DNA of 64,000 nt, taken from positions 330,749 through 394,748 of the forward strand of contig CACYZF010000006.1 of assembly GCA_902778895.1 (NCBI GenBank), in the 5' to 3' direction. Shown here in pieces: positions 1 to 64,000 of this stretch. How positions within the stretch are numbered: position 1 is the first letter of the stretch; every line of letters starts with the position of its first letter. A program made the position numbers and the translations under genes. The DNA comes from an uncultured bacterium (lineage in GTDB: Bacteria > Verrucomicrobiota > Lentisphaeria > Victivallales > UBA1829). The notes below the pieces were generated by a model. That model saw nothing but the letters and a program-made list of their open reading frames with translations, did not search any database and was not told where the DNA came from.

Positions 1-110
1 CCAAGTCTGCTTTTGTGCTCAAAAAAGGCAGATTCTTCTGTTGAAATTTCACAAAACGTAAAAGGTTTCCAAAACATGGACATCCCGTGAAAAACGGGGC
101 CGACCGTGGA

Positions 111-147
111 AAAGAAAACGCCCCGGACCTGTTGCGGGTCCGAGGCG
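111..147 (-). terminator. Rho-independent terminator of the xylanase gene
   Basis: Reading the minus strand, an 11-bp stem (arms 119-129 and 137-147, one mismatch) with a 7-nt loop is followed by TTTTCTTT. It lies about 35 nt past the stop codon of the GH10 gene, so it is placed to end that transcript. Confidence 0.8.
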
Positions 148-181
148 GGAGTTATAGATCGTTCAAGTTGAAATCGCCGGG

Positions 182-1312
182 TTATTTCTTCAGCGGCTGA
201 GGCTGTTTCAGCTTGACCAGCGCATCGTAGCACGGCTTGGCCTTCAGCTGACGGTCGAAGAGCAGAGGATGGTTCGTGCGGCCGCGGACCGGGAATCCGT
301 TGAGCCAGCTGGTGCCGTCGTCGAGCCCCCAGACGGTCACGGAGTACATGACCTTGCTGTGCTTGAGGAAGACTTTGAAGATGTCGGCGTAGCGGTCGGC
401 GAGCTTCTTGTTGACCTCGTCGGGGAGACCCTTCGTGTACGGGTTGTTCTTTTCCTGGTATTCCTGCGTCGCGGAAATGTCCGCGGTGACCCGCCCGTTG
501 GAGCGCGGCAGGACGTCGACGTCCATTTCCGTGACCATGACCATAACGCCGGCGTCGGCATATTTCCTGATGGCTTCCTCGATCTGCTTGGAAGACGGGT
601 AGTCCAGCAAATAGTGTCCCTGCATGCCGACGGCATCGATGAGACCTTTTTTCTTGAGCTCTTTGGCGAGCTTGGCAATGCCGTCGCGCTTCGCGGGCGT
701 GTCGGCATTGTAGTCGTTGTAAACGAGCTTGGCGGAGGGGTCGGCGGCGCGCGCGAATTCGAACGCCTTTTCGATGAAGTCGTCGCCGACGATCTGTTTC
801 CACTGCGAATTGCGGAGGGTGCCGTCCTCGTTAAACGCCTCGTTCACGACGTCCCATGCGTCGATCTTGCCTTTGTAGTGCTTCATGACGCCTTCGATGT
901 GGTTCTTCATGCGCTTCAGGACAAGATCGCGCGTGGCGGGTTTTCCGTTTTCGCCCTCGAACACCCAACGCGGGGTCTGGCTGTGCCAGATAAGAGTATG
1001 GCCGTGGATTTTAATCTTGTTCTTCTGCGCGTATTTCACCAGATCGTCACCAGCGGCGAAATTGAACTTGCCTTCCTGCGGCTCGGTGGCATCCCATTTC
1101 ATGCAGTTCTCCGGCGTGAGGCAGTTGAACTGCGACGCGGCGAGGTCGGCACGTGTCTTGTCCTGCTGGCTTGTGATCCGCTGGTTGAGGGCGACGCCGA
1201 TCAGGAAATCCTTTTCGTAGAGCTTGCCGAGGTTGGTCTTCGGAGTGTCTGCGGCGAAGATCGCTGTGACGGACGCCGCGGCGGCGAGCAAAAACAAAGC
1301 TTTTTTCATCAT
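182..1312 (-). CDS. Secreted GH10 endo-1,4-beta-xylanase
   Basis: Hydrolyses internal beta-1,4 bonds of xylan, presumably outside the cytoplasm. The 376-residue protein has a signal peptide (MMKKALFLLAAAASVTAIFA, then AD) followed by a complete GH10 barrel. Hallmarks are the HGHTLIWH strand (about residue 103), WDVVNEAF with acid/base Glu near 158, and VTEMDVDV with nucleophile Glu near 262; a WGLDDGTSWL motif lies near the C-terminus. The start is set at the ATGATG preceded by AAAGGA; an in-frame ATG nine codons upstream lacks a ribosome site. It is monocistronic, with its own promoter and terminator. No carbohydrate-binding module is present, which points to short soluble xylan or oligomers (inference). 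Family assignment is secure; exact specificity is not. Confidence 0.93.
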   Translation of the reverse strand: MMKKALFLLAAAASVTAIFAADTPKTNLGKLYEKDFLIGVALNQRITSQQDKTRADLAASQFNCLTPENCMKWDATEPQEGKFNFAAGDDLVKYAQKNKIKIHGHTLIWHSQTPRWVFEGENGKPATRDLVLKRMKNHIEGVMKHYKGKIDAWDVVNEAFNEDGTLRNSQWKQIVGDDFIEKAFEFARAADPSAKLVYNDYNADTPAKRDGIAKLAKELKKKGLIDAVGMQGHYLLDYPSSKQIEEAIRKYADAGVMVMVTEMDVDVLPRSNGRVTADISATQEYQEKNNPYTKGLPDEVNKKLADRYADIFKVFLKHSKVMYSVTVWGLDDGTSWLNGFPVRGRTNHPLLFDRQLKAKPCYDALVKLKQPQPLKK

Positions 1313-1380
1313 GGACCGTTTTCCTTTCATTTGGTTCATGTTCGATTGGAGAAAAGCGGAAATCGACTCGTTCTGACGAT

Positions 1381-1409
1381 AGTATAGCCTTTTTTCGATG
1401 GAAAAGCAA
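1381..1409 (-). promoter_or_regulatory. Sigma-70-type promoter for the xylanase
   Basis: On the minus strand TTGCTT (1404-1409), a 17-bp spacer and TATACT (1381-1386) lie about 70 nt upstream of the chosen start. Confidence 0.6.
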
Positions 1410-1521
1410 GCGCCTGAACCGTTATTTTTTACAGAAAATATGATTTCTTAATAGTTTCGGCGTTAATTAACCGCGAATACGGACCGGGAACGGGAAAAAG
1501 GAGTGATTGCCTCCCGCCCGG

Positions 1522-4500
1522 TTATTTCTGCGTCTGCGTCCTTCTCTGAGGGATCGGATTGCCTCTGCTGTCCACGACCTTCCAGACCGGGGCGTCCGGG
1601 TTGATGCCGTCCAGCTTGTTTCCGGGATCCTCCGATTCTCCCGGCATGTCCGACGTGGTCCGGAAGAGGAATGTGGATTGAGAGGAAACGTTGGCCTGGC
1701 CGCTGTCCGAATTGAGGCGTTCGATCAGGAGGAGCATATTGAACTCTTCCTTGTGCATTTCTCCGATCAGAATGTCGATCGGGATGATCTGTCCCTTCCT
1801 CACACTCAGTTCGGGACTGGCGACAAGCTGGGAACCGAAAATGGAACTAGAGGTAACCGTTATCTGGTTCTTGGAATACAGGGGGCTTTCATTGAGCAGG
1901 CGTTTTTCCTCTCTCGTGGCCGGATTGCCCGTCGCGATGCTGTACATGCTTTCCGTGCCGTAATCCACTCGTTCTCCCGTATCAAGCGAATGCAGCACCA
2001 TGCCATGATCGGGCAGCAGAGGAAGTCCGGCCGTAAGCGAACGGTTCCCGTAATCGATCACGATCTGCCGGTTGAACCGGACTACCATCATGTCGTCGCA
2101 ATACCCGAGGAAACGGAATCTCCCGGTGAAAGGAGCCACCACATAGCCGGAATAAACGGCGACCCAGCCGGCTTCCTTGACGGTATCAAGGCATTGAAAC
2201 AACTCCGCTCCCTTCTGCCAGGAAACGGTGTCCTGACAGAAATACGAGAGTCCCGGCGCCGTCTGCCGCTTGAAATTTTGTTCCAGATCGGCATAATACC
2301 GTTCGCCCCTCGCGTTTGTGGACGACGCCCAGGATCCGAGCGTAAACTTCTTCAGGACGTCGAAACAGGAAGACTTTTTGCTCCCGCTGGACAAAATGGA
2401 ATTACGGGTGCTGACCTGGTTGGAGAGCAGATAAAGCACGCCCTGCAGTTTTTCGTTGTAGCCGGAATTCGTCTGAGCCGCGGCCGTTCCGCTTGTGCCG
2501 GCGTCGGCACTGTTGCTGTCCTCTGTCGTCCGAATCGTGAGGGCCAGCATGTTGCCCCTGGCTAAAGACAACTCATAGGACGTGTTTCCCGCGGTAAAAC
2601 TCTTTCCGACGGAAAGGACCCTGGAATACACGGCATCGTCGACCGAGAGCGAGACCTTTGCCGTGAAACGAGCCGCATTGCCGGCCAGCTTATACGTTCC
2701 CGGAGACTGATCCTGTTTGACCCGGACCGTGTAGCTTCGCGCGCCGCTGAAAGCCTTCATGTTCTGGATCAGATAGTCGCAGTGCGAGACGGAATAGTCA
2801 TACCTTGTTCCGTCGATAAGGGAAGGGATAACATCGAACGATGTCTTTTCCGTGCGGTCCGTCAAATCAAACACCAGGTCGGTTTTGTTTCCGACGACCG
2901 GATGATCGTCGGATCTTCCCACCGGTTCCAGCACCATGCCGCCGACGGTTACCGTTCCCGTCAAAACGGCATTCGGTTCGTACCCGTACAGCGTGCCGGC
3001 TTCGATGTTCAATCCGTTGATCGTTCCGCCGTCGCAGTGCTCGATCAGGCCGTTCCTGACCGAAAGGTTTTCGCATGTTCCGTCTTTGTAGACGAAGACG
3101 CGGCTTTCCCGGAGGGAAGCGTTTTTCAGAAGTCCATATACAAGGAATTGTGTGACGTCACGCCATTTGGGGACCGTCTCTTTGCCATTGTCCGTTGTGT
3201 TCAGATCTTCGATAACGGCTCCGGACTGGATTTGGACATTCGAGTTCGTGCCCATCGCCGTCTGAACCCGGTGCAGATGGGTTCCGGCGTTCACCTGCAA
3301 CTTGTTTTTGGGGATTTCCCACAGATACTTTGCTTTCCCTCCGTCTTTCACCGCTGTCAGCTCCACTTCGCCGAAGTCGAAATCAAGAATGCCGCCGGGA
3401 ACGGTAAGAAGAAACTCCCCCGGATAATTGGTCACGACGGACACATTCTTCAGATGCAGGCTGTTTCCGTTCTGCTGATGGAAAACCTGACCCCTGTCCG
3501 GGGCGATTATTGTGATGTTGTGATCTTCGCCGTCGATCGTGATATTTTTCGCAACCGTGAGCGGAGATGACAATTTGATCTCGAAATCGCCCGAGAAAAT
3601 GATCCTCTTGTTCCATTCGTCGAGGGAACGGACATAGCTGAACGCCTCACGCAAACTGTTCACGCCGTCGTTCGCATTGATGACGTCCTTATCCGTTGTG
3701 ACGACGAGCGGGCCGCCGGGTTTCAGCGGCAGACTGAGAGTCATATCGTTTTTCACATCGATGACGCGGGAAATGGATTGATAATAATCCTTCGTGATCG
3801 TGACCGTATACTTCCCCGGCGTTTTCACGATGGTGCCGTCATAAGTCTGATCCACCTTGACCCTCGACAGGACCTGACCGTCAGAAGACGTGATGTCGAT
3901 CTCGGCATCGGGTGTTGTCGCGATCATGATCCTGTATTCGGTTTTGATCGCGGATTGTCCCGGCGAAGCCTGTCCGGAAGGAGAGCCGGCCACCGTTCCG
4001 GAGGAATCTCCGGGAATGGATTCCGTCCCGGATTTCGTTGTTTCATCGGCTGCATTCGATCCAACGGAAGAGGCGCCCACGTCTGCCGTCATCTCGCCGG
4101 AAGGATTCCCCGCGGGACCACGGTCCGGAATCAATTTTGCGGCGGGCTTTTTGCCGAGGAACAAAAACAGACTGCCGACGATACAGCAGGCCAGGACAAG
4201 TGCCGTTACGGTAAAAACAAATCCCTTGTGAGGTATTTTGAGCCACAGAAGAGAGAGATGCGAAAGGGAGATGTTGGAGCTGAACGTCGTATTGTTCTGA
4301 CAATCCCCTGCAATTACTTTCTGAATGAGTCTGGACGTTTCGTTTGGCGTGTGCGGAGGGAAGGTCCGTTCCATCATGGTCAGCAGTTCGGTCGCATTCT
4401 GGAACCGGTTCTTCGGGTCCTTCGCCATCATCTTCATCACGATCGCCGCGGAGGCCGCGGAAACCTCGGGATTGATCTTGCGCGGATCGGGCACAGGAGT

Positions 4501-5658
4501 CAGAAAGAGCTTATGAAGGACCTCGATGGAGTTTTCGCCGGGATACGGCTGTTCCCCTGTCAGCATTTCATAGAACGTGGCGCCGAGACTGTAGATGTCC
4601 GCCCGGGCGTCGACCCCCTTCGCATTCTTTGCCTGTTCCGGCGGGAGATAGGCCGGTGTGCCGATCATCACGTTGGTCTTGGTCAGGTCGGTATTCTGTC
4701 CGTCGACTTTTGCAATGCCCAGGTCGGCCAGTTTTACTTCGCCGCGCCGCGTGAACATGATGTTGTCGGGCTTGATGTCCCGATGAACGATATTGTGTTC
4801 TTCGGCGGCCTGCAATGCGGCTGCGACGGCCTCCACGATCACGACGGCCTGTTCTTCCGACAGCCTTTTGTTGGCGGAGAGGCTGTTCCGCAGGCTTCCG
4901 CCGTCAACATACTCCATGACGATATAGGGGAATCCGCAATCGGAATCCGTGTCCACGTCCATGACGCCCACGACGTTCGGATGGCGGATCTCCGAGGCGA
5001 GCTTCGCCTCGCGGATGAAACGCTCCAGGAACATTGCGTTGCTGTTGTCCGAATCCTGTGAAAGCATTTTGAGCGCACGGAATATCCCGAGCGTTTTGTG
5101 TTTCGCCAGGTAAACCTCGCCCATGCCGCCTTTGCCGAGCCGCTTGATGATGATGTATTTCCCGATTTCGCTGCCGCTCGCAAAGATCCCGATGGATGAC
5201 GATGTGCTGGCAAGGAGCGTTTCGGAAGCAACCATGGTGCGATCGATGCTGTCCTTTTGCTCCGTCTGTCCGGGCTCGGGAACGGCGACCGGCAACGGGG
5301 GCTGCGTGGGATCATGGGAGACGATCTGGGTCTCTTCCGGCGGAACGAAATCCAGAACGACCTCCTCGTCGGAGTTGAAAATCACCCTGATCAAACGGTA
5401 TCCGATCTGAATGATGTCGCCATGTACGATCTTCAGCTTGCCGCTGAGCTGCTTGTAGTTGAGGAATGTTCCGTTCAGGCTGTCATTGTCCTGAATGAAC
5501 AGATCGTCGCCTTCTTCGGTCAGGATCGCGTGAAATCTGGAAACACCGTCCGCCACCACCTCAAGATTGTTGGACTCGTCGCGTCCGATCATTATCTTGT
5601 GATCGGTAAATTCGACCGGAAAATCTTCATCTTTCAGACCATGACAGATGATCCGCAT
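1522..5658 (-). CDS. FHA-domain transmembrane Ser/Thr kinase with CSLREA and PA14-like extracellular parts
   Basis: A 1378-residue membrane-spanning kinase. Residues 20-95 are an FHA domain (GRDES near 25, SRFHA, NGTFLN) that would bind phosphothreonine. Residues 168-430 are a complete Hanks-type kinase: glycine loop GKGGMGEVY, Lys197, HRDIKPDN at 292-299, DLG at 312-314, and a TPAYLPPEQ activation segment. A membrane helix spans about 479-502. The outer half begins with a Ser/Gly/Thr-rich linker and a PEGA-like segment, continues with a CSLREA-type motif (DGVNSLREA) introducing a probable beta-helix, and holds a PA14-like stretch (APFTGRFRFLGYCDD) near the C-terminus. DLG instead of DFG is common in bacterial kinases and does not imply inactivity. 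The N-terminal FHA ahead of the kinase and the large sensor half suggest detection of an extracellular glycan or wall ligand (inference). Single-gene unit with its own promoter; no cognate phosphatase nearby. Confidence 0.88.
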   Translation of the reverse strand: MRIICHGLKDEDFPVEFTDHKIMIGRDESNNLEVVADGVSRFHAILTEEGDDLFIQDNDSLNGTFLNYKQLSGKLKIVHGDIIQIGYRLIRVIFNSDEEVVLDFVPPEETQIVSHDPTQPPLPVAVPEPGQTEQKDSIDRTMVASETLLASTSSSIGIFASGSEIGKYIIIKRLGKGGMGEVYLAKHKTLGIFRALKMLSQDSDNSNAMFLERFIREAKLASEIRHPNVVGVMDVDTDSDCGFPYIVMEYVDGGSLRNSLSANKRLSEEQAVVIVEAVAAALQAAEEHNIVHRDIKPDNIMFTRRGEVKLADLGIAKVDGQNTDLTKTNVMIGTPAYLPPEQAKNAKGVDARADIYSLGATFYEMLTGEQPYPGENSIEVLHKLFLTPVPDPRKINPEVSAASAAIVMKMMAKDPKNRFQNATELLTMMERTFPPHTPNETSRLIQKVIAGDCQNNTTFSSNISLSHLSLLWLKIPHKGFVFTVTALVLACCIVGSLFLFLGKKPAAKLIPDRGPAGNPSGEMTADVGASSVGSNAADETTKSGTESIPGDSSGTVAGSPSGQASPGQSAIKTEYRIMIATTPDAEIDITSSDGQVLSRVKVDQTYDGTIVKTPGKYTVTITKDYYQSISRVIDVKNDMTLSLPLKPGGPLVVTTDKDVINANDGVNSLREAFSYVRSLDEWNKRIIFSGDFEIKLSSPLTVAKNITIDGEDHNITIIAPDRGQVFHQQNGNSLHLKNVSVVTNYPGEFLLTVPGGILDFDFGEVELTAVKDGGKAKYLWEIPKNKLQVNAGTHLHRVQTAMGTNSNVQIQSGAVIEDLNTTDNGKETVPKWRDVTQFLVYGLLKNASLRESRVFVYKDGTCENLSVRNGLIEHCDGGTINGLNIEAGTLYGYEPNAVLTGTVTVGGMVLEPVGRSDDHPVVGNKTDLVFDLTDRTEKTSFDVIPSLIDGTRYDYSVSHCDYLIQNMKAFSGARSYTVRVKQDQSPGTYKLAGNAARFTAKVSLSVDDAVYSRVLSVGKSFTAGNTSYELSLARGNMLALTIRTTEDSNSADAGTSGTAAAQTNSGYNEKLQGVLYLLSNQVSTRNSILSSGSKKSSCFDVLKKFTLGSWASSTNARGERYYADLEQNFKRQTAPGLSYFCQDTVSWQKGAELFQCLDTVKEAGWVAVYSGYVVAPFTGRFRFLGYCDDMMVVRFNRQIVIDYGNRSLTAGLPLLPDHGMVLHSLDTGERVDYGTESMYSIATGNPATREEKRLLNESPLYSKNQITVTSSSIFGSQLVASPELSVRKGQIIPIDILIGEMHKEEFNMLLLIERLNSDSGQANVSSQSTFLFRTTSDMPGESEDPGNKLDGINPDAPVWKVVDSRGNPIPQRRTQTQK

Positions 5659-5735
5659 ATCTTTGTCTTGTTTCCGAAGTTACGTTGTTGTGTGGTGGGG
5701 GTCGGTCAAACAGTTTTTTCTGTTTATTCAAAATA

Positions 5736-5763
5736 AATATAACAGGCGATTGTCATTTGTCAA
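5736..5763 (-). promoter_or_regulatory. Promoter for the FHA-kinase
   Basis: Minus strand: perfect TTGACA (5758-5763), a 16-bp spacer and TATATT (5736-5741), about 80 nt before the start codon. Confidence 0.75.
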
Positions 5764-5843
5764 GTCTCGTTCGCTTCTAATGAGAAAAAAAGATCATATG
5801 AAAACGAACGGGACCGGGCAAAGACAAAGGCTGTCCCGAGAGG

Positions 5844-6359
5844 TCAGCCGCCGTGTTTCGCGGGATCGTCCTTTGCGAGCGGGGAATGGTATTCGGGATC
5901 GCAGGCGGCGTTGTTCGCGGCGAGTTCGGCGTCGTCGCGGACGAGTTTGAAACGCGCCTTGATCTTTTCGCAGAGTTCGATGCGTTTTTCCTCGGATTCG
6001 TACTTCAGCTGACGCCAGTTCCAGTGGAATCCGTCGTCCGCCCAGCGCGGCACGATATGGAGGTGCGCGTGCATTACGACCTGTCCGGCGGTCGTGCCGT
6101 CGGAGAGGTGGAAGTTGAATCCGTCTGCCTCAAGACCGTGGCGCATTGCCGCGCCGATGCGCGCGCCGATGTAGAACATGCGGCCCGCGGTGGCTTCGGG
6201 GATGGTGGCGGCGCTGGTGTGGTGTTCCTTCGGGATGACGAGGACGTGTCCGAAGTTGATGGGGAAGAGGTCGAGGAAGGCGAGGACGAGGTCGTCTTCA
6301 TAGACTTTCACGGACGGGACTTCGCCGTTGATGATGCGGCAGAACAGGCAGTTTTCCAT
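5844..6359 (-). CDS. HIT-family nucleotide-binding hydrolase
   Basis: A 171-residue histidine-triad protein. The N-terminal CLFCRIINGEVPS and the HAHLHIVPRW triad (about residues 95-104) are diagnostic. Family members hydrolyse or transfer nucleoside phosphates (AMP-lysine, Ap4A and similar). The Cys pair CLFC near the start could be half of a zinc site, as in several bacterial HIT proteins. It starts 24 nt after the response-regulator stop codon, so it is probably the last gene of the sensor kinase/regulator operon. A short stem over its stop codon followed by TTTGTCTTT may act as a weak terminator. The C-terminal tail past the triad (about 65 residues) is longer than in minimal HIT proteins. 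Substrate is unknown. Confidence 0.88.
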   Translation of the reverse strand: MENCLFCRIINGEVPSVKVYEDDLVLAFLDLFPINFGHVLVIPKEHHTSAATIPEATAGRMFYIGARIGAAMRHGLEADGFNFHLSDGTTAGQVVMHAHLHIVPRWADDGFHWNWRQLKYESEEKRIELCEKIKARFKLVRDDAELAANNAACDPEYHSPLAKDDPAKHGG

Positions 6360-6383
6360 AATGGTTTCCTTTCGGTAAAACGT

Positions 6384-7751
6384 TTATTCGATGTTGTAGA
6401 GTTTCAGTTTCCGGTGGAGCGTGCGCCTGCTGATGCCGAGCTTTTCGGCGGCGCGGCTGCGGTTGCCGCCGCACTCGTTCAGGGCACGTTCGATGAGGAT
6501 GCGCTCGTTCTTCTCCAGGTCGCAGGACGGCGCGGCGAGGATGTCGCGCGTGATGCCGGGCGAGGAGGATTCGCGGATGTTCACGGGGACGTTTTCGAGT
6601 CCGATCTCGCCGGTGCGGCAGAGGACGACCATGTTTTCCACGCAGTTGCGGAGTTCGCGGATATTGCCGGGCCAGCGGGCGGCGCAGAGGGCGGCCATTG
6701 CTGGCTCGGAGATGGTCATGTTTTCCTTGCCGTTTTCGGCTGCGAGCTGGGAGAGGAACCCGCGCACGAGGATCGGGATGTCCGAGGTGCGTTCGCGGAG
6801 CGGCGGGATCAGGATCTTCACGACGTTGAGGCGGTAGTAGAGGTCTTCGCGGAACGCCCCGGAGGCGACCATCTGCTCCAGGTCGCGGTTCGTAGCGGAG
6901 ACGATGCGGACGTCGACCGAGATGTTCTGCGTGCCGCCGACGCGTTCGAAGGAACGGGTTTCGAGGACGCGGAGGAGCTTGACCTGGACGGGGAGGGGGA
7001 CCTCGCCGATCTCGTCAAGGAAGATAGTGCCGCCGTCGGCTTTTTCGAAAAACCCCTTGTGCTGCTCGACCGCGCCGGTAAAAGCTCCTTTCTCATGGCC
7101 GAAGAGTTCGCTTTCGAACAGTGTCTCCGGGATGGCGGCGCAGTGGATCGCCACGAAGTCGCCCTTGCGTCCGCTGAGTTCGTGCAGGGCGCGCGCCACA
7201 AGCTCCTTGCCGGTCCCGCTTTCGCCCTGGATCAGCACGCTGGAGCGTGTCGGGGCGACCTGCCGGACGGTATCCAAGACCTGCCGGATGGCGGGGGAGT
7301 CGCCGAGGATGTGCGGGACCACGCGGCGGGATTCGTCGAGCTTGCGTTTGAGCTCGGCATTCTCCGATTTGATGTTGCGCGTCTCCAATGCGCGTTTGAT
7401 GCGGATTTCGAGCTGGTCGATGTCGACGGGCTTCGTGACGAAATCGAACGCGCCGAGCTTCATCGCCTCGACGGCGGTGTCGATCGAACCGTAGGCGGTG
7501 AAGAGGATGCACGGGGGCGGATCGGGGAGGGAGAGCGTCTTTTTCAGCACATCAAACCCGCCAGCGCCGGGCATGCGGATGTCGGTCAGGACCAGGTCGT
7601 AGGCGTTCCGGGAGAGCAGGTTCACGCCGATCTCGCCGTCTTCGGCGGTCGTGACGTCATATTCGGGGCGGAGAAACCGTGCGAGGACTTCGCGCGAGCC
7701 GCGTTCGTCGTCGACAATGAGGATGGACGGTTTTGCATTCGATTTTGTCAT
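6384..7751 (-). CDS. Sigma-54-dependent NtrC-family response regulator
   Basis: A 455-residue activator in the classical order. The receiver (about 8-120) has phospho-acceptor Asp in DLVLTDIRMP. The AAA+ domain (about 145-380) has Walker A GESGTGKE and the sigma-54 contact loop GAFTGA. The C-terminal Fis-type HTH reads NRSRAAEKLGISRRTLHRKL. It is expected to bind upstream activating sites and open sigma-54 promoters after phosphorylation by the adjacent histidine kinase. Its ATG overlaps the kinase stop by four bases (ATGA), implying translational coupling. GAFTGA is intact, so sigma-54 dependence is likely. The target genes are unknown; no obvious -24/-12 promoter was seen in the flanking intergenic regions. 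Confidence 0.94.
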   Translation of the reverse strand: MTKSNAKPSILIVDDERGSREVLARFLRPEYDVTTAEDGEIGVNLLSRNAYDLVLTDIRMPGAGGFDVLKKTLSLPDPPPCILFTAYGSIDTAVEAMKLGAFDFVTKPVDIDQLEIRIKRALETRNIKSENAELKRKLDESRRVVPHILGDSPAIRQVLDTVRQVAPTRSSVLIQGESGTGKELVARALHELSGRKGDFVAIHCAAIPETLFESELFGHEKGAFTGAVEQHKGFFEKADGGTIFLDEIGEVPLPVQVKLLRVLETRSFERVGGTQNISVDVRIVSATNRDLEQMVASGAFREDLYYRLNVVKILIPPLRERTSDIPILVRGFLSQLAAENGKENMTISEPAMAALCAARWPGNIRELRNCVENMVVLCRTGEIGLENVPVNIRESSSPGITRDILAAPSCDLEKNERILIERALNECGGNRSRAAEKLGISRRTLHRKLKLYNIE

Positions 7752-8938
7752 TCGGTTTGGCCTTCCTTGGTCTGAATCTGTTTCTGTTCGTCAGGCGCGG
7801 GCAGTCCGCGCACGAGACGGAACCGCCGGGGCAGGCTGATCGTAAATGTTGTTCCGGCGTTTTCGCGGCTGTCGACGGCCAGACTGCCGCCGTGTTCGCG
7901 GACGATGCGCTCCACGATCATGAGCCCGAGACCGGTGCCCGCGTTCTTCGTTGTGAAGAACGGACGGAAGATCTTCTGCATGTTTTCGGGCTTGATGCCA
8001 CATCCGCTGTCGGACACGGAGAGCATGACGAAGTTGTCGTCGGCGCTGCAGTGGATCGTGAGTTTGCCACCCATCGGCATCGCCTGCATGGCGTTGCGCG
8101 CGAGGTTGTAGAACGCCTGCTTGAGCTGGTTCGCGTCGCCTTTGATCTGGGGGACGTTTTCGCCCCAGTAGAATTCGAGCTGAATCTTGCGGTCGGTGAT
8201 CTCCTGCCGCATGAAGTTCAGGGAATCCAGTACGAGCGATTTCAGGTCCAGCGTGTCGAAGACCGGTTTGCCGGGTCGCAGCGCGTGCAGGAACTGGTTG
8301 ATGATGGCGTCGAGACGTTCCACCTCGGAACGCGCCTCGGCGACCTCCTGCGCGGCGTCGGCCAGGTTCGCGTCGGGACTCTTCAGGATCCGCTGCAGGA
8401 ACTGGAGGTGCAGGTAGAGGCTGTTCAGAGGGTTGCCGATCTCGTGCGCGACCTCGGCGGCGAGGATGGAGACCGCCTTGCTGCGTTCGGATTCCGCTAT
8501 GTCGGCGGCGCTCTCCATCGTGGCCGTGATGTCGTTCAGGATCAGAGCGTACGGAGCGTCCTCGCGGTCGATGGGAAGCGCATACATCTGCACGATGCGG
8601 TGTTCCGGGTAGGTCAGCTCGAGTTCCTGCCGCATGGATTTCCGGCTGCCGATGCCGGAATCTGAAAGCAGAAGATCGAGGTTGAGGCCGGGGAACATTT
8701 TCTCCACGGGGAGCGCGGAGGCATTTTCCGGAAGGCCGAGGAATTCCTGCGCGGCGGCATTGTGGTACAGCACGGTGTGCGCGGGCGAGATCACCAGGAT
8801 GGCTTCCTGCAGACTGTCGAACAGCGAGCTGAGGAATCTGTGTTCCTTGGAGATCATCTGAATAAAATTTTGAAGATTGACGCTGTCAAGTTCGCCGATG
8901 CGGTTCATGACGCGGTCCTTCATGGTTCTGGGACACAT
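7748..8938 (-). CDS. PAS-domain sensor histidine kinase, NtrB-like
   Basis: A 396-residue kinase without membrane segments, so probably cytoplasmic. A PAS domain (about 30-140) precedes a HisKA domain with phospho-acceptor motif EVAHEIGNPLNSL, then an HATPase with N-box NLARNAMQAM, a G1 box (SDSGCGIKPE) and G2 (GTGLGLMIV). The NtrB-like order and the cognate NtrC-type regulator immediately downstream make a two-component pair. The start is placed at the ATG with GGAG seven bases upstream; an in-frame ATG 12 codons earlier lacks one, and a later start at MNRIGEL (AAGGA upstream) is also possible. The signal is unknown, presumably an intracellular ligand or redox cue sensed by PAS. Confidence 0.9.
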   Translation of the reverse strand: MCPRTMKDRVMNRIGELDSVNLQNFIQMISKEHRFLSSLFDSLQEAILVISPAHTVLYHNAAAQEFLGLPENASALPVEKMFPGLNLDLLLSDSGIGSRKSMRQELELTYPEHRIVQMYALPIDREDAPYALILNDITATMESAADIAESERSKAVSILAAEVAHEIGNPLNSLYLHLQFLQRILKSPDANLADAAQEVAEARSEVERLDAIINQFLHALRPGKPVFDTLDLKSLVLDSLNFMRQEITDRKIQLEFYWGENVPQIKGDANQLKQAFYNLARNAMQAMPMGGKLTIHCSADDNFVMLSVSDSGCGIKPENMQKIFRPFFTTKNAGTGLGLMIVERIVREHGGSLAVDSRENAGTTFTISLPRRFRLVRGLPAPDEQKQIQTKEGQTE

Positions 8939-8983
8939 GATAACACTCCGGTCAAATGGTGATATTTGCGACATTTTGTCTCA

Positions 8984-9012
8984 AATATACATCGTTTCCG
9001 AGGAAAAGTCAA
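8984..9012 (-). promoter_or_regulatory. Promoter of the kinase-regulator-HIT operon
   Basis: Minus strand: TTGACT (9007-9012), a 17-bp spacer and TATATT (8984-8989), about 45 nt before the kinase start. Confidence 0.72.
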
Positions 9013-9120
9013 GCGGGAAATGTATGTTTTACGGAAAGCAAAACGAACGGACGTTTTTACGGTCGGACGGATTTGGTGAAAAAAGCAGATGAAATTATGA
9101 GCATCTTTCGTAAAAACGGC

Positions 9121-9148
9121 TTGATTTTTGCCCGAAAGAACGTATATT
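9121..9148 (+). promoter_or_regulatory. Promoter of the double-MarR gene
   Basis: TTGATT (9121-9126), a 16-bp spacer and TATATT (9143-9148). It is divergent from the histidine-kinase promoter about 110 bp away. Confidence 0.65.
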
Positions 9149-9157
9149 AAATGGTCT

Positions 9158-9171
9158 GTTAGAAAACTAAC
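9158..9171. promoter_or_regulatory. Candidate MarR/SlyA-type operator
   Basis: Perfect dyad GTTAG-AAAA-CTAAC starting 9 bp downstream of the -10 box, at the expected transcription start. The core TTAGNNNNCTAA matches the known SlyA-type site TTAGCAAGCTAA. Its position suggests autorepression by the downstream MarR protein (inference). Confidence 0.5.
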
Positions 9172-9254
9172 CTTGTTCCCGTGCGTTTCCGCCTGCGCGA
9201 TCCCGGTATTGCCGTTCAGAGAAGGAACCGCATTTCCGCAAACGAACCCGTCAC

Positions 9255-10292
9255 ATGGAGTCATCTTTCGCCATGATCAACTCGAACTACGCAAGAAGTT
9301 TCTGGGTAAGGCTGTTTGATGTCTCCGACATCCTGCGGAATACATCGTATTATCTCCTGGAAAAGAACAAAGTCCAGTTCAATTTTGCGGAATTTCCGAT
9401 CGTCCAGTTCTTCTTCGAACGGCCGGACGCACGTCCTGCGATGAAGGACCTCCTTGCGGTCACCGGGCTTTCCTCCGGCGCTGTGTCGCAGGCGGTCGAT
9501 GCTCTGATTCAGGACGGCCTTCTGGAACGTGTCCAGTCCGAACAGGACCGCCGGTCCTATTTGATCCGGGTCACGGAAAAGCTCCGGGCCTTCCGTATGA
9601 CTCCGCTTCGCCACTTTGAGAAGATGCTGGAGGCACTCCGGCAGAGTAGCGGAATGACGCCCGAGGAAATGGCAATTACGGAGGAAGTCTTCGTTCGGCT
9701 GGCGGAAAGCCGGACAGGCGGGGAACTCGCCGTGATCCGGCAGCCGTCCGATCTCTCCGTCCCCGGACTCGTGTCGCACGAATGGAACGATCGGGAGTAT
9801 CTGGACTCGCTCCCGGTCTGGAGCCTCATCCTTCACTTCACTACGAATCTGAAGATCCCGGCAATGGTGTACTACTATGGGAGGCGAGGCCGCATGACGC
9901 TTGGCAAGATACGTCTTATGAATTATCTTTTTTATCTCTCCGACCAGAAGAATGGAATTCCCGTGGTCAAGGACCTGGCGGCGAGATTCCGCGTCTCATC
10001 CGGTGTCGTCTCTCAGACGCTGAACGCGATGATCCAGGACGGGATGGTGGAACGCATTCCTTTGCCGCATGACCGCCGTATGATCGGCATCCGGCTGACG
10101 CAGCAGGGGCTCCGCATGCGGCGTCAGTGCGCCGCGTCGTATACCTGCTTCATGCAGAATTTCCTCTGCCGGATCGAGCCGGAGAAGATCAAGGTCTTCG
10201 ACCGTGCCCTGGAGATGACGCTTCGGTTCCTCAGGACGGAGGAGGGCAAGGCGTTTCTGATGCCGGGCGAATCTCCCGAAACATACATATGA
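9255..10292 (+). CDS. Tandem-duplicated MarR-family regulator (two winged helices in one chain)
   Basis: A 345-residue protein made of two MarR-like halves. Half one (about 20-165) holds the recognition helix and wing SSGAVSQAVDALIQDG...DRRSYLIRVTEK. Half two (about 180-330) holds SSGVVSQTLNAMIQDG...DRRMIGIRLTQQG. Typical MarR proteins are about 145 residues and dimerise, so this looks like a covalently fused pseudo-dimer, presumably from internal duplication followed by divergence. Both recognition helices and both Asp-Arg-Arg wing tips are kept, so both halves should still bind DNA. The start is uncertain: ATG at 9255 has no ribosome site, while ATG at 9273 (MINSNYARSFW) has GGAG 12 bases upstream. 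A TTAG-N4-CTAA dyad in its promoter suggests autoregulation. Ligand and other targets are unknown. Confidence 0.85.
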   Translation: MESSFAMINSNYARSFWVRLFDVSDILRNTSYYLLEKNKVQFNFAEFPIVQFFFERPDARPAMKDLLAVTGLSSGAVSQAVDALIQDGLLERVQSEQDRRSYLIRVTEKLRAFRMTPLRHFEKMLEALRQSSGMTPEEMAITEEVFVRLAESRTGGELAVIRQPSDLSVPGLVSHEWNDREYLDSLPVWSLILHFTTNLKIPAMVYYYGRRGRMTLGKIRLMNYLFYLSDQKNGIPVVKDLAARFRVSSGVVSQTLNAMIQDGMVERIPLPHDRRMIGIRLTQQGLRMRRQCAASYTCFMQNFLCRIEPEKIKVFDRALEMTLRFLRTEEGKAFLMPGESPETYI

Positions 10293-10326
10293 TCCGTTCC
10301 GTTCGCGGGCAGGGCAGGGCAGGGCG

Positions 10327-11034
10327 TTATCCGCTCCTGTCGCCTGCATTCTCCATGACGGACAGCATCGTGAACGCCAGTTCGCCCGCCGACTGCGTAT
10401 TCTGCCCCGTGATAAGCATCCCGTCCGTGATCACATGCGGTTTCCACGGCTCGGTGCAGACATATTCCGCTCCGCAGCGGCTCAGGCGCTTCCCCAATGA
10501 AAACGGCACGACCCGGTCCAGCGCCATCTGGCGCTCCTCGTCGTCGCTCGCCCCGGTTACGCGGCGTCCGTTCAGGATGCTCTGTCCGGCGGGCGTTTTT
10601 GCGGAGAGGAGCGCGGCTGTCCCATGCCGGATGGCCGCGACGGGTTTGCCGGAGCCGACGAACGATTCCAGCAGTTCCGCATTGTCCCGGTTGACCGAAA
10701 GATCCCAGAAGGAACCGTATCCTCCGGGATAGTACACGGCGTCGTATTCGTCCTGCCTGATCTCGCCCAGCGGAACGGATTCCTGCAGAAGGTCCTTTTT
10801 TCGTTCGAGCCAGATATCCGGGGTGAAGAATGCAAGTTCCGATGCCTGCATGCTGCCAGGATCGACCGGGACTTCCCCTCCGCGCGGAGATGTGGTTGTC
10901 ACCTCGTACCCGGCCTCGGACAAAATGTCGTGCGCGACGGCGAAATCCTCCAGCCAGACGCCCGTTTTCCGGTTCCGCAGCACCCCCATCCTGTCGTGCG
11001 ACGTGACGACAAACAATACTTTTCCATGGCCCAT
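10327..11034 (-). CDS. DJ-1/PfpI (Hsp31-like) family protein lacking the catalytic Cys
   Basis: A 235-residue class I glutamine-amidotransferase-like fold. Family landmarks are TGVWLEDFA (about 24-32), SPRGGEVPVDP (49-59), YPGGYGSFWDL (102-112), and DGMLITGQNTQSA near the C-terminus. The nucleophile-elbow motif, normally AAxCHGPA, reads AAIRHGTA, so the conserved Cys is Arg136 (CGG codon at 10627-10629). The His of the usual PGGHG is also Tyr. The protein is therefore unlikely to have deglycase or glyoxalase activity and may be structural, chaperone-like or regulatory (inference). The start follows GGAAGGGGGG directly; longer N-terminal forms lack a ribosome site. It converges on the MarR gene; the gap holds three overlapping GGGCAGGG motifs. 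Confidence 0.82.
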   Translation of the reverse strand: MGHGKVLFVVTSHDRMGVLRNRKTGVWLEDFAVAHDILSEAGYEVTTTSPRGGEVPVDPGSMQASELAFFTPDIWLERKKDLLQESVPLGEIRQDEYDAVYYPGGYGSFWDLSVNRDNAELLESFVGSGKPVAAIRHGTAALLSAKTPAGQSILNGRRVTGASDDEERQMALDRVVPFSLGKRLSRCGAEYVCTEPWKPHVITDGMLITGQNTQSAGELAFTMLSVMENAGDRSG

Positions 11035-11199
11035 AGTTCCCCCCTTCCTGTTTGCATTGCGGCGGCGCATCCCGCCGGGCTCCCCCATCCCGGCGCAGGC
11101 CGCGAGCTGATACTATGCCATGCCTGAACGGAAAATTCAAGTCAAACGGGAAAAAAAACGGCTTTGCGCAAGAGAATCTTCAAAATCTTGAAAAAAACA

Positions 11200-11228
11200 C
11201 TGGCAAAATGGAAAAGAGGTGATATATT
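11200..11228 (+). promoter_or_regulatory. Promoter of the LysM-accA-GNAT-murI cluster
   Basis: CTGGCA (11200-11205), a 17-bp spacer and TATATT (11223-11228), about 90 nt before the first start codon. Confidence 0.5.
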
Positions 11229-11317
11229 AGAGTGAAGATATAAGCGCACGACCTCAAAAACGAACCGGGACAGCGCGATCCGCATAACTCGGAAACAGAG
11301 AACAGACCGGAGTCAAA

Positions 11318-12400
11318 ATGGTGAAGATGAAGAAAAAATCTTCCGGCAGTTACGGAATCTACGGGATCAGGACCGTCGAGTCCAGACGTTCCCGTACCGG
11401 TCTGTACCGCGTCTTCGCCGTCCTGCTGTTTCTGATCATCTGCGGCGCCATCGTGTGGGGGATCAAAGCGCATTCCGACAGCCGCGGAGCCATAACCCCC
11501 GACGTCGTAAAGCCCTTGCCGGACAACGATGCGGCGGCCTTGACCTTCGCGGATGAACGCGCCTTCGAGGACTCGGAAACGGCCGCCGCCATCCGCGATT
11601 ACCGTGCCAGGGAAAACGATGCTTCCGCCGAGAGCCAGTTCGATCTCCAGGAGTTTGAGCGGCAGCGTCTGAAACAGCAGCGCAAACTCTACGACGACGC
11701 GCTCCAGGCGTTCAATGAACGCAAATTCGAGACCTGCCGGACGATCCTGCGCGACATGCTTGTCCCGATGGATTCCTCCGATTCCCTGTACGAGCCCGCG
11801 GCGAACCTCCTCGGCCGCGCCAGTATGAACATCTACAACAGCGGCATCGACTCGGAAACGAACGCCGACTACACGGTGAAGAGCGGCGACACGCTTTCCA
11901 AGATCGCGCTGAACTACAATACGTCGGTCTCCGCGATCCAGAAGGCGAACGGCATGACCACGACCCGTCTGAACATCGGCCAGAAGCTCAAGATCCCGCA
12001 GAGCGTGTGGTCCATCGAGATCCGCCGTTCCGACAACAAGCTTCTCCTCAAGACAAACAACAGGCTCTTCAAAATTTACAACGTTTATCCCGGCTCCGCC
12101 ATCTCGCAGTCCTTCTCCGGGACGTTCCGGATCTTCTCCAAGCAGAAAGACCCGGTCTGGCGCGTGGACGGGCATACGTATCAGCCCGGTTCCGCCGGGA
12201 ATATCATCGGGCCCCGCTGGATGGCCCTGAAAGGGACCGGCGCAAGCGCCGACGCAGCGGGTACCGCCATTCACGGCACGAACCGCGCGGGCGCCCCCGA
12301 CGCCTCGCCCGGCGCGCCCGGCTACTTCAGATTGTCGAACGACGATGTGAAGGAACTGTACGACCTCGTCCCGCTCGAAACGTCCGTGGAGATCAAATGA
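11318..12400 (+). CDS. Membrane-anchored LysM protein with L,D-transpeptidase-like domain missing its Cys
   Basis: 360 residues: a short basic cytoplasmic N-terminus, one membrane helix (about 29-49), a variable charged region, a LysM domain (about 187-230, YTVKSGDTLSKIALNYN) and a C-terminal YkuD-like domain (about 232-360). In active L,D-transpeptidases the pattern is HGT...SHGCIRL with Cys 17 residues after the first His. Here His319 is present, but position +17 is Tyr336 (TAC at 12323-12325) in GAPGYFRLSNDDV, and the second His is Pro. The downstream FRLSNDDVKELYDLV is well kept, so the fold is probably intact. Likely a peptidoglycan-binding, non-catalytic wall protein (inference). First gene of an apparent operon with accA, the GNAT and murI; GGAG precedes its ATG. 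Confidence 0.82.
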   Translation: MVKMKKKSSGSYGIYGIRTVESRRSRTGLYRVFAVLLFLIICGAIVWGIKAHSDSRGAITPDVVKPLPDNDAAALTFADERAFEDSETAAAIRDYRARENDASAESQFDLQEFERQRLKQQRKLYDDALQAFNERKFETCRTILRDMLVPMDSSDSLYEPAANLLGRASMNIYNSGIDSETNADYTVKSGDTLSKIALNYNTSVSAIQKANGMTTTRLNIGQKLKIPQSVWSIEIRRSDNKLLLKTNNRLFKIYNVYPGSAISQSFSGTFRIFSKQKDPVWRVDGHTYQPGSAGNIIGPRWMALKGTGASADAAGTAIHGTNRAGAPDASPGAPGYFRLSNDDVKELYDLVPLETSVEIK

Positions 12401-12442
12401 TCCCGGTCCTCCGTGCGGCCGAACATAAAGGAAACGATCCCA

Positions 12443-13408
12443 ATGTCCATTGCAGTCCTGGAATTTGAAAAACCTCTTGCCGAACTGGAAGACCGTATCG
12501 ACGCCCTCATGCGCATGGATGCCGCCGGTTCGGGAGACCATTCCAAAGAACTCCGGTCCCTGCGCCGCAAACTGACCGCGGCCAAGAAGACCATCTATAC
12601 CAATCTCACCCCCTGGCAGCGCGTCCAGCTCGCCAGACATCCGTTCCGTCCGTATTCCCTCGACTATATCTCTCGTATCTGCACCGATTTCATGGAATTC
12701 CACGGCGACCGCAGATTCGCCGACGATCCGGCCATCGTGGGCGGATTCGCCCGCATCGACGACATCCCCGTGATGATGATCGGCACGCAGAAGGGGCGCA
12801 ACGTGAAGGAAAACGTGTTCCGCAACTTCGGCTGCCCGAACCCGGAAGGCTACCGCAAGGCGCTGCGCCTGATGAAGGTCGCCGAGCTGGCCGGACTCCC
12901 GATCGTGACGCTGATCGACACACCCGGCGCCTATCCCGGCGTCGGCGCGGAGGAACGCCATATCGGCGAAGCCATCGCGGTCAATCTGCGCGAGATGTTC
13001 GGGCTGAAAGTCCCCGTGATCTCGTTCGTGATCGGCGAGGGCGGCAGCGGCGGCGCGCTCGGTCTCGGCGTGGCAAACAAGGTTTTCCTGCTCGAAAACT
13101 CCTACTATTCCATCATCACGCCCGAAGGCTGCGCGGCCATCCTCTGGAAGGACCGCGCGTACTCCGAACAGGCGGCCGCGGCGCTGAAACTCACGGCGGA
13201 CGAACTGCTGAAGCTCGGCCTGATCGACGGCGTGATCCCGGAGCCGGTCGGCGGCGCGCACCACAACTACGACAAGGCCGCGGCTTACCTCAAGCTCGAA
13301 ATCCTGAAGCAGCTCGAAGAGCTCTCCGGCAAGTCCGTCGACGAGCTGGTCGAGCAACGCTACCATCATTTCCGCGACGTCAAGTATTACGGGGAGGCTA
13401 AAGCCTGA
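12443..13408 (+). CDS. accA: Acetyl-CoA carboxylase carboxyltransferase subunit alpha
   Basis: 321 residues, the usual length for AccA. It transfers the carboxyl group from biotin carrier protein to acetyl-CoA as part of the alpha2-beta2 carboxyltransferase, the first step of fatty-acid synthesis. Diagnostic segments include FHGDRRFADDPAIVGG, GCPNPEGYRKALRLM, IDTPGAYPGVGAEERHIG, GEGGSGGALG and ITPEGCAAILWKD. The start MSIAVLEFEKPL is preceded by AAAGGA seven bases upstream; an in-frame upstream ATG at 12413 is only 12 nt past the previous stop and has no ribosome site. It lies between a cell-wall LysM gene and a GNAT gene, all closely spaced; accD is not in this window. Confidence 0.97.
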   Translation: MSIAVLEFEKPLAELEDRIDALMRMDAAGSGDHSKELRSLRRKLTAAKKTIYTNLTPWQRVQLARHPFRPYSLDYISRICTDFMEFHGDRRFADDPAIVGGFARIDDIPVMMIGTQKGRNVKENVFRNFGCPNPEGYRKALRLMKVAELAGLPIVTLIDTPGAYPGVGAEERHIGEAIAVNLREMFGLKVPVISFVIGEGGSGGALGLGVANKVFLLENSYYSIITPEGCAAILWKDRAYSEQAAAALKLTADELLKLGLIDGVIPEPVGGAHHNYDKAAAYLKLEILKQLEELSGKSVDELVEQRYHHFRDVKYYGEAKA

Positions 13409-13409
13409 C

Positions 13410-13928
13410 ATGGCGGCGCAGTCGCCATGCCCCGGCGCGCTGATCCGCCCGGCCAGAGTCGAAGACGCACCCGCGATCTACGCCCTGCTGGCGACGTTTT
13501 CCACCGAGGGCAAACTCCTGCCGCGCCCCGTGGCCGATATTCAGGCGCGCATCGCGAACTTCCTTGTGGCCGAACTGAACGACTCCGTGGCGGCATGCGG
13601 CGCGCTCCGCGACTTCGGGAACAACCTCAACGAGATCCGTTCCCTGGCGGTGCGCCGCGATCTGGCGGGGCAGGGGATCGGTTCGCGTTTGGTCCGGGCG
13701 CTGCTTATGAAAGCGATGGAACGCACCGGCGGTGAACACGGACACGTTTTCGCGCTCACGTACCGGGTGGCGTTTTTTCAGCACCTCGGATTCCGCATCA
13801 TCGACAAATACACGTTCCCGCCGAAGATATGGAGCGACTGCTGCGTTTGCCCGAAAAAGGACCACTGCGACGAAACCGCCGTCGTGATCGACGTCCCCGT
13901 TCCCGCCGAACTCCTGAAAGAGGATTGA
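13410..13928 (+). CDS. GNAT acetyltransferase, ArgA/N-acetylglutamate synthase-like
   Basis: A 172-residue single GNAT domain with the acetyl-CoA loop RRDLAGQGIGSRLV (about 84-97). The C-terminal signature FPPKIWSDCCVCPKKDHCDE, with clustered cysteines, is typical of stand-alone N-acetylglutamate synthase-like enzymes of arginine biosynthesis in bacteria lacking full-length ArgA. The likely reaction is acetylation of glutamate. It starts two bases after the accA stop with GGGGAGG upstream and is followed by murI after six bases, so all are probably cotranscribed. With murI next door, two glutamate-consuming reactions sit side by side. Other arg genes are not in the window, so the arginine role rests on family resemblance. 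Confidence 0.85.
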   Translation: MAAQSPCPGALIRPARVEDAPAIYALLATFSTEGKLLPRPVADIQARIANFLVAELNDSVAACGALRDFGNNLNEIRSLAVRRDLAGQGIGSRLVRALLMKAMERTGGEHGHVFALTYRVAFFQHLGFRIIDKYTFPPKIWSDCCVCPKKDHCDETAVVIDVPVPAELLKED

Positions 13929-13934
13929 ACCGCC

Positions 13935-14774
13935 ATGCCCGTGAAACGACGCACAAAGAAGTATGACAACCGTCCGATCGGACTCTTCGATTCCGGTCTC
14001 GGCGGTCTCACCGTCGTGCGCGCTGTCCGGGAGGCGCTCCCCGACGAGGATGTGATCTACCTCGGCGATACCGCCCGCGTGCCGTACGGGAACCGTTCGC
14101 CGGAGACGGTCGAGCTGTTCGCGCGGCAGGATCTGGCGTTTCTGGAGCAATTCGGGATCAAGGCGGCGGTCGCGGCTTGCAATACCGTGTCCGCCCTGGC
14201 TCTGCCGAACATCCTGCATGAACGACACTCTTTTCCGCTCGGCGGCGTGATCCTGGCCGGCGTGGAGGCTGTGCTCGCGACCGGACGGCGCAAGGTCGCC
14301 GTGCTCGGCACGCGCGGGACCATCGCCAGCGGTGCGTACGAACACGCCCTGCTGGCCGCCGATCCGCGTCTGATCGTGCGGAGCATCGCGTGTCCGCTCT
14401 TCGTGCCTGTGATCGAGGAGGGGGTTACAAACGGCGCGATCGTGCGCGAGATTTTCGACCTCTATCTGGCGCAGCTGCTCCGCGATCCGCCGGAAGTCGT
14501 TCTGCTCGGCTGTACCCATTATCCGCTGTTCCGGCCCGCGCTCAGCCAGTACCTCCCGAAAGGCACGCTGATCCTCGACAGCGCGGCGGCCGCGGCGGAT
14601 TACCTGAGCCGTCTGCTGAAGGATAAAGGACTATGCGCGGAACCGGGCCGCAACGGACGGGCGCAGTATTATGTGACCGACCGGACGCCGGGCTTCGAGC
14701 GTCTCGCGCGGCGTTTTCTGGATGCCGGAGACGGCGAGGTCATCGACATCCATCTGGCGGACGTCGTCAACTGA
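13935..14774 (+). CDS. murI: Glutamate racemase
   Basis: 279 residues, full length. It makes D-glutamate for the peptidoglycan stem peptide in the cytoplasm. The N-terminal IGLFDSGLGGLTVVRA, the first catalytic Cys in AACNTVSA and the second in LGCTHYPLF are all intact. The start has GAGG upstream and lies six bases past the GNAT stop. Together with the upstream LysM protein it places cell-wall functions at both ends of this operon and supports a peptidoglycan-containing wall. It converges on the GT39-type gene with a 27-bp gap. Confidence 0.96.
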   Translation: MPVKRRTKKYDNRPIGLFDSGLGGLTVVRAVREALPDEDVIYLGDTARVPYGNRSPETVELFARQDLAFLEQFGIKAAVAACNTVSALALPNILHERHSFPLGGVILAGVEAVLATGRRKVAVLGTRGTIASGAYEHALLAADPRLIVRSIACPLFVPVIEEGVTNGAIVREIFDLYLAQLLRDPPEVVLLGCTHYPLFRPALSQYLPKGTLILDSAAAAADYLSRLLKDKGLCAEPGRNGRAQYYVTDRTPGFERLARRFLDAGDGEVIDIHLADVVN

Positions 14775-14801
14775 CGGAGTCCTTTTTCCCGGACGGACAC
14801 T

Positions 14802-16529
14802 TCAGTCCTGCATCCTTTCCGTCTTGTTGCCCTCATCTGTTGAGGATGCTTTCCGCCGCAGTTTCCACACGACAATCCCTTTGTTCTGCGCCACGATGTC
14901 GGCGTCGGCGAATTCCAGCACCGCCTGAATCTCCCGCGGCGCCATCCGGTTCGTGCCCGTGATGAAGTAGAACGGGACCCCACTGTTTTTCTTCATGAGT
15001 TCCTCGAAGAACGCGGGATCGTCGGACAGCGCGTAGGGGAACGGCAGGTAGCATCCGGGCTGGGAGAGCAGACCGGGCGCGAGGTTGTCGACCGCATCGC
15101 GCGGCGGCGGATCGCATGCCTTCACCTTCTGCGGCGCGGCGATCTTGTCCGCGTATTCGTGGATGCGGTTGACCGGGATGATCCTGCGGTCGGTGCCGTG
15201 CTTGAAAAACCTGTCGGCAACGGCGGGATTGAACATGGAGAGCAGAACGGCGTTTCCGGGGAGGATCGAACCGAGATATTCCAGTTTCTCGCGGTCGTTC
15301 GGGATTCCGCGGATCGCCTTGTGATAGTCGTTCAGATTGTGCATCACGACAAGTTGCAGGATGACCGCCCCACCTGCGAGGATCCAGCACACCGTCTGGC
15401 GTTTCTTCAGGATCATCCGGAGCAGATGCGCGGCGGCGGATGCGGCGGGAGGCAGGACCATGACCAGGATCGGCAGGTACATGCGTTTGTCGTAGAAGAA
15501 ATAAACGATATAAAGGACGAAGATGATCGCGCTTTGGAGCAAGGCGAAAGCCATGGATGCTTCCCACGCGGTCCAGGCCGGGAGACTCCACAGCTTTTTC
15601 CCGCGGGCGGCGCGGGAAGCGCAGAACCATGCGGCGCAGACCGCCAGCAGCGCCATCGTCAGCCAGAATCCTTTCTCCCGGACCAGTCGCGGCAGGTACT
15701 CCTCTGCATAGCGGAGGTTGAACGTCAGCGGCATGAAGTCGTACGGTACGGGACACCAGAAATGATATCCCGTGCGGAAGGGCGAACCGAAGACCGCCCA
15801 GTTGAAGATGTTGGACGCGGTCAGGACCAGCGCGGTCGGGAGCGCGGCGAGGAACCACAGCAGAAACCGCCGTTTCCAGTTCTTCTCGCGCATGAAAATC
15901 AAAAGGAAGGGCAGGGCAAGCATCGGGTAGGCCGAGGAACGCACCGAGCCTCCGAGCGCGATCAGGACCCCGCAGCAGATCAGTGACGTCATATCGATGC
16001 CGGGGCGCGAGGCGAGACGTGTCCACAGGATCATCGTCCATACACAGAACAGCAGATACGGGATCTCCGTCATCGCGTATCCGGTCAGGGCGATGAAGAA
16101 CGAACTGAGCAGGAGCACGGGGAATGTCAGAAGTCCGGCCAGACCGCCGCAGGCCAAGTCGCGTGCCCCGGCTTGTCCGGGACGCACCGCGGTCTGGCGG
16201 CATGAGAGGAACATTACTGTGGCGAGTCCGGCGGCCGCGAGCCAGGACCCGTAGACCGCGCCGTAGACGTCTCCGGTGAGCGCCTGAAACGGCGCGAGGA
16301 AGAGCAGAGGGAACCACGGCAGATAACGGGAGGGGTGCAGGACGCCGTTCAGATAGAATCCATATTTCCCTTCCCGCAGGAAGTTGTCGGCACAGAACGC
16401 GTTTTCAAGCGCATCGGGGATCACGAGCCAGCATGTTCCGAATTTCGCGGGGGTATAAAGTCCAAAAATATCCAAAGCCAGAGCCAAAACGGCCAGGATG
16501 AAGACGGTGCGCTGGAATTTCTGACTCAT
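14802..16529 (-). CDS. GT39/ArnT-type polytopic membrane glycosyltransferase-like protein
   Basis: 575 residues with about ten hydrophobic helices over the first 400 positions and a soluble C-terminal part. The order (first helix, an acidic residue in the first loop, then ENAFCADNFLREGKYGFYLNG) resembles dolichyl/undecaprenyl-phosphate-sugar transferases of the GT39/PMG superfamily, which move a sugar from a lipid carrier to protein or lipid A on the outer side. Aspartates in the first loop (VIPDALENAFCADN) are candidate catalytic residues. Donor and acceptor are unknown. No strong ribosome site precedes the ATG. A promoter with TATATT lies about 80 nt upstream, divergent from the glycine-rich gene. 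Family assignment is moderate, from topology and motif only. Confidence 0.65.
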   Translation of the reverse strand: MSQKFQRTVFILAVLALALDIFGLYTPAKFGTCWLVIPDALENAFCADNFLREGKYGFYLNGVLHPSRYLPWFPLLFLAPFQALTGDVYGAVYGSWLAAAGLATVMFLSCRQTAVRPGQAGARDLACGGLAGLLTFPVLLLSSFFIALTGYAMTEIPYLLFCVWTMILWTRLASRPGIDMTSLICCGVLIALGGSVRSSAYPMLALPFLLIFMREKNWKRRFLLWFLAALPTALVLTASNIFNWAVFGSPFRTGYHFWCPVPYDFMPLTFNLRYAEEYLPRLVREKGFWLTMALLAVCAAWFCASRAARGKKLWSLPAWTAWEASMAFALLQSAIIFVLYIVYFFYDKRMYLPILVMVLPPAASAAAHLLRMILKKRQTVCWILAGGAVILQLVVMHNLNDYHKAIRGIPNDREKLEYLGSILPGNAVLLSMFNPAVADRFFKHGTDRRIIPVNRIHEYADKIAAPQKVKACDPPPRDAVDNLAPGLLSQPGCYLPFPYALSDDPAFFEELMKKNSGVPFYFITGTNRMAPREIQAVLEFADADIVAQNKGIVVWKLRRKASSTDEGNKTERMQD

Positions 16530-16605
16530 ATTATTGAAAGTTGCCTGATTCCGAGAATGTTATTGCTTTTGATCCGCAGGTGATGCTGTGCGGATAATGG
16601 CATCC

Positions 16606-16634
16606 AATATACCACATTCGAATGAAAAAAGCAA
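16606..16634 (-). promoter_or_regulatory. Promoter for the GT39-type gene
   Basis: Minus strand: TTGCTT (16629-16634), a 17-bp spacer and TATATT (16606-16611). Confidence 0.62.
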
Positions 16635-16743
16635 ACATTCTTTTGAATTTTTCAAGTTTTGATACAATAAAACCACTCCGGTCATCGTTAATTATTTTGA
16701 AAAAGCTCAAACTATACCCCGACGCCCAACTTAGGAGACTACG

Positions 16744-17418
16744 ATGAAAAAATCATCTTCCTCGAATCCGCAAAAGAACAGTCCTCTGTACAATCTGGTG
16801 TTCATTATTGTCCTGCTTTTCACGGCACTGCCGTTCATCCTTTTCGCTCTTCTTCAGTTCGCGCCTCCGTCCTTCGGTTCCTCGAAGAAGACGGTTGCGG
16901 CTGTTGACAACTCATCGAAACGTTTGACGTCGGAAGAACGTCGCGCCCAGCGCGAAGAAGCCCGCAGGGCAACTGAAGCGGCGGCTGTCGCGCAGAGAAC
17001 CAATGCGGCCGGCCCGGTCATGACGACCACGACGGTTACGGGTATGGACTTCGGTCCCGGCATGGGGCCCGGCGGCTTCGGCGGCCCCGGCGGTTTCGGC
17101 GGCCCCGGTATGGACTTCGGCGGCGGCATGGGCGGCTTCGGCGGCCCCGGTATGGACTTCGGCGGCATGGGCGGCTTCGGCGGCCCCGGCGGCATGGGCG
17201 GCTTCGGCGGCGGTATGGACTTCGGCGGCGGCATGGGCGGCTTCGGCGGCCCCGGCGGCATGGGCGGCTTCGGCGGCGGTATGGACTTCGGCGGCGGCAT
17301 GGGCGGCTTCGGTGGCGGTGGCATGGGCGGCTTCGGTGGCGGCGGCATGGGCGGCTTCGGTGGCGGCGGTATGGGCGGCTTCGGTGGCGGCGGCTTCGGT
17401 GGTTTCGGCGGCTTCTGA
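16744..17418 (+). CDS. Anchored glycine-rich repeat protein (GGFGG/GMDFGG)
   Basis: 224 residues. A short polar N-terminus, one membrane helix (about 18-40), a charged Arg/Glu/Ala segment (about 58-90, possibly coiled coil) and then 125 residues of almost pure Gly with Phe, Met, Pro and Asp in GGFGGPGG, GMDFGGGMGGFGG and GGGGMGGFGG repeats. The tail is outside the cytoplasm if the N-terminus stays in (positive-inside rule is only weakly met). Gly-Phe repeats are known for flexible, self-associating or adhesive chains, so a structural envelope role is inferred; no enzyme domain is present. GGAG lies six bases before the ATG and a strong terminator follows. Not assigned to a named family. Confidence 0.8.
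   Translation: MKKSSSSNPQKNSPLYNLVFIIVLLFTALPFILFALLQFAPPSFGSSKKTVAAVDNSSKRLTSEERRAQREEARRATEAAAVAQRTNAAGPVMTTTTVTGMDFGPGMGPGGFGGPGGFGGPGMDFGGGMGGFGGPGMDFGGMGGFGGPGGMGGFGGGMDFGGGMGGFGGPGGMGGFGGGMDFGGGMGGFGGGGMGGFGGGGMGGFGGGGMGGFGGGGFGGFGGF
17041..17418 (+). repeat. Coding tandem repeats of the glycine-rich protein
   Basis: Imperfect tandem units built on GGCGGCTTCGGCGG and GGTATGGACTTCGGCGG. A unit of about 70 bp (roughly 17150-17300) is present almost identically twice, and the last 90 bp are GGC/GGT-rich 18-bp units. Copy number could vary by slippage. Confidence 0.8.
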
Positions 17419-17445
17419 TCACCCCGTTTCATCAACCTGATTTTC

Positions 17446-17482
17446 AAAACGGTCAATTCTTTTCGGATTTGACCGTTTTTTT
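17446..17482 (+). terminator. Rho-independent terminator after the glycine-rich gene
   Basis: Perfect 11-bp stem AAAACGGTCAA / TTGACCGTTTT (17446-17456, 17469-17479) continuing into T residues to 17482. Confidence 0.9.
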
Positions 17483-17495
17483 ATTGGTTTCGGAT

Positions 17496-17524
17496 TTGCA
17501 AACGCGCGCATGTGATGTTATATT
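17496..17524 (+). promoter_or_regulatory. Promoter of the 148-residue protein gene
   Basis: TTGCAA (17496-17501), a 17-bp spacer and TATATT (17519-17524). Confidence 0.62.
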
Positions 17525-17581
17525 GTGTTTCAATCCGATGTGTGCCACCTCATAAACCCCATTTGATCCAGGAGCGAAACT

Positions 17582-18028
17582 ATGAAAGTCTTGATCGCGG
17601 TCGTCATGTTCCTGTTCGGACTCTTTGTCGGCATTCTCGTTGTTCCGACCTTCAAAGAGTTTTCCACGCCGTTGTATTTGGAGGAAGAATACTCCACGCC
17701 GCGCATCAAATCTATCCTGAACGGATTCGGAGTCATCCTTCCTCTTGAGGTCTCCAATGTCAATCTTTTCACGAAACAGGACGGGGAAAAGAAACAGGTG
17801 TGGATGAAATTTGAGTGTTCCCCGGAAGTCAAGGATGAATTTGTGGCTCAGTTGAACTCACGTCATTCCGGGCTGTTCAACCGGGTCGTCGAAACGCCGA
17901 AAATGCTGGACGGCACCCCGGTCATGTGGTGGACCTACAGCAATACGTTCCATTACTATGAATTCAAGGATATGTGTGTGGCCTATGACGATATCCTGCG
18001 GAACCTTTATCTTTATGCCGCGAACTGA
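17582..18028 (+). CDS. Small N-anchored protein of unknown function
   Basis: 148 residues: an N-terminal helix (MKVLIAVVMFLFGLFVGILVV) acting as anchor or uncleaved signal, then a mixed alpha/beta domain outside the membrane with many aromatic residues (MVWWTYSNTFHYYEF near the C-terminus). GGAG lies seven bases before the ATG. It is bounded upstream by a terminator and its own promoter, and downstream by 200 nt before the GcvH-like gene, so it appears to be a single-gene unit. I do not recognise a family; codon use resembles its neighbours. Confidence 0.75.
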   Translation: MKVLIAVVMFLFGLFVGILVVPTFKEFSTPLYLEEEYSTPRIKSILNGFGVILPLEVSNVNLFTKQDGEKKQVWMKFECSPEVKDEFVAQLNSRHSGLFNRVVETPKMLDGTPVMWWTYSNTFHYYEFKDMCVAYDDILRNLYLYAAN

Positions 18029-18161
18029 GACCGCGTTTCATAGCATTTCGAACGATTGATTTCAACCGTCGCATTCAGGCGGAGTCAGCGGCTGCGGACC
18101 TCGTTTTTTATGTAAAACTCGGGAAAAAGCGGGAAAAATCGGACTTTTTCGGAATCGGCGC

Positions 18162-18190
18162 TTGACAATACAGACTTTTATGCTTAATTT
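18162..18190 (+). promoter_or_regulatory. Promoter of the GcvH-like/LOG operon
   Basis: TTGACA (18162-18167), a 17-bp spacer and TAATTT (18185-18190), about 45 nt upstream of the start codon. Confidence 0.6.
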
Positions 18191-18235
18191 CTCTATGCGT
18201 TTTATCTGAACTTTTTTCACAGAGGAACTCAAGGT

Positions 18236-18607
18236 ATGGACAAATACTACTCGAAAACCCACGAATGGGTCAAAACGGACGGCGAAGAAGCCATCGTCGG
18301 CATCTCCGAATACGCCGCGGCCGACCTCGGCGACATCACGTTCGTCGATCTCCCCCGTGAAGGTACGGACCTGATCTGCGGCGACAGCATCGGCACCATC
18401 GAATCCGTGTCCGCATCCTCCGACGTCTATTCCCCCGTGAGCGGGACCGTTACCGCGGTCAACCACGCGCTCGACGATGATCCCGGCATCATCAGTTCCA
18501 GCGCCGAGGGAAAAGGCTGGCTCTACAAGCTCGACAATATCGATCCGACCGAGGTCGACGAGCTCATGTCGGAAGAAGAGTACGCCGAGTACCTGGAAAC
18601 CCTGTGA
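18236..18607 (+). CDS. GcvH-like protein lacking the lipoyl-lysine
   Basis: 123 residues, the usual length and full fold of glycine-cleavage H protein: KTHEWVK start, VGISEYAAADLGDITFVDLP, SPVSGTVTAVNHAL, DDDPGIISSS, GWLYKL and a C-terminal EEEYAEYLETL. The lipoate hairpin, normally ESVKAxSDxYxP, reads ESVSASSDVYSP; the lysine position is Ser59 (TCC at 18410-18412) and no other Lys lies in the hairpin. It therefore cannot carry lipoyl-methylamine in the normal way. No gcvT, gcvP, lipA, lipB or lplA is in the window. AGAGGAA precedes the start, and a LOG-family gene follows after eight bases. Possible roles include a binding partner or decoy H protein (inference). The gene symbol is withheld because function is doubtful. 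Confidence 0.88.
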   Translation: MDKYYSKTHEWVKTDGEEAIVGISEYAAADLGDITFVDLPREGTDLICGDSIGTIESVSASSDVYSPVSGTVTAVNHALDDDPGIISSSAEGKGWLYKLDNIDPTEVDELMSEEEYAEYLETL

Positions 18608-18615
18608 GGTGACGC

Positions 18616-19323
18616 ATGGCCGATCTTGAACCCACCAACCTCGCCGGTTTTTCCGACCTGGTCGACCTGAACGCCGAAGAGCCGTGGCGCATCTTCCGCA
18701 TCATGTCGGAATTCATCGACTCATTCGAGAACATGGCCAAGCACAAACGCCTCGTTTCCGTTTTCGGTTCCGCCCGTACCAAAACAGACGATCCCGTCTA
18801 TCAGGACTGCGTCCGCTTCGGCGAACTCCTCACTGACGCCGGCTACGGCATCCTCACAGGCGGTGGTCCCGGCATCATGGAGGCCGCCAACCGCGGCGCC
18901 TGGAAAAAGAACGGCGAGTCCGTCGGTCTGAACATCAAGCTCCCGATGGAGCAGCATCCGAATCCGTATCAGTCCGATTCCCTCGATTTCCGCTATTTCT
19001 TCGTGCGCAAGGTCTGCTTCCTCAAGTATTCCGTCGCGATCGCCATCTATCCCGGAGGTTTCGGCACGCTCGACGAATTCTCCGAAGCGCTTACCCTCAT
19101 CCAGACCAGAAAAGTCCGCACCGTCCCGCTCGTGGCGGTCGGAAAGGAATACTGGCAGCCGCTCTTCGACTGGTTCCGCGATACCATGCTTCGCGACCGC
19201 ATGATCAACGAAGACGATCTGAATCTCTTCTATGTCGCGGAAAACGCTGACGATGCGTTCCGTTATATCAAATGTGTTCACGACAGGTGCGGCGTGAAGT
19301 CGACGGTCCGAAAAGACATCTGA
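18616..19323 (+). CDS. LOG-family Rossmann-fold protein (TIGR00730-like)
   Basis: 235 residues with the LOG signatures GGGPGIMEAANRGA (about 76-89) and PGGFGTLDEF (about 145-154), the nucleotide-binding and catalytic motifs of cytokinin-riboside-monophosphate phosphoribohydrolases, often misnamed lysine decarboxylases. The likely activity is cleavage of nucleoside 5'-monophosphates to base and ribose 5-phosphate. An N-terminal extension of about 45 residues precedes the core, as in the larger LOG subgroup. GAGG precedes its ATG, eight bases after the GcvH-like stop, so the two are cotranscribed. A strong terminator follows. The physiological substrate is unknown. Confidence 0.9.
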   Translation: MADLEPTNLAGFSDLVDLNAEEPWRIFRIMSEFIDSFENMAKHKRLVSVFGSARTKTDDPVYQDCVRFGELLTDAGYGILTGGGPGIMEAANRGAWKKNGESVGLNIKLPMEQHPNPYQSDSLDFRYFFVRKVCFLKYSVAIAIYPGGFGTLDEFSEALTLIQTRKVRTVPLVAVGKEYWQPLFDWFRDTMLRDRMINEDDLNLFYVAENADDAFRYIKCVHDRCGVKSTVRKDI

Positions 19324-19348
19324 ACAACACAACGCTATCTGTTTTCCC

Positions 19349-19384
19349 GTGCGGTCCGCCAACAAGGCCGGCCGCACTTTTTTA
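19349..19384 (+). terminator. Rho-independent terminator after the LOG gene
   Basis: Long GC stem, arms 19349-19360 and 19366-19377 with internal mismatches, followed by six T residues (19378-19383). Confidence 0.82.
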
Positions 19385-19407
19385 TTGTACTTTTCGTAAA
19401 AGCCAAC

Positions 19408-19435
19408 TTGTTTTCTTGTGTTTTCGGTGTATATT
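19408..19435 (+). promoter_or_regulatory. Promoter of the thi4-thiE operon
   Basis: TTGTTT (19408-19413), a 16-bp spacer and TATATT (19430-19435). The start site should fall right at the 5' edge of the riboswitch. Confidence 0.62.
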
Positions 19436-19442
19436 AACTGCG

Positions 19443-19540
19443 TACCACGGGGTGCTGGATCGCGCGTCATCCGATGCGCGGCCCGGCTGAGATCATACCC
19501 GCATAACCTGATCCGGATAATGCCGGCGTAGGAAATCGAC
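19443..19540 (+). ncRNA. TPP riboswitch (THI element)
   Basis: Contains the conserved aptamer blocks in order: ACGGGGTGC (19447-19455), GGCTGAGATCATACCC (19485-19500), ACCTGATCCGGATAATGCC (from 19506) and GGCGTAGGAAA (to 19535). This is the classic thiamin-pyrophosphate sensor. It lies between a good promoter and thi4, so thiazole synthesis should fall when TPP is plentiful. Confidence 0.95.
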
Positions 19541-19544
19541 AGCG

Positions 19545-19608
19545 CAATCCTTTCCGTTGGGAAGCCGCATGCGTTTTCTGCGAAACCATCAACCAAACGA
19601 AAGGATTG
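19545..19608 (+). promoter_or_regulatory. Riboswitch expression platform sequestering the thi4 ribosome site
   Basis: CAATCCTTTC (19545-19554) is an exact 10-nt complement of GAAAGGATTG (19599-19608), which contains the thi4 Shine-Dalgarno sequence AAAGGA. GGAAA at the aptamer 3' end (19531-19535) can instead pair with TTTCC (19551-19555). Control is therefore probably at translation initiation: with TPP bound the GGAAA stays in the aptamer and the anti-SD helix forms. The switching direction is inference. Confidence 0.7.
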
Positions 19609-19614
19609 ACGAAC

Positions 19615-20415
19615 ATGTCAGACTCCTCCTCCCAGGTCATCGAAACGACCATCTCCCGCGCCATCGTCGAAAACTTCTCGGCGAAACTCCTCGACAGCCT
19701 CACTGTCGACGTCGCCATCGTCGGTGCGGGGCCGTCCGCACTCGTCGCGGCACACTATCTCGCGAAAGCCGGCATCAGCGTGGCAATCTTCGAACGCAAG
19801 CTCGCGCCCGGCGGCGGCACATGGGGAGGAGGCATGCTCTTCAACGAAGTCGTCGTGCAGGATGCCTCGCTGGAGATTCTCGACGAATTCGGCATCAAGC
19901 ACAAGCCCATCCCCAGCGCTCCCGGTTATAACACCCTTGATTCCGTCGAAATGGCCAGCGGCCTCATCTTCGGCGCGGTCAGCGCAGGCGCGAAGATATT
20001 CAACGCCGTCAGCGTCGAGGACATCGTGTTCCGCGGCGAACAGGTCGGCGGCCTTGTCATCAACTGGACGCCTGTCGAACGCCTTGGCATGCACGTTGAC
20101 CCGCTGACCGTGATCTCGCAGTGCGTACTGGATGGCACGGGACATCCGAGCGAGATCATGCACCTCGCGGTCGAAAAGGCCCAGTTGAAGCTTGCCACCA
20201 GCACAGGCGGTATCCTCGGCGAAAAGCCAATGTGGGTCGACAGCGGCGAAGCCTCCACCGTCGAGAACACCCGCGAATACTTCCCCGGTCTCTTCGCCTG
20301 CGGCATGAGCGCGAACAACGTCATGGGCGGCTACCGCATGGGCCCGATCTTCGGCGGCATGATGCTTTCCGGACGCAAGGCCGCGGACCTGATCCGTAAA
20401 CGCCTCGGGAAATGA
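19615..20415 (+). CDS. thi4: Sulfide-dependent thiazole synthase Thi4 (His-type)
   Basis: 266 residues of the THI4 family. It makes the ADP-thiazole precursor of thiamin from NAD, glycine and sulfur. The NAD-binding GAGPSA (37-42), the [15 protein letters not shown] segment (60-74) and a C-terminal [20 protein letters not shown] are present. The suicidal yeast and plant enzymes have a sulfur-donating Cys at the active site; here that place is His160 ([12 protein letters not shown]), as in methanogen Thi4, so the enzyme should be catalytic and use free sulfide with iron. That fits an anaerobic, sulfide-rich habitat. The ATG at 19615 is chosen over an in-frame TTG at 19606 because AAAGGA ends nine bases before it. 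Under TPP riboswitch control and cotranscribed with thiE. Confidence 0.94.
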
Positions 20416-20418
20416 CCG

Positions 20419-21081
20419 ATGCCGCGCCGCGTCTATACCACGCATGAGGATCGTCTTGAGGCATTCAGACGGACAGATGTCTATCCCGTCATTACGTCCG
20501 AATTCTGCGCCGGACGCCCGCCCTCCGAAATCGCCGCATCCCTTTTGGCGGGTGGCGCACGTATCCTGCAAATTCGCGAAAAGAGCATGCCTGACCGTCC
20601 GTTCCTGGAGCTCCTGCGACAAGTCCGCGAACTTGCTTGGGAGTGCGGCGCGCTGCTGGTCGTGGACGATCGCGTGGACGCCGCACTGATCGCACAGGCG
20701 GACGGCGTGCATCTGGGACAGGAGGACCTTCCTCTCTTGGAAGCCCGCCGTATCGCACCTGAACTGCTGATCGGCGTTTCCACGCACAATGCCGACGAGA
20801 TTCGCCGGTCGCAGGACGAGGGCTGCTCCTACCTCAATATCGGCCCGATCTTCCCGACGAATACAAAAAAGCTCACGGGAATCCGGTTTCTCGGTCTGGA
20901 CGGACTCAAATCTCTGATTCCGCTCGTCCGTGTGCCGTTCTCCGTGATGGGCGGCATTAAGTATGCGCACCTCGCGGAACTCAAGGCCGCCGGAGCAGGG
21001 CGGATCGCCGCCGTGACCGCTTTCACGCAGGCCCCGGACCCCGGCGCGGAAGTCGCAAAATGGCGCGCCGCGCTGAACTGA
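20419..21081 (+). CDS. thiE: Thiamin-phosphate synthase
   Basis: 220 residues. It joins hydroxymethylpyrimidine diphosphate and thiazole phosphate to thiamin phosphate. The TIM-barrel landmarks are ILQIREK (about 51-57), VVDDRVDAALIAQADGVHLGQEDLP (split over 74-98), IGVSTHNADEI and YLNIGPIFPTNTKK, the last binding pyrophosphate. Its N-terminus carries about 20 extra residues ahead of the VYPVIT strand. It follows thi4 by three bases, so the riboswitch covers both. An efficient terminator ends the unit. No thiC, thiD or thiG is nearby, so the pyrimidine half must come from elsewhere or from uptake. Confidence 0.94.
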   Translation: MPRRVYTTHEDRLEAFRRTDVYPVITSEFCAGRPPSEIAASLLAGGARILQIREKSMPDRPFLELLRQVRELAWECGALLVVDDRVDAALIAQADGVHLGQEDLPLLEARRIAPELLIGVSTHNADEIRRSQDEGCSYLNIGPIFPTNTKKLTGIRFLGLDGLKSLIPLVRVPFSVMGGIKYAHLAELKAAGAGRIAAVTAFTQAPDPGAEVAKWRAALN

Positions 21082-21136
21082 AAACGAAACCGCACAAGGC
21101 AGACCAAGCCCTTTGCTGACTGAGCAGAACAATACC

Positions 21137-21171
21137 GGACTCCGACGGATGATTTCCGCCGGAGTCTTTTT
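21137..21171 (+). terminator. Rho-independent terminator of thi4-thiE
   Basis: GACTCCG (21138-21144) pairs with CGGAGTC (21160-21166), with further inner CGG/CCG pairing, then TTTTT. Confidence 0.88.
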
Positions 21172-21210
21172 CCTTTCGGCGTTTTTTCGGAAGATTATTT
21201 CGTTATTCGC

Positions 21211-21238
21211 TTGAAAAAATGTGAAGTCAGGCTATATT
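21211..21238 (+). promoter_or_regulatory. Promoter of the leader peptide/XRE-cupin-acyl-CoA synthetase unit
   Basis: TTGAAA (21211-21216), a 16-bp spacer and TATATT (21233-21238). It implies an unusually long leader of about 285 nt before the big gene. Confidence 0.68.
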
Positions 21239-21277
21239 TATATTCATTCTTTTTTTTACGGATCGAGGCAAACACAA

Positions 21278-21418
21278 ATGATGTTCCAACAGACAGCCGG
21301 TTTTGAACAGTGCGACGGGGAATTCTCCGCCGCGTCGTTCGCGTCTGCCCGTATTGCCTCCATTCGAATTACGTCCGATGCCATCATCGACATTATTATT
21401 AGTAAGGCCGCCCGTTGA
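21278..21418 (+). CDS. Isoleucine-rich 46-residue leader peptide (candidate attenuator)
   Basis: A short reading frame with GAGG nine bases upstream of ATGATG. The last 22 codons hold eight Ile (ARIASIRITSDAIIDIIISK), including ATC-ATC and ATT-ATT-ATT runs. It ends 18 nt before a perfect 11-bp hairpin and lies wholly inside the 5' leader of the acyl-CoA synthetase fusion gene. This order (promoter, residue-biased peptide, hairpin, structural gene) is that of amino-acid attenuators such as ilv leaders. No homologue is recognised, and the peptide has no signal or domain, so the regulatory role is inference. Confidence 0.5.
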   Translation: MMFQQTAGFEQCDGEFSAASFASARIASIRITSDAIIDIIISKAAR

Positions 21419-21436
21419 AAACCTTTGCACAGGGAA

Positions 21437-21487
21437 GATACGGGTGGTCCGGACGTGTTTCCACCCGTATCCGGATGCCTGATTTTT
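21437..21487 (+). promoter_or_regulatory. Leader hairpin, possible attenuator terminator
   Basis: GATACGGGTGG (21437-21447) and CCACCCGTATC (21461-21471) form a perfect 11-bp stem with a 13-nt loop; a T5 run follows at 21483-21487, 11 nt after the stem. The gap makes it a non-canonical terminator, so it may be an operator, pause site or anti-terminator element instead. Confidence 0.5.
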
Positions 21488-21530
21488 CCTGAGCAATCCT
21501 AATACCAAACCCAAACAAGGATCGCAAGAC

Positions 21531-23816
21531 ATGGAAAACAAAGAACAAATCTCCATGAGAGTCCGTGAGCTCAGGGCTCAGAAAAACTTCACCGTTGAAC
21601 AGATGGCGGAACTCCTCGGTGTCACGCCGGAGGAATACTCCCTGTTCGAAAGCGGAGCCAAGCAGGCGCCGTTCTCGTTCTACTACAATCTGGCAGGACA
21701 CTTCGGACTGGACGTCTCCTCCGTCATCAGCGGCGAAGCTCCGAACCTGGCCCTGTATACCGTCACGCGCAGCGGCGAGGGCTTCCCCTTCGTCCGCCGC
21801 CCCGAGTTTTCCTATCTGCATCAGGCGATCCGTATGAAGGACCGCACCGGCGAGCCCTTCATCGTTACCGCTCCGCCTGCGGGCGAGAACGAACCGCTTC
21901 AGTATTCCGAGCACAACGGTCAGGAATTCGTCCTGATCCTGTCCGGCGCCCTGAGAGTTTTCCTGCACGGCAAGGAGGAAGTCCTGAACGAGGGCGACAG
22001 CATCTATTTCGACGGCCGCGAGGCGCACGCCATGCTCGCCGCCAACGGCAAGCCCTGCAAGTTTCTCTCCATCGTTATGCACAGCAAGTACGACGACGCC
22101 AAGCCCGACCGCTTCGCGTTCGTGCCGCAGACCGTGGTCAAGGAACCCCCGACCGGCAAACGCCGTCTGCTTTATCAGGACTACATGGATGAGGTGTGGA
22201 ATCCGGACGGAACGCTGAAAACCGTGCATTTCAATGTGCCCGAGAAGTTCAATTTCGCATTCGACGTGGTGAACCGTCTCGCCGCCGAGTGCCCGGACAA
22301 GATCGCCATGAAGTGGGTCTCCAAGGACAAGGTCTGCCGAGACTTCACGTTCCGCGATATCTCCGAAAACGCCATGCGCTGTGCGAATCTGCTGCATTCC
22401 CTCGGGATCCGCAAGGGCGACCGCGTGATGCTGGTGATGAAACGCCATTATCAGTTCTGGTTCGTACTGAACGCGCTCCACATGATGGGCGCTGTAGCGG
22501 TCCCGGCCTCCTGCCAGATGACCGCGCACGACTTCGAATACCGCTTCAAAAAGGCCGACATCCGCTATGTGATCTGCTCGGCCGACGGCAATATCACGAA
22601 GGAAGTCGACGAGGCCGCCGCCGTGACCGGCATGACGCTCAAGCTCACGGTCAACGGACAGAAGGACGGCTGGCTCGATCTCGACGCCCTGTATCCGAAC
22701 TTCCCGCCCGTCTTCCAGCGTCCCGCCGACCTGAAGACCACCGATCCGCTGCTCGTCTTCTTCAGTTCCGGCACGACCGGTTATCCGAAGATGGTCGAGC
22801 ACGACCACGCCTATCCGCTCGGACACATCATGACCGCGCGCCATTGGCACAAGGTCAATCCCGACGGCCTCCACTTCACGGTCGCCGACACGGGCTGGGG
22901 CAAGGCGCTCTGGGGCAAGATCTACGGCCAGTGGCTCTGCGAAGCCGGCGTCTTCACCTACGATTTCGACCGCTTCCACGCCGCCGACCTGCTTCCGATG
23001 TTCAAGCAGTACGGCATCACCACGTTCTGCGCGCCGCCGACCATCTTCCGTTTCCTCGTGAAGGAAGACCTCTCCAACGTCGACTTCTCCACGCTCGAAC
23101 ACGTCACGACCGCCGGCGAAGCCATGCCCGCCGAGGTCAGCGAGGCGTTCGCGCGCGTTTCCGGCCAGCTCCCGTACGAAGGGTTCGGCCAGACCGAGAC
23201 CACGCTGACCATCGCCACACTTGCCGATATGAAGCCGCGTCCCGGTTCCATGGGCCGCCCGAATCCGCAGTACGAGGTCGTCCTGCTCGATCCCGAAGGC
23301 AATCCGGTCAGCACCGGCGAAACCGGCGAGATCTGCGTGAAGGCCGATCCGGACAATCATCCCTGCGGACTCTTCTGCCAGTACGTCAAGAATCCCGAGG
23401 ACACGCAGAAAGTCTGGCACGACGGCTACTACCACACCGGCGATCAGGCGTGGCAGGACGAGGACGGCTATTTCTGGTATCAGGGGCGCGCCGACGACAT
23501 CATCAAGACGTCCGGCTACCGCGTCGGCCCGTTCGAGGTCGAAAGCGTCCTCATGGAGCTCCCGTATATCCTCGAATGCGCCGTGACCGGCGTGCCGGAT
23601 CCTGTCCGCGGCAAGGTCGTGAAGGCCACGATCGTGCTCGTGAAGGGCAGGGAAGGGTCCGATGAGCTCAAGGAAGAGATCAAGAACTATGTCAAGACCC
23701 ACACCGCGCCGTACAAATATCCGCGCATCATCGAGTTCGTCGCCGAACTCCCGAAGACCGTCAACGGCAAGATCCGCCGTGCCGCGATCCGCGAGCAGAA
23801 CGAAAAGAAAGCGTAA
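21531..23816 (+). CDS. XRE-cupin-acyl-CoA synthetase fusion (AMP-forming)
   Basis: 761 residues in three parts. Residues 1-65 form an XRE-type HTH (RVRELRAQKNFTVEQMAELLGVTPEEYSLFE, split here by the family helix-turn-helix). Residues about 100-190 form a cupin (QEFVLILSGALRVFLHGKEE, then EGDSIYFDG and HAM). Residues about 210-761 are an acetyl/medium-chain acyl-CoA synthetase: VFFSSGTTGYPKM near 412, a TGDQAWQDEDGYFWYQGRADD hinge region (positions about 635-655), and NGKIRR with the catalytic Lys near the C-terminus. It would activate a carboxylic acid to its CoA ester while carrying a DNA-binding, ligand-sensing module. Separate XRE-cupin regulators beside acyl-CoA synthetases are known; the fusion may let the enzyme sense its own substrate or regulate its own gene (inference). 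AAGGA precedes the start. The substrate is unknown; the Ile-rich leader hints at a branched-chain acid. Confidence 0.9.
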   Translation: MENKEQISMRVRELRAQKNFTVEQMAELLGVTPEEYSLFESGAKQAPFSFYYNLAGHFGLDVSSVISGEAPNLALYTVTRSGEGFPFVRRPEFSYLHQAIRMKDRTGEPFIVTAPPAGENEPLQYSEHNGQEFVLILSGALRVFLHGKEEVLNEGDSIYFDGREAHAMLAANGKPCKFLSIVMHSKYDDAKPDRFAFVPQTVVKEPPTGKRRLLYQDYMDEVWNPDGTLKTVHFNVPEKFNFAFDVVNRLAAECPDKIAMKWVSKDKVCRDFTFRDISENAMRCANLLHSLGIRKGDRVMLVMKRHYQFWFVLNALHMMGAVAVPASCQMTAHDFEYRFKKADIRYVICSADGNITKEVDEAAAVTGMTLKLTVNGQKDGWLDLDALYPNFPPVFQRPADLKTTDPLLVFFSSGTTGYPKMVEHDHAYPLGHIMTARHWHKVNPDGLHFTVADTGWGKALWGKIYGQWLCEAGVFTYDFDRFHAADLLPMFKQYGITTFCAPPTIFRFLVKEDLSNVDFSTLEHVTTAGEAMPAEVSEAFARVSGQLPYEGFGQTETTLTIATLADMKPRPGSMGRPNPQYEVVLLDPEGNPVSTGETGEICVKADPDNHPCGLFCQYVKNPEDTQKVWHDGYYHTGDQAWQDEDGYFWYQGRADDIIKTSGYRVGPFEVESVLMELPYILECAVTGVPDPVRGKVVKATIVLVKGREGSDELKEEIKNYVKTHTAPYKYPRIIEFVAELPKTVNGKIRRAAIREQNEKKA

Positions 23817-23850
23817 TCCTGCCTCAGGTTTATTGATCCATAAATAATAT

Positions 23851-23890
23851 TCCCGTGGATAGCCTCAAAAGCTTTCCACGGGATTCTCTT
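23851..23890 (+). terminator. Terminator after the acyl-CoA synthetase fusion
   Basis: Nine-bp stem TCCCGTGGA (23851-23859) / TCCACGGGA (23875-23883) followed by TTCTCTTTG. The T-tract is interrupted, so efficiency is uncertain. Confidence 0.7.
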
Positions 23891-23909
23891 TGTTGTGGAG
23901 TGATTTTTT

Positions 23910-23955
23910 GTGCCCGAGCGGAGCCGGGCACTACTGCAGTTGAGGCTACGCCTCA
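23910..23955. repeat. Double hairpin, REP-like
   Basis: Two adjacent perfect dyads, GTGCCCG/CGGGCAC (23910-23931) and TGAGGC-TAC-GCCTCA (23941-23955), preceded by T6. The second spans the yjbQ stop codon. The pattern (poly-T then 6-7 bp hairpin) resembles the GGACGC-GAT-GCGTCC elements near 27.7-28.1 kb. Confidence 0.6.
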
Positions 23956-24347
23956 GCAGGCTCGAAGTAGACCTTCACGCGGCGCGTGCGCGGTCCGTCG
24001 TACTCGCAGAAGTAGATGCCCTGCCAGGTCCCGAGCTCAAGCCGTCCGTTGCGGAACGGCACGGTCTGGCAGAATCCGGTCAGGATCGCCTTCAGGTGAG
24101 CGTCGCTGTTGCCCTCGCAGTGCTGATAATACGCCTCATCGTGCGGAATGAGCGAGGCAAGCTTCTGCAGGACGTCATGCTTCACGTCCGGATCGGCGTT
24201 CTCGTTGATCGTGATCCCGGCGGTCGTGTGCGGGCAGTAGATGTGGCACATGCCGCACGGAACGGACTGCGGCAGCACGCGGTTGACGTCCTCGGTGATG
24301 TCGATGATCTCGCAGTGTCGGCTGGTCTTGACGGTGAATTCGGCCAT
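23946..24347 (-). CDS. YjbQ/UPF0047 family protein (secondary thiamin-phosphate synthase)
   Basis: 133 residues, the family's normal size. The signature CPHTTAGITINENADPDV (about 38-55), the metal-binding His in HDEAYYQH with EGNSDAHL following, and GTWQGIYFCEYDGPR near the end are all present. E. coli YjbQ shows weak thiamin-phosphate synthase activity, but its true role is unknown. It lies 2.9 kb from thi4-thiE, but on the opposite strand with its own promoter and no riboswitch, so a thiamin link should not be assumed. AAAGGA precedes the start. The stop codon is embedded in a small palindrome, consistent with a repeat having inserted at the gene end. Confidence 0.92.
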   Translation of the reverse strand: MAEFTVKTSRHCEIIDITEDVNRVLPQSVPCGMCHIYCPHTTAGITINENADPDVKHDVLQKLASLIPHDEAYYQHCEGNSDAHLKAILTGFCQTVPFRNGRLELGTWQGIYFCEYDGPRTRRVKVYFEPAEA

Positions 24348-24395
24348 GATGGGCTTATCCTTTCGGGTTGGGAGTTAGATTCGACTTCACCAAAT

Positions 24396-24424
24396 AATAT
24401 AATGCGCGCGGGACGGGTTTGCAA
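24396..24424 (-). promoter_or_regulatory. Promoter of yjbQ
   Basis: Minus strand: TTGCAA (24419-24424), a 17-bp spacer and TATATT (24396-24401), about 50 nt before the start. Confidence 0.65.
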
Positions 24425-24509
24425 GCGCATGGCTGTGTTTTTACGCTTGACAGGGCAGGGGAAGGAACAGCCGGATGTTTTCTTTTGATGTTCAGTTTTT
24501 TTGAGATGT

Positions 24510-24533
24510 TTTATTGAAACTAGTTTCAATAAA
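24510..24533. promoter_or_regulatory. 24-bp perfect palindrome, candidate operator
   Basis: Half-site TTTATTGAAACT (24510-24521) is followed by its exact reverse complement. A third AGTTTCA half-site follows at 24533-24539. It ends 25 bp upstream of the -35 box at 24559, a position suited to an activator or to a repressor forming a loop. No terminator-type T-run follows. Confidence 0.6.
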
Positions 24534-24558
24534 GTTTCAGAAAAGTTGCAATTCGAAC

Positions 24559-24587
24559 TTGACTTTCGCGAAGATATGTACTATATT
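24559..24587 (+). promoter_or_regulatory. Promoter of the small HTH-like gene
   Basis: TTGACT (24559-24564), a 17-bp spacer and TATATT (24582-24587), with about 215 nt of leader before the ATG at 24808. Confidence 0.62.
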
Positions 24588-24685
24588 TTCCCGAAGTCCG
24601 GACAAAAGCCTGACAAATGAATTCAGGTCTCCGGATCCGCCTCGAATCATACAGAAACAGCCCCCAAAAAACGAAAGGAGCATCC

Positions 24686-24775
24686 ATGATCCGCTCGCCG
24701 CCCGAACCATCGAATATTTATACGAGAGAATCCCCAGACACCTTAATACTTTTTGCACATGTACCCCATCCATAA
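24686..24775 (+). CDS. Possible 29-residue leader peptide
   Basis: ATG at 24686 has an excellent ribosome site (AAAGGAG, five bases upstream) and encodes 29 residues with several Pro (MIRSPPEPSNIY...). It lies in the leader of the 126-residue gene, in a different frame, ending 32 nt before it. No homology is recognised; it may be a translated leader or a chance frame. The strong ribosome site is the only support. Confidence 0.3.
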   Translation: MIRSPPEPSNIYTRESPDTLILFAHVPHP

Positions 24776-24807
24776 AACGTAAACGAAAGAAAGATGCGGA
24801 CGTAATC

Positions 24808-25188
24808 ATGAGTGAATACAACGAAGAGATCGGATCAGATCAGGGAATCGGTATGGACCAGATCCTGCGCGAGGCGGAACAGGACACCGCCTCCTGGAAA
24901 AAGAATGATATGCCGGGAACCGAAACGCTGCGGCGGATGATCCTGCTGGCGGACTGGGCCAGCATGGAACCGAAACGCTGGGCCGCCTACAAGTTGTTCT
25001 ACTACGAGAAGGTCGGAAATACCACCGTCATCGCGCAGAAACTTCACGTGGCGGAACGCACCGCGCGCCGTTATCTGCTGCCCGTCCGGCTCGGCAGACA
25101 TCTCCGGCACAGACGGACCGCGACGAAACCGCTTCGCCATCTGTCACGTCAGAGCAGAGGAGGTGACCTAGGGCTGAATATGCTGTAA
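24808..25188 (+). CDS. Small HTH-like protein of unknown function
   Basis: 126 residues, acidic at the N-terminus and very basic at the C-terminus. The middle (about 66-90) reads NTTVIAQKLHVAERTARRYL, a helix-turn-helix of the sigma-70 region 4/phage-regulator type, preceded by WASMEPKRWAAYKLFYYE. The start is placed at MSEYNEE; upstream in-frame sequence is Lys/Arg/Pro-rich without typical protein character and reaches back into the promoter. No strong ribosome site is visible. The long leader, the 24-bp palindrome upstream and the lack of partners suggest a regulated transcription factor (inference). It converges on the zinc-ribbon membrane gene. Confidence 0.6.
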   Translation: MSEYNEEIGSDQGIGMDQILREAEQDTASWKKNDMPGTETLRRMILLADWASMEPKRWAAYKLFYYEKVGNTTVIAQKLHVAERTARRYLLPVRLGRHLRHRRTATKPLRHLSRQSRGGDLGLNML

Positions 25189-25268
25189 CGGATGTAATCA
25201 AACAGTAAGTAAGAAGAACAGATGCAATACGGGCGTCTTGTCTGACGAGGGCAGGGCGCCCGTTCTTT

Positions 25269-25967
25269 TCAGGGCAGGGTATTTGTATGGCTGTCTGCCG
25301 GGGCAGGGGAATGAGGCTCGTTTTCGGTTTCCGCGACGAACTTGGTATGGCACCGCAGGCAGACATGATGCTCCGGATCGAAGGTATCCGTCGAGCGCGG
25401 CGTCAGGCAGTACGGACACCGTTTCCCCCTTCTGCTGAAAACCAGATGCCACGGGATTCCGAGGGCGGCAAAAGACGCCGCATATGCAAAGAACCCGTAG
25501 GGCATTGTCGGATAATGGAAGTCGAACCAGGCGTCATAGCCGCGCATGTAGTACGCGACGAATCCGACGATCAGGGCCGGGTAGAGATACGTCTGCCGGA
25601 ATCCTTTCCAATGGCTGACGAGATTCTCCAGCTTCACCAGATAAGATTCGGGCACGGGATATGTCCTGACGATCTTCGGAGGGGCTTGTTTCTTCTTCCC
25701 GGTCAGTTCCCGCAAGTCCGCATGGATACATCTGCCCCATCTTCCATTGGTCAGATCCGAAATCAGTTCGGCAGGCACGAAGATGATCAGCCCGAATCCG
25801 ATCACTCCGCTGAAAAAGAACATGAGACAGGCAAAAGCGAAGGCGAGTTCATAGAATGCCTCCGGGACGAGGAATCCGTAGACGGCAAAAGCGAGCGATC
25901 CGATGCGCAATGGCCCCATGATGACGCACAACCTTTGAATGGAAATATGGTTTGCAGCGATTCTCAT
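25269..25967 (-). CDS. Membrane protein with C-terminal zinc ribbon, paralogue B
   Basis: 232 residues: two hydrophobic helices near the N-terminus (about 20-70), two more around 130-180, and a C-terminal rubredoxin-like zinc ribbon (CPYC...CLRC). Its ATG overlaps the stop of the upstream paralogue (ATGA), with GGAGG eight bases before it, so it is translationally coupled. The shared C-terminal region (YCLTPRSTDTFDPEHHVCL) matches paralogue A closely, including the tail NEPHSPAPxD, while the membrane parts have diverged. The function is unknown; a membrane-tethered metal or nucleic-acid-binding domain is possible. The stop codon lies in an ACCCTGCCCTGA context, related to the dispersed CCCTGCCC motif. 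Confidence 0.75.
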   Translation of the reverse strand: MRIAANHISIQRLCVIMGPLRIGSLAFAVYGFLVPEAFYELAFAFACLMFFFSGVIGFGLIIFVPAELISDLTNGRWGRCIHADLRELTGKKKQAPPKIVRTYPVPESYLVKLENLVSHWKGFRQTYLYPALIVGFVAYYMRGYDAWFDFHYPTMPYGFFAYAASFAALGIPWHLVFSRRGKRCPYCLTPRSTDTFDPEHHVCLRCHTKFVAETENEPHSPAPADSHTNTLP

Positions 25968-26626
25968 ATTTTGTCCTCCGGGGCAGGGGAATGAGGTTCG
26001 TTTTTGCTTTCCACGACGAACCGGGTATGGCAACGCAGGCAGACGTGATGCTTGAGGTCGAAGTTATCTTTCGTGCGAGGCGTCAGACAGTACGGACAAT
26101 ATTGTCCGCCCCGCCACGTGTCGATCAGATGCCACGGGATCGCGAGGGCGGCGAACAGTACCGGGTACAGATAGAACCCATAATCATCCGGGTCGCGCCA
26201 GTTCATATCATCATAATACCGGCCCGCCCATACGAGAATGACCATGGAGATCAGGGCCGGGAAAACGATGGTCTGCCAGAACGCGATCCCGCGGCCGCAG
26301 CAGTTCTCCATGGTTGCGAGGCGATCCGCCGAAACGGAAACCGTTCTGGCGACTTTCGGCATGTCGTCTGTGGTCCGGCGAAGGACAATACGGGGCAGGG
26401 CGGGCACGGATCCCGTGAACACCCAGAGAGAAAACACAATAAAAGACAGAGGGATCAATAAGACTTGGCACAACAGGGAAAGATAAGAGACACAATCATT
26501 CACATATCCGCTGACAGGCGCGACCGACGGTCCGAGATATACCGAAGCCAGCGCCGCGGCAAGGATCAGCCAGGCGATCCGCCATGGGCCAATGATCTCA
26601 TATGCTCGACGGGATGAAAAATCCAT
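25964..26626 (-). CDS. Membrane protein with C-terminal zinc ribbon, paralogue A
   Basis: 220 residues with helices at about 15-70 and 125-175 and a C-terminal CPYC...CLRC ribbon (CPYCLTPRTKDNFDLKHHVC). First gene of a tandem pair with paralogue B. The start is uncertain: ATG at 26626 (MDFSSRRAYEII) lacks a clear ribosome site, and an in-frame TTG at 26653 would add nine residues. A TATAAT promoter lies 56 bp upstream of the ATG. No family is recognised beyond the ribbon. The pair sits at the edge of a gene-poor repeat tract, suggesting lineage-specific accessory DNA. Confidence 0.72.
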   Translation of the reverse strand: MDFSSRRAYEIIGPWRIAWLILAAALASVYLGPSVAPVSGYVNDCVSYLSLLCQVLLIPLSFIVFSLWVFTGSVPALPRIVLRRTTDDMPKVARTVSVSADRLATMENCCGRGIAFWQTIVFPALISMVILVWAGRYYDDMNWRDPDDYGFYLYPVLFAALAIPWHLIDTWRGGQYCPYCLTPRTKDNFDLKHHVCLRCHTRFVVESKNEPHSPAPEDKI

Positions 26627-26681
26627 GTTGGAGATTGTGTTTTTCTTGATCAATCATTGGATATAAGATGTTTCAGGTACT

Positions 26682-26710
26682 ATTATACCGCATGATGCGA
26701 AAAAATGCAA
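26682..26710 (-). promoter_or_regulatory. Promoter of the zinc-ribbon membrane pair
   Basis: Minus strand: TTGCAT (26705-26710), a 17-bp spacer and TATAAT (26682-26687). Confidence 0.65.
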
Positions 26711-27539
26711 GAGCAAAGACAAAAAAACACAAAGAATGAGAAATCATTCCGGTATGCGGACCGGATTAAGTACGTAAAAGAACAATCATGGAACACCTGT
26801 TCAAAAGAACGGTTGAATGATGGCATTCAAGTTGTGTCTGCATGATTCGTCCGCGATAGGGGAGGGGAAGGGAAATGATGATTTTGAGCTCGGAGCGGGG
26901 AGACAAGCCCCCTTCTGAAGGCGGTTTCGGAACGGAAAGGCCATATTGAGCAAAAGGATAATCCTTGAGGAAATGAAACCGGAATTAAACCAAAAGCCGT
27001 TTATCAGGATAAAAAAACGGGTCGGGATCGAAGTCAAAAACCATCATTCAACACCATCAAAAATTCTCTGAGGGCAAAACAATGAAATCAGGAGCTCGGG
27101 GAGGGGGAATACGGGATTATTCAAGACCGTCCCTGCCCGCCGTTTTATCATGAAGGATTCATCCCTGGCCTCTCTATTTAGCTCACGATCCTGTGATCTG
27201 CCGGAGAATTCGATCAAAACAGGATTCCGCCTGACCAAAGACCTTTGCTTTGACTCAAAACAAGACAAAGGCTGGTTGTAGCGGAAAGCGTATGTATCAT
27301 CAAGACGCAAATAACTCCACCAAGTCGGATCATGGAACCGGCAGGATTATTTGGGGATATCTCGAAGATGCCGAAATCCGATCAACGTCGTTTTTGCCGG
27401 TCTGTGCCCGGAACCCCCCGTTTTATTGTCAAAGTTGTTGAAAAGTTATTGACAATACCGGTGTTCATGTTGCACAATATATTTATATGCAGCATGATAC
27501 AAAAGCGTCCATGCGACCTGCCGGGTGCATTTGATTTAA

Positions 27540-27555
27540 CATAATATATATTATG
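27540..27555. repeat. 16-bp AT-rich perfect palindrome
   Basis: CATAATAT followed by ATATTATG. No gene start or T-run is nearby; role unknown. Confidence 0.5.
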
Positions 27556-27730
27556 CGACGTTATAAATGCGGCGCGCAGGCCGTTTGAGACGGGGATAAA
27601 ATCTATGCCTCTCTGCCCTTGGGTTGTTATACATGGTGCCGAAAAAACGCCCCGGATGAGAATCGGAGAAACGTGGCGCGTGCAGGTGATTGTCGTGGAA
27701 TAGATCGTACTTTCCCCTGCCCTTTGTTTT

Positions 27731-27836
27731 GTTTTTGGACGCGATGCGTCCGGGGTCGCTTCGCTCCTTGGTGAACTCGTCTCACGAGTTCGATAGTTTG
27801 TTTTACCGCGAGACGCGAACCGCATAAAGTTTTTTA
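27731..27836. repeat. REP-like element, copy A
   Basis: Begins GTTTTTGGACGCGATGCGTCC (hairpin GGACGC-GAT-GCGTCC at 27737-27751), has a variable core with a second dyad GAACTCG/CGAGTTC and ends TTACCGCGAGACGCGAAC (27803-27820) plus a T-rich tail. Confidence 0.72.
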
Positions 27837-27867
27837 AGAATCAGTGGAAGACTCCGACGAATGATTT

Positions 27868-27977
27868 GTTTTTGGACGCGATGCGTCCGGGGGACTCGCA
27901 TCCGCGAGCCTCGGTAGGCGTGCTGATGCACGATCTTTTCTTTTCGATTACCGCGAGACGCGAACATCATTTTTTTG
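27868..27977. repeat. REP-like element, copy B
   Basis: Same outer parts as copy A: the hairpin at 27874-27888 and the CCGCGAGACGCGAAC end at 27951-27965 with T7 after. The core differs in sequence but again folds (CTCGC/GCGAG and CGTGC/GCACG), so structure rather than sequence is kept. Confidence 0.72.
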
Positions 27978-28082
27978 AGAGGCGGGAAGATTAAAAGATA
28001 ATCTGTCATGACAGCCAGCGATGGCAAAAAGCGAAAAAAAAGGGGAATATTATGGGTTAGTTTCCTTGCCCTGTATTATGTT

Positions 28083-28110
28083 TTATTCTTTTGGACGCGA
28101 TGCGTCCGCG
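28083..28110. repeat. REP-like element, partial copy C
   Basis: Third exact GGACGCGATGCGTCC (28093-28107) preceded by T-rich sequence. The CCGCGAGACGCGAAC end is missing; CCGCGG dyads follow instead. Confidence 0.6.
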
Positions 28111-28188
28111 GTGGGACATCCGCGGCATCGCGGTGTACTGCGAATGGGAAGGAACGAACCCCCTGCCCTGCCTCATCCGGCCGAGGGA

Positions 28189-29652
28189 TCAGTTCTGCCT
28201 TTCCTGCCCGGTCGCGGGATCATCAGGATATTCCGCCTCGACCGTTTCGATGCCGTTTGCTCCGGTCGGCACCAGCGCCAGACGGAATCCGATCAGGGAT
28301 TCTTTCCAGCCTGAGATATGATGACCTGAAACCTCATCATAGACGGGTTCCGGGTGTGCGTGGTCGTAATACGGATGCCAGCAGCTGTTCGCCGGGCTGA
28401 TCACCGAATCGGGATCCCACCATGAGCCGCCGTGTGTGATCGTTTCATCCGTTCGTTCTTTTTCATAATAATCATTTCCCGGCGGCAGCTCGCCGGTGAC
28501 TTCTTTCGCCATATTTTGCCCCGCTCCACCGTATCCGCCTGAATATGTATGTGTTTCCCGGCACAGTTCCGCGACATTCCCGATCATGTCGTAGAAACCC
28601 CAGGCGTTCGGCGGGTATTTCCCGACCTCGCTCGTATTGTGGAATGCATTGCGGTTTCTGGAACTGGTTCCCACCTTTACGGCGGAAAAGAGGGCTTTCG
28701 CGGCATTCGTGAATGTAGCATTCTCACTCAGATCGTCGATGTTTTTTTCGAGTTCCCCCATGGAAATCAGATTCGCCGCCTTCGGGTCGAAACTGTCACC
28801 CCAAGGCATCCGGGTGGTCGTCCCGGCACGGCATGCGATCTCCCACCGGACCGGATCCGGCAGTTCGAACCGGTATCCTTCCGGCAGACGATCTGCGCAA
28901 AGCGCATTGAGCTTTTCAATGAAACGGTTGACGTCGTTCCGGTTCACGGCATCGACCGGACGCTTTTTCCCTTTATACAAAGACGGATTGTTCAGGTCGA
29001 ATCCGTCGGGACGTTTTTCTCCGTCCATGATGGCCTCCCACTGTTCCTGCGTGACTTCGAATCTGCCCAGCCAGTACGGAACGGACACGATCACCTCGCG
29101 CCAGTCGATGTCCGCGCGCCATAAAGGATCCTTTCGGGGTAGTCCGACCATATAGACACCGAGCTGTACCTGGATCATTTCGAGTTCAATGCCGTTTTTC
29201 AGCGGGAAGACGGTACTTGCGATATTCCCATCAAAGGGTTTCGGTTCCTCCGAGTCGCTTTTTCCACAGGCGGAGATCAGGAGCAGGCAGAGCGCAAAAC
29301 AGAAAACAGACAGCGCATGTTTCCCGCGGGAGAGCGCGGATGAAGAAATCGTGCAGATCAGAAAGATGACCGTGCCGCCGAGGAAGGCGTAGAGAATGAC
29401 GACCAGAAGCAAGAGTCCCATTCCGAGCGGTGTGTTCCCCAAAGTCATCCGGTCTTCAAAAAATGAATTCCCAAGCAGAGAAACCGGAGAAGCGTAGACA
29501 AGCTCAAAGAAGCGTTCCAATCCGTTTCCCAACGGCCCGAAGAAAGACCATGCCAGCACGATCAGGAGTTGCAACAGCAGCAGGAAAACGACACAAAGAT
29601 ACCAGAGCGACAGCGCCCGGAACACTCTGCGGTTTGTGCTTAAATGATCCAT
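28189..29652 (-). CDS. Membrane-anchored SUMF1/formylglycine-generating-enzyme-like protein
   Basis: 487 residues. The N-terminal 125 hold two to three membrane helices plus a lipobox-like LLLISACGKS at about 120-130. The rest is an FGE-sulfatase-type C-lectin fold domain: EVTQEQWEAIM, NPSLYKGKKRPVDAV, PDPVRWEIACRAGTT, PWGDS, NAWGFYDMIGNVAELC and GGSWWD...GFRLAL. The catalytic Cys pair of true FGE (late in the domain) is not evident, so it is probably a non-catalytic binding domain, as in most bacterial family members. The start is placed at MDHLSTNRR after GGGGG; longer forms run into the neighbouring gene. It lies 32 nt downstream of the 306-residue unknown, so the two are likely cotranscribed. 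The role is unknown, perhaps sensing or binding at the cell surface. Confidence 0.78.
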   Translation of the reverse strand: MDHLSTNRRVFRALSLWYLCVVFLLLLQLLIVLAWSFFGPLGNGLERFFELVYASPVSLLGNSFFEDRMTLGNTPLGMGLLLLVVILYAFLGGTVIFLICTISSSALSRGKHALSVFCFALCLLLISACGKSDSEEPKPFDGNIASTVFPLKNGIELEMIQVQLGVYMVGLPRKDPLWRADIDWREVIVSVPYWLGRFEVTQEQWEAIMDGEKRPDGFDLNNPSLYKGKKRPVDAVNRNDVNRFIEKLNALCADRLPEGYRFELPDPVRWEIACRAGTTTRMPWGDSFDPKAANLISMGELEKNIDDLSENATFTNAAKALFSAVKVGTSSRNRNAFHNTSEVGKYPPNAWGFYDMIGNVAELCRETHTYSGGYGGAGQNMAKEVTGELPPGNDYYEKERTDETITHGGSWWDPDSVISPANSCWHPYYDHAHPEPVYDEVSGHHISGWKESLIGFRLALVPTGANGIETVEAEYPDDPATGQERQN

Positions 29653-29684
29653 GGGATATCCCCCCTGCCCTCGCGTTTTCAGGT

Positions 29685-30605
29685 TCAGTCTTTCTTCAGC
29701 GACTTCAGATAATCCGGGTCTTCCGCCTTGCGCAGGAATCCGAAGAGGTCGGTCCCGATCGGAACGCAGTCCGCCTCGCCTCCCTCGTAATCCGCCAGGT
29801 AGTACAAGGTGTTCCATTTCGCCTTGTCCGAGGACGCCAGAACGAACGATTCGCCGATATCCGAATCCCCGTTCATGATCCGCGCCACCAGATACATCGC
29901 GGCGTCGCCGGGATGCATGGGGATCAGCTGCATTTCGTCCGTGCAGCCGTACACGGTCGAGCCGTGATAAACGAGCTCCGAAAAGTACTTGCTGAACTCC
30001 TGCCAGTCGTCGGGGAGTTCCGTGTGGATCCGGCGGGCGTATTGTTCCCGAATCTCAGGCGGCAGTGCGGGCGCATGGTTCGGTCTGGATTCATCGCCGT
30101 CATCGTTATCCGCGGCGGAGGACTCCGGCGGCGGGAATTCGCGGTCCCATTCCGGACCGAGGATCGAGACGAGCTTTTCGGAGATGCGGAACGCCGCATC
30201 CTGTTTTATCGGGAGTGAGACTTTCCCCAGGATTTCAGGATAAAAAACAACGTCCGACACATCGAACACGCAGTCTTTCGGGAAATACGTGAACTGAATC
30301 GCGCAGATCGTGCCGTCCGGTCCGATATTGAAATCGGCGTAAAACTCCCTTTCCGCTTTTTTCAGCCGGATGCTCGCGAACGGTTCTTCCAAAACGATGG
30401 AAACGTCCGGACGGGCTTCTTCCGGCAGATGCCTGAAGAACAGAACCAGAGCGGTATCGGAATTGCAGAGTTTCGCCTTCTTCATCATGTCGCGCTGCAT
30501 GAGAATCCGTTTTTGCCAGTCGACCGGCGCGGCATCGGCCAGCACAGTGAAGAGTTTCTGTGCGATGTCGTAGTTTTTGTCTTTTTTCGGGCCGAAGAAG
30601 AACAT
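29685..30605 (-). CDS. Cytoplasmic protein of unknown function
   Basis: 306 residues with no signal peptide or membrane helix. Two halves of similar size are joined by an acidic, Pro-rich linker (about 164-183, ESSAADNDDGDESRP). The N-terminal half contains YADFNIGPDGTICAIQFTYFP. The C-terminal half has SKYFSELVYHGSTVYG and a long aromatic stretch that loosely recalls SUKH/SMI1-type domains, a resemblance too weak for a name. AAAAGGAG precedes the ATG and a promoter lies 50 bp upstream. It is the first gene of a probable pair with the SUMF1-like gene. If the SUKH likeness holds, an immunity-type role would be possible; this is speculation. Confidence 0.65.
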   Translation of the reverse strand: MFFFGPKKDKNYDIAQKLFTVLADAAPVDWQKRILMQRDMMKKAKLCNSDTALVLFFRHLPEEARPDVSIVLEEPFASIRLKKAEREFYADFNIGPDGTICAIQFTYFPKDCVFDVSDVVFYPEILGKVSLPIKQDAAFRISEKLVSILGPEWDREFPPPESSAADNDDGDESRPNHAPALPPEIREQYARRIHTELPDDWQEFSKYFSELVYHGSTVYGCTDEMQLIPMHPGDAAMYLVARIMNGDSDIGESFVLASSDKAKWNTLYYLADYEGGEADCVPIGTDLFGFLRKAEDPDYLKSLKKD

Positions 30606-30653
30606 GGTGGAACTCCTTTTCTTCCAAACATGGTGAAACGATTATTGACAATC

Positions 30654-30682
30654 AACATACCACGCGAAGAAGGAAAATACAA
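30654..30682 (-). promoter_or_regulatory. Promoter of the unknown/SUMF1-like pair
   Basis: Minus strand: TTGTAT (30677-30682), a 17-bp spacer and TATGTT (30654-30659). Confidence 0.5.
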
Positions 30683-30853
30683 GCCGGAATGCAAAAAACT
30701 TTAAGAAAAAAAAGTAGTAGTTTGCATTTGTGCGTGTTTGAGCACGGATTATGCCAAGCGGCATAGGATGCGGACTGAAAAAACAATCGGTATTCTCTGA
30801 TCTTTGATCGCACACACGATGTTCGGAATGCGCTGTAAAAAAACGTTTCCCGC

Positions 30854-30882
30854 TTGATATTTTCCGCGCACGATGCTATATT
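30854..30882 (+). promoter_or_regulatory. Promoter of the WaaP-like kinase gene
   Basis: TTGATA (30854-30859), a 17-bp spacer and TATATT (30877-30882). An apparent upstream start codon at 30873 falls within this promoter and is discounted. Confidence 0.65.
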
Positions 30883-30926
30883 TGATTGATAGAAAAGCCG
30901 TAAAACAACGACCGAAAGCCTCCGCG

Positions 30927-32129
30927 ATGAGCTCCAATACTTCCCTGCCCCCGAATCTCCTCAAAAACAATCATTGGAAATGGCATATCCCGTCCGAAAA
31001 GACCGCGGAAACCATCCGCGGCCTGGTCCTGTCCGCGCCTCACCTCGTGAAAAGTACGCCTGTCCGCGCGGTGTACCATTGCGGGGATTTCTTCCTGAAA
31101 TTCGAATGTTCGCCCGATCTCTGGTCGGCCTTCCGGAAGAGCTTCTATCCGAAGTCCCGCGCGGAGTACGAGATCGGGCGGAATCTGGCGGCGGCGGGCA
31201 TCCCCTCCGTGGAATGCCTCGGCTGGGGCAAGCTCGGCGGCACGAACGTGCTGATCACGCGCGCCATGCCCGGATTCGAGCCGCTGGAAAGCTTTTTCTA
31301 CCGGGAAATCGTCTACGGCGGTGGGAACCCGGACGGCATTCTGTCGGAGATCACGGTGTTCCTGAAGAAGTTCTTCGATGCCGGATTCAACCACGGCGAC
31401 CTGCATTTCGGCAACATCCTCTACAATCCTGATACGCACAAGCTCGCGTGGGTCGACCTGATTGCGATCGATCATCCCGGCACTGTCGAGCCCGCCGCCC
31501 GCCGGTTCATGAGCCGCTGCATCGTCACGCTCCGCGAGGGGCTGAACCGCGCCCTGTTGCTCCGTGCGATCCGCGAGGTCGGCGCGGCGGAGACGGATTC
31601 CGAGGCGGAGACGTTCTATTTCACCGAGGTCCGGCATTCCGCACAGCATCTCCTCGAGACATGGGAAAAGCGCAGTAGCCAGGCGTTGAATGGCTATCCG
31701 AAATTCGCCGATACCGTCCCCTGCCCCGGCGAGCCCGGCCGCACGATGCTCCTGCGGAAAGACTGGCTGGAACGCCCGATCCTCTCGAAGGAAGACGTCG
31801 CGAACGGGATGCCGGCCGGATACGAACTCCTCCGCGCGGAAAACGAAGCCGAAGCGGAAGCCATTTATCTGCGGAGCATCTATCTGCAGACGCTCCGGGT
31901 CGGACACCGCCGCGTCGCGGCGTTCGCGCGACCGGACGAACTCTGGCTGGAGCCCCTGCCCGCCGGGCTTGACAGCTCCATCCCCAAAGACGATCCCGAT
32001 TTGGCGTTCTTCTGGCGTACGCTGGACGAACAGATGATCGAAACGCCCGCGAGCAGCGTCGGCCGTCTGCCGAACGGCTCGTTCTATCTGACCGATCTGA
32101 CGCAGCTTTACGCCGGCTTCGAGGATTGA
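30927..32129 (+). CDS. Lipopolysaccharide-kinase (WaaP/KdkA-like) family protein
   Basis: 400 residues. Residues about 30-240 form a small protein-kinase-like fold: FFLKFE with the presumed ATP-binding Lys, EYEIGRNLAAAGIPSVECLGWG, the catalytic loop HGDLHFGNILYN (about 160-171) and metal-binding Asp in AWVDLIAID. This pattern is that of the Kdo/heptose kinases that phosphorylate the LPS inner core in the cytoplasm. The C-terminal 150 residues do not match a known domain. The start MSSNTS is chosen because an earlier in-frame ATG overlaps the promoter. It converges with a PIG-L deacetylase gene, which could also act on envelope sugars (inference). The substrate is unproven. Confidence 0.75.
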   Translation: MSSNTSLPPNLLKNNHWKWHIPSEKTAETIRGLVLSAPHLVKSTPVRAVYHCGDFFLKFECSPDLWSAFRKSFYPKSRAEYEIGRNLAAAGIPSVECLGWGKLGGTNVLITRAMPGFEPLESFFYREIVYGGGNPDGILSEITVFLKKFFDAGFNHGDLHFGNILYNPDTHKLAWVDLIAIDHPGTVEPAARRFMSRCIVTLREGLNRALLLRAIREVGAAETDSEAETFYFTEVRHSAQHLLETWEKRSSQALNGYPKFADTVPCPGEPGRTMLLRKDWLERPILSKEDVANGMPAGYELLRAENEAEAEAIYLRSIYLQTLRVGHRRVAAFARPDELWLEPLPAGLDSSIPKDDPDLAFFWRTLDEQMIETPASSVGRLPNGSFYLTDLTQLYAGFED

Positions 32130-32217
32130 TGCGGAGACACACAGGGCGCATTCCGCCGTCCCCTGCCCTTTCCCCTCATGACGACCAGCCGTTCCGCGGC
32201 TTTTTCAGCTGCCGCGT

Positions 32218-32958
32218 TCAGCTCTTTTTGCCCTTTAAATCCGAAAAGAGTTTTTTGACTTTCTTTCGGAATGCGTAAGTCGTCAGATGCCTGACCAGAA
32301 TCTTCAGATGATAGAGTTTCGGCGGCACGAAAAATGCTTCGACGCAGTGCCGTTTGAATCGTCCGCCCCGGTAAAGATTCAGACCGTAAGCGTAATTGAT
32401 ATAGTCGTAGCATTTGAGCTGAGACTCATACATGCTCAATGCCTGTTTTTTCCGTTCGATCACGTCCTCGATGTCCAGAATCACCTGCGGATCGGGAATC
32501 GGTACCCACACCTCGTATTCGATAAGCTGGGCCTTCGCATGCTGGGCTCTTATCATTTTCCGCAGATAATAAAACGCGCTCAGATGATCATGGTTGTTTT
32601 CGAAACGGCTGGGGACGAAGATGAAATCGTATTCCCGGATGTCGTATTTGCGCACGACGGAATAATGCCGGTACACGTCGCCGTTCTGAATATCCAGCAT
32701 CGTATACTTCCGAACATTCAGGAATGACATCACGGACTTGAATTCGTTTTGCCGGAGGATCCGCGTCTTTTCCGGCGAAGCGTCCGGATCGGACGGGTCA
32801 TATCCGAAACGCCCGTCCGAAAGAAGGAGGACATCCGTCTGCGCGGCATATTTCAGCAGCAGACCTCCGCAACCGATGCACTCGTCGTCGGCATGGGGCG
32901 CCACGACCAGAATGCGGTCGCTTTCCTTCAGGTTCAGAAGCCCGTTTTTATTCCACAT
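32218..32958 (-). CDS. PIG-L/LmbE family N-deacetylase
   Basis: 246 residues. The metal-binding motif APHADDECIGCGG (about 20-32) and a later HDHLSA (zinc His) typify PIG-L enzymes, which remove acetyl groups from GlcNAc-containing lipids, antibiotics or bacillithiol precursors. YEVWVPIPDP and the K-rich C-terminus resemble the polysaccharide/LPS-associated subgroup. AAGGA lies ten bases before the ATG, and a perfect TTGACA promoter is upstream. It is monocistronic, convergent with the WaaP-like kinase across a short gap holding CCCTGCCC. A role in envelope glycan deacetylation is inferred from that neighbour. Confidence 0.85.
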   Translation of the reverse strand: MWNKNGLLNLKESDRILVVAPHADDECIGCGGLLLKYAAQTDVLLLSDGRFGYDPSDPDASPEKTRILRQNEFKSVMSFLNVRKYTMLDIQNGDVYRHYSVVRKYDIREYDFIFVPSRFENNHDHLSAFYYLRKMIRAQHAKAQLIEYEVWVPIPDPQVILDIEDVIERKKQALSMYESQLKCYDYINYAYGLNLYRGGRFKRHCVEAFFVPPKLYHLKILVRHLTTYAFRKKVKKLFSDLKGKKS

Positions 32959-33066
32959 GATTCTGTTGTTCCTTCTGTTTCCCGCACTCGGGCAAAGCAG
33001 AAAACAATCTGTTTCATCCGGCCGGATAAGCTCGAATATGTATGAGACAGGTTCAGTTGTTCATTT

Positions 33067-33094
33067 AATATAGCAGTCAAAGATCAAATGTCAA
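33067..33094 (-). promoter_or_regulatory. Promoter of the PIG-L gene
   Basis: Minus strand: TTGACA (33089-33094), a 16-bp spacer and TATATT (33067-33072). Confidence 0.75.
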
Positions 33095-33136
33095 GCACTA
33101 GAATATCTTTGTTCTGTTCCGCATGCCGGCTCGCGG

Positions 33137-36100
33137 TTATTCTTTCCCGGGGGAGAGGAAATCCAGCGAGAAATCCAGGAAATATCCCGATGGCCGGGGG
33201 CGGAGCGTGTATTCCTCGTGCACGTTGACCGACCACCCGTCGTCGCCGCCGACGCCCATGTGTGCGCCGTCCACGATCAGCCACGTCTTTTTGCCGGGGG
33301 TCAGCTCCCAGCTGTGGTCCGCGGCCATCAGGTCCCACGGGGAGAGATGCAGCGCGGAGAACTGGATTCCCCCGGCACTCACGACACGCAGTTTCTTCGA
33401 CGCATCGGCGTTGCCGGAAAGCTCCAGCGAAAACACGTTCCCGCGCCCGCCGCATTCGGACGGCACGAGGTAGTTTTCGAGCATGCCGGAGATTGTGGCC
33501 TCCCAGCGGCCGACGAGCGATGCGCGCGTGCGATCAGGGTAGTTTTCATACGGCCCGCGTCCGAAGTATTTTACGTCCTCGAAGCCTTCGACCAATGGGA
33601 AGATCATGCCGACGCGCGCCACGGAGTGCAGGTCTTCATACTTGAAATGCATCTCCTGATGATAATCAAGGAATCTGTTCTGACTGGAGGAGATGGTCCA
33701 TTTGACCAGGGAGTCGATCCGGTCCGCGATCCGCGTGGTGACATAGACGTGATAATGCCCGGCGCCGGGCGTCTGTTCCCACTTGAAATCCACGAGTTCG
33801 CGTTTCGCGTGGAAAAGCGGCGGCCAGTCCTTTGCGAACGAGCCGTCCGCATCCAGCATCCGGTCGTTGCAGGTCGGCGCGCGGAAGAAAATCTCCTCGG
33901 CGGGCGCGGCGAGCAGTTCGGTTCCGTCGGGCCGCTTCATGGAGATCAGGCGGCCGTCTTTTTTGGACCAGGCGAACTGCCCGATCGTGAGGGTGTCCTC
34001 GGTTTCCTCCGGTGTCCAGTCGATCTTCGATTCGACAAAAACGGATTTTCCTTTGAGCCGCGCGGGCGCGATGAGCTTGCGGGCGGCCTCGCTGAGCGGG
34101 AACTGCGCGCGTGTGATCTCGTGCGTCGGCGCATCGCAATAGAGGTTCAGGAACCACATGTCCTCCTGATCCGCGATCTCATCCTTGAACGGCATATCGA
34201 CGACCGCGGATTCGAAGCATTCGGTCACGGGGACGTCCAGTGCGCCGGTTTCGACGGTGTCGCCGTTGCGGCTGACTTCCCAGCGGAATTTCAGTCCGGC
34301 GGTCGAGGCGTTGTTGCGTTCGTTGATGACCGTGATCTTTCCGTTGTCGAGCCTGAAGCGGATCGGGGGCTGGCACACGCGGACCTCCTGCGCGCCGGGA
34401 TGCGGCGTGACGGAGGCGTCCACGATGCCGTTCAGGACCTGAGTGGGGTTCTGCCCGTTGGCTTTGTAATCGTAGTTCTCGCCGAAGTCGTTGCCGTACC
34501 CGTAGTCGACCTTTCCGGTTTTCGCGATCACGTTCAGGAGCGCCTTGTCCGCCCAATCCCACACGAATCCGCCGTGGAATCCGTTGTTTTCGTGCACGAG
34601 GTCCCAGTATTTGAAGATGTCGCCCGTGGCGTTGCCCTTCGCATAGGCGTATTCGCACAGGATAATCGGGCGTTTCTCGTTGGTGCCGTCCATGACGGAT
34701 TTGATGTGCCCGACGCGAGCGTACATAGGACAGTAGATATCGCTGATGAGCGGTCCGGGGTTGCCGCTTTCGTACTGCACGGGACGGGTCGGGTCGGCGA
34801 ACCGGATCCAGGCAGTCATGGCGGCGTGGCTCGCGCCGATGCCGGATTCGTTGCCGAGCGACCAGAACCCGATGCACGGGTGGTTGCGGTCGCGGAGCAC
34901 CATGCGCTGGGCGCGTTCGATGAGAACCGGGGTCCAGGCGGGATCACGCGTGAGTTGAGCGCCCATGCCATGCGTCTCGATGTCGGTCTCGTCGACGACC
35001 AGCAGACCGTATTCGTCGCACAGCTCGTACCAGCGGTCGTTGTTCGGGTAGTGGCAGGTGCGGACGGCGTTGAAGTTGAGCTTTTTCATCGTTTCGATGT
35101 CGAGCCGCATGTCCTCTTCGGTCACGGCAAACGCGTGTTTCGTGCTGAAATCGTGACGGTTCACGCCGCGGACGATAAGACGCTGGCCGTTCAGCAGGAT
35201 GTCCCTGCCCCGTATCTCGATCTGACGGAATCCGACCGGCACATATTGCACCTCCAGCGTCTTTCCGTCGTCGTCCACGAGGTGGAGAAACAGCTTATAA
35301 AGGTAAGGTGTTTCCGGGGACCACTGTTCGGGCGCGGCGATCTTCATGGATATCTCGGCCGCGCCGCGTTCGGTTTGCCGGCCGTACATGCTGGTCTGTC
35401 CGCAGAACTTCGCCGGTTCGCTCTCCGCGACAAGCTTTCCGGCCGCATCGACCAGGCGAGCCTTCACGCGGATGCCGGGATACCAGCTCGACCCGGAGTT
35501 CCCGATCTGCTGAGGCGGCAGAAAGCGCGTTTCCAAATAAGCCATGATGTCCAGATTCGCGTCGGATTTGCCATGTTTTCCGTTCTTCGCGGGGTCGGCG
35601 AACGTGGTCTTCACTGCCCAGTCGCGCAGGTGCACCGGGGACAGCGCCATCAGGCGGACCCCCCGGTAGATGCCGCTCATATGCCAGACGTCCTGGCATT
35701 CCATGAACGTCCCGGTCGAGAACCGGTACACTTTCACTGCGAGTGTGTTTTTGCCGGGTTTCAGGAGCTTCGTGATCGCGAATTCGGACGGCAGACGGCT
35801 GTCCTCGGCATATCCAGCGTACTGCCCGTTCACCCAGAAATCGTACGCACTGTCCACGCCGTCGAATACGATGCGGACGTCGCGTTCCAGCCAGTCCGCC
35901 GGGACATCGAACGTGCGCCGGTAGCATCCGGTCGGATTCGCGTCCGGCAGCAGCGGCGGATTCGCTTCCTTCTGAAACAAATAAACATCGCGCGTGTAAA
36001 TACCACGGTCGGGAACACGCATGTCGTTCTGCCAGTTCGATGGGACCGTCATGTCCAGCCAGGCGGAATCGGCGAAATCCGGGCGGATGACGTCGTCCGG

Positions 36101-36373
36101 CGCCTCGTCCGGCCTGCCGAACAGCCGGAACTTCCAGGTTCCGTTCAGGTCAAGCGTGTACTTCGACGGCGTTTTCCGGTACGCCTCGGCGGATGCTTCG
36201 TCGTGGAACGTCCCGTAGATCGGGGCATGGCTGAGTTCGCGGTTGACGCCCGTGGTCCGCAAATCCGCGAAATGACGCGGCTGCGCCGGTGTTTGGGGTT
36301 CATCGGCTCCGGCCGCTCCGGCGACCGCGCCCGCGACGGCAAAGGCAAAAAAAGTGCGAGGGAAGTGCTTCAT
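33137..36373 (-). CDS. Secreted GH2 beta-galactosidase, LacZ-type
   Basis: 1078 residues with a signal peptide (MKHFPRTFFAFAVAGAVAGAAGA). Full LacZ-like layout: sugar-binding domain (NGTWKFRLFGRPDEAP and NWQNDMRVPDRGIYT, about 55-115), immunoglobulin-like domain, TIM barrel, second Ig domain and the C-terminal Bgal-small domain (about 800-1075). The acid/base Glu is in FWSLGNESGIG (about 507) and the nucleophile in PIILCEYAYAKGN (about 570). It hydrolyses terminal beta-galactosides, presumably in the periplasm, unlike cytoplasmic E. coli LacZ. The ATG lacks a clear ribosome site but fits the signal peptide. Its own promoter is upstream. Galactosidase specificity rests on overall LacZ likeness. 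Confidence 0.93.
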   Translation of the reverse strand: MKHFPRTFFAFAVAGAVAGAAGADEPQTPAQPRHFADLRTTGVNRELSHAPIYGTFHDEASAEAYRKTPSKYTLDLNGTWKFRLFGRPDEAPDDVIRPDFADSAWLDMTVPSNWQNDMRVPDRGIYTRDVYLFQKEANPPLLPDANPTGCYRRTFDVPADWLERDVRIVFDGVDSAYDFWVNGQYAGYAEDSRLPSEFAITKLLKPGKNTLAVKVYRFSTGTFMECQDVWHMSGIYRGVRLMALSPVHLRDWAVKTTFADPAKNGKHGKSDANLDIMAYLETRFLPPQQIGNSGSSWYPGIRVKARLVDAAGKLVAESEPAKFCGQTSMYGRQTERGAAEISMKIAAPEQWSPETPYLYKLFLHLVDDDGKTLEVQYVPVGFRQIEIRGRDILLNGQRLIVRGVNRHDFSTKHAFAVTEEDMRLDIETMKKLNFNAVRTCHYPNNDRWYELCDEYGLLVVDETDIETHGMGAQLTRDPAWTPVLIERAQRMVLRDRNHPCIGFWSLGNESGIGASHAAMTAWIRFADPTRPVQYESGNPGPLISDIYCPMYARVGHIKSVMDGTNEKRPIILCEYAYAKGNATGDIFKYWDLVHENNGFHGGFVWDWADKALLNVIAKTGKVDYGYGNDFGENYDYKANGQNPTQVLNGIVDASVTPHPGAQEVRVCQPPIRFRLDNGKITVINERNNASTAGLKFRWEVSRNGDTVETGALDVPVTECFESAVVDMPFKDEIADQEDMWFLNLYCDAPTHEITRAQFPLSEAARKLIAPARLKGKSVFVESKIDWTPEETEDTLTIGQFAWSKKDGRLISMKRPDGTELLAAPAEEIFFRAPTCNDRMLDADGSFAKDWPPLFHAKRELVDFKWEQTPGAGHYHVYVTTRIADRIDSLVKWTISSSQNRFLDYHQEMHFKYEDLHSVARVGMIFPLVEGFEDVKYFGRGPYENYPDRTRASLVGRWEATISGMLENYLVPSECGGRGNVFSLELSGNADASKKLRVVSAGGIQFSALHLSPWDLMAADHSWELTPGKKTWLIVDGAHMGVGGDDGWSVNVHEEYTLRPRPSGYFLDFSLDFLSPGKE

Positions 36374-36437
36374 GCTTTATGGAATGTTTTGGGGTTGAAC
36401 TTGTACCGGGAAAAGGATGCGGATGGGCATCATGCAA

Positions 36438-36465
36438 AATATAGCCTCTTCTCAGGAAAAGTCAA
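36438..36465 (-). promoter_or_regulatory. Promoter of the LacZ-type gene
   Basis: Minus strand: TTGACT (36460-36465), a 16-bp spacer and TATATT (36438-36443). Confidence 0.7.
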
Positions 36466-36513
36466 ACCGTCTCCCGACAAAGCGGAAAAGTAACGCAACA
36501 ATAACGTAAAACC

Positions 36514-38346
36514 TCACATCGAGATAAACAACTCGACGAGTTTGTCGTATGTCAGCGGTTTGAGCAGGGTCCCGGTGAAGAGTTTGGTCCGGTCATCGCG
36601 TTTGAATTCCGTGTCGGCCGTCAACGCGTAGACGGGGAGAGAGCTGAAACGGGAATCGGAGCGAAGCTTCTCGACAAACTCCATACCGTTCATGTTCGGC
36701 ATCCAGAGATCGGAGAAGACGAAATCGTGCGGATTCCCTTCCTTCATCGCGGAATCGAGTTTCGCGAGCGCTTCCTCGCCGTCGCACGCCTGATCGATCG
36801 AGGCGACGCCCGCCTTTTTCAGGAATGCCGACAGGATGGAACGGTTGACCTTGGAATCGTCGATGACAAGCACGTGTTCCGGGTGTTTCTTCGGCACGTC
36901 AAAACTTTTCGGCGCGGCGGTCGTATTTGTCTTTTCCTCGGAGATGGTGATCCCCGGGATGCGGGCCTTGAACGTCGATCCCTTCCCGACTTCGCTTTCG
37001 ACGGCGAGTTCGCCGCCCATCGCTTCGATCAGGCTTCTGCAGATGGAGAGCCCCAGCCCTGATCCGGTCGCTCTGTCCGGCGCATGACTGGGGTCATGGA
37101 CCTGGACGAACGGATCAAGGATGCTCTTCAGCATGTCAGACGGGATGCCGCAGCCGGTATCGGAAACGGAAAACTCAAGGATCGTGTCCGCGTAGGACGC
37201 GGCGACCGTGATGGAGCCCCGGTCCGTGAACTTGACCGCGTTCCCGATCAGGTTGAAGAGGACCTGCCGGATGCGGTGTTCGTCCAGAAGGACCTCCGGC
37301 ACGTCCGCCGTCCGGTTGACGAGTTCGATCCCCTTTTCGGCCGCGGCCAGACGGAAGGATGCGAACACATTGTCCGTCAATTGACTCAGCCGCACGGGCC
37401 CGGGATGGAGTGTCATCTTGCCCGAATCCAGTTTTGCGAGATCAAGGACATCATTTACGAGCTGAAGCAGCGTCGTGCCGCTTTCACGGATGGAATGAAG
37501 CGCTTCGTCCATCTCGGCCGGGGTCTTGATCCCGCTCTGAAGAAGCTCGGAATAGCCGAGGATCGCGTTGAGCGGGGTGCGGATGTCATGGCTTACGATG
37601 CTGAAGAACATGCTCCGTGCCTTTTCCGCCTTGCGGGCCCGTTCAAGCGCTTTCTTGAGCTCGACCATGTGCCGCGCCGCGTCGTCGTCCTGAATGACGA
37701 AGGTGTGGAAGAAGCAGTTGCAGATGAGGCAGCCGAGCGAGGTGAACGGCGTGAGCGGCCAGATGACCTGAAGGAGATTCGCCACCGCGATCGTGATGGA
37801 GAATAGAAATACCATCATGTTCCGTCTGCGGACCGCGGGATCCGGGGCGTAGAAGGCTTTTCTGAACGAAGCCCCCGCGATCAACAGGGTGAACGCAATC
37901 AGAAGAGCAAAGGCAAGATCGCGTTTATCTCCTAAAAGATACGTTCCTTTTTCATCGAAATAGAATACACAGCCGTTGAAGAAATTGGCCGTCAGCAGCA
38001 CGATGTTGAAGGCCAGAAGCGCGTACCCGGACCAGGAGAGGATCCGCGTCGACAGTTTGCCGAAGTCAAGATAGAGCATGACAAAGCGGCACCACATGAA
38101 AATGAACACCGGAAGGGAGAGGAAGAAGAAAATGGTGTCGACATACAGGCACTGCGTCCATTTGAGTCCCGCAAGGATTCCCCATGCAGCATCCGTCACA
38201 TAATAGAACAGGACGCCGAACAGGTATCCGCGGTAACGCTGTCCGCGTTCGGTGACGATCCCTCGCCCGATGAGAGGGTTGAAGTGTATGATCAGATGGA
38301 TCGCGATTGCGAGAATGGAGAATATGGAATAAGAGTAGTTTTGCAT
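36514..38346 (-). CDS. Hybrid histidine kinase with seven-helix membrane sensor and receiver
   Basis: 610 residues. About seven membrane helices fill residues 1-215, a 7TM sensor of the kind often found on bacterial kinases and GGDEF proteins. HisKA follows with phospho-acceptor SHDIRTPLNAILGY, then an HATPase (VSDTGCGIPSD, GSGLGLSIC), and a C-terminal receiver with Asp in FSDLWMPNMNG and conserved Lys in LLKPLTY. No output domain is fused, so phosphate must pass to a partner or the receiver may act as a sink. It lies 69 bp downstream of the second hybrid kinase, probably cotranscribed, and the two share close HisKA-HATPase-receiver parts with different sensors. The stimulus is unknown. Confidence 0.9.
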   Translation of the reverse strand: MQNYSYSIFSILAIAIHLIIHFNPLIGRGIVTERGQRYRGYLFGVLFYYVTDAAWGILAGLKWTQCLYVDTIFFFLSLPVFIFMWCRFVMLYLDFGKLSTRILSWSGYALLAFNIVLLTANFFNGCVFYFDEKGTYLLGDKRDLAFALLIAFTLLIAGASFRKAFYAPDPAVRRRNMMVFLFSITIAVANLLQVIWPLTPFTSLGCLICNCFFHTFVIQDDDAARHMVELKKALERARKAEKARSMFFSIVSHDIRTPLNAILGYSELLQSGIKTPAEMDEALHSIRESGTTLLQLVNDVLDLAKLDSGKMTLHPGPVRLSQLTDNVFASFRLAAAEKGIELVNRTADVPEVLLDEHRIRQVLFNLIGNAVKFTDRGSITVAASYADTILEFSVSDTGCGIPSDMLKSILDPFVQVHDPSHAPDRATGSGLGLSICRSLIEAMGGELAVESEVGKGSTFKARIPGITISEEKTNTTAAPKSFDVPKKHPEHVLVIDDSKVNRSILSAFLKKAGVASIDQACDGEEALAKLDSAMKEGNPHDFVFSDLWMPNMNGMEFVEKLRSDSRFSSLPVYALTADTEFKRDDRTKLFTGTLLKPLTYDKLVELFISM

Positions 38347-38415
38347 AATGTCAGCCTTGCCTAACTCACTTTTGACTCAATGCAAGTTTGTCTTTCCCCC
38401 CTCCGAAAAATCCCT

Positions 38416-41229
38416 TCAGTTGAACAATCTTGACAGTTTTTCGATGGTGACGGGTTTCAGGAGGATCCCCGTGAATCCGTGTTCCTCGAATTGCTTCTGT
38501 TCCTCGATGTCGGCGGTAACGGCATAGACCGGAAGATTTGTGAAGCGTTTGTCCGCGCGGATCTTCGTGACAAGGTCCTTGCCGTCCATTTTCGGCATCC
38601 ACATGTCGGTCAGGATCAGGTCGAACGGGGTATCGGACTTCGCGATCTTTTCCCAGGCGTCCTGCCCGTCGACGGCGGTCGCGACGTTGCGCAGTCCGAT
38701 CCTTGTGAGGAGCGCTTTCAGGACGGCGAGATTCAGCGGGACATCGTCCGCAATCAGGATGCGGTATTCGCCGATCTCTTTTTGCGTGCCGGAAATCCTG
38801 ATCCTGGCGCTCGTGTCGTCGCCGTTGATCCGTTGATTGAGGAGTTCCTGCCCGGCGGCGGCCTTCTTGTCCGCGTCGGGCGAATGCTCGGTAAACTTCA
38901 CTTCGCGGAGTTCCAGCGTGAATGTGGAGCCTTTGCCGAGTTCGGAGACGAAGGTCAGATTGCCGCCCATCCTGTTGGCGAGCTGTTTGCAGATGGCGAG
39001 TCCGAGGCCGGTCCCCTTGGTCCGTGCCTTCGTGCCCGCCTGCACGTACGGGGTCATGAGTTTTTCCTTTTCGGCTTCCGCGATGCCGCATCCCGTATCC
39101 GAGACGGACAGCGTGAACACGCCGTTCCCGTTGCTGATGTTGTTCCGGAACGACGCTTTGACGCGGATTTCGCCGTGTTCCGTGAATTTGACGGCGTTGC
39201 CGATGAGGTTGAACAGGATCTGGCGGATGCGCTGCGGGTCGATCTCAAGCAACGGCAGCGGCCCGTATTCCTCTTTCAGCTCGACGTCACTGTTCATGGT
39301 GGTCACGTCGAAAGAATGAAGCACGGATGTGACGATCTCGCGGACGTCGGTGAGTTCCGGCTTGATGTCCATCTTGCCGGATTCGAGCTTGGAGAGATCC
39401 AGCACGTCATTAATGAGCTGGAGCAGCGTGTGCCCGCTGGTGGAAATTGCGGACAGCGCTTTTTCGCGTTCCTTCATGTCGTCGATACCGCCGATCAGGA
39501 GCTCGGTGTAGCCGATAATGGCGTTCAGCGGCGTACGGATGTCATGCGACACGGAGGAGAAGAAATAGCTCTTCGCCCGTTCGGCTTCGATCTCCCTGTC
39601 CAGCGCGATATGCAGTTCGTCGTTGGCGCGCTTGCGTTCCAGCGCGTTCTCCAGCACTTTCACGCTCATCTGGATGAACTCTTTTTCGATCTTGGAAAGG
39701 GTTCGTTTCCCGGCATAGCCAATGACGATGTCACCGAAGCGTTTGCCGGCCATGATGACGGGCGAGGAATAGGCCGTTGACGGCCTCCAGGTCCTGGTCT
39801 CGGGATCAAAAGTGCCGTAGGTGTGGAGGAGCGACTGCGGCGCATTCCGGTCGATCACGAAAGGCTTCATCGGCACGATGTCTTTCGTGCAGTAGCGGAA
39901 GTCGTCCAAAGAGGCAACAAGGCGTTCGCAGGGGGCCTCGTGGATACGGTGTGCGTGGCAGTCCGGCTCGACGATCGCCTGCCCCAGAGATTCGTCGCAC
40001 CGGATCAGGTGGCAGAAATCCGCGCCGAGACGTCTGCGGATGACCTCGATCACCTTCTGCGGATGGGACACCGCATCGTAGGACTGAAGCGCGAGGAGAG
40101 CTTCCCCGATCGCCTCGCTGTTGCGGTGGGTCTCCATCGCTTCCGTCACGTCCTGCGACATGCCGAAAAGGCAGGTGTTGCCGTCCAGGTCCGTGATCTT
40201 CAGCTTGGTCGTCAGAAAACTGACCGGTTTTCCGTGCGCGTCCAGCGCATTCTCCAGGAACGAGTTCGGCTCGTCGCCGGAAAGCGCCTTGCGGTCTTTC
40301 GCCACGAAATCCGTTGCCGTGCCTTCATCGAACAGTTCCGCGTCGGAATACCCGAGCGTATCGGCGACGGAATCCTTGCCTGCGAAGACGGAAAACGCCT
40401 GGTTGCAGTCCACATAGCGCTCCGTTCTCGCATCCTTGATGAAGAACATGATCGGGATGTTGTCCAGGACACTGCGCAGGAATTTGTTCGCACGTCCGCG
40501 CAAACGGAGCAGGAACAGGGTAAACAGCACAAGAAGCGGAGCGAAACAGGCCATCGCAAGCATTTGATAGAAATAAAAACGATGATACCGGTCGAGGACA
40601 TCTTTTCTCTGCGATGAAAAAAACAGGATCGCATTTCCGAGGTTTCTGTCGATCGAGTTGTAGATCTGATCTTTGTAGAGGGAGTAATCTTTCCCGAAAA
40701 CAATATCGATCGCCATTTCCCGCCGGGCTTCCGGCGAAGCAGCCAGTTCTTCTTTCGTGAGTTCGTACTCCCGCACTTCCAGCGGGCAGGCCGGATCATT
40801 GATTTCGTTTTCCGGAAGGATCAGCCTCATGGCGTGGTATTCCAGCTGCATCAGGTTGACCGAATGCTTCATGCCGTTGACCAGGATCTTTTCAAGCTTT
40901 TCCCCGTTCGGAAGAAGGGCCGCTTCCGCAATGCCGTTTTCGCGATGCTTGTCCACATAGGCTTCCTTGAAATACTCGTCGCGGTAATCCTTGTTCCCGG
41001 AAACGATATAATTCCGCACGGCGTTTGTCAGGATGTCCGAACCGGTCTGGAGAAGATCGCCGGCCTGATTGCATTGCATCAGATACTCGTCCGTCATCCC
41101 CGTTTCGATGGTGATGCGGTTCAGGCGGATCGTATTGAAAACCAGAAAACCGAGCAGGATCAGAGTCAGCAGACTGAAGATCATGATGAGATTTTTCGCC
41201 CGGTGCGCGGAGGTGATTCTGTGGTTCAA
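38416..41229 (-). CDS. Hybrid histidine kinase with extracellular loop, PAS, GAF-like and receiver domains
   Basis: 937 residues. A membrane helix near residue 15-35, an extracellular loop of about 190 residues and a second helix near 240-265 frame a periplasmic sensor. PAS follows (about 275-395), then a GAF-like segment, HisKA (SHDIRTPLNAIIGY), HATPase (VSDTGCGIAEAE, GTGLGLAIC) and a receiver with Asp in LTDMWMPKMDG. The start is TTG at 41229 because AAAGGAG lies seven bases upstream; no ATG with a ribosome site gives a full first helix. It precedes the 7TM hybrid kinase and its receiver is similar, suggesting duplication of the core with sensor exchange. A perfect TTGACA promoter drives the pair. 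The ligand is unknown. Confidence 0.9.
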   Translation of the reverse strand: MNHRITSAHRAKNLIMIFSLLTLILLGFLVFNTIRLNRITIETGMTDEYLMQCNQAGDLLQTGSDILTNAVRNYIVSGNKDYRDEYFKEAYVDKHRENGIAEAALLPNGEKLEKILVNGMKHSVNLMQLEYHAMRLILPENEINDPACPLEVREYELTKEELAASPEARREMAIDIVFGKDYSLYKDQIYNSIDRNLGNAILFFSSQRKDVLDRYHRFYFYQMLAMACFAPLLVLFTLFLLRLRGRANKFLRSVLDNIPIMFFIKDARTERYVDCNQAFSVFAGKDSVADTLGYSDAELFDEGTATDFVAKDRKALSGDEPNSFLENALDAHGKPVSFLTTKLKITDLDGNTCLFGMSQDVTEAMETHRNSEAIGEALLALQSYDAVSHPQKVIEVIRRRLGADFCHLIRCDESLGQAIVEPDCHAHRIHEAPCERLVASLDDFRYCTKDIVPMKPFVIDRNAPQSLLHTYGTFDPETRTWRPSTAYSSPVIMAGKRFGDIVIGYAGKRTLSKIEKEFIQMSVKVLENALERKRANDELHIALDREIEAERAKSYFFSSVSHDIRTPLNAIIGYTELLIGGIDDMKEREKALSAISTSGHTLLQLINDVLDLSKLESGKMDIKPELTDVREIVTSVLHSFDVTTMNSDVELKEEYGPLPLLEIDPQRIRQILFNLIGNAVKFTEHGEIRVKASFRNNISNGNGVFTLSVSDTGCGIAEAEKEKLMTPYVQAGTKARTKGTGLGLAICKQLANRMGGNLTFVSELGKGSTFTLELREVKFTEHSPDADKKAAAGQELLNQRINGDDTSARIRISGTQKEIGEYRILIADDVPLNLAVLKALLTRIGLRNVATAVDGQDAWEKIAKSDTPFDLILTDMWMPKMDGKDLVTKIRADKRFTNLPVYAVTADIEEQKQFEEHGFTGILLKPVTIEKLSRLFN

Positions 41230-41279
41230 TTGAAACTCCTTTCCGTGTTTTTTGCCTGAATTTTGTTTTTCTAAACTGC

Positions 41280-41308
41280 AATATAACACCAAACATCTGA
41301 TTTGTCAA
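41280..41308 (-). promoter_or_regulatory. Promoter of the hybrid-kinase pair
   Basis: Minus strand: TTGACA (41303-41308), a 17-bp spacer and TATATT (41280-41285), with a ribosome site 45 nt further on. Confidence 0.78.
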
Positions 41309-41402
41309 GAAAAAAATAATATACAAATGTCGAAAGATTATTTTTTTACATCGGTTTTCCGTCCGCTCCTTTTACACTGTTATGAAAAAAAACGCGTCAT
41401 GC

Positions 41403-41431
41403 TTGCATTTTTCAGGGCAGAGGAGTATATT
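41403..41431 (+). promoter_or_regulatory. Promoter of tRNA-Val (and probably aspS)
   Basis: TTGCAT (41403-41408), a 17-bp spacer and TATATT (41426-41431), 19 bp before the tRNA. Confidence 0.7.
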
Positions 41432-41450
41432 ATTAGATATCTTATGTTAT

Positions 41451-41524
41451 GGGCGATTAGCTCAGTTGGTTAGAGCGTCATGCTTACACCGTGAATGTCG
41501 GCGGTTCGAATCCGTCATCGCCCA
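41451..41524 (+). tRNA. tRNA-Val (anticodon TAC)
   Basis: Complete cloverleaf: acceptor GGGCGAT/ATCGCCC, D arm GCTC/GAGC, anticodon stem TCATG/CGTGA with loop CTTACAC (anticodon TAC, reading GTA/GTG), T arm GGCGG-TTCGAAT-CCGTC, discriminator A. The 3' CCA is not encoded. It lies 48 bp before aspS with its own promoter. Confidence 0.96.
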
Positions 41525-41572
41525 TGTTTTTTCTGATTTTTCAACCCATTCAGATACAACGGAGAACGAATC

Positions 41573-43462
41573 ATGCATGAGTTCAGAACGCATACCTGCG
41601 GCGAACTGAGAAAAAGCGACGTCGGAATCACTGCACGCCTTTCCGGCTGGATCCACAGCGTGCGCGACCACGGCGGCATCATCTTCATCGACCTGCGCGA
41701 CCACTACGGCAAGACCCAGGTCGTGATCGACCCGACCAAGGATTTCTATCAGGAACTCGAACGCTGGCGCGTCGAGACGGTCGTGTGCTTCACCGGCAAA
41801 GTCGTGGCGCGTACCCCCGAGACAGTGAACCCGAAGATCGCGACCGGCGAGATCGAACTCGTGGCCGATGAGATGACCGTGCTCGGCGAGACCGAACAGC
41901 TTCCGTTCCTCGTGGCGAAAGACGAGGACGCGCCGGAAGCTCTCCGCCTCAAATACCGTTTCCTGGATCTCCGCCGCGACGAGCTCCACAACCACATCGT
42001 GATGCGCGCCAAACTCATCGAGTCCCTGCGTCGCAAGATGTGGGACCTCGGGTTCACCGAATACCAGACCCCGATCCTCACCAGCAGCTCCCCGGAAGGC
42101 GCCCGCGACTACCTCGTGCCGAGCCGCGTCCATCCCGGCAAGTTCTACGCCCTGCCCCAGGCTCCGCAACAGTTCAAGCAGCTGCTGATGGTCGCCGGAT
42201 TCGACCGTTATTTCCAGATCGCGCCGTGCTTCCGCGACGAAGACGCGCGCGCCGACCGTTCCCCGGGCGAGTTCTACCAGCTCGACATCGAAATGAGCTA
42301 CGCCACGCAGGACGACATCTTCGCGATCCTGGAAGACCTCCTCACGGACATCTTCCCGAAGTTCACCGACAAGCAGATCAGCCCCGCCCCCTTCCCGCGC
42401 ATCCCGTTCCGCGAATCCATGGAGCGCTACGGCACGGACAAGCCCGATCTCCGCAACCCGCTTGAAATGATCGACGTTACCGACATCTTCAAGGACAGCG
42501 GATTCCAGGCGTTCTCCAAGACCGTTGCGGCCGGCGGCGTCGTGAAGGCCATCAAGGTCAGCGGCATCGCGAAGGCGGACAATCCGCAACCGCGCCGTTT
42601 CTACGACGAAATGATCGCGTTCGCGCAGGAATGCGGCGCGAAGGGCATGGCCTACATCATCTGGAGCGCGGGCGAGACCAAGAGCCCGATCGTGAAGTTC
42701 CTTACCGGAAACGAACTGCCCTCCCTCGCCGAAAAGGCCGGCATCCAGGACGGCGACGTGCTGTTCTTCCTGGCCGACAAGCGCGCCCTCGTGAACTCCG
42801 TTGGCGGCAAGGTGATCGGCGAACTCGGACGCCGCCTCGGCCTCATCGACCCGAATGTCTTCAAGTTCTGCTGGATCGTCGACTTCCCGATGTTCGAGAC
42901 CGACGAGGAGACCGGTGCGCTGATCTTCTGCCACAACCCCTTCTCCATGCCGCAGGGCGGGATGAAGGCTGTGGAAACGCAGGATCCGCTGGACATCGTG
43001 GCGTACCAGTACGACATCGTGTGCAACGGCATCGAGCTTTCCTCCGGCGCGATCCGCAACCACCAGCCCGAACTCATGTACAAGCTCTTCGAGATGTGCG
43101 GTTACACCCGCGAAGTCGTCGACGACAAGTTCGGCGGCATGATCCGCGCGTTCAAGCTCGGCGCGCCGCCGCATGGAGGCATCGCCCCCGGTGTCGACCG
43201 TATGGCCATGCTCCTTGCCGACGCCCCGAACATCCGCGAAGTCATCGCTTTCCCGTTCAACCAGCAGGCCGAAGACCTGATGATGAACGCCCCGGCTGCC
43301 GTCGACATGAAGCAGCTCCGCGAACTCCGCGTGATCCCCGTCCCGCAGGAGCTCAAATACGAAGAGACCTTCAAGAAACTCCTGGCCGAGGCCGAACGCA
43401 TCCGCGCAGCGGAAGCGGCCGCAGCGGCCATGAACGCATCCGCGGCTCCGGAGCAGAACTGA
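41573..43462 (+). CDS. aspS: Aspartyl-tRNA synthetase
   Basis: 629 residues, the long bacterial AspRS. An N-terminal OB-fold anticodon domain (GWIHSVRDHGGIIFIDLRDHYG region) is followed by the class II core: motif 1 near LRRKMWDLGF, motif 2 FRDEDARADRSPGEF, the bacterial GAD insertion domain (about 300-430), and motif 3 GGIAPGVDRMAML. The C-terminus carries an Ala/Glu-rich tail beyond the usual end. It charges tRNA-Asp in the cytoplasm. GGAG lies eight bases before the ATG. The nearest promoter is the tRNA-Val one, so tRNA and synthetase may share a transcript. Whether it also charges tRNA-Asn cannot be judged here. Confidence 0.97.
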   Translation: MHEFRTHTCGELRKSDVGITARLSGWIHSVRDHGGIIFIDLRDHYGKTQVVIDPTKDFYQELERWRVETVVCFTGKVVARTPETVNPKIATGEIELVADEMTVLGETEQLPFLVAKDEDAPEALRLKYRFLDLRRDELHNHIVMRAKLIESLRRKMWDLGFTEYQTPILTSSSPEGARDYLVPSRVHPGKFYALPQAPQQFKQLLMVAGFDRYFQIAPCFRDEDARADRSPGEFYQLDIEMSYATQDDIFAILEDLLTDIFPKFTDKQISPAPFPRIPFRESMERYGTDKPDLRNPLEMIDVTDIFKDSGFQAFSKTVAAGGVVKAIKVSGIAKADNPQPRRFYDEMIAFAQECGAKGMAYIIWSAGETKSPIVKFLTGNELPSLAEKAGIQDGDVLFFLADKRALVNSVGGKVIGELGRRLGLIDPNVFKFCWIVDFPMFETDEETGALIFCHNPFSMPQGGMKAVETQDPLDIVAYQYDIVCNGIELSSGAIRNHQPELMYKLFEMCGYTREVVDDKFGGMIRAFKLGAPPHGGIAPGVDRMAMLLADAPNIREVIAFPFNQQAEDLMMNAPAAVDMKQLRELRVIPVPQELKYEETFKKLLAEAERIRAAEAAAAAMNASAAPEQN

Positions 43463-43505
43463 TAGCGCTCCGGACTGCCCTGCCCCGCCGCATCGGAGGA
43501 CCGGT

Positions 43506-44192
43506 ATGCCAGCCAAACGGCAGCAACAGACCATGAAGCGGAAAACCGCCGGAAAGAAGTCGTCCCAAAAGACGAATCAGCAGAAAAGTACGCTGCTGAT
43601 CTCCGTTCACCGGACGCAGGCGGTCTTCCTGCTCCTGCTGTTCGCCATGATCGGCATCCTGATGGGCATCGGCGTCTGGAAGGCCGGTTCCGCCATCTCC
43701 AATTACATCGACCGTGCGTCCCGCTACGACAAAATGATCGTGGCCGCCGGACGCCGCAACGGCGTGTATCCGCCGCTCCTGAAGGCCGTCATCTGGAAGG
43801 AAAGCCGGTTCGACGCCACGGCGCGCGGCAGCAAGGGCGAGATCGGCCTCATGCAGGTCATGCCGTCCACAGCGGTCAAGGACTGGGAAAATACGTTCCA
43901 GCGTCATGTGCCGTCCGACGGCGCGCTGATGGACCCCGCGCTCAATATCGAGATCGGGTCCTGGTTCCTCGGCCGCGCACTGGACCGCTGGAAGGACTAC
44001 AACGACGCGGAGTCGCTTGCGCTCTGCGAGTACAACGCAGGCATTCAGCGTGCCGAATCGTGGAAACCGCTCCTCCACGACGGCAAGGTCATGCCGAACA
44101 TCGACATCGATTCCACGCGTAAATACGTCCGGGACATCCTCGAACGGCGCGAACAATATGAACATGAATGGAACTGGGAGAAACTCAAATGA
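43506..44192 (+). CDS. Membrane-anchored lytic transglycosylase (SLT domain)
   Basis: 228 residues: a basic Lys/Gln-rich cytoplasmic N-terminus (about 1-35), one membrane helix (about 38-60) and an SLT lysozyme-like domain (about 80-220) with catalytic Glu in WKESRFDATARG, then GEIGLMQVMPSTA and CEYNAGIQRAESW. It cleaves peptidoglycan glycan strands to anhydromuropeptides. CGGAGG precedes the start. Its stop overlaps the ATG of the DUF3047 gene (ATGA). Another sign that the organism has and remodels peptidoglycan. Confidence 0.93.
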   Translation: MPAKRQQQTMKRKTAGKKSSQKTNQQKSTLLISVHRTQAVFLLLLFAMIGILMGIGVWKAGSAISNYIDRASRYDKMIVAAGRRNGVYPPLLKAVIWKESRFDATARGSKGEIGLMQVMPSTAVKDWENTFQRHVPSDGALMDPALNIEIGSWFLGRALDRWKDYNDAESLALCEYNAGIQRAESWKPLLHDGKVMPNIDIDSTRKYVRDILERREQYEHEWNWEKLK

Positions 44193-44956
44193 ACAAACGT
44201 TTCCGCCTTATGAAATCCGCTGCACTGCTCGCCGTCCTCCTCGCACCCTGCGCCTTCCTCTCCGTCGGCCTCGATGCGAAGGACAAGGAACCCGTGCGCC
44301 ACTGGGACTTCCAGAACGTGAAGCTCGACAAGGAAGGCATCCCGGACGGCTGGAGCTACCGCGGCAAACCCGGCACGCCCGACGTGAAGTATGAGATCGT
44401 CGAGGACAAGGAACTGAAGCACAAAGTCCTGCATATCACCTCCGACAAGGCGTCCGGCGTCATTATGGTCGACGCCTCCGACGTCGATCTGAAGAAATAC
44501 CCGATCATGCGCTGGCGCTGGAAAGCCGTTACGCTCCCGACCGGCGCGGACGCCACGGTCAAGTCCAAGGACGACCAGGGCATCGCCGTCTATGTCGGCT
44601 ACGGCAGAATCTCGCAGAGCAGCATCTCCTACAACTGGCAGACCGAGACCCCGAAGGGAAAATCCGGCAGCTCCACCTACAACTGGGTCGTGGATGTCGA
44701 CTGGTTCACCCTGCGCGACAAGAACGACAAGAAGGACACCTGGTTCGAGGAGGAAGTCAACGTCTACGACGACATGAACAAGATCTTCAAGAAGATCCCG
44801 CCCAGCTGGGCGCTCAGCATCTCGTCGAACAGCCAGTATACGGAGTCGAAAGCCGACGTCTATCTGGACTACATCGAGTTCGTCGAAAAGAAGGCCGCCG
44901 AGGCGAAGAAGGACGAAAAGAAGGAAGAGAAGAAAGACGAGAAGAAGGACAAGTAA
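44189..44956 (+). CDS. Secreted DUF3047-family protein
   Basis: 255 residues with a signal peptide (about 1-30, ending near VGLDAK). The body matches the DUF3047 pattern: HWDFQNVKLDKEGIPDGW, MRWRWKAVTLPTGADAT, DDQGIAVYVGYG and a beta-rich jelly-roll outline. The C-terminus ends in a Lys/Glu repeat tail (EEKKDEKKDK), probably flexible. The ATG overlaps the transglycosylase stop, so translation is coupled. The function of DUF3047 is unknown; the glycan-binding-like fold and coupling with a peptidoglycan lyase hint at a wall or glycan role (inference). A strong terminator follows. Confidence 0.88.
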   Translation: MNKRFRLMKSAALLAVLLAPCAFLSVGLDAKDKEPVRHWDFQNVKLDKEGIPDGWSYRGKPGTPDVKYEIVEDKELKHKVLHITSDKASGVIMVDASDVDLKKYPIMRWRWKAVTLPTGADATVKSKDDQGIAVYVGYGRISQSSISYNWQTETPKGKSGSSTYNWVVDVDWFTLRDKNDKKDTWFEEEVNVYDDMNKIFKKIPPSWALSISSNSQYTESKADVYLDYIEFVEKKAAEAKKDEKKEEKKDEKKDK

Positions 44957-44990
44957 TCCTCCTCTTTCTGCACAGATCGCTGTGTTTCTC

Positions 44991-45026
44991 CGGGCTGACG
45001 GATTTCGCATCCGCCGGCCCGTTTTC
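44991..45026 (+). terminator. Terminator of the aspS-SLT-DUF3047 unit
   Basis: Thirteen-bp stem with two or three mismatches (arms 44991-45003 and 45009-45021), pentaloop TTCGC, followed by TTTTCC. Confidence 0.85.
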
Positions 45027-45146
45027 CGTCTTTGGAAACCTCTTTTTATCATAAAGGGAAACCAAAAATACTGGAATCTCGTATATTTCGTAAGCTCAAA
45101 ATACTCATTCTATCGGATTATTTTTCGTTTTTTTTGATTTTTGAGC

Positions 45147-45175
45147 TTGAAATTTCCGAAAAAATGAAGTATAAT
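45147..45175 (+). promoter_or_regulatory. Promoter of the LpoB/CsgG-like envelope operon
   Basis: TTGAAA (45147-45152), a 17-bp spacer and TATAAT (45170-45175). The leader to the first ATG is about 130 nt. Confidence 0.7.
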
Positions 45176-45310
45176 ATGTTAGGACGTGCGAGCAATGCAT
45201 CCGCACATCGAAAGCGTTTACGTGCCGTTTGCCATGGAATATTCATTTCCCGGCGGACGGTTTCCGAAGACATTATACAGGCACCCGAACATAAGGAGGC
45301 TTGAAACATC

Positions 45311-46471
45311 ATGAAAAAACTGTATTTCACGGCATTGACGGCGGCCGTACTGGCGCTTGTCGCGGCGTCGGACTGCCCCGCGGAGGAGACGGTCACGGAA
45401 CAGGAAAAGAAAACGACGACCACGACGACCGCGACGACCGTGATCACGGAAACGGTCAGGACGAAGGCGAAGGAAAAGCCCGCGTGGAAGCCGTTCAAGG
45501 TCTGCGTGTTGGATTTTACCTCGATCGACATCAACGGACAGATCCGGTTCCTCGACACGAAGAACAATCCGATCGTGATCCCGCCGCAGAACACGCTGAA
45601 CGACGCCGACCACCGGACCATCAACTCCATCATGCAGGGCTATGTCCGCATGATCGACGCATGGGACAGCAGCTGGACGAACTCGGCGAACCGCGAGGCG
45701 CAGGTTGATGACAACGTCTTCACGCGCAAGAAAGCGATCGACCTGTACAACACGATCGTGAAGGGCGAGCCTCGCCCGATGGTGATCGGAGCGGAGTACC
45801 TGAGCGCGTACCTGGGCAAGCACAACGACGTCTTCGGCTGCATGGAAGTCTCGCAGGTCGCCGCCGCCATGGAAAAACTCCAGAAGGAGCCCGATTTCCC
45901 GCGCGACTTCATGCTCCGCATCGCGAAGGAGACCGGAGCCACGCATCTGATCTACGGCACCGTCTCGGACATCCACAGCAAGACCCGTTCGTTCTCCGGC
46001 TACGGGATTAACACCAATACCACCACGTACGAGCTGGACGTGACGATCAAGATGATCGACCTCGCTGCACAGCACTCCGTTTACAGCAACGTCTACACGG
46101 GCAGCTACCGCGAACAGCGTCCGGTCAGCACGGAGGCGTTTGACAACAATATTTTCCTGTCGCTCATGAAGTCCGCGCTGGAACAGGCCGCAGAGGACCT
46201 CTACGATGTCTGCAAGGAAGGACGCAAGAACAAGGTGACCGTTACGCCGATGCCGTACATGGTCACGGTCATGCCGACCGGCGGCGAAGGCTTCAAGGCG
46301 TCCGATGCCGCGGTCTATGCGGACGGCATCATCGTCGGCGCCGGCGGCGAGGCGTTCCCCCTGCCCGAAGGGGCGCACAAGATCGAGATCAAGGCCGACG
46401 GATATCAGACCAAGACGCTCTCGCTGGACGTGAAGTCCGACCAGAAGATCACCACAACACTGGAAAAGTAA
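45311..46471 (+). CDS. Secreted CsgG/LpoB-like protein with C-terminal PEGA-type domain
   Basis: 386 residues: a signal peptide (about 1-24), a Thr-rich linker, a CsgG/LpoB-type alpha/beta domain (VCVLDFTSIDINGQ near 58-71; ATHLIYGTVSDIHSK near 218-232; IKMIDLAAQHSVYSN) and a C-terminal PEGA-like beta domain (MVTVMPTGGEGFKAS to TLEK). AAGGAGG lies 11 bases before the ATG. It is the first of six closely packed envelope genes. The CsgG-type fold is used in secretion pores and in activators of peptidoglycan synthases; the lack of a lipobox Cys argues against a CsgG pore. The role is inferred from context. Confidence 0.75.
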   Translation: MKKLYFTALTAAVLALVAASDCPAEETVTEQEKKTTTTTTATTVITETVRTKAKEKPAWKPFKVCVLDFTSIDINGQIRFLDTKNNPIVIPPQNTLNDADHRTINSIMQGYVRMIDAWDSSWTNSANREAQVDDNVFTRKKAIDLYNTIVKGEPRPMVIGAEYLSAYLGKHNDVFGCMEVSQVAAAMEKLQKEPDFPRDFMLRIAKETGATHLIYGTVSDIHSKTRSFSGYGINTNTTTYELDVTIKMIDLAAQHSVYSNVYTGSYREQRPVSTEAFDNNIFLSLMKSALEQAAEDLYDVCKEGRKNKVTVTPMPYMVTVMPTGGEGFKASDAAVYADGIIVGAGGEAFPLPEGAHKIEIKADGYQTKTLSLDVKSDQKITTTLEK

Positions 46472-46489
46472 CCGGAAAGGATGACTGCA

Positions 46490-47665
46490 ATGAACTTCAA
46501 AAAACTCATCACCGCATTTGCATGCGTCGTTCTGTCCGCTGGCATTTTCGCCGCAGATAAGCTCGCCGTCGCCGAACCAGTCGGAAAGGGCGGCGTGCCC
46601 GCGTCCGACATCGAAGCCTTCTGGAGCATTTTGGAAAGCTCGATCCAGTCTGACGAATACACGCTGATTTCCCGCGGCGCGCTGAAACAGATGCTCACGG
46701 AAATCGGCCTCACGACCAGTTCCGATCTCGTGAGCCTGAACTCCACGCAGAAAGCCAGGCTCGGCGAAATCGAAGGCGTGAAATACATCCTCGTCTCCGA
46801 GATCAGCAAGTTTGGTTCCCGCCTGAACTGCACCATGCGCATCCTGGACGCCACCACGGGCGAGATCGACCAGGCGCGCACCGCGAACCTGCGCGTGAAG
46901 GACCTTGACGAGCTCGCCGACCAGATCGAAGCCACCCTCCAGAAGATGCTCGCCGACGACAAGTCGCTTCACCGTTCCGCGATCCTCGCCCCGGTCATCA
47001 AGGTCTCCGCGCCGTCCTATCTGGCCGACGACTTCAATGTCCGCCTCGAGAACGAGATGCTCGACAAGGGCCTGCGTCTCCAGAATCTCCAGTCCGTCGC
47101 GAAGATCCTGAAGAAGAACGACATGGATAACCTGAACGAGCTGGAGCCGAAGTTGTACGTCAAGGCCGGAAAGCTCCTCGAAGTCGAAATGCTCATCCAG
47201 GCCACGATCACGCGCTTCGAGATCGACAAGATCGCCTACAACGTCGCAGAGACAGGCAACAGCGGATTCCGCTACATCGGCAACATCGAAGGCAGCGTCC
47301 GCATCATTTCCGCACAGACAGGCGAAACCCTCGGCAGCGTCCCGTTCGACGAACGCGTCGACTTCCGCAGCATTCCCATCTCGACCAGACGCGACTGGAC
47401 TGTCGACGACTACGGCAAGCATCTCATCCGGACCGTCATCCCCCAGAAGGTCATCCCCGGCATCATGAAGTCCCCGGCGTTCAAGGACATGAACCCGCCG
47501 AAGACCGAAACGGAGGAAAAGAAGCCCGGCGCGGACAAGCATGCCGAAGCTGACAAGCCGCCTGTGAAACCCTCCGGGATCATCGGTGTGGAAGAGCTCC
47601 TGAAGAAGGCCGGATCTCCTCGCGATCCCAACCCCGCGATAGAACTCGAAAGCGTCATCGAATAA
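46490..47665 (+). CDS. Secreted CsgG/FlgO-like protein
   Basis: 391 residues with a signal peptide (MNFKKLITAFACVVLSAGIFA). The body has the FlgO/CsgG outline: YTLISRGALKQMLTEIGL, GVKYILVSEISKFGSRLNCTMRILDATTG (split), a second related half (about 190-330) and a Pro/Lys-rich tail. Two such domains in one chain suggest internal duplication. The ATG at 46490 is chosen since GGAAAGG touches the earlier ATG at 46481. It lies 18 bases after the previous gene and five before the next, so an operon is near certain. The function is unknown; envelope assembly is inferred from neighbours. Confidence 0.72.
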   Translation: MNFKKLITAFACVVLSAGIFAADKLAVAEPVGKGGVPASDIEAFWSILESSIQSDEYTLISRGALKQMLTEIGLTTSSDLVSLNSTQKARLGEIEGVKYILVSEISKFGSRLNCTMRILDATTGEIDQARTANLRVKDLDELADQIEATLQKMLADDKSLHRSAILAPVIKVSAPSYLADDFNVRLENEMLDKGLRLQNLQSVAKILKKNDMDNLNELEPKLYVKAGKLLEVEMLIQATITRFEIDKIAYNVAETGNSGFRYIGNIEGSVRIISAQTGETLGSVPFDERVDFRSIPISTRRDWTVDDYGKHLIRTVIPQKVIPGIMKSPAFKDMNPPKTETEEKKPGADKHAEADKPPVKPSGIIGVEELLKKAGSPRDPNPAIELESVIE

Positions 47666-47669
47666 CGCC

Positions 47670-49208
47670 ATGACGATCCGCCGTTTCCTCTCTATTCTCG
47701 CAAGTCGTATTCTGCCCGCTGCCGCGGCCGGCTGCATCCTCGCCGGCTGCTCCAGCGTCGTGAATTCGCACAAGCAGAAAGAGGACATGATGGATTACTA
47801 CCTGAAAGGCGAGAACGAGGACGCACTGGACGAGATCGAGTACAAGCTCCGCGAACCGGCATGGTACAATACCTCGGTCGTCGATACCGGCGACGAACTG
47901 GTCTGGCGGCTTGAGGCGGGAAGCATGAACTTCCACGTCGGAAACTTTCAGGAGTGTATCGACCAGCTTAAGATCGCCGAGGAGCTGATCGAACGGTACG
48001 ACGATCGCGCCGAAGTCAGCGCCCGCGACATCGGCGCGGAAGCCGGAGCCGCCCTCACCAACCTCAACGCCCTGCCCTACCGCGGCTGGTGCCGCGACCG
48101 CATCGCTATCGCCGTCTACAAAGCGCTCGCCTACCTTGGCACGGGCAACGAGGAGGCGTTCCACGCCCAGATCCGCCGTCTGCGCAACGAACAGAAGAAG
48201 GTTCAGGACGACTACAGCGCGTTCTTCGAACAGGAGAAGGCCGAACTCGAAGCGGAAAAGGCACAGAACCCGGATGCGGCGAAGCAGACCGATTCGCTGG
48301 GAAGCATTGAGAAGCTTACCGGCAATTCGGATAACGCCGCGTTCAAGAGCAACCTCGCCAAGGTCAAGAAGGTCGCCAACAAGGGCTACGGAAACTTCCT
48401 CAACCCCGCCGCGATCTTCCTTTCCGGGCTCGGCTCCGTCCGCGACGGCGAATATGACAACGCCCGCATCGACTTCCAGCACCTCAGCGAAGCCATGCCG
48501 AACAACCCCCTGTTCCGCAAGTATTACGTCACGGCCCTTCAGAAAGCAGGACGCGAGATCCCCGAAAACCTCGCCGACGTTGAGCCGTTCGATTTCCCGC
48601 TGGAAGAGAACTGCGTGTTCGTAATCTTTGCGAACGGACGGAGTGCGGCGCTGGAGGAAAGCTCGATCTACTTCCCCGTCATGGCGGCCTGGCCCTCGTG
48701 CGAGTTCTACGATGCTCCGTTCAAAGACCTCGAAGCCGAGGCCGCGGGCAAGAAATACGGCTCGCTGATCCTCGCGGATATGGACGGCATCCTCGCCCAG
48801 GAATTTGACGAGCGCCTCCCCGGGATCATCACGCGCATCGTCCTGAGCACGCTCATCAAGGAGGCGGCCTACTATGCCGGAATCGCGGTCATCGCCGCGC
48901 AAAAGGACATGGACCCCGCCGTTCAGGCCGCTGCCCTCGCGACCGTCGCCATCGGCGGCGCCGCCTACCGCGCCGCCATGAACACCGCCGACACGCGCGG
49001 CTGGGAGATCCTGCCGAAGGAGTTCCAGCTCACGCAGTTCCCGACGCCGGCAGACCGGCAGGTCGATCTCAAACTCAATCTGAACGGAGGAATGACGGTT
49101 TCCAAATCCCTGCGGCTCCCCGCGGACTGCAAATCCGCCATCATCTTCGTCGATGCACCCAGCGTGCAGAACGTGGCATTCCACGTCCTGCCGATCAAAT
49201 CCAAATAA
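47670..49208 (+). CDS. COG3014-family lipoprotein
   Basis: 512 residues. The signal ends in a lipobox (CILAGCSS, Cys near 27), so it is likely lipid-anchored. A helical, TPR-like N-terminal half (EDALDEIEYKL, NFQECIDQLKIAEEL, PYRGWCRDRIAIAVYKALAYLG, split) is followed by a conserved C-terminal half with a hydrophobic, Ala-rich segment (about 395-435). This is the COG3014 pattern, a protein often encoded beside ycfL and lpoB in proteobacteria, which is also the arrangement here. The function is unproven; partnership with LpoB in peptidoglycan synthesis is inferred. A Lys/Glu-rich insertion lies around 185-205. Confidence 0.82.
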   Translation: MTIRRFLSILASRILPAAAAGCILAGCSSVVNSHKQKEDMMDYYLKGENEDALDEIEYKLREPAWYNTSVVDTGDELVWRLEAGSMNFHVGNFQECIDQLKIAEELIERYDDRAEVSARDIGAEAGAALTNLNALPYRGWCRDRIAIAVYKALAYLGTGNEEAFHAQIRRLRNEQKKVQDDYSAFFEQEKAELEAEKAQNPDAAKQTDSLGSIEKLTGNSDNAAFKSNLAKVKKVANKGYGNFLNPAAIFLSGLGSVRDGEYDNARIDFQHLSEAMPNNPLFRKYYVTALQKAGREIPENLADVEPFDFPLEENCVFVIFANGRSAALEESSIYFPVMAAWPSCEFYDAPFKDLEAEAAGKKYGSLILADMDGILAQEFDERLPGIITRIVLSTLIKEAAYYAGIAVIAAQKDMDPAVQAAALATVAIGGAAYRAAMNTADTRGWEILPKEFQLTQFPTPADRQVDLKLNLNGGMTVSKSLRLPADCKSAIIFVDAPSVQNVAFHVLPIKSK

Positions 49209-49219
49209 GGAGAACAACC

Positions 49220-49678
49220 ATGAAGAAAATATGCATGATCGGATGGTTCGCCGCCGTCTTGATGCTGGCCGCGTGCCAGAACTCCGTGAACACGATCGAA
49301 AACGCGGACAAGACCATGACGCCGAACTATGTCAATGATTCCCGTTTCGTGACCGACGGATTCCTGAAACGGCGTCTCGCGCTCCAGAGCCTCACGCTCG
49401 GGGAGACCGCCGACGGCTATAAGCGCGCGCAGGTCGAAGTCACGAACGTCCGCACCGGAGCCGCCGCACAGTTCTGGAGCAGCATCACGGGCGAAAACCC
49501 GTACCATATCCGCTACCGCTTCACATGGTTCACCGAAGACGGCATGGCCGTGAACCACACCGTCCTCGCCGACTGGCAGGATGCCACGATCATCCCCGGC
49601 GAAACCCTCTTCCTTCAGTCCGTCGCCCCGAACAAAAACTGCAGCGATTTCAAAATCAGCCTCAAAGAGGCAGACTAA
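49220..49678 (+). CDS. YcfL-family lipoprotein (DUF1425)
   Basis: 152 residues with a lipobox (MLAACQNS, Cys about 19). The mature part follows YcfL: RRLALQSLTLGETADGYKRAQVEVTN, YRFTWFTEDGMAV and an Ig-like outline. In enterobacteria ycfL lies directly before lpoB (ycfM), as here. GGAG lies ten bases before the ATG. The role is unknown, but the conserved pairing suggests support of LpoB or outer-membrane assembly. Confidence 0.85.
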   Translation: MKKICMIGWFAAVLMLAACQNSVNTIENADKTMTPNYVNDSRFVTDGFLKRRLALQSLTLGETADGYKRAQVEVTNVRTGAAAQFWSSITGENPYHIRYRFTWFTEDGMAVNHTVLADWQDATIIPGETLFLQSVAPNKNCSDFKISLKEAD

Positions 49679-49696
49679 TCATAAAGGATACCGCAC

Positions 49697-50344
49697 ATGA
49701 ACGCTCGTTTTCTGATCCTCGGTCTTTCCGCCGCCGGAGCCCTCGCGCTCGCCGCGTGTGAAAGCAATAACACCGTCATCTACGACCCCGCCACCACCAA
49801 GACCGGGCTCCGCGCCACCAAAACGGTCTCCAGCGAGGAAATGCGCGAGGTTACCGTCGCCGCCGTCCAGGAGGCCATGACCAACGCCAAGTTCACGTCC
49901 TTCCTCAGAAAGTACAGGCAGGAAGTCGGCGATCCGGACGCCTGCCCCATCCTGAAGCTTGACAAGACCATCAACGACACCGACGATCCCGACCTGAACA
50001 CCTCCGAGATCACCGACATGCTCTTCGAAGAGCTCCTGAATGCCGGGAAAGTCGACGTCACCATGGCCGAAGGCGCGGGCCGCACACAGGCAATCGCCGC
50101 CTCCCGCGACCTCGAATATGACGAGAACTTCGACCAAAGCACCGTCGCGAAACGCGGCACGCTTCAGGCCGCACGTCTCGTGCTCCGTCCGAAAGTCACC
50201 TCCAACTCCGTGCGCGACGGCGGCACGCAGGCCGTGACCCGCACCTTCGTGCTGGAAATGGCCGACGTGCAGACCGGGCTGGTCATGTTTAAGTTCACCA
50301 AGCAGCTCGCGTTCATGAAGAAGAAAAGCTCCGTCGGCTGGTGA
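49697..50344 (+). CDS. lpoB: Penicillin-binding-protein activator LpoB-like lipoprotein
   Basis: 215 residues with lipobox LALAACES (Cys about 21). After a short linker comes the LpoB domain: SEEMREVTVAAVQEAM, CPILKLDKTINDTDDPDLNTSEITDML (split), SRDLEYDENFDQSTVA, RLVLRPKVTSNSVRDGG and the final VMFKFTKQLAF. In E. coli LpoB reaches through the wall from the outer membrane to stimulate PBP1b. The linker is much shorter than in E. coli LpoB, so the reach would differ. It sits in a conserved COG3014-ycfL-lpoB order, supporting the call. A PBP gene is not in the window. Confidence 0.85.
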   Translation: MNARFLILGLSAAGALALAACESNNTVIYDPATTKTGLRATKTVSSEEMREVTVAAVQEAMTNAKFTSFLRKYRQEVGDPDACPILKLDKTINDTDDPDLNTSEITDMLFEELLNAGKVDVTMAEGAGRTQAIAASRDLEYDENFDQSTVAKRGTLQAARLVLRPKVTSNSVRDGGTQAVTRTFVLEMADVQTGLVMFKFTKQLAFMKKKSSVGW

Positions 50345-50454
50345 TCCGGCCTCCGCTTCATTGACGCATTGACTGATCCGCCCTCCCCGTCCGTGCAACA
50401 AGCACATGGCGGGGATCCGGCGGCATCGGAATCATACATAAGGAGATTCATCCT

Positions 50455-51219
50455 ATGCGCAACAACATCATTCTTTCCGCGGCGTTCGCCGCCGTCTCGC
50501 TCGTCCTGAGCGCCTGCACCAACGTCGCAACCTTCGACTACCAGGCGGCCCCCGGCACTCTGGCGAAACTCCGCGAACCCGGATCCGCCACGAAATCCGT
50601 CGCCGTCATGCCTTTCATGGACCAGCGCGGCATAGGGAATATCGACCCGTCCCATGCGTCCCCGGCCCACGAGGTCGGCGACCACGGTTCGTTCTTCCTG
50701 GGCTTCATCCCGTTCATGCCCTTCGGGTACGTCGAGAAGACCCAGCCGGAGAACAGCGAGGACTTCGTGTCCCTCGGACGCTTCCACTTCGACGTCCAGA
50801 ACGACCTCGCCGCCGCCTCGATCGCGAGTCTGAAGAGCTCCGGCCTGTTCTCGAACGTCACCAAAGCGAACAATGCAGCGCAGGCCGCGAACGCCGACTA
50901 CATCTGGCGCGGTTCCGTGAACAGCACGTTCTATCGCGGCCGCATGTTCTCCTACGGCATTACCTACTGCTTCTCCCACATCCTGTGGATCGTGGGCATC
51001 CCGAGCGGAAGCTCCACCAACGAACTCGGCGTGAAGTTCGAACTCGTGGACCGCGCCAGCGGCGACGTCGTCTGGGAGTACAACTACCTCAACAGCGATT
51101 ATCTCAACCACTGGATTTATGCCCGCGTCGGCAAAGACGTCAGCATCTATCCGCGGCTGATGAAGGAAGCCATGAATCAGGCGCTCTACAAGCTCTCGCA
51201 GGACGTGCCCGATCTGTGA
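50455..51219 (+). CDS. Envelope lipoprotein of the LpoB cluster
   Basis: 254 residues with lipobox VLSACTN (Cys about 20). The body has a CsgG-like start (SVAVMPFMDQRG), a glycine/phenylalanine-rich loop (FFLGFIPFMPFGYVEK), a helix before ADYIWRGSVNSTFYRGR and a C-terminal VWEYNYLNSDYLNHW...YPRLMKEAMNQAL. It resembles GNA1162/CsgG-type lipoproteins in outline, not closely enough to name. AAGGAG lies eight bases before the ATG; the gap to lpoB is 110 nt, so it may be the last gene of the operon, ended by a bidirectional terminator. Confidence 0.75.
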   Translation: MRNNIILSAAFAAVSLVLSACTNVATFDYQAAPGTLAKLREPGSATKSVAVMPFMDQRGIGNIDPSHASPAHEVGDHGSFFLGFIPFMPFGYVEKTQPENSEDFVSLGRFHFDVQNDLAAASIASLKSSGLFSNVTKANNAAQAANADYIWRGSVNSTFYRGRMFSYGITYCFSHILWIVGIPSGSSTNELGVKFELVDRASGDVVWEYNYLNSDYLNHWIYARVGKDVSIYPRLMKEAMNQALYKLSQDVPDL

Positions 51220-51256
51220 TGTGATCCTGTTTTTAGAGCGTTTGACAAAAAGATTT

Positions 51257-51294
51257 CGCCCCCGGAAATCCGAACAAGATTCCGGGGGCGTTTT
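51257..51294. terminator. Bidirectional terminator between the LpoB cluster and the RTX gene
   Basis: Perfect 11-bp stem CGCCCCCGGAA / TTCCGGGGGCG (51257-51267, 51280-51290) with TTTT on the plus strand and, read on the minus strand, AAATCTTTTTG after the stem. It separates convergent genes. Confidence 0.9.
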
Positions 51295-51317
51295 GTCTCC
51301 TTAACTTAAGGAGAGGT

Positions 51318-54300
51318 TCAGAGCGAGGCAAGGATGCCGTTCGTGCGCATGGCCTCCGTCTCGAACACCGCTTCTGCCGTGCTTTCGAGGAAGGCGCCCG
51401 CCGCCGCGAGGAGCTTGTACTGCGCGGAACCGTCGTCGCCGAACTTGAGCGCGACCTTGTCAGCGGTCACGCCGGAGACTTTCACGCTGTTTTCTCCGTC
51501 GGCGTAGGTGAGCGTCGTCTCGTCCCAGTTGGCGAGACTGCCGGATTCAAACCAGAGCGTGACCGATCCGGTCGCGGCCTGGGACACCACGTCGTTGCCC
51601 CAGTTTCCGCCGAACGTGAACGTATCACTTCCTCCTCCGCCCGCGAGCGTGTCGCCGCCCGCGCCGCCCGCGATCAGATCGTCGCCGGTGTTTCCGGCGA
51701 TACGGTCGTTTCCGGCATCGCCGAACAGCGAATTGCCGCCCTCGGCGCCCCAGAGCACATCGTCGCCCGCGCCGCCGCGCACGGTCATCCCGGCGAGCTC
51801 GGAGGCGTACTTGTCGCTTGTCATGTCGACCACGTCGTCGCCCGCGCCCGCGCGCACCTCGCGGATACGGCTGAGACGTGCCGCATCGCCGAATTCGGAG
51901 TAGATGTCGTCCATGAAGAATGCGTCGCCGTTGGAGGAGTCAGAGAGATAGAGGATGTTCGCGTCGGAATCCGACCCGGTGAAGGTGTCGCGGATGCGGT
52001 TCTTGCCCGTGATGCTCGCAAACTCGCCCGTCACGGTGTTCTTCGCTTGGTAAAGCGCGCTCCATACGTCGTCTGCCGAGACGGTCGCGAAGAAGACGTC
52101 CGCGCGTCCGTTGCTGTTGGACGCCACCTGACGCGGCGCGGTTTCCGAGGACGTCCACGAGGCGGATTCCGCAGTGAACTCGTTCCCCGCTTCCGTCACC
52201 TGGCAGGAATACGCGCCTGCGGCGGAAACTACGTCGAACGCCGTGCCGTCCGTGGCAATGCGGACCGCGTTGCCGAAGGAATCGCCCTGTGCGATCTCGG
52301 CCCAGTAGCCCCCGATATATTCGCCATCGGTCCATGCCATGACCGAACCGTCTTTCGAGACAACGGGGTTGAGGTCTTGGAGGACCTGCTGTTTTACGGA
52401 CAGCGCGCCTTCCTTTTCCGCCAGGCGCAGCACCGTGTCCCCGGCGATCGCGAGATCGTTTCCGATGACGCCGTTGTTCAGCGTGAATGCATCGGATGAA
52501 GCCGTGTCGCCCAGTTTGACAGACAGGCTGCCGGAGAACGTTCCGGCGGTCGAGGCAAACTCTGCGCCGGAAACCGCGGCATCGGTGGAAATCTTCACCA
52601 GATAGGTCCCGCTGCCGCTGAACACGCCGAGGTCGTTGACGAGGACATCGGTCGCGGAAGACAGGCTGAACGTGATCCTGCCGTTATTCACGACTGCGGC
52701 GCCGAGCGTGTTCACGCCGGCGAACGCCAGCGAGCCGCTGTTGTAGACGGTATCGGTCGCGGTCGCGAGGACCACGTTTTCGAGCTTCATGTTTCCGGCA
52801 TTGTAAACCGCGCTGCCCTCCTTCGCCGTGTTGCCGCTGAACGTGCTGCCGCTGATCGTGACGACGCCCGTGGAGTTCGCGTCGTTCCAGACCGCGCCGC
52901 CCTGCTCCGTTGTTTCGCCGCCGTTTCCGGTGAACATGCAATCCGTGACCATGAGCGCGGCGGAGGCCCAGGAATGGGAGATCGCGCCGCCGTAGAGCGC
53001 GGTGTTGGAATCGAACGTCGCACTGGAAATCTTCCCCTCGGTGTTGCCGGAATCCCAGACCGCGATTGCGCCGCCGTCGTTGGCCGCGCTGTTCGCGGAG
53101 AACGTGCCGCCGGTCACGGTCAACGCACCGAAGCATTCGCAGATCGCGCCGCCGCCGTAGCTCGCGGTGTTGCCGGAGAAATCCGTGCCGGAAACCGCCG
53201 TCATGTCGGCCGTGCTTGTCTGGATGTAAATGCCGGCGCCGTAGGCCGCGGTGTTCCCGCTGAACGCGGAGTCCGTAACCGTGAGGTTGGCGGTGTCGGA
53301 GCTGCCGTAGTCGATGAACGTGGCGACCGCGCCGCCCTGTACCGCGCTGTTCGCGGAGAACGTGCCGCCGGTGATCGTCAGGCTGCCGCCCTTTGTGTTC
53401 GCGGCCGCGCCGCCGAACGACGTGTAGCTGTACGGGTTCGGGTCCTTGACCGAGTTCCCCGTGAAAACCGAGTCCGTCACGGTCAGCGTCGCGTAGTTGT
53501 AGATCGCGCCGCCCTGGTAGTCCGCGGTGTTCGCATCGAACACGCAGCCGTCGACCGTAGCCGTGCTCACAGCCGTGTTGTAGGTGTCGTTGTAGACCGC
53601 GCCGCCGCTGCGGGAGGCGTTCGCGCTGAACGTGCTGCCGGAGATCGAGGCCGTCGCGCCCTGATGAAGCTCGATCGCGCCGCCGCAGTTTCCGGTCGGA
53701 TAGGCAGTGGTCGTTTCGCCGGTAGTCTTGTTGCCGGCAAACAGCGACCCGGTCACGGTCATCGTGCCGCGGTTCTGCTGGATCGCGCCGCCAAAATACG
53801 CCTCGTTTCCGGAGAATGTGCTTCCGGTGATCGTGCTTGTGCCGTAGAATTCCACAAGGGCGATCGCACCGCCCGCCTGGCCGATGCCGTTCGCCTTGTT
53901 GTCGGCGAAAAGACTGTCCTGCGCCGAAACAATTCCGCCCCCGTATGCTTTGATTGCGCCGCCGTGTCCGTTGAAACCGTTGGAGGGATTCACTTCACAG
54001 AGGGAAAAGGTGGCGCCCTCAAGGAAGATCGCGCCCCTCGCGTCCGCTGCGTCCATGCCTCCGGAGAAGTATTCTCCATCCACGGTCATGGCCGAAAGGC
54101 AGATCCCCGCGCCGCACCAGGCGACCGCACCGTGGCAGATTCCCGCGCCGGAATACGTTCCTCCGTTCAGATTGATGCCGGCGATCCTGCCGCCATCATC
54201 CACGACGACCTCTCCGTCCACGGACACGTTCACAAGATTATAGATATCCAGGGATCCGTCAGAGTTCAGACCCGCGGTCAGTAATGCATCCTTCCCGACG

Positions 54301-54476
54301 TATGCCGCATCATAGTCGGCCGCCGATTTCGTTTCGACCCACTCATCCTCGGCGACCTCGACCCATTCGCTTTTTGATCCGATGGTCACACCGATGACTT
54401 CAGGTTGTTCCAGTTTGAGTTCGCCGTTCAGATACAGCTGAACGAAGCCGTCTTTGAATTCTTTTTTGACAACCAT
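51318..54476 (-). CDS. Large beta-helix protein with RTX calcium-binding repeats
   Basis: 1052 residues. Residues about 100-600 are repeated right-handed parallel beta-helix coils with the Pmp-like beat GGAI...F.GN (GGAIYNYATLTVTDSVFTGN and many more). Residues about 900-965 are RTX nonapeptides (GGAGDDVLWG, FGDAGNDRIAG, GNTGDDLIAGG), which bind calcium in the beta-roll. The last 100 residues hold a Type I secretion-like tail. There is no signal peptide, as expected for Type I secretion, but no transporter genes are nearby. It probably acts at the cell surface as an adhesin or glycan-binding protein (inference). About 250 nt of leader precede the ATG, with a promoter at 54739. The coil-forming repeats and the RTX part lie in one chain. 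Confidence 0.85.
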   Translation of the reverse strand: MVVKKEFKDGFVQLYLNGELKLEQPEVIGVTIGSKSEWVEVAEDEWVETKSAADYDAAYVGKDALLTAGLNSDGSLDIYNLVNVSVDGEVVVDDGGRIAGINLNGGTYSGAGICHGAVAWCGAGICLSAMTVDGEYFSGGMDAADARGAIFLEGATFSLCEVNPSNGFNGHGGAIKAYGGGIVSAQDSLFADNKANGIGQAGGAIALVEFYGTSTITGSTFSGNEAYFGGAIQQNRGTMTVTGSLFAGNKTTGETTTAYPTGNCGGAIELHQGATASISGSTFSANASRSGGAVYNDTYNTAVSTATVDGCVFDANTADYQGGAIYNYATLTVTDSVFTGNSVKDPNPYSYTSFGGAAANTKGGSLTITGGTFSANSAVQGGAVATFIDYGSSDTANLTVTDSAFSGNTAAYGAGIYIQTSTADMTAVSGTDFSGNTASYGGGAICECFGALTVTGGTFSANSAANDGGAIAVWDSGNTEGKISSATFDSNTALYGGAISHSWASAALMVTDCMFTGNGGETTEQGGAVWNDANSTGVVTISGSTFSGNTAKEGSAVYNAGNMKLENVVLATATDTVYNSGSLAFAGVNTLGAAVVNNGRITFSLSSATDVLVNDLGVFSGSGTYLVKISTDAAVSGAEFASTAGTFSGSLSVKLGDTASSDAFTLNNGVIGNDLAIAGDTVLRLAEKEGALSVKQQVLQDLNPVVSKDGSVMAWTDGEYIGGYWAEIAQGDSFGNAVRIATDGTAFDVVSAAGAYSCQVTEAGNEFTAESASWTSSETAPRQVASNSNGRADVFFATVSADDVWSALYQAKNTVTGEFASITGKNRIRDTFTGSDSDANILYLSDSSNGDAFFMDDIYSEFGDAARLSRIREVRAGAGDDVVDMTSDKYASELAGMTVRGGAGDDVLWGAEGGNSLFGDAGNDRIAGNTGDDLIAGGAGGDTLAGGGGSDTFTFGGNWGNDVVSQAATGSVTLWFESGSLANWDETTLTYADGENSVKVSGVTADKVALKFGDDGSAQYKLLAAAGAFLESTAEAVFETEAMRTNGILASL

Positions 54477-54738
54477 GCTGCGGTCCTTTCTTGTGTTTTT
54501 GTGCAGGAACGAAGGCGCATGAAAACAGCGTCACAGACTGTTCATCCGTCTATAAGACTGAACAGAGTGTCCGCGATGCTTCCCCGTCTTGTGTTCCGGG
54601 CACAATTCCGCCTTTAGCGGAGGGAACTTGAACGGAGCGGGGATCTGGCTCGCCGCACCATGCGGCTCACAGTTGCGCGACAGTCCGTGAATTTCACACG
54701 GTTCACCCGGATTCCGTCCGATTGAATGTTGTTATAAT

Positions 54739-54766
54739 AATATACCGTTCGATTAGAGTTTTTCAA
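54739..54766 (-). promoter_or_regulatory. Promoter of the RTX gene
   Basis: Minus strand: TTGAAA (54761-54766), a 16-bp spacer and TATATT (54739-54744). The leader to 54476 is about 255 nt and contains the hairpin CTGTTCA/TGAACAG near 54538-54566. Confidence 0.65.
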
Positions 54767-54859
54767 GCCCGCCTGTTGAATTTCCCTTCCCGTGCGTTAA
54801 GAATCCGCAGTCCGTAACGCATCCCCCGGAAAAACACGTCAAATAATCCGCCGCAACGG

Positions 54860-54887
54860 TTGAAAACGGCTTCTCGCGCGCTATATT
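54860..54887 (+). promoter_or_regulatory. Promoter of the GH2-galE unit
   Basis: TTGAAA (54860-54865), a 16-bp spacer and TATATT (54882-54887), 60 nt before the start. An in-frame upstream ATG near 54860 falls in the promoter. Confidence 0.7.
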
Positions 54888-54946
54888 ATTATAAAACTGA
54901 TACAAGAACAAATCCGCCTCGAAACGAGGTCAGAAAGGATTCAACC

Positions 54947-57142
54947 ATGAACGCTCGATTCTTCCGCCGCGGACTCTCCGCTTTCGCCCTCCTCGGCACA
55001 GCAGCGATGCTGGCCGGAGCCATGAACCAGGGATGCGCCACCGACCATGTCGAAGAAGCCGCTCCCGCCGCGCCGCAGTTCAAGCCCGTCACGGCGTCCG
55101 TGAAGGAGATCAAGACGCTCGACTTCAAGCGCCGGAACGATCCCGACTACGCGCAGGTCACCCTCCCTCACACCATGAACGCCGCGAACGGCACCGGCGT
55201 GATCCCGCTCGAACGCGGCGACGGATACTACCGCTATGCGTTCGACGTGCAGGAATCCGACCTCGAGAAAGACTACATCATCCAGTTCGAGCAGGTCGGC
55301 CAGACCTCCGAAGTCTCCCTGAACGGCAATCTTCTTCACACGAACCGCTGCGGCTACACCCCGTTCGCCGTGAAGCTCGACGGCCTCAAGGCGGGCCACA
55401 ACGAGGTCACGATCCATACGAACAACCGCAACAACAACGACATGATCCCGAACAGCGGCGACTTCAATTTCTGCAACGGCGTCTACGGCCGCGCCTACCT
55501 GCTCAGCGGCAACGTCTATTTCGATCCGCAGGTGTACGGCATCGACAAGATGCACGTGATCCCGCTCTCCATCAAACAGGACCAGGTCCGTTTCGGCATC
55601 GCCGCGTCCATCTTCAGCAAGGAGATCACCGCGGGCACGACCGTCACCACGACCCTGAAGGACAAGGACGGAGGCGTGGTCCTGACCGAGACCGCTCCGC
55701 TCGCCGTCGCGCCCGGCGGCAACGAGTTCTACCGCGAATACACCTTCAAAAACCCCATCCTCTGGCAGGGGAAGGAAAACCCGTACCTCTACACGGTCGA
55801 CGTCGCGCTCGCGCTCGACGGCAAGGAGCTTGACCGCATCACCATCCCGTACGGATTCCGCGACATCGCCCTGCCCTACAGCGCGAAGGACAACCTCCTG
55901 CGCCTCAACGGCAAGAAAGTCAGCCTCCGCGGCGTCTCCTACCACCAGGACGCCCCCGGCGTCGCCGTTGCCCTGACCGACGAGGACCGCAAGCGCGATC
56001 AGGAGATCATGCTCGAGCTCGGATTCAACTGGCTCCGCTGCGCCCACTATCCGCACAACGTGAAGGAATTCGCCGACTACGACCGCATCGGCATGATGTG
56101 CCAGACCGAGATCCCGTGGGTCAACGGCTTCACGAATACCCCGGCTTTCGAGAAGAACGTGATGCAGTTCACGCGCGACATGATCGTGAACCTCTACAAC
56201 CACCCCAGCATCATCCTCTGGGGCCTCTCCAACGAAATCTTCTACTCCTGGAGCGGCGAGGAGTGCGTCCGCGTGCATAACGACGCCTACACCCTCGCCC
56301 GTCGCCTCGACCCCTACCGCCCCGTCGGCCACGTCGAGCGCGAACAGGAAGTCCGCAACGGCGCGAGCAACGGCCTCATCTCCGACTGGTTCGGCAACAA
56401 CACCTATCCCGGCTGGTACTCCCCCACCGACTTCGAGCATACCAGGGACGGCGTGACCGACACCCAGGTCCTCGCCAAGTTCTACCTCCACGGCATCACC
56501 GAGTACGGCTACGGCGGAAACCCGTTCCAGCACAACTCCGACTTCATGACGCTCCACCCGAAGAGCAAGAACAACAAGACCGGCACCAGCAACGACACCG
56601 GCGGATGGCTCCACCCCGAGGAATACCAGACGCTCGGCCACATCTACTCCTGGAACAAGATCGCCGGCACCCCCGAGGGACGCCGCCTCACCTTCACCTC
56701 CCTCTGGATCCTCTTCGACTTCGCCGTCGGCAGCCGCAACGAGGGCGACACCCCCGGCATCAACGACAAGGGCCTCGTGACGCGCGACCGCAAGACCAAG
56801 AAGGACGCGTACTATTTCTACAAGTGCGTCTGGAATCCCGAAAACGAAATCCACATCATGTCCTCCCGCTGGGAGAAGCGCGATACGAAGGACATCGCCA
56901 TCACCGTTTTCTCCAACGCCGAAAAGGTCGAGCTGTACCAGAACAACAAGATCGTCGGGGTCCTCAACAGCCCCACCGACACCATCAACAACGTCGTCTG
57001 GAAGTTCGATCCCGTGCCGTTCACCAACGGCGCACTCGCGGGCAACTACGACACCTTCAAGGCGGTCGGCTACCGTGACGGTCGCGTGATCGGGCAGCAC
57101 TCCGCGCTCTTCACCACCACCGCCGGACAGGATAACAAGTAA
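54947..57142 (+). CDS. Secreted GH2 glycosidase, likely beta-galactosidase
   Basis: 731 residues with a signal peptide ([20 protein letters not shown], cleavage or lipobox near 27-30 uncertain). GH2 order: sugar-binding domain ([17 protein letters not shown]), Ig-like domain, TIM barrel with LRCAHYPHN, acid/base Glu in [12 protein letters not shown] and nucleophile in [10 protein letters not shown], then a C-terminal Ig-like domain ([19 protein letters not shown]). It is shorter than LacZ and lacks the Bgal-small domain. AAAGGA precedes the chosen start. galE follows after 73 nt, supporting a galactose-releasing role. GH2 members also include mannosidases and glucuronidases, so specificity is moderate. 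Confidence 0.9.
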
Positions 57143-57159
57143 ACAGAAACAACCACCAT

Positions 57160-57196
57160 CCCCCGCGCCGGGCGAACCGGCCGGGGGCTTTCTTAA
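57160..57196 (+). terminator. Terminator-like hairpin between GH2 and galE
   Basis: GC-rich stem (CCCCCGCGCCGG / CCGGCCGGGGG) around a GCGAA loop, followed by CTTTCTT. The T-tract is imperfect, so readthrough into galE is likely. Confidence 0.6.
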
Positions 57197-57215
57197 AAGC
57201 AAAGGATTTTTGAAC

Positions 57216-58232
57216 ATGAAGATTTTAGTCACCGGCGGAGCCGGATACATCGGAAGCCACACCTGCGTCGAACTCCTCAACAAGGGCATGGACGTGGTCG
57301 TCATCGACAACCTCGACAACTCCAACGCGGAATCCCTGAACCGCGTCGAAAAGATCACCGGGAAGAAAGTCGTGTTCTACGAGGCCGACGTGCGCGACCG
57401 CGCCGCGCTCGAACGCATCTTCACAGAGCATCAGATCGACTGTACCATCCATTTCGCCGGGTTGAAGGCGGTCGGCGAATCCGTCGCGAAGCCGCTGGAG
57501 TACTACGACAACAACCTGAACTCCACGATCACGCTCGCCGAGACGCTCCGCAAGTTCAACTCGAAGAAGATTGTGTTCTCCTCCTCCGCCACGGTCTACA
57601 ACGGCGCGAACAAGATGCCGCTCGCCGAGGACAGCATCACCGGCGGCTGCACCAACCCCTACGGCTGGACCAAGTACATGTCCGAACAGATCCTCCGCGA
57701 CCTCGCCAAGGCGGATCCCGAGTTCACCGTGGTCCTGCTCCGCTACTTCAACCCCGTCGGCGCGCACGCCAGCGGCCTCATCGGCGAAGACCCCCGCGGC
57801 ATCCCGAACAACCTTATGCCGTTCATCTCCCAGGTCGCCGTCGGCCGCCGCGACCACCTGAACGTCTTCGGCAGCGACTACGACACCCCGGACGGGACCG
57901 GCGTGCGCGACTACATCCACGTGGTCGACCTCGCGCGCGGACATGTCGCCGCCATCGATTTCATGAAGGACAACAAGGGCGAATTCGTGTTCAACCTCGG
58001 CACCGGCGTCGGCTACAGCGTGCTCGACATGGTGAAGGCGTTCGAGAAGGCAAACGGCATCAAAATCCCCTACGAACTCGTCGACCGCCGTCCCGGCGAC
58101 CTCGCCACCTGCTACTCCACCCCCGCCAAGAGCGAAAAGGTCCTCGGCTGGAAGGCGGAATTCGGCCTGGAGGACATGTGCCGCGACTCCTGGAACTGGC
58201 AGAAGAACAACCCGAACGGGTTCAATAAGTAA
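57216..58232 (+). CDS. galE: UDP-glucose 4-epimerase
   Basis: 338 residues, full-length GalE. It interconverts UDP-galactose and UDP-glucose in the Leloir pathway. The NAD-binding [10 protein letters not shown] (7-16), SSSATVYN, catalytic [10 protein letters not shown] (Tyr-X3-Lys) and [12 protein letters not shown] are all present. The ATG at 57216 is chosen since AAAGGA ends nine bases before it; a TTG six bases earlier is in frame but closer to the site. Directly downstream of a secreted GH2 enzyme, it could channel released galactose or supply UDP-galactose for surface glycans. galK and galT are not in this window. Confidence 0.96.
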
Positions 58233-58343
58233 TCGCCTGCAGCCCTCTCCCCGGCCGGAACCGGACGCTTTCCGCACCTCCGGCCGTGGAATTATGATCC
58301 ACAACGCAAAAATATTGGATCAGAACGAATTACAAGGCAATCC

Positions 58344-58368
58344 AGTTGTCAAGAATTACTTGACAACT
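58344..58368. repeat. Inverted repeat upstream of the secreted unknown
   Basis: AGTTGTCAA (58344-58352), 7-nt loop, TTGACAACT (58360-58368), perfect. The right arm holds a -35-like TTGACA; it may be an operator. A similar TTGTCAA/TTGACAA dyad occurs at 27424-27457. Confidence 0.5.
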
Positions 58369-58439
58369 GAACAGAATCAAGAAGATTTCCGCCCGAGTTT
58401 TTCCCTGCTTCCGACCGCACCACCCCACGGAGAAATAAC

Positions 58440-59492
58440 ATGAAACACCGATTATTTCTGATCGCAGCCTTGTTCGTTTGTGTACTGGGCAGGGGTTCCG
58501 CGTTTGCAGCGGAGAATACGGCATCCGCGAACGAATCGCAGAACGCACAGTCCGACAACAGACCGGTCCTCGAAACTATTCCCTCGACAGCGGACAAAAA
58601 CGAATATGTCGCCCGGCACAAGGAAGAATGGGGCTTGATATATGAAAGGCTTTCCAAGGCGTATCAGAGTTATGAGCGGAAAGCCCGTATCGCGCAGCCG
58701 AATCTCATTCTGGTCGGCGTCCCGCAATCTCTTGTAAACGGAGCCGATCTGCGGAACGGGGCAAAGAAAACGTTCGGGAAGACATCGTTGCGGATTGTGC
58801 CGTGCCGCAGCTCGAATGACGCCCTGATGCACACGCTGTATTCGACATTCGCGGAAAGCCTGAATTCGACTCTCCCGACCACATGGGATAAGATTAAAGC
58901 TGTCGATACGCCGTTTGATTTCAGTTCGAATTACAGTTCCGGAAGTTTCCTGACCGCCGCATTTTACAATACGGAGGTCTATATTCATTCCGAGGGGAAA
59001 CCCGTCTCCGCAACAGATCTGAAGCCCGCTTTCGATTTCGCGACCGGGCTGTTCAACGATTACAAGACGGTAAAAGACGGCAAAAAGGTCGATTATCTCG
59101 ACTTGAAACCCGAAATCGAGCAGAACGTCGAGGAAAAAACGGAAATACGATTCAGGATGGACTGCGCGTTCCGGGATCAACACAGGAATCTGAAAGATAA
59201 GTTCTGGCTTCTCGCCGTGTCGGACAAAGGCGAATTGTCTGTCGACAAGGCCGCCTCCTATTTCAAAAAGAGACAGAATATCCTGACTGGAAAGGTCTAT
59301 TACGTTTCCGACCGCGACGAGGGGAAACAATACGATTCCATCCCCGATCTCCCCGACACCGTTTTCCTGACGCTCCCCGAGGGAGAAAAAACCGCGACCT
59401 TGACGTTCTATTTCATCTCCAAGGAAGGCACGCAGTATTCCGCCCAAAGTATCACGTTGAGCGTGCCGGAGAAACAACCTGAGGAGAAATAA
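58440..59492 (+). CDS. Secreted protein of unknown function
   Basis: 350 residues with a clean signal peptide (MKHRLFLIAALFVCVLGRGSAFA). The mature part is rich in Lys, Asp and Ser, with a Ser/Asn/Gln low-complexity start, a folded middle (LRIVPCRSSNDALMHTLYSTF; AAFYNTEVYIHSEGKPVSA) and a beta-rich C-terminus (ATLTFYFISKEGTQYSAQSITLSVPE). No family is recognised. GGAG lies seven bases before the ATG. A decayed second copy of its first 12 codons follows its stop directly. Base composition is more AT-rich than neighbouring genes, suggesting recent acquisition (inference). Confidence 0.75.
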   Translation: MKHRLFLIAALFVCVLGRGSAFAAENTASANESQNAQSDNRPVLETIPSTADKNEYVARHKEEWGLIYERLSKAYQSYERKARIAQPNLILVGVPQSLVNGADLRNGAKKTFGKTSLRIVPCRSSNDALMHTLYSTFAESLNSTLPTTWDKIKAVDTPFDFSSNYSSGSFLTAAFYNTEVYIHSEGKPVSATDLKPAFDFATGLFNDYKTVKDGKKVDYLDLKPEIEQNVEEKTEIRFRMDCAFRDQHRNLKDKFWLLAVSDKGELSVDKAASYFKKRQNILTGKVYYVSDRDEGKQYDSIPDLPDTVFLTLPEGEKTATLTFYFISKEGTQYSAQSITLSVPEKQPEEK

Positions 59493-59493
59493 C

Positions 59494-59565
59494 GTGAAAC
59501 ACCGATTATTTCTGATCGCAACTTTGTTCGCCATTTTCGCCTGGGGACGCAGTCAAGCCGGATGA
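59494..59565 (+). pseudogene. Truncated duplicate of the preceding gene's 5' end
   Basis: A GTG start, one base past the stop of the preceding gene, begins MKHRLFLIATLFAIFAWGRS and hits a stop after 23 residues. The 33 nt from GAGAAATAAC through the signal-peptide codons are nearly identical to 58433-58470 (one A to G at the start codon), then diverge. It is a tandem-duplication remnant carrying the ribosome site and signal peptide of the parent. Translation is possible but a function is unlikely. Confidence 0.72.
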
Positions 59566-59611
59566 GACTTCATTCTGAACTTGGAAAACGACAACATAGG
59601 AAAGACATGAC

Positions 59612-59983
59612 ATGATCGATCCGGTACTGGTTATAGGGATTGCGGCTGACGGGATCGCGGCGCTGATCCTTACTGCGATCTGGTGCGCCCCTCGTAAGAT
59701 ACGCTGGCGAGTGCTGCCTTTGTGCCTCCTGACATTGGTTCATGCGATTCTTGTTTTGTTGTGCATTTGCTGCGATTCCGGAGCCATTGTCAGGGTCCTG
59801 CGGGCGCTCTATTTTTTCTCCCCTCTTGTTCTGCTGCTGTTCGGCATCATCTACACGGGCGTGCTGTCCGAATTTTCCCGCATGACCCGGCCTCTGGGAA
59901 TATCCTGTTTCATTTTTATCGCGAACACGATCCTCCAGGGCTTGCTGACTATCGTCGTTCACATTGGCGGATACACCGGATAA
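59612..59983 (+). CDS. Small four-helix membrane protein of unknown function
   Basis: 123 residues, nearly all membrane: four hydrophobic helices (about 5-25, 33-52, 65-87, 92-117) with short basic loops (CAPRKIRWR). GGAAAG lies just upstream; the ATG at 59607 gives only two codons, so 59612 is used. It lies between a decayed duplicate and the tandem-repeat leader of a GH2 gene. No family is recognised; its Cys-rich third of helices (LLCICCDSG) is a visible oddity. Confidence 0.62.
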   Translation: MIDPVLVIGIAADGIAALILTAIWCAPRKIRWRVLPLCLLTLVHAILVLLCICCDSGAIVRVLRALYFFSPLVLLLFGIIYTGVLSEFSRMTRPLGISCFIFIANTILQGLLTIVVHIGGYTG

Positions 59984-60002
59984 GGTTTCGCGGCCGCACC
60001 CC

Positions 60003-60043
60003 AACACAGGAAACAACACAGGAAACAATACAGGAAACAACAC

Positions 60044-60050
<7 letters not shown>
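60003..60050 (+). repeat. 12-bp tandem repeat carrying the Shine-Dalgarno sequence
   Basis: Four direct 12-bp units: AACACAGGAAAC twice, AATACAGGAAAC, then AACACATGAAAC. The first three each contain an AGGAA ribosome site; in the fourth a single G to T change makes the ATG start codon (60044) of the GH2 gene. Confidence 0.88.
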
Positions 60051-62491
<2,441 letters not shown>

Positions 62492-62686
62492 TGAAAGTAC
62501 GATGCCGTTTATTTAACGTCATTTTTTCACGAACGATGTGTTTTTTGTCGTCTTCGTCCTTGCATTCATGCCGCGCAAAGATATAGTAATGTCCGGGAGC
62601 GCCGGAGGACCCGATCTGTTTTCCGGCATTCCGGTCCGCAATTCACGCTCAGACAAACAACACCCCGTCAAATGGAGTACACAAAT

Positions 62687-64000
62687 ATGTTCCCGACGCT
62701 CAGACACACCGCCGCGCTGATCGCGCTGTCCGCCCCGATCCTCTTCTCCGCCGCCGCGCTCGCGGCCGACGCACAGTTCATGCACCCGGATGCCGAGGTC
62801 CAGAAGACGTATCCCATCCTCTCTAAATTCAATGCCGGGCGCGCGCCCTCCGAACGCATCTTGAAGCGCGGCGACCACGACATCTACGCGATCCTGCACT
62901 TCGGCCCGAACACGTTCTACGACAAGGAATGGGGCTACGGCGACGAGGACCCGCAGCGTTTCGCTCCGACCGAATTCGACGCCGAGCAGATCGTACAGGC
63001 ATGCAAGGACGGCGGCATCACGGGCATCATCATCGTCTGCAAGCACCACGACGGCCTGTGCCTGTGGCCGACCAAGACCACCGAGCACAACATCACGAAG
63101 ACGAAATTCCGCGACGGCAAGGGCGACTACGTGAAGGAAATGGCGGACGCCTGCCGCAAGTACGGCCTTGACGTCGGGTTCTACGTCTCGCCGTGGGACC
63201 GCAACAACCCGAAATACGGCACGCCCGATTATCTCCCCGTCTTCCAGGAACAGCTCCGCGAAATCCTTACCAACTACGGCCCGGCGTTCGAGCTCTTCCT
63301 CGACGGCGCGAACGGCGGCGACGGCTATTACGGCGGCGCGCGCGAACGCCGCAACATCGACCATCGCACGTACTACGATTGGATTCATACTTGGCAGATG
63401 GTACGCGAACTCCAGCCCGGCGTGGCGATCTTCAGCGATGTCGGCCCGGACGTGCGCTGGATGGGCAACGAACAGGGATTCGCCGGCGAGGAGTCGTTCG
63501 GCTCCTGGACCCCGCGCGCTCCGTGGGGCCAGCGCGGTGAGCCCATGCCCGGCTTCTGCGATTTCGCGGACAACCCGGTCGGAAAGAAGGACGGCGTGTT
63601 CTTCATGCCAGGCGACGCCGACGTGGCGTTCCGCCCGAACTGGTTCTACCACGCCTACGACGACAACAACCAGAAGAGCGTGGCGCACCTCGTGCGCATC
63701 TACCTGCGCTCGGTCGGCTGCGGCGCATACATGAACCTCGGCATGGCGCCGGACAAACGCGGCCTGATCCACGAGAACGACGTGAAGCGCCTGAAGGAGT
63801 TCAAGGCCGCCATCGACTCGCTGTACGAAAACAAAATCTTCGGCGACGAAGTCAAGATCGAAAACAACGTCGGAACGGTCGAATTCGGCGGCGTGAAAAA
63901 ACTCAACTTCCTCAAAATGGCGGAATTCCTCTCCACCACGCAGGGCGAACTCGTCTCCGGTTATGAAGTCGATGTCCGCAAGGGCGGCAAATGGGAAACC
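62687..64000 (+). CDS. GH29 alpha-L-fucosidase, 3' end outside the window
   Basis: 438 codons are visible and the frame is still open at the window end. A signal peptide (MFPTLRHTAALIALSAPILFSAAALA) is followed by a GH29 catalytic domain: HFGPNTFYDKEWG, IIVCKHHDGLCLWPT, VGFYVSPWDRNNP and FELFLDGANGG, where Asp is the expected nucleophile (usual form LWFDG). It removes terminal alpha-L-fucose from glycans, presumably outside the cytoplasm. GGAG lies nine bases before the ATG at 62687; an in-frame ATG at 62672 is the alternative. About 195 nt separate it from the GH2 gene, so it may be independently transcribed. Together they suggest breakdown of fucosylated host or algal glycans. Confidence 0.9.
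   Translation, partial: MFPTLRHTAALIALSAPILFSAAALAADAQFMHPDAEVQKTYPILSKFNAGRAPSERILKRGDHDIYAILHFGPNTFYDKEWGYGDEDPQRFAPTEFDAEQIVQACKDGGITGIIIVCKHHDGLCLWPTKTTEHNITKTKFRDGKGDYVKEMADACRKYGLDVGFYVSPWDRNNPKYGTPDYLPVFQEQLREILTNYGPAFELFLDGANGGDGYYGGARERRNIDHRTYYDWIHTWQMVRELQPGVAIFSDVGPDVRWMGNEQGFAGEESFGSWTPRAPWGQRGEPMPGFCDFADNPVGKKDGVFFMPGDADVAFRPNWFYHAYDDNNQKSVAHLVRIYLRSVGCGAYMNLGMAPDKRGLIHENDVKRLKEFKAAIDSLYENKIFGDEVKIENNVGTVEFGGVKKLNFLKMAEFLSTTQGELVSGYEVDVRKGGKWET

What the first reader, a model, noticed from the sequence alone, without database searches (positions are those of the whole stretch)
18236..18607. Full-length GcvH fold without the lipoyl lysine
Every landmark of H protein is kept, yet the invariant lysine of the lipoate hairpin is Ser59 (TCC), with no substitute Lys nearby. 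It is cotranscribed with a LOG-family nucleotide enzyme rather than glycine-cleavage genes. It may be a re-purposed H protein: a decoy for lipoyl ligases, a regulator, or a partner of the LOG enzyme.
Basis: partly seen in the sequence, partly recalled or inferred. Interest (0 to 1): 0.72.

Follow-up and report, generated by a model that had tools for sequence, protein, structure and literature searches.

The report
Lipoyl-free glycine-cleavage H protein
A bacterium carries an intact copy of a glycine-breakdown protein that has lost the one amino acid holding its essential cofactor; the same loss recurs in many relatives that lack the breakdown pathway, yet the protein is still preserved by selection, so it likely has a second, cofactor-free job, probably with the nucleotide enzyme encoded right beside it.

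Summary
ORF 18236-18607 is a full H protein (above the TIGR00527 cut-off; model pLDDT 95.7, close to solved H proteins) with Ser59 (TCC) at the lipoyl lysine, 8 nt before a type-II-like LOG gene. It is neither error nor relic: 11 of 13 genomes of the genus have Ser (codons TCC/TCA/TCG, dN/dS 0.04), as do 120 of 120 listed homologues. The genome also has a Lys-bearing GcvH between gcvT and gcvPA. On the tree the Ser copy is the family's own H protein (order Victivallales); the operon copy groups elsewhere, so likely came by transfer. In the sampled class, H proteins of GcvP-bearing genomes keep Lys in 65 of 65 rows, orphan ones in 18 of 68; the rest bear S, D, R, N, T, E, G, Q, C, H or V, cultured Victivallis vadensis Asn. 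GcvP-less genomes keep GcvH (20 of 24) but seldom GcvT (4 of 24). What varies is the lipoyl hairpin and a nearby strand; most of the core holds. LOG follows GcvH in 18 of 18 genomes of four related genera. Best reading: an H protein kept for a lipoyl-independent role, likely as a protein partner, here of LOG. That role is untested.

The parts
18236..18607 (+). GcvH-family protein without the lipoyl lysine (123 aa)
   Evidence: TIGR00527 135.1 bits, cut-off 115.85; pLDDT 95.7; Foldseek: solved H proteins
18410..18412 (+). codon 59, TCC = Ser, at the lipoyl-lysine position
   Evidence: TCC/TCA/TCG among 11 genomes
18401..18424 (+). former lipoyl hairpin, residues 56-63 (ESVSASSD)
   Evidence: mean entropy 0.044 against 0.179 over all columns in 120 homologues
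18606..18611 (+). GAGGTG, a likely ribosome-binding site of LOG overlapping the GcvH stop codon (inferred by eye)
   Evidence: sequence
18616..19323 (+). LOG-family protein, likely a nucleotide 5'-monophosphate phosphoribohydrolase, type-II-like (235 aa)
   Evidence: PF03641; TIGR00730 124.6 bits, cut-off 96.35; 5zi9, 5wq3 as best solved matches; GGGPGIMEA and PGGFGTLDE present (motif recalled)
19349..19383 (+). terminator-like hairpin and T-run closing the two-gene unit
   Evidence: -20.8 kcal/mol, z -4.5, 0 of 200 shuffles as low; not listed by the pattern scan

Best explanation
This gene encodes a glycine-cleavage-type H protein that has lost its lipoyl lysine yet stays intact and under purifying selection, and it likely works as a lipoyl-free protein-binding module, probably as a non-catalytic partner of the LOG nucleotide enzyme encoded 8 nt downstream. 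Shown by the calls: Lys to Ser; purifying selection; a separate normal GcvH in the gcvT-H-PA operon; the GcvH-LOG pair kept in 18 of 18 genomes of four genera; repeated loss of the Lys in GcvH of GcvP-less genomes of the order. Predicted: the intact H-protein fold. Inferred: the glycine cleavage system was lost early in this family, the H protein was kept for a second role that does not need lipoate, the Lys was then free to change, and in this genus a whole gcv operon with its own H protein came back by transfer while the native copy fixed Ser. Untested: any binding between GcvH and LOG, and any effect on LOG activity.
For: H proteins of GcvP-bearing genomes keep Lys in 65 of 65 rows (47 by whole-genome search, 18 by a GcvPA gene beside them), orphan ones in 18 of 68; by genus 0 of 40 against 14 of 15 have a Lys-less member; at least 16 Lys/non-Lys changes on the tree. 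GcvP-less genomes keep GcvH in 20 of 24 but GcvT in 4 of 24, within the family 16 of 17 against 0 of 17; 9 of 11 genomes without GcvP, LipA and LplA/LipB still keep it. Of 45 positions near-invariant in 27 canonical rows of the same families, 27 hold in 50 Lys-less orphans, 6 lie between and 12 relax: D33 I34 T35 V37 E38 S57 V58 K59 A60 S62 D63 C97. dN/dS 0.041 for the Ser copy, 0.150 for the operon copy (55 pairs each). Ser59 in 120 of 120, hairpin more conserved than average. LOG is the next gene downstream in 18 of 18 genomes of g1, g5, g6, g9, while none of six other window neighbours was found in the fetched flanks of G006, g5, g6 or g9. The gcv-operon copies of the genus form their own branch (SH-aLRT 99) among other families of the class.
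Against: The LOG link is gene order alone and, on the tree, has one origin; orphan GcvH outside that clade has other neighbours (folP, folE, an HPr-like gene; none shared by all), so LOG cannot explain why the order keeps GcvH. 18 of 68 orphans still have Lys, including several in genomes without any detected ligase. The formal sister-pair test had only 1 usable pair (p = 1), because the short protein resolves few branches. Most genomes are drafts, so absences are uncertain. LipS1/S2 and E2 proteins were not searched.
Confidence: 0.5

Rival explanations
1. Folate or one-carbon helper: the Lys-less H protein would bind or regulate a folate or pterin enzyme, a remnant of its old partnership with the folate-using T protein, and LOG would be a later neighbour.
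For: Next to orphan GcvH lie folP in g7 (12-14 nt downstream, 3 of 3 genomes by clustering, one member named), folE in g44 (136-194 nt upstream, in the 4 g44 genomes that have GcvH, one member named), a pteridine-reductase-like SDR in g8 (about 250 nt upstream, 2 of 2 genomes with GcvH, below the curated cut-offs) and a degenerate GcvT in g43 (2 of 3 genomes). V. vadensis (G052) keeps a GcvT without GcvP.
Against: Post hoc; a different folate gene in each case; no folate gene beside the window copy; most orphan genera lack such a neighbour; GcvT is gone from 20 of 24 GcvP-less genomes.
Confidence: 0.17
2. Ligase decoy or lipoate-economy device: in this genus, which seems to live by lipoate salvage (LplA, no LipA found), the Ser copy would dock to LplA without being lipoylated, or Ser was fixed so that a leftover H protein does not waste lipoate.
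For: The genome has a full-length LplA (328 aa) and no LipA match; the residues that relax elsewhere are intact here and the hairpin is nearly invariant in close homologues; Ser was fixed in genomes that have LplA and GCS, whereas G006, without them, keeps Lys.
Against: Orphan H proteins are kept in genomes without any detected ligase; G008 has LplA, GCS and a Lys copy; does not explain the LOG pair. The insulation version explains Ser but not why the protein is kept.
Confidence: 0.12
3. Relic: a redundant H protein drifting towards loss, held for a while by its place in front of LOG.
For: The Lys position varies widely between genera; 4 of 24 GcvP-less genomes have no GcvH; the G149 copy has an in-frame stop.
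Against: dN/dS 0.03-0.07 in the Lys-less groups measured (only 1 to 8 usable pairs outside g1), as low as in canonical g3 (0.050); 27 of 45 near-invariant positions held across 14 genera; 61 of 123 columns invariant in 120 homologues; kept in f4 without LOG beside it.
Confidence: 0.07
4. A working glycine-cleavage H protein that uses another residue or another acyl carrier.
For: Predicted fold intact; GCS genes are present in this genome.
Against: The operon has its own Lys-bearing GcvH; no Lys near residue 59; most orphans live without GcvP and GcvT.
Confidence: 0.03

Closest known systems
Canonical GcvH (TIGR00527, PF01597)
   Same: Length, predicted fold (TM by query 0.93-0.97 and rmsd 0.8-1.3 A for the best eleven matches), profile score above cut-off, 27 of 45 near-invariant positions held across the Lys-less set
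   Different: No lipoyl lysine; not beside gcvT/gcvP; paired with LOG; orphan relatives live without a detected GCS
GcvH-L of the SirTM/macrodomain/LplA2 operon (PMC4518038, passages read)
   Same: H-like protein with a GCS-independent role, in S. pyogenes the only H protein
   Different: GcvH-L is lipoylated on Lys56 by LplA2 and its ADP-ribosylation depends on that; the window protein has no such Lys; structural match weaker (5a35, TM 0.81-0.88, 20% identity)
LbpA of sulfur oxidation (PMC6067878, passages read)
   Same: GcvH-like protein outside glycine cleavage
   Different: 95 aligned LbpA share a strictly conserved Lys, and, some archaeal ones apart, two conserved Cys; the window protein has Ser there and one Cys
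Chlamydial GcvH-like TIGR03077 'not_gcvH'
   Same: H protein kept without P and T proteins in a two-gene operon (recalled), in the same superphylum
   Different: Score 58.5 against cut-off 144.05; the recalled partner family is not LOG; its Lys status was not checked
Type-II LOG, e.g. Cg1261 of Corynebacterium glutamicum (PMC5379747, abstract read)
   Same: The downstream enzyme: residues before the LOG domain, best solved-structure matches 5zi9 and 5wq3 at 222.1 and 218.5 bits (that these are C. glutamicum type-II LOG entries is recalled)
   Different: No H-protein partner in the abstract; of the 32 papers only 12 were listed, and none of those listings links GcvH and LOG

Membership tests
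GcvH (glycine cleavage H protein) | Profile score above the curated cut-off | tested here: met
   135.1 against 115.85; 130.2 against 22.2
GcvH (glycine cleavage H protein) | H-protein fold | tested here: met
   (prediction from 52 sequences, pLDDT 95.7)
GcvH (glycine cleavage H protein) | Lipoyl-attachment lysine | tested here: not met
   Ser59
GcvH (glycine cleavage H protein) | Serves GcvP and GcvT | not testable with these tools
   Not beside gcv genes; another GcvH sits in the operon; needs an assay
GcvH-L (SirTM system) | Lipoylated Lys | tested here: not met
   Ser59
GcvH-L (SirTM system) | Operon with LplA2, SirTM and macrodomain | tested here: not met
   direct neighbours are a 148-aa protein without Pfam match and LOG, then a TPP riboswitch; the genome's LplA lies on another contig; SirTM and macrodomain were not searched genome-wide
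LbpA | Strictly conserved Lys and two Cys | tested here: not met
   Ser59 and one Cys, C48
LbpA | Linked shdr gene cluster | not tested
   hdr genes were not searched
TIGR03077 not_gcvH | Score above 144.05 bits | tested here: not met
   58.5 bits
Type-II LOG (downstream gene) | LOG domain with N-terminal extension and catalytic motif | tested here: met
   Pfam match starts at residue 45 and the match to 5zi9 at residue 21; PGGFGTLDE in the sequence (motif recalled)
Type-II LOG (downstream gene) | Hexamer with phosphoribohydrolase activity | not testable with these tools
   needs protein

The most novel reading that the evidence does not exclude
The H-protein fold has a second, lipoyl-independent cellular function that is older than the loss of glycine cleavage in Victivallales; freed of the cofactor, the hairpin was re-shaped genus by genus for new partners (LOG in the clade of the window, folate-synthesis enzymes or an HPr-like protein elsewhere), and orphan H proteins of other PVC bacteria such as Chlamydiae may do the same thing.
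Probability: 0.35. Interest if true: 0.85.

Novelty: new variant of a known kind. Interest (0 to 1): 0.7.

Why it matters
The lipoyl lysine is treated as the reason H protein exists. Here it is lost again and again, in an order that includes a cultured species, while the rest of the protein is held by selection. GcvH-L and LbpA, the two H-like proteins outside glycine cleavage whose papers I read in part, both keep and use the lysine. This set gives clean material, from genomes without detected GcvP, GcvT or lipoylation enzymes, to ask what an H protein does without its arm, and a concrete first partner to test, the LOG nucleotide enzyme.

Tried and rejected
Sequencing error and pseudogene: rejected. 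Simple story 'the gcv copy is the original and the Ser copy a duplicate': rejected by the tree, in which the Ser copy sits with its family. LOG as the universal partner of orphan H proteins: rejected; in f4 no LOG was seen on the same strand within 1.5 kb of GcvH in the fetched loci. A first AlphaFold2 run with 25 near-identical sequences failed (pLDDT 45.6) and is not used. A sigma-70 promoter directly before GcvH: none passed the scan. Family-level searches only repeated the 36 genomes already seen. Literature: searches gave no Lys-less H-protein lineage and no GcvH-LOG pair in the listings that I saw (searches found no paper at all; some searches listed only part of their hits); two searches showed nothing on glycine cleavage in Victivallales in what they listed. 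The library lacks most subscription papers. The match list was cut off; GcvH loci outside f1 and f4 were only partly fetched.

Rows dropped or doubtful: of 145 GcvH rows, 5 divergent paralogues (L078, L080, L082, L084, L088; four of them Lys-less) were left out of the tree and counts, and 7 further rows, all with Lys and all outside the order, were left out of the association for lack of a GcvP status. G149 has an in-frame stop and was counted. G046's 20-bit GDC-P hit and G055's 22-bit partial GCV_H hit were taken as absence; G060's 59-bit GCV_T hit was taken as presence. The residue named for the shortened hairpin of G156/L238 depends on the alignment (E, D). The neighbour genes were called by a script of mine with loose starts.

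Full report
OBSERVATION. The ORF at 18236-18607 encodes a 123-aa H protein with Ser (TCC, 18410-18412) where the lipoyl lysine belongs (aligned with the Lys of the Thermotoga protein). It passes the TIGR00527 gcvH cut-off. A model from 52 sequences has pLDDT 95.7; its best matches are solved H proteins of human, bovine, Thermotoga, Thermus, mouse and E. coli, TM by query 0.93-0.97 and rmsd 0.8-1.3 A for the best eleven. The next gene, 8 nt on, is a LOG-family protein whose best solved matches are 5zi9 and 5wq3, named cytokinin riboside 5'-monophosphate phosphoribohydrolase. A terminator-like hairpin follows it, then a TPP riboswitch (19438-19552).

NOT AN ERROR OR RELIC. In the genus (13 genomes) 11 have Ser, by codons TCC, TCA or TCG; median dN/dS over 55 pairs is 0.041 at median dS 0.53. 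All 120 listed homologues (of 1044 hits) have Ser59, and the hairpin 56-63 is more conserved (mean entropy 0.044) than the protein as a whole (0.179). So in this genus the changed hairpin is itself constrained.

TWO H PROTEINS. The genome has a second GcvH with Lys between gcvT and gcvPA, GcvT and GcvP matches, a complete 328-aa LplA and no LipA match. On the tree (140 rows, 116 columns, hairpin columns left out) the Ser copies sit among the H proteins of their own family, while 12 operon copies of the genus form a separate branch (SH-aLRT 99) among other families of the class. The likely history is loss of the native system and later return of a complete operon by transfer; this is inferred.

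RECURRENT LOSS OF THE LYSINE. I collected 145 GcvH rows from the class; 140 entered the tree. Among the 133 rows with a known state, H proteins of GcvP-bearing genomes have Lys in 65 of 65 (47 by genome search, 18 by a GcvPA gene beside them); orphan H proteins (no GcvP found in the genome, or the LOG-linked copies of this genus) have it in 18 of 68, the other 50 bearing S 14, D 9, R 7, N 5, T 4, E 4, G 2, Q 2, C, H and V 1 each. By genus: 0 of 40 against 14 of 15 with at least one Lys-less member; four genera are in both sets. The tree needs at least 16 changes, 7 in the window's family and 9 in f4. The Fisher value (1e-21) ignores relatedness; the sister-pair test that respects it had one usable pair and says nothing. 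One of the 17 is Victivallis vadensis DSM 14823, whose GcvH DNA is identical to G052's: Asn, with no GcvP, no LplA/LipB domain and no LipA over the cut-off found in a genome rated 99% complete. Of its 120 best listed homologues 78 have K, 30 N, 7 S, 3 D, 2 Q.

THE PROTEIN OUTLIVES ITS PATHWAY. Of 24 GcvP-less genomes among 61 relatives, 20 keep GcvH and 4 keep GcvT; in the window's family 16 of 17 and 0 of 17. Of 11 without GcvP, LipA and LplA/LipB, 9 keep GcvH. Of 50 further f4 genomes searched, 30 show neither GcvPA nor LipA, and 27 of these keep GcvH. Most are drafts, and LipS1/S2, an alternative lipoyl synthase (PMC10332631, passages read), was not searched; the missing ligase is the stronger point.

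WHAT IS KEPT. Of 45 positions that are at least 95% conserved in 27 canonical rows of the same two families (16 genera), the 50 Lys-less orphans (14 genera) hold 27 at 85% or more, among them H9, W11, G22, G32, P40, G49, P67, G70, N76, P83, E91, W95, M111 and Y116; 6 lie between; 12 fall below 70%: D33, I34, T35, V37, E38, S57, V58, K59, A60, S62, D63 and C97. Eleven of the twelve are the hairpin and one other strand, which I recall as lying beside it on the lipoyl face; I did not measure distances. The pattern is what one expects if the arm and its docking are no longer used while the body still is. In the window's genus those residues are intact or nearly so, so there chiefly the Lys is gone.

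NEIGHBOURS. LOG is the next gene downstream of GcvH in 18 of 18 genomes of g1 (13), g5 (1), g6 (2) and g9 (2), which form one weakly supported clade (80). None of six other window neighbours was found in the fetched flanks (about 4 kb a side or less) of G006, g5, g6 and g9, so the pair outlasted rearrangement around it. Each genome of the genus has a single LOG match. Elsewhere orphan GcvH sits by folP (g7), folE and a nitroreductase (g44), a pteridine-reductase-like SDR (g8), a degenerate GcvT (g43) or an HPr-like gene (10 genomes of g30) (one member of each gene cluster was named by profile). No partner is shared by all.

MECHANISM. I commit to a lipoyl-free binding module: a small rigid barrel that once docked to several enzymes by turns (P, T, ligase) and now would serve as a partner subunit, here likely of the LOG enzyme, shaping its assembly or activity. 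Retention, selection and gene pairing are shown; binding and effect are inferred. The ligase-decoy idea is weakened by ligase-free genomes but stays possible inside this genus.

KNOWN OR NEW. GcvH-L and LbpA are H-like proteins outside glycine cleavage, but both keep and use the Lys (PMC4518038, PMC6067878, passages read). A role of H protein beyond glycine cleavage is argued for GCSH in embryos (PMC7868403, search listing only). I saw no report of a Lys-less H-protein lineage or of a GcvH-LOG pair in the listings. I file it as a new variant: a GcvH-family protein that fails the lipoyl-lysine test.

Noticed in passing
L080, L082, L084 (G042, G049, G054; family f8) and L088 (Victivallis vadensis, G052): A second, divergent GcvH-like paralogue with Gly at the lipoyl position; in f8 it occurs in genomes that also have a gcvT-H-PA operon with Lys.
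   Followed up: no
L078 (G016), around 1576-2650: A further GcvH-like protein with Lys, directly before an LplA-like gene that shows an in-frame TAG in the search; may be a SirTM-type GcvH-L/LplA2 pair (not tested).
   Followed up: no
L172, L173 (G130, G131; genus g43): A degenerate GcvT (56 bits to GCV_T for the G130 copy) just before an Asp-type GcvH in genomes without GcvPA: both old partners persist in altered form.
   Followed up: partly
L144 and L179-L187 (genus g30): GcvH is followed by a 94-aa HPr-like protein in 10 genomes, and in 9 a membrane protein of one cluster is also nearby; the Arg-type hairpin ETDRYSV is identical in six of them.
   Followed up: partly
window 19438-21081: TPP riboswitch ahead of a Thi4-like thiazole synthase (19606-20415) and a ThiE-like gene (20419-21081), just downstream of the GcvH-LOG unit; the gene names are read by eye, only the riboswitch was searched.
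   Followed up: partly
window 16744-17418: 224-aa protein whose second half is almost entirely a Gly-Met-Phe-rich repeat (GGFGGPGGMGGF...); a related gene occurs in the same place in another genome of the genus (L033).
   Followed up: no
loci L057, L058, L062, L066, L069, L073 (downstream of GcvH): A conserved protein of about 160-213 aa (the L062 copy has no Pfam match) follows GcvH in g3, g4 and g8, whether or not GcvT is present.
   Followed up: partly
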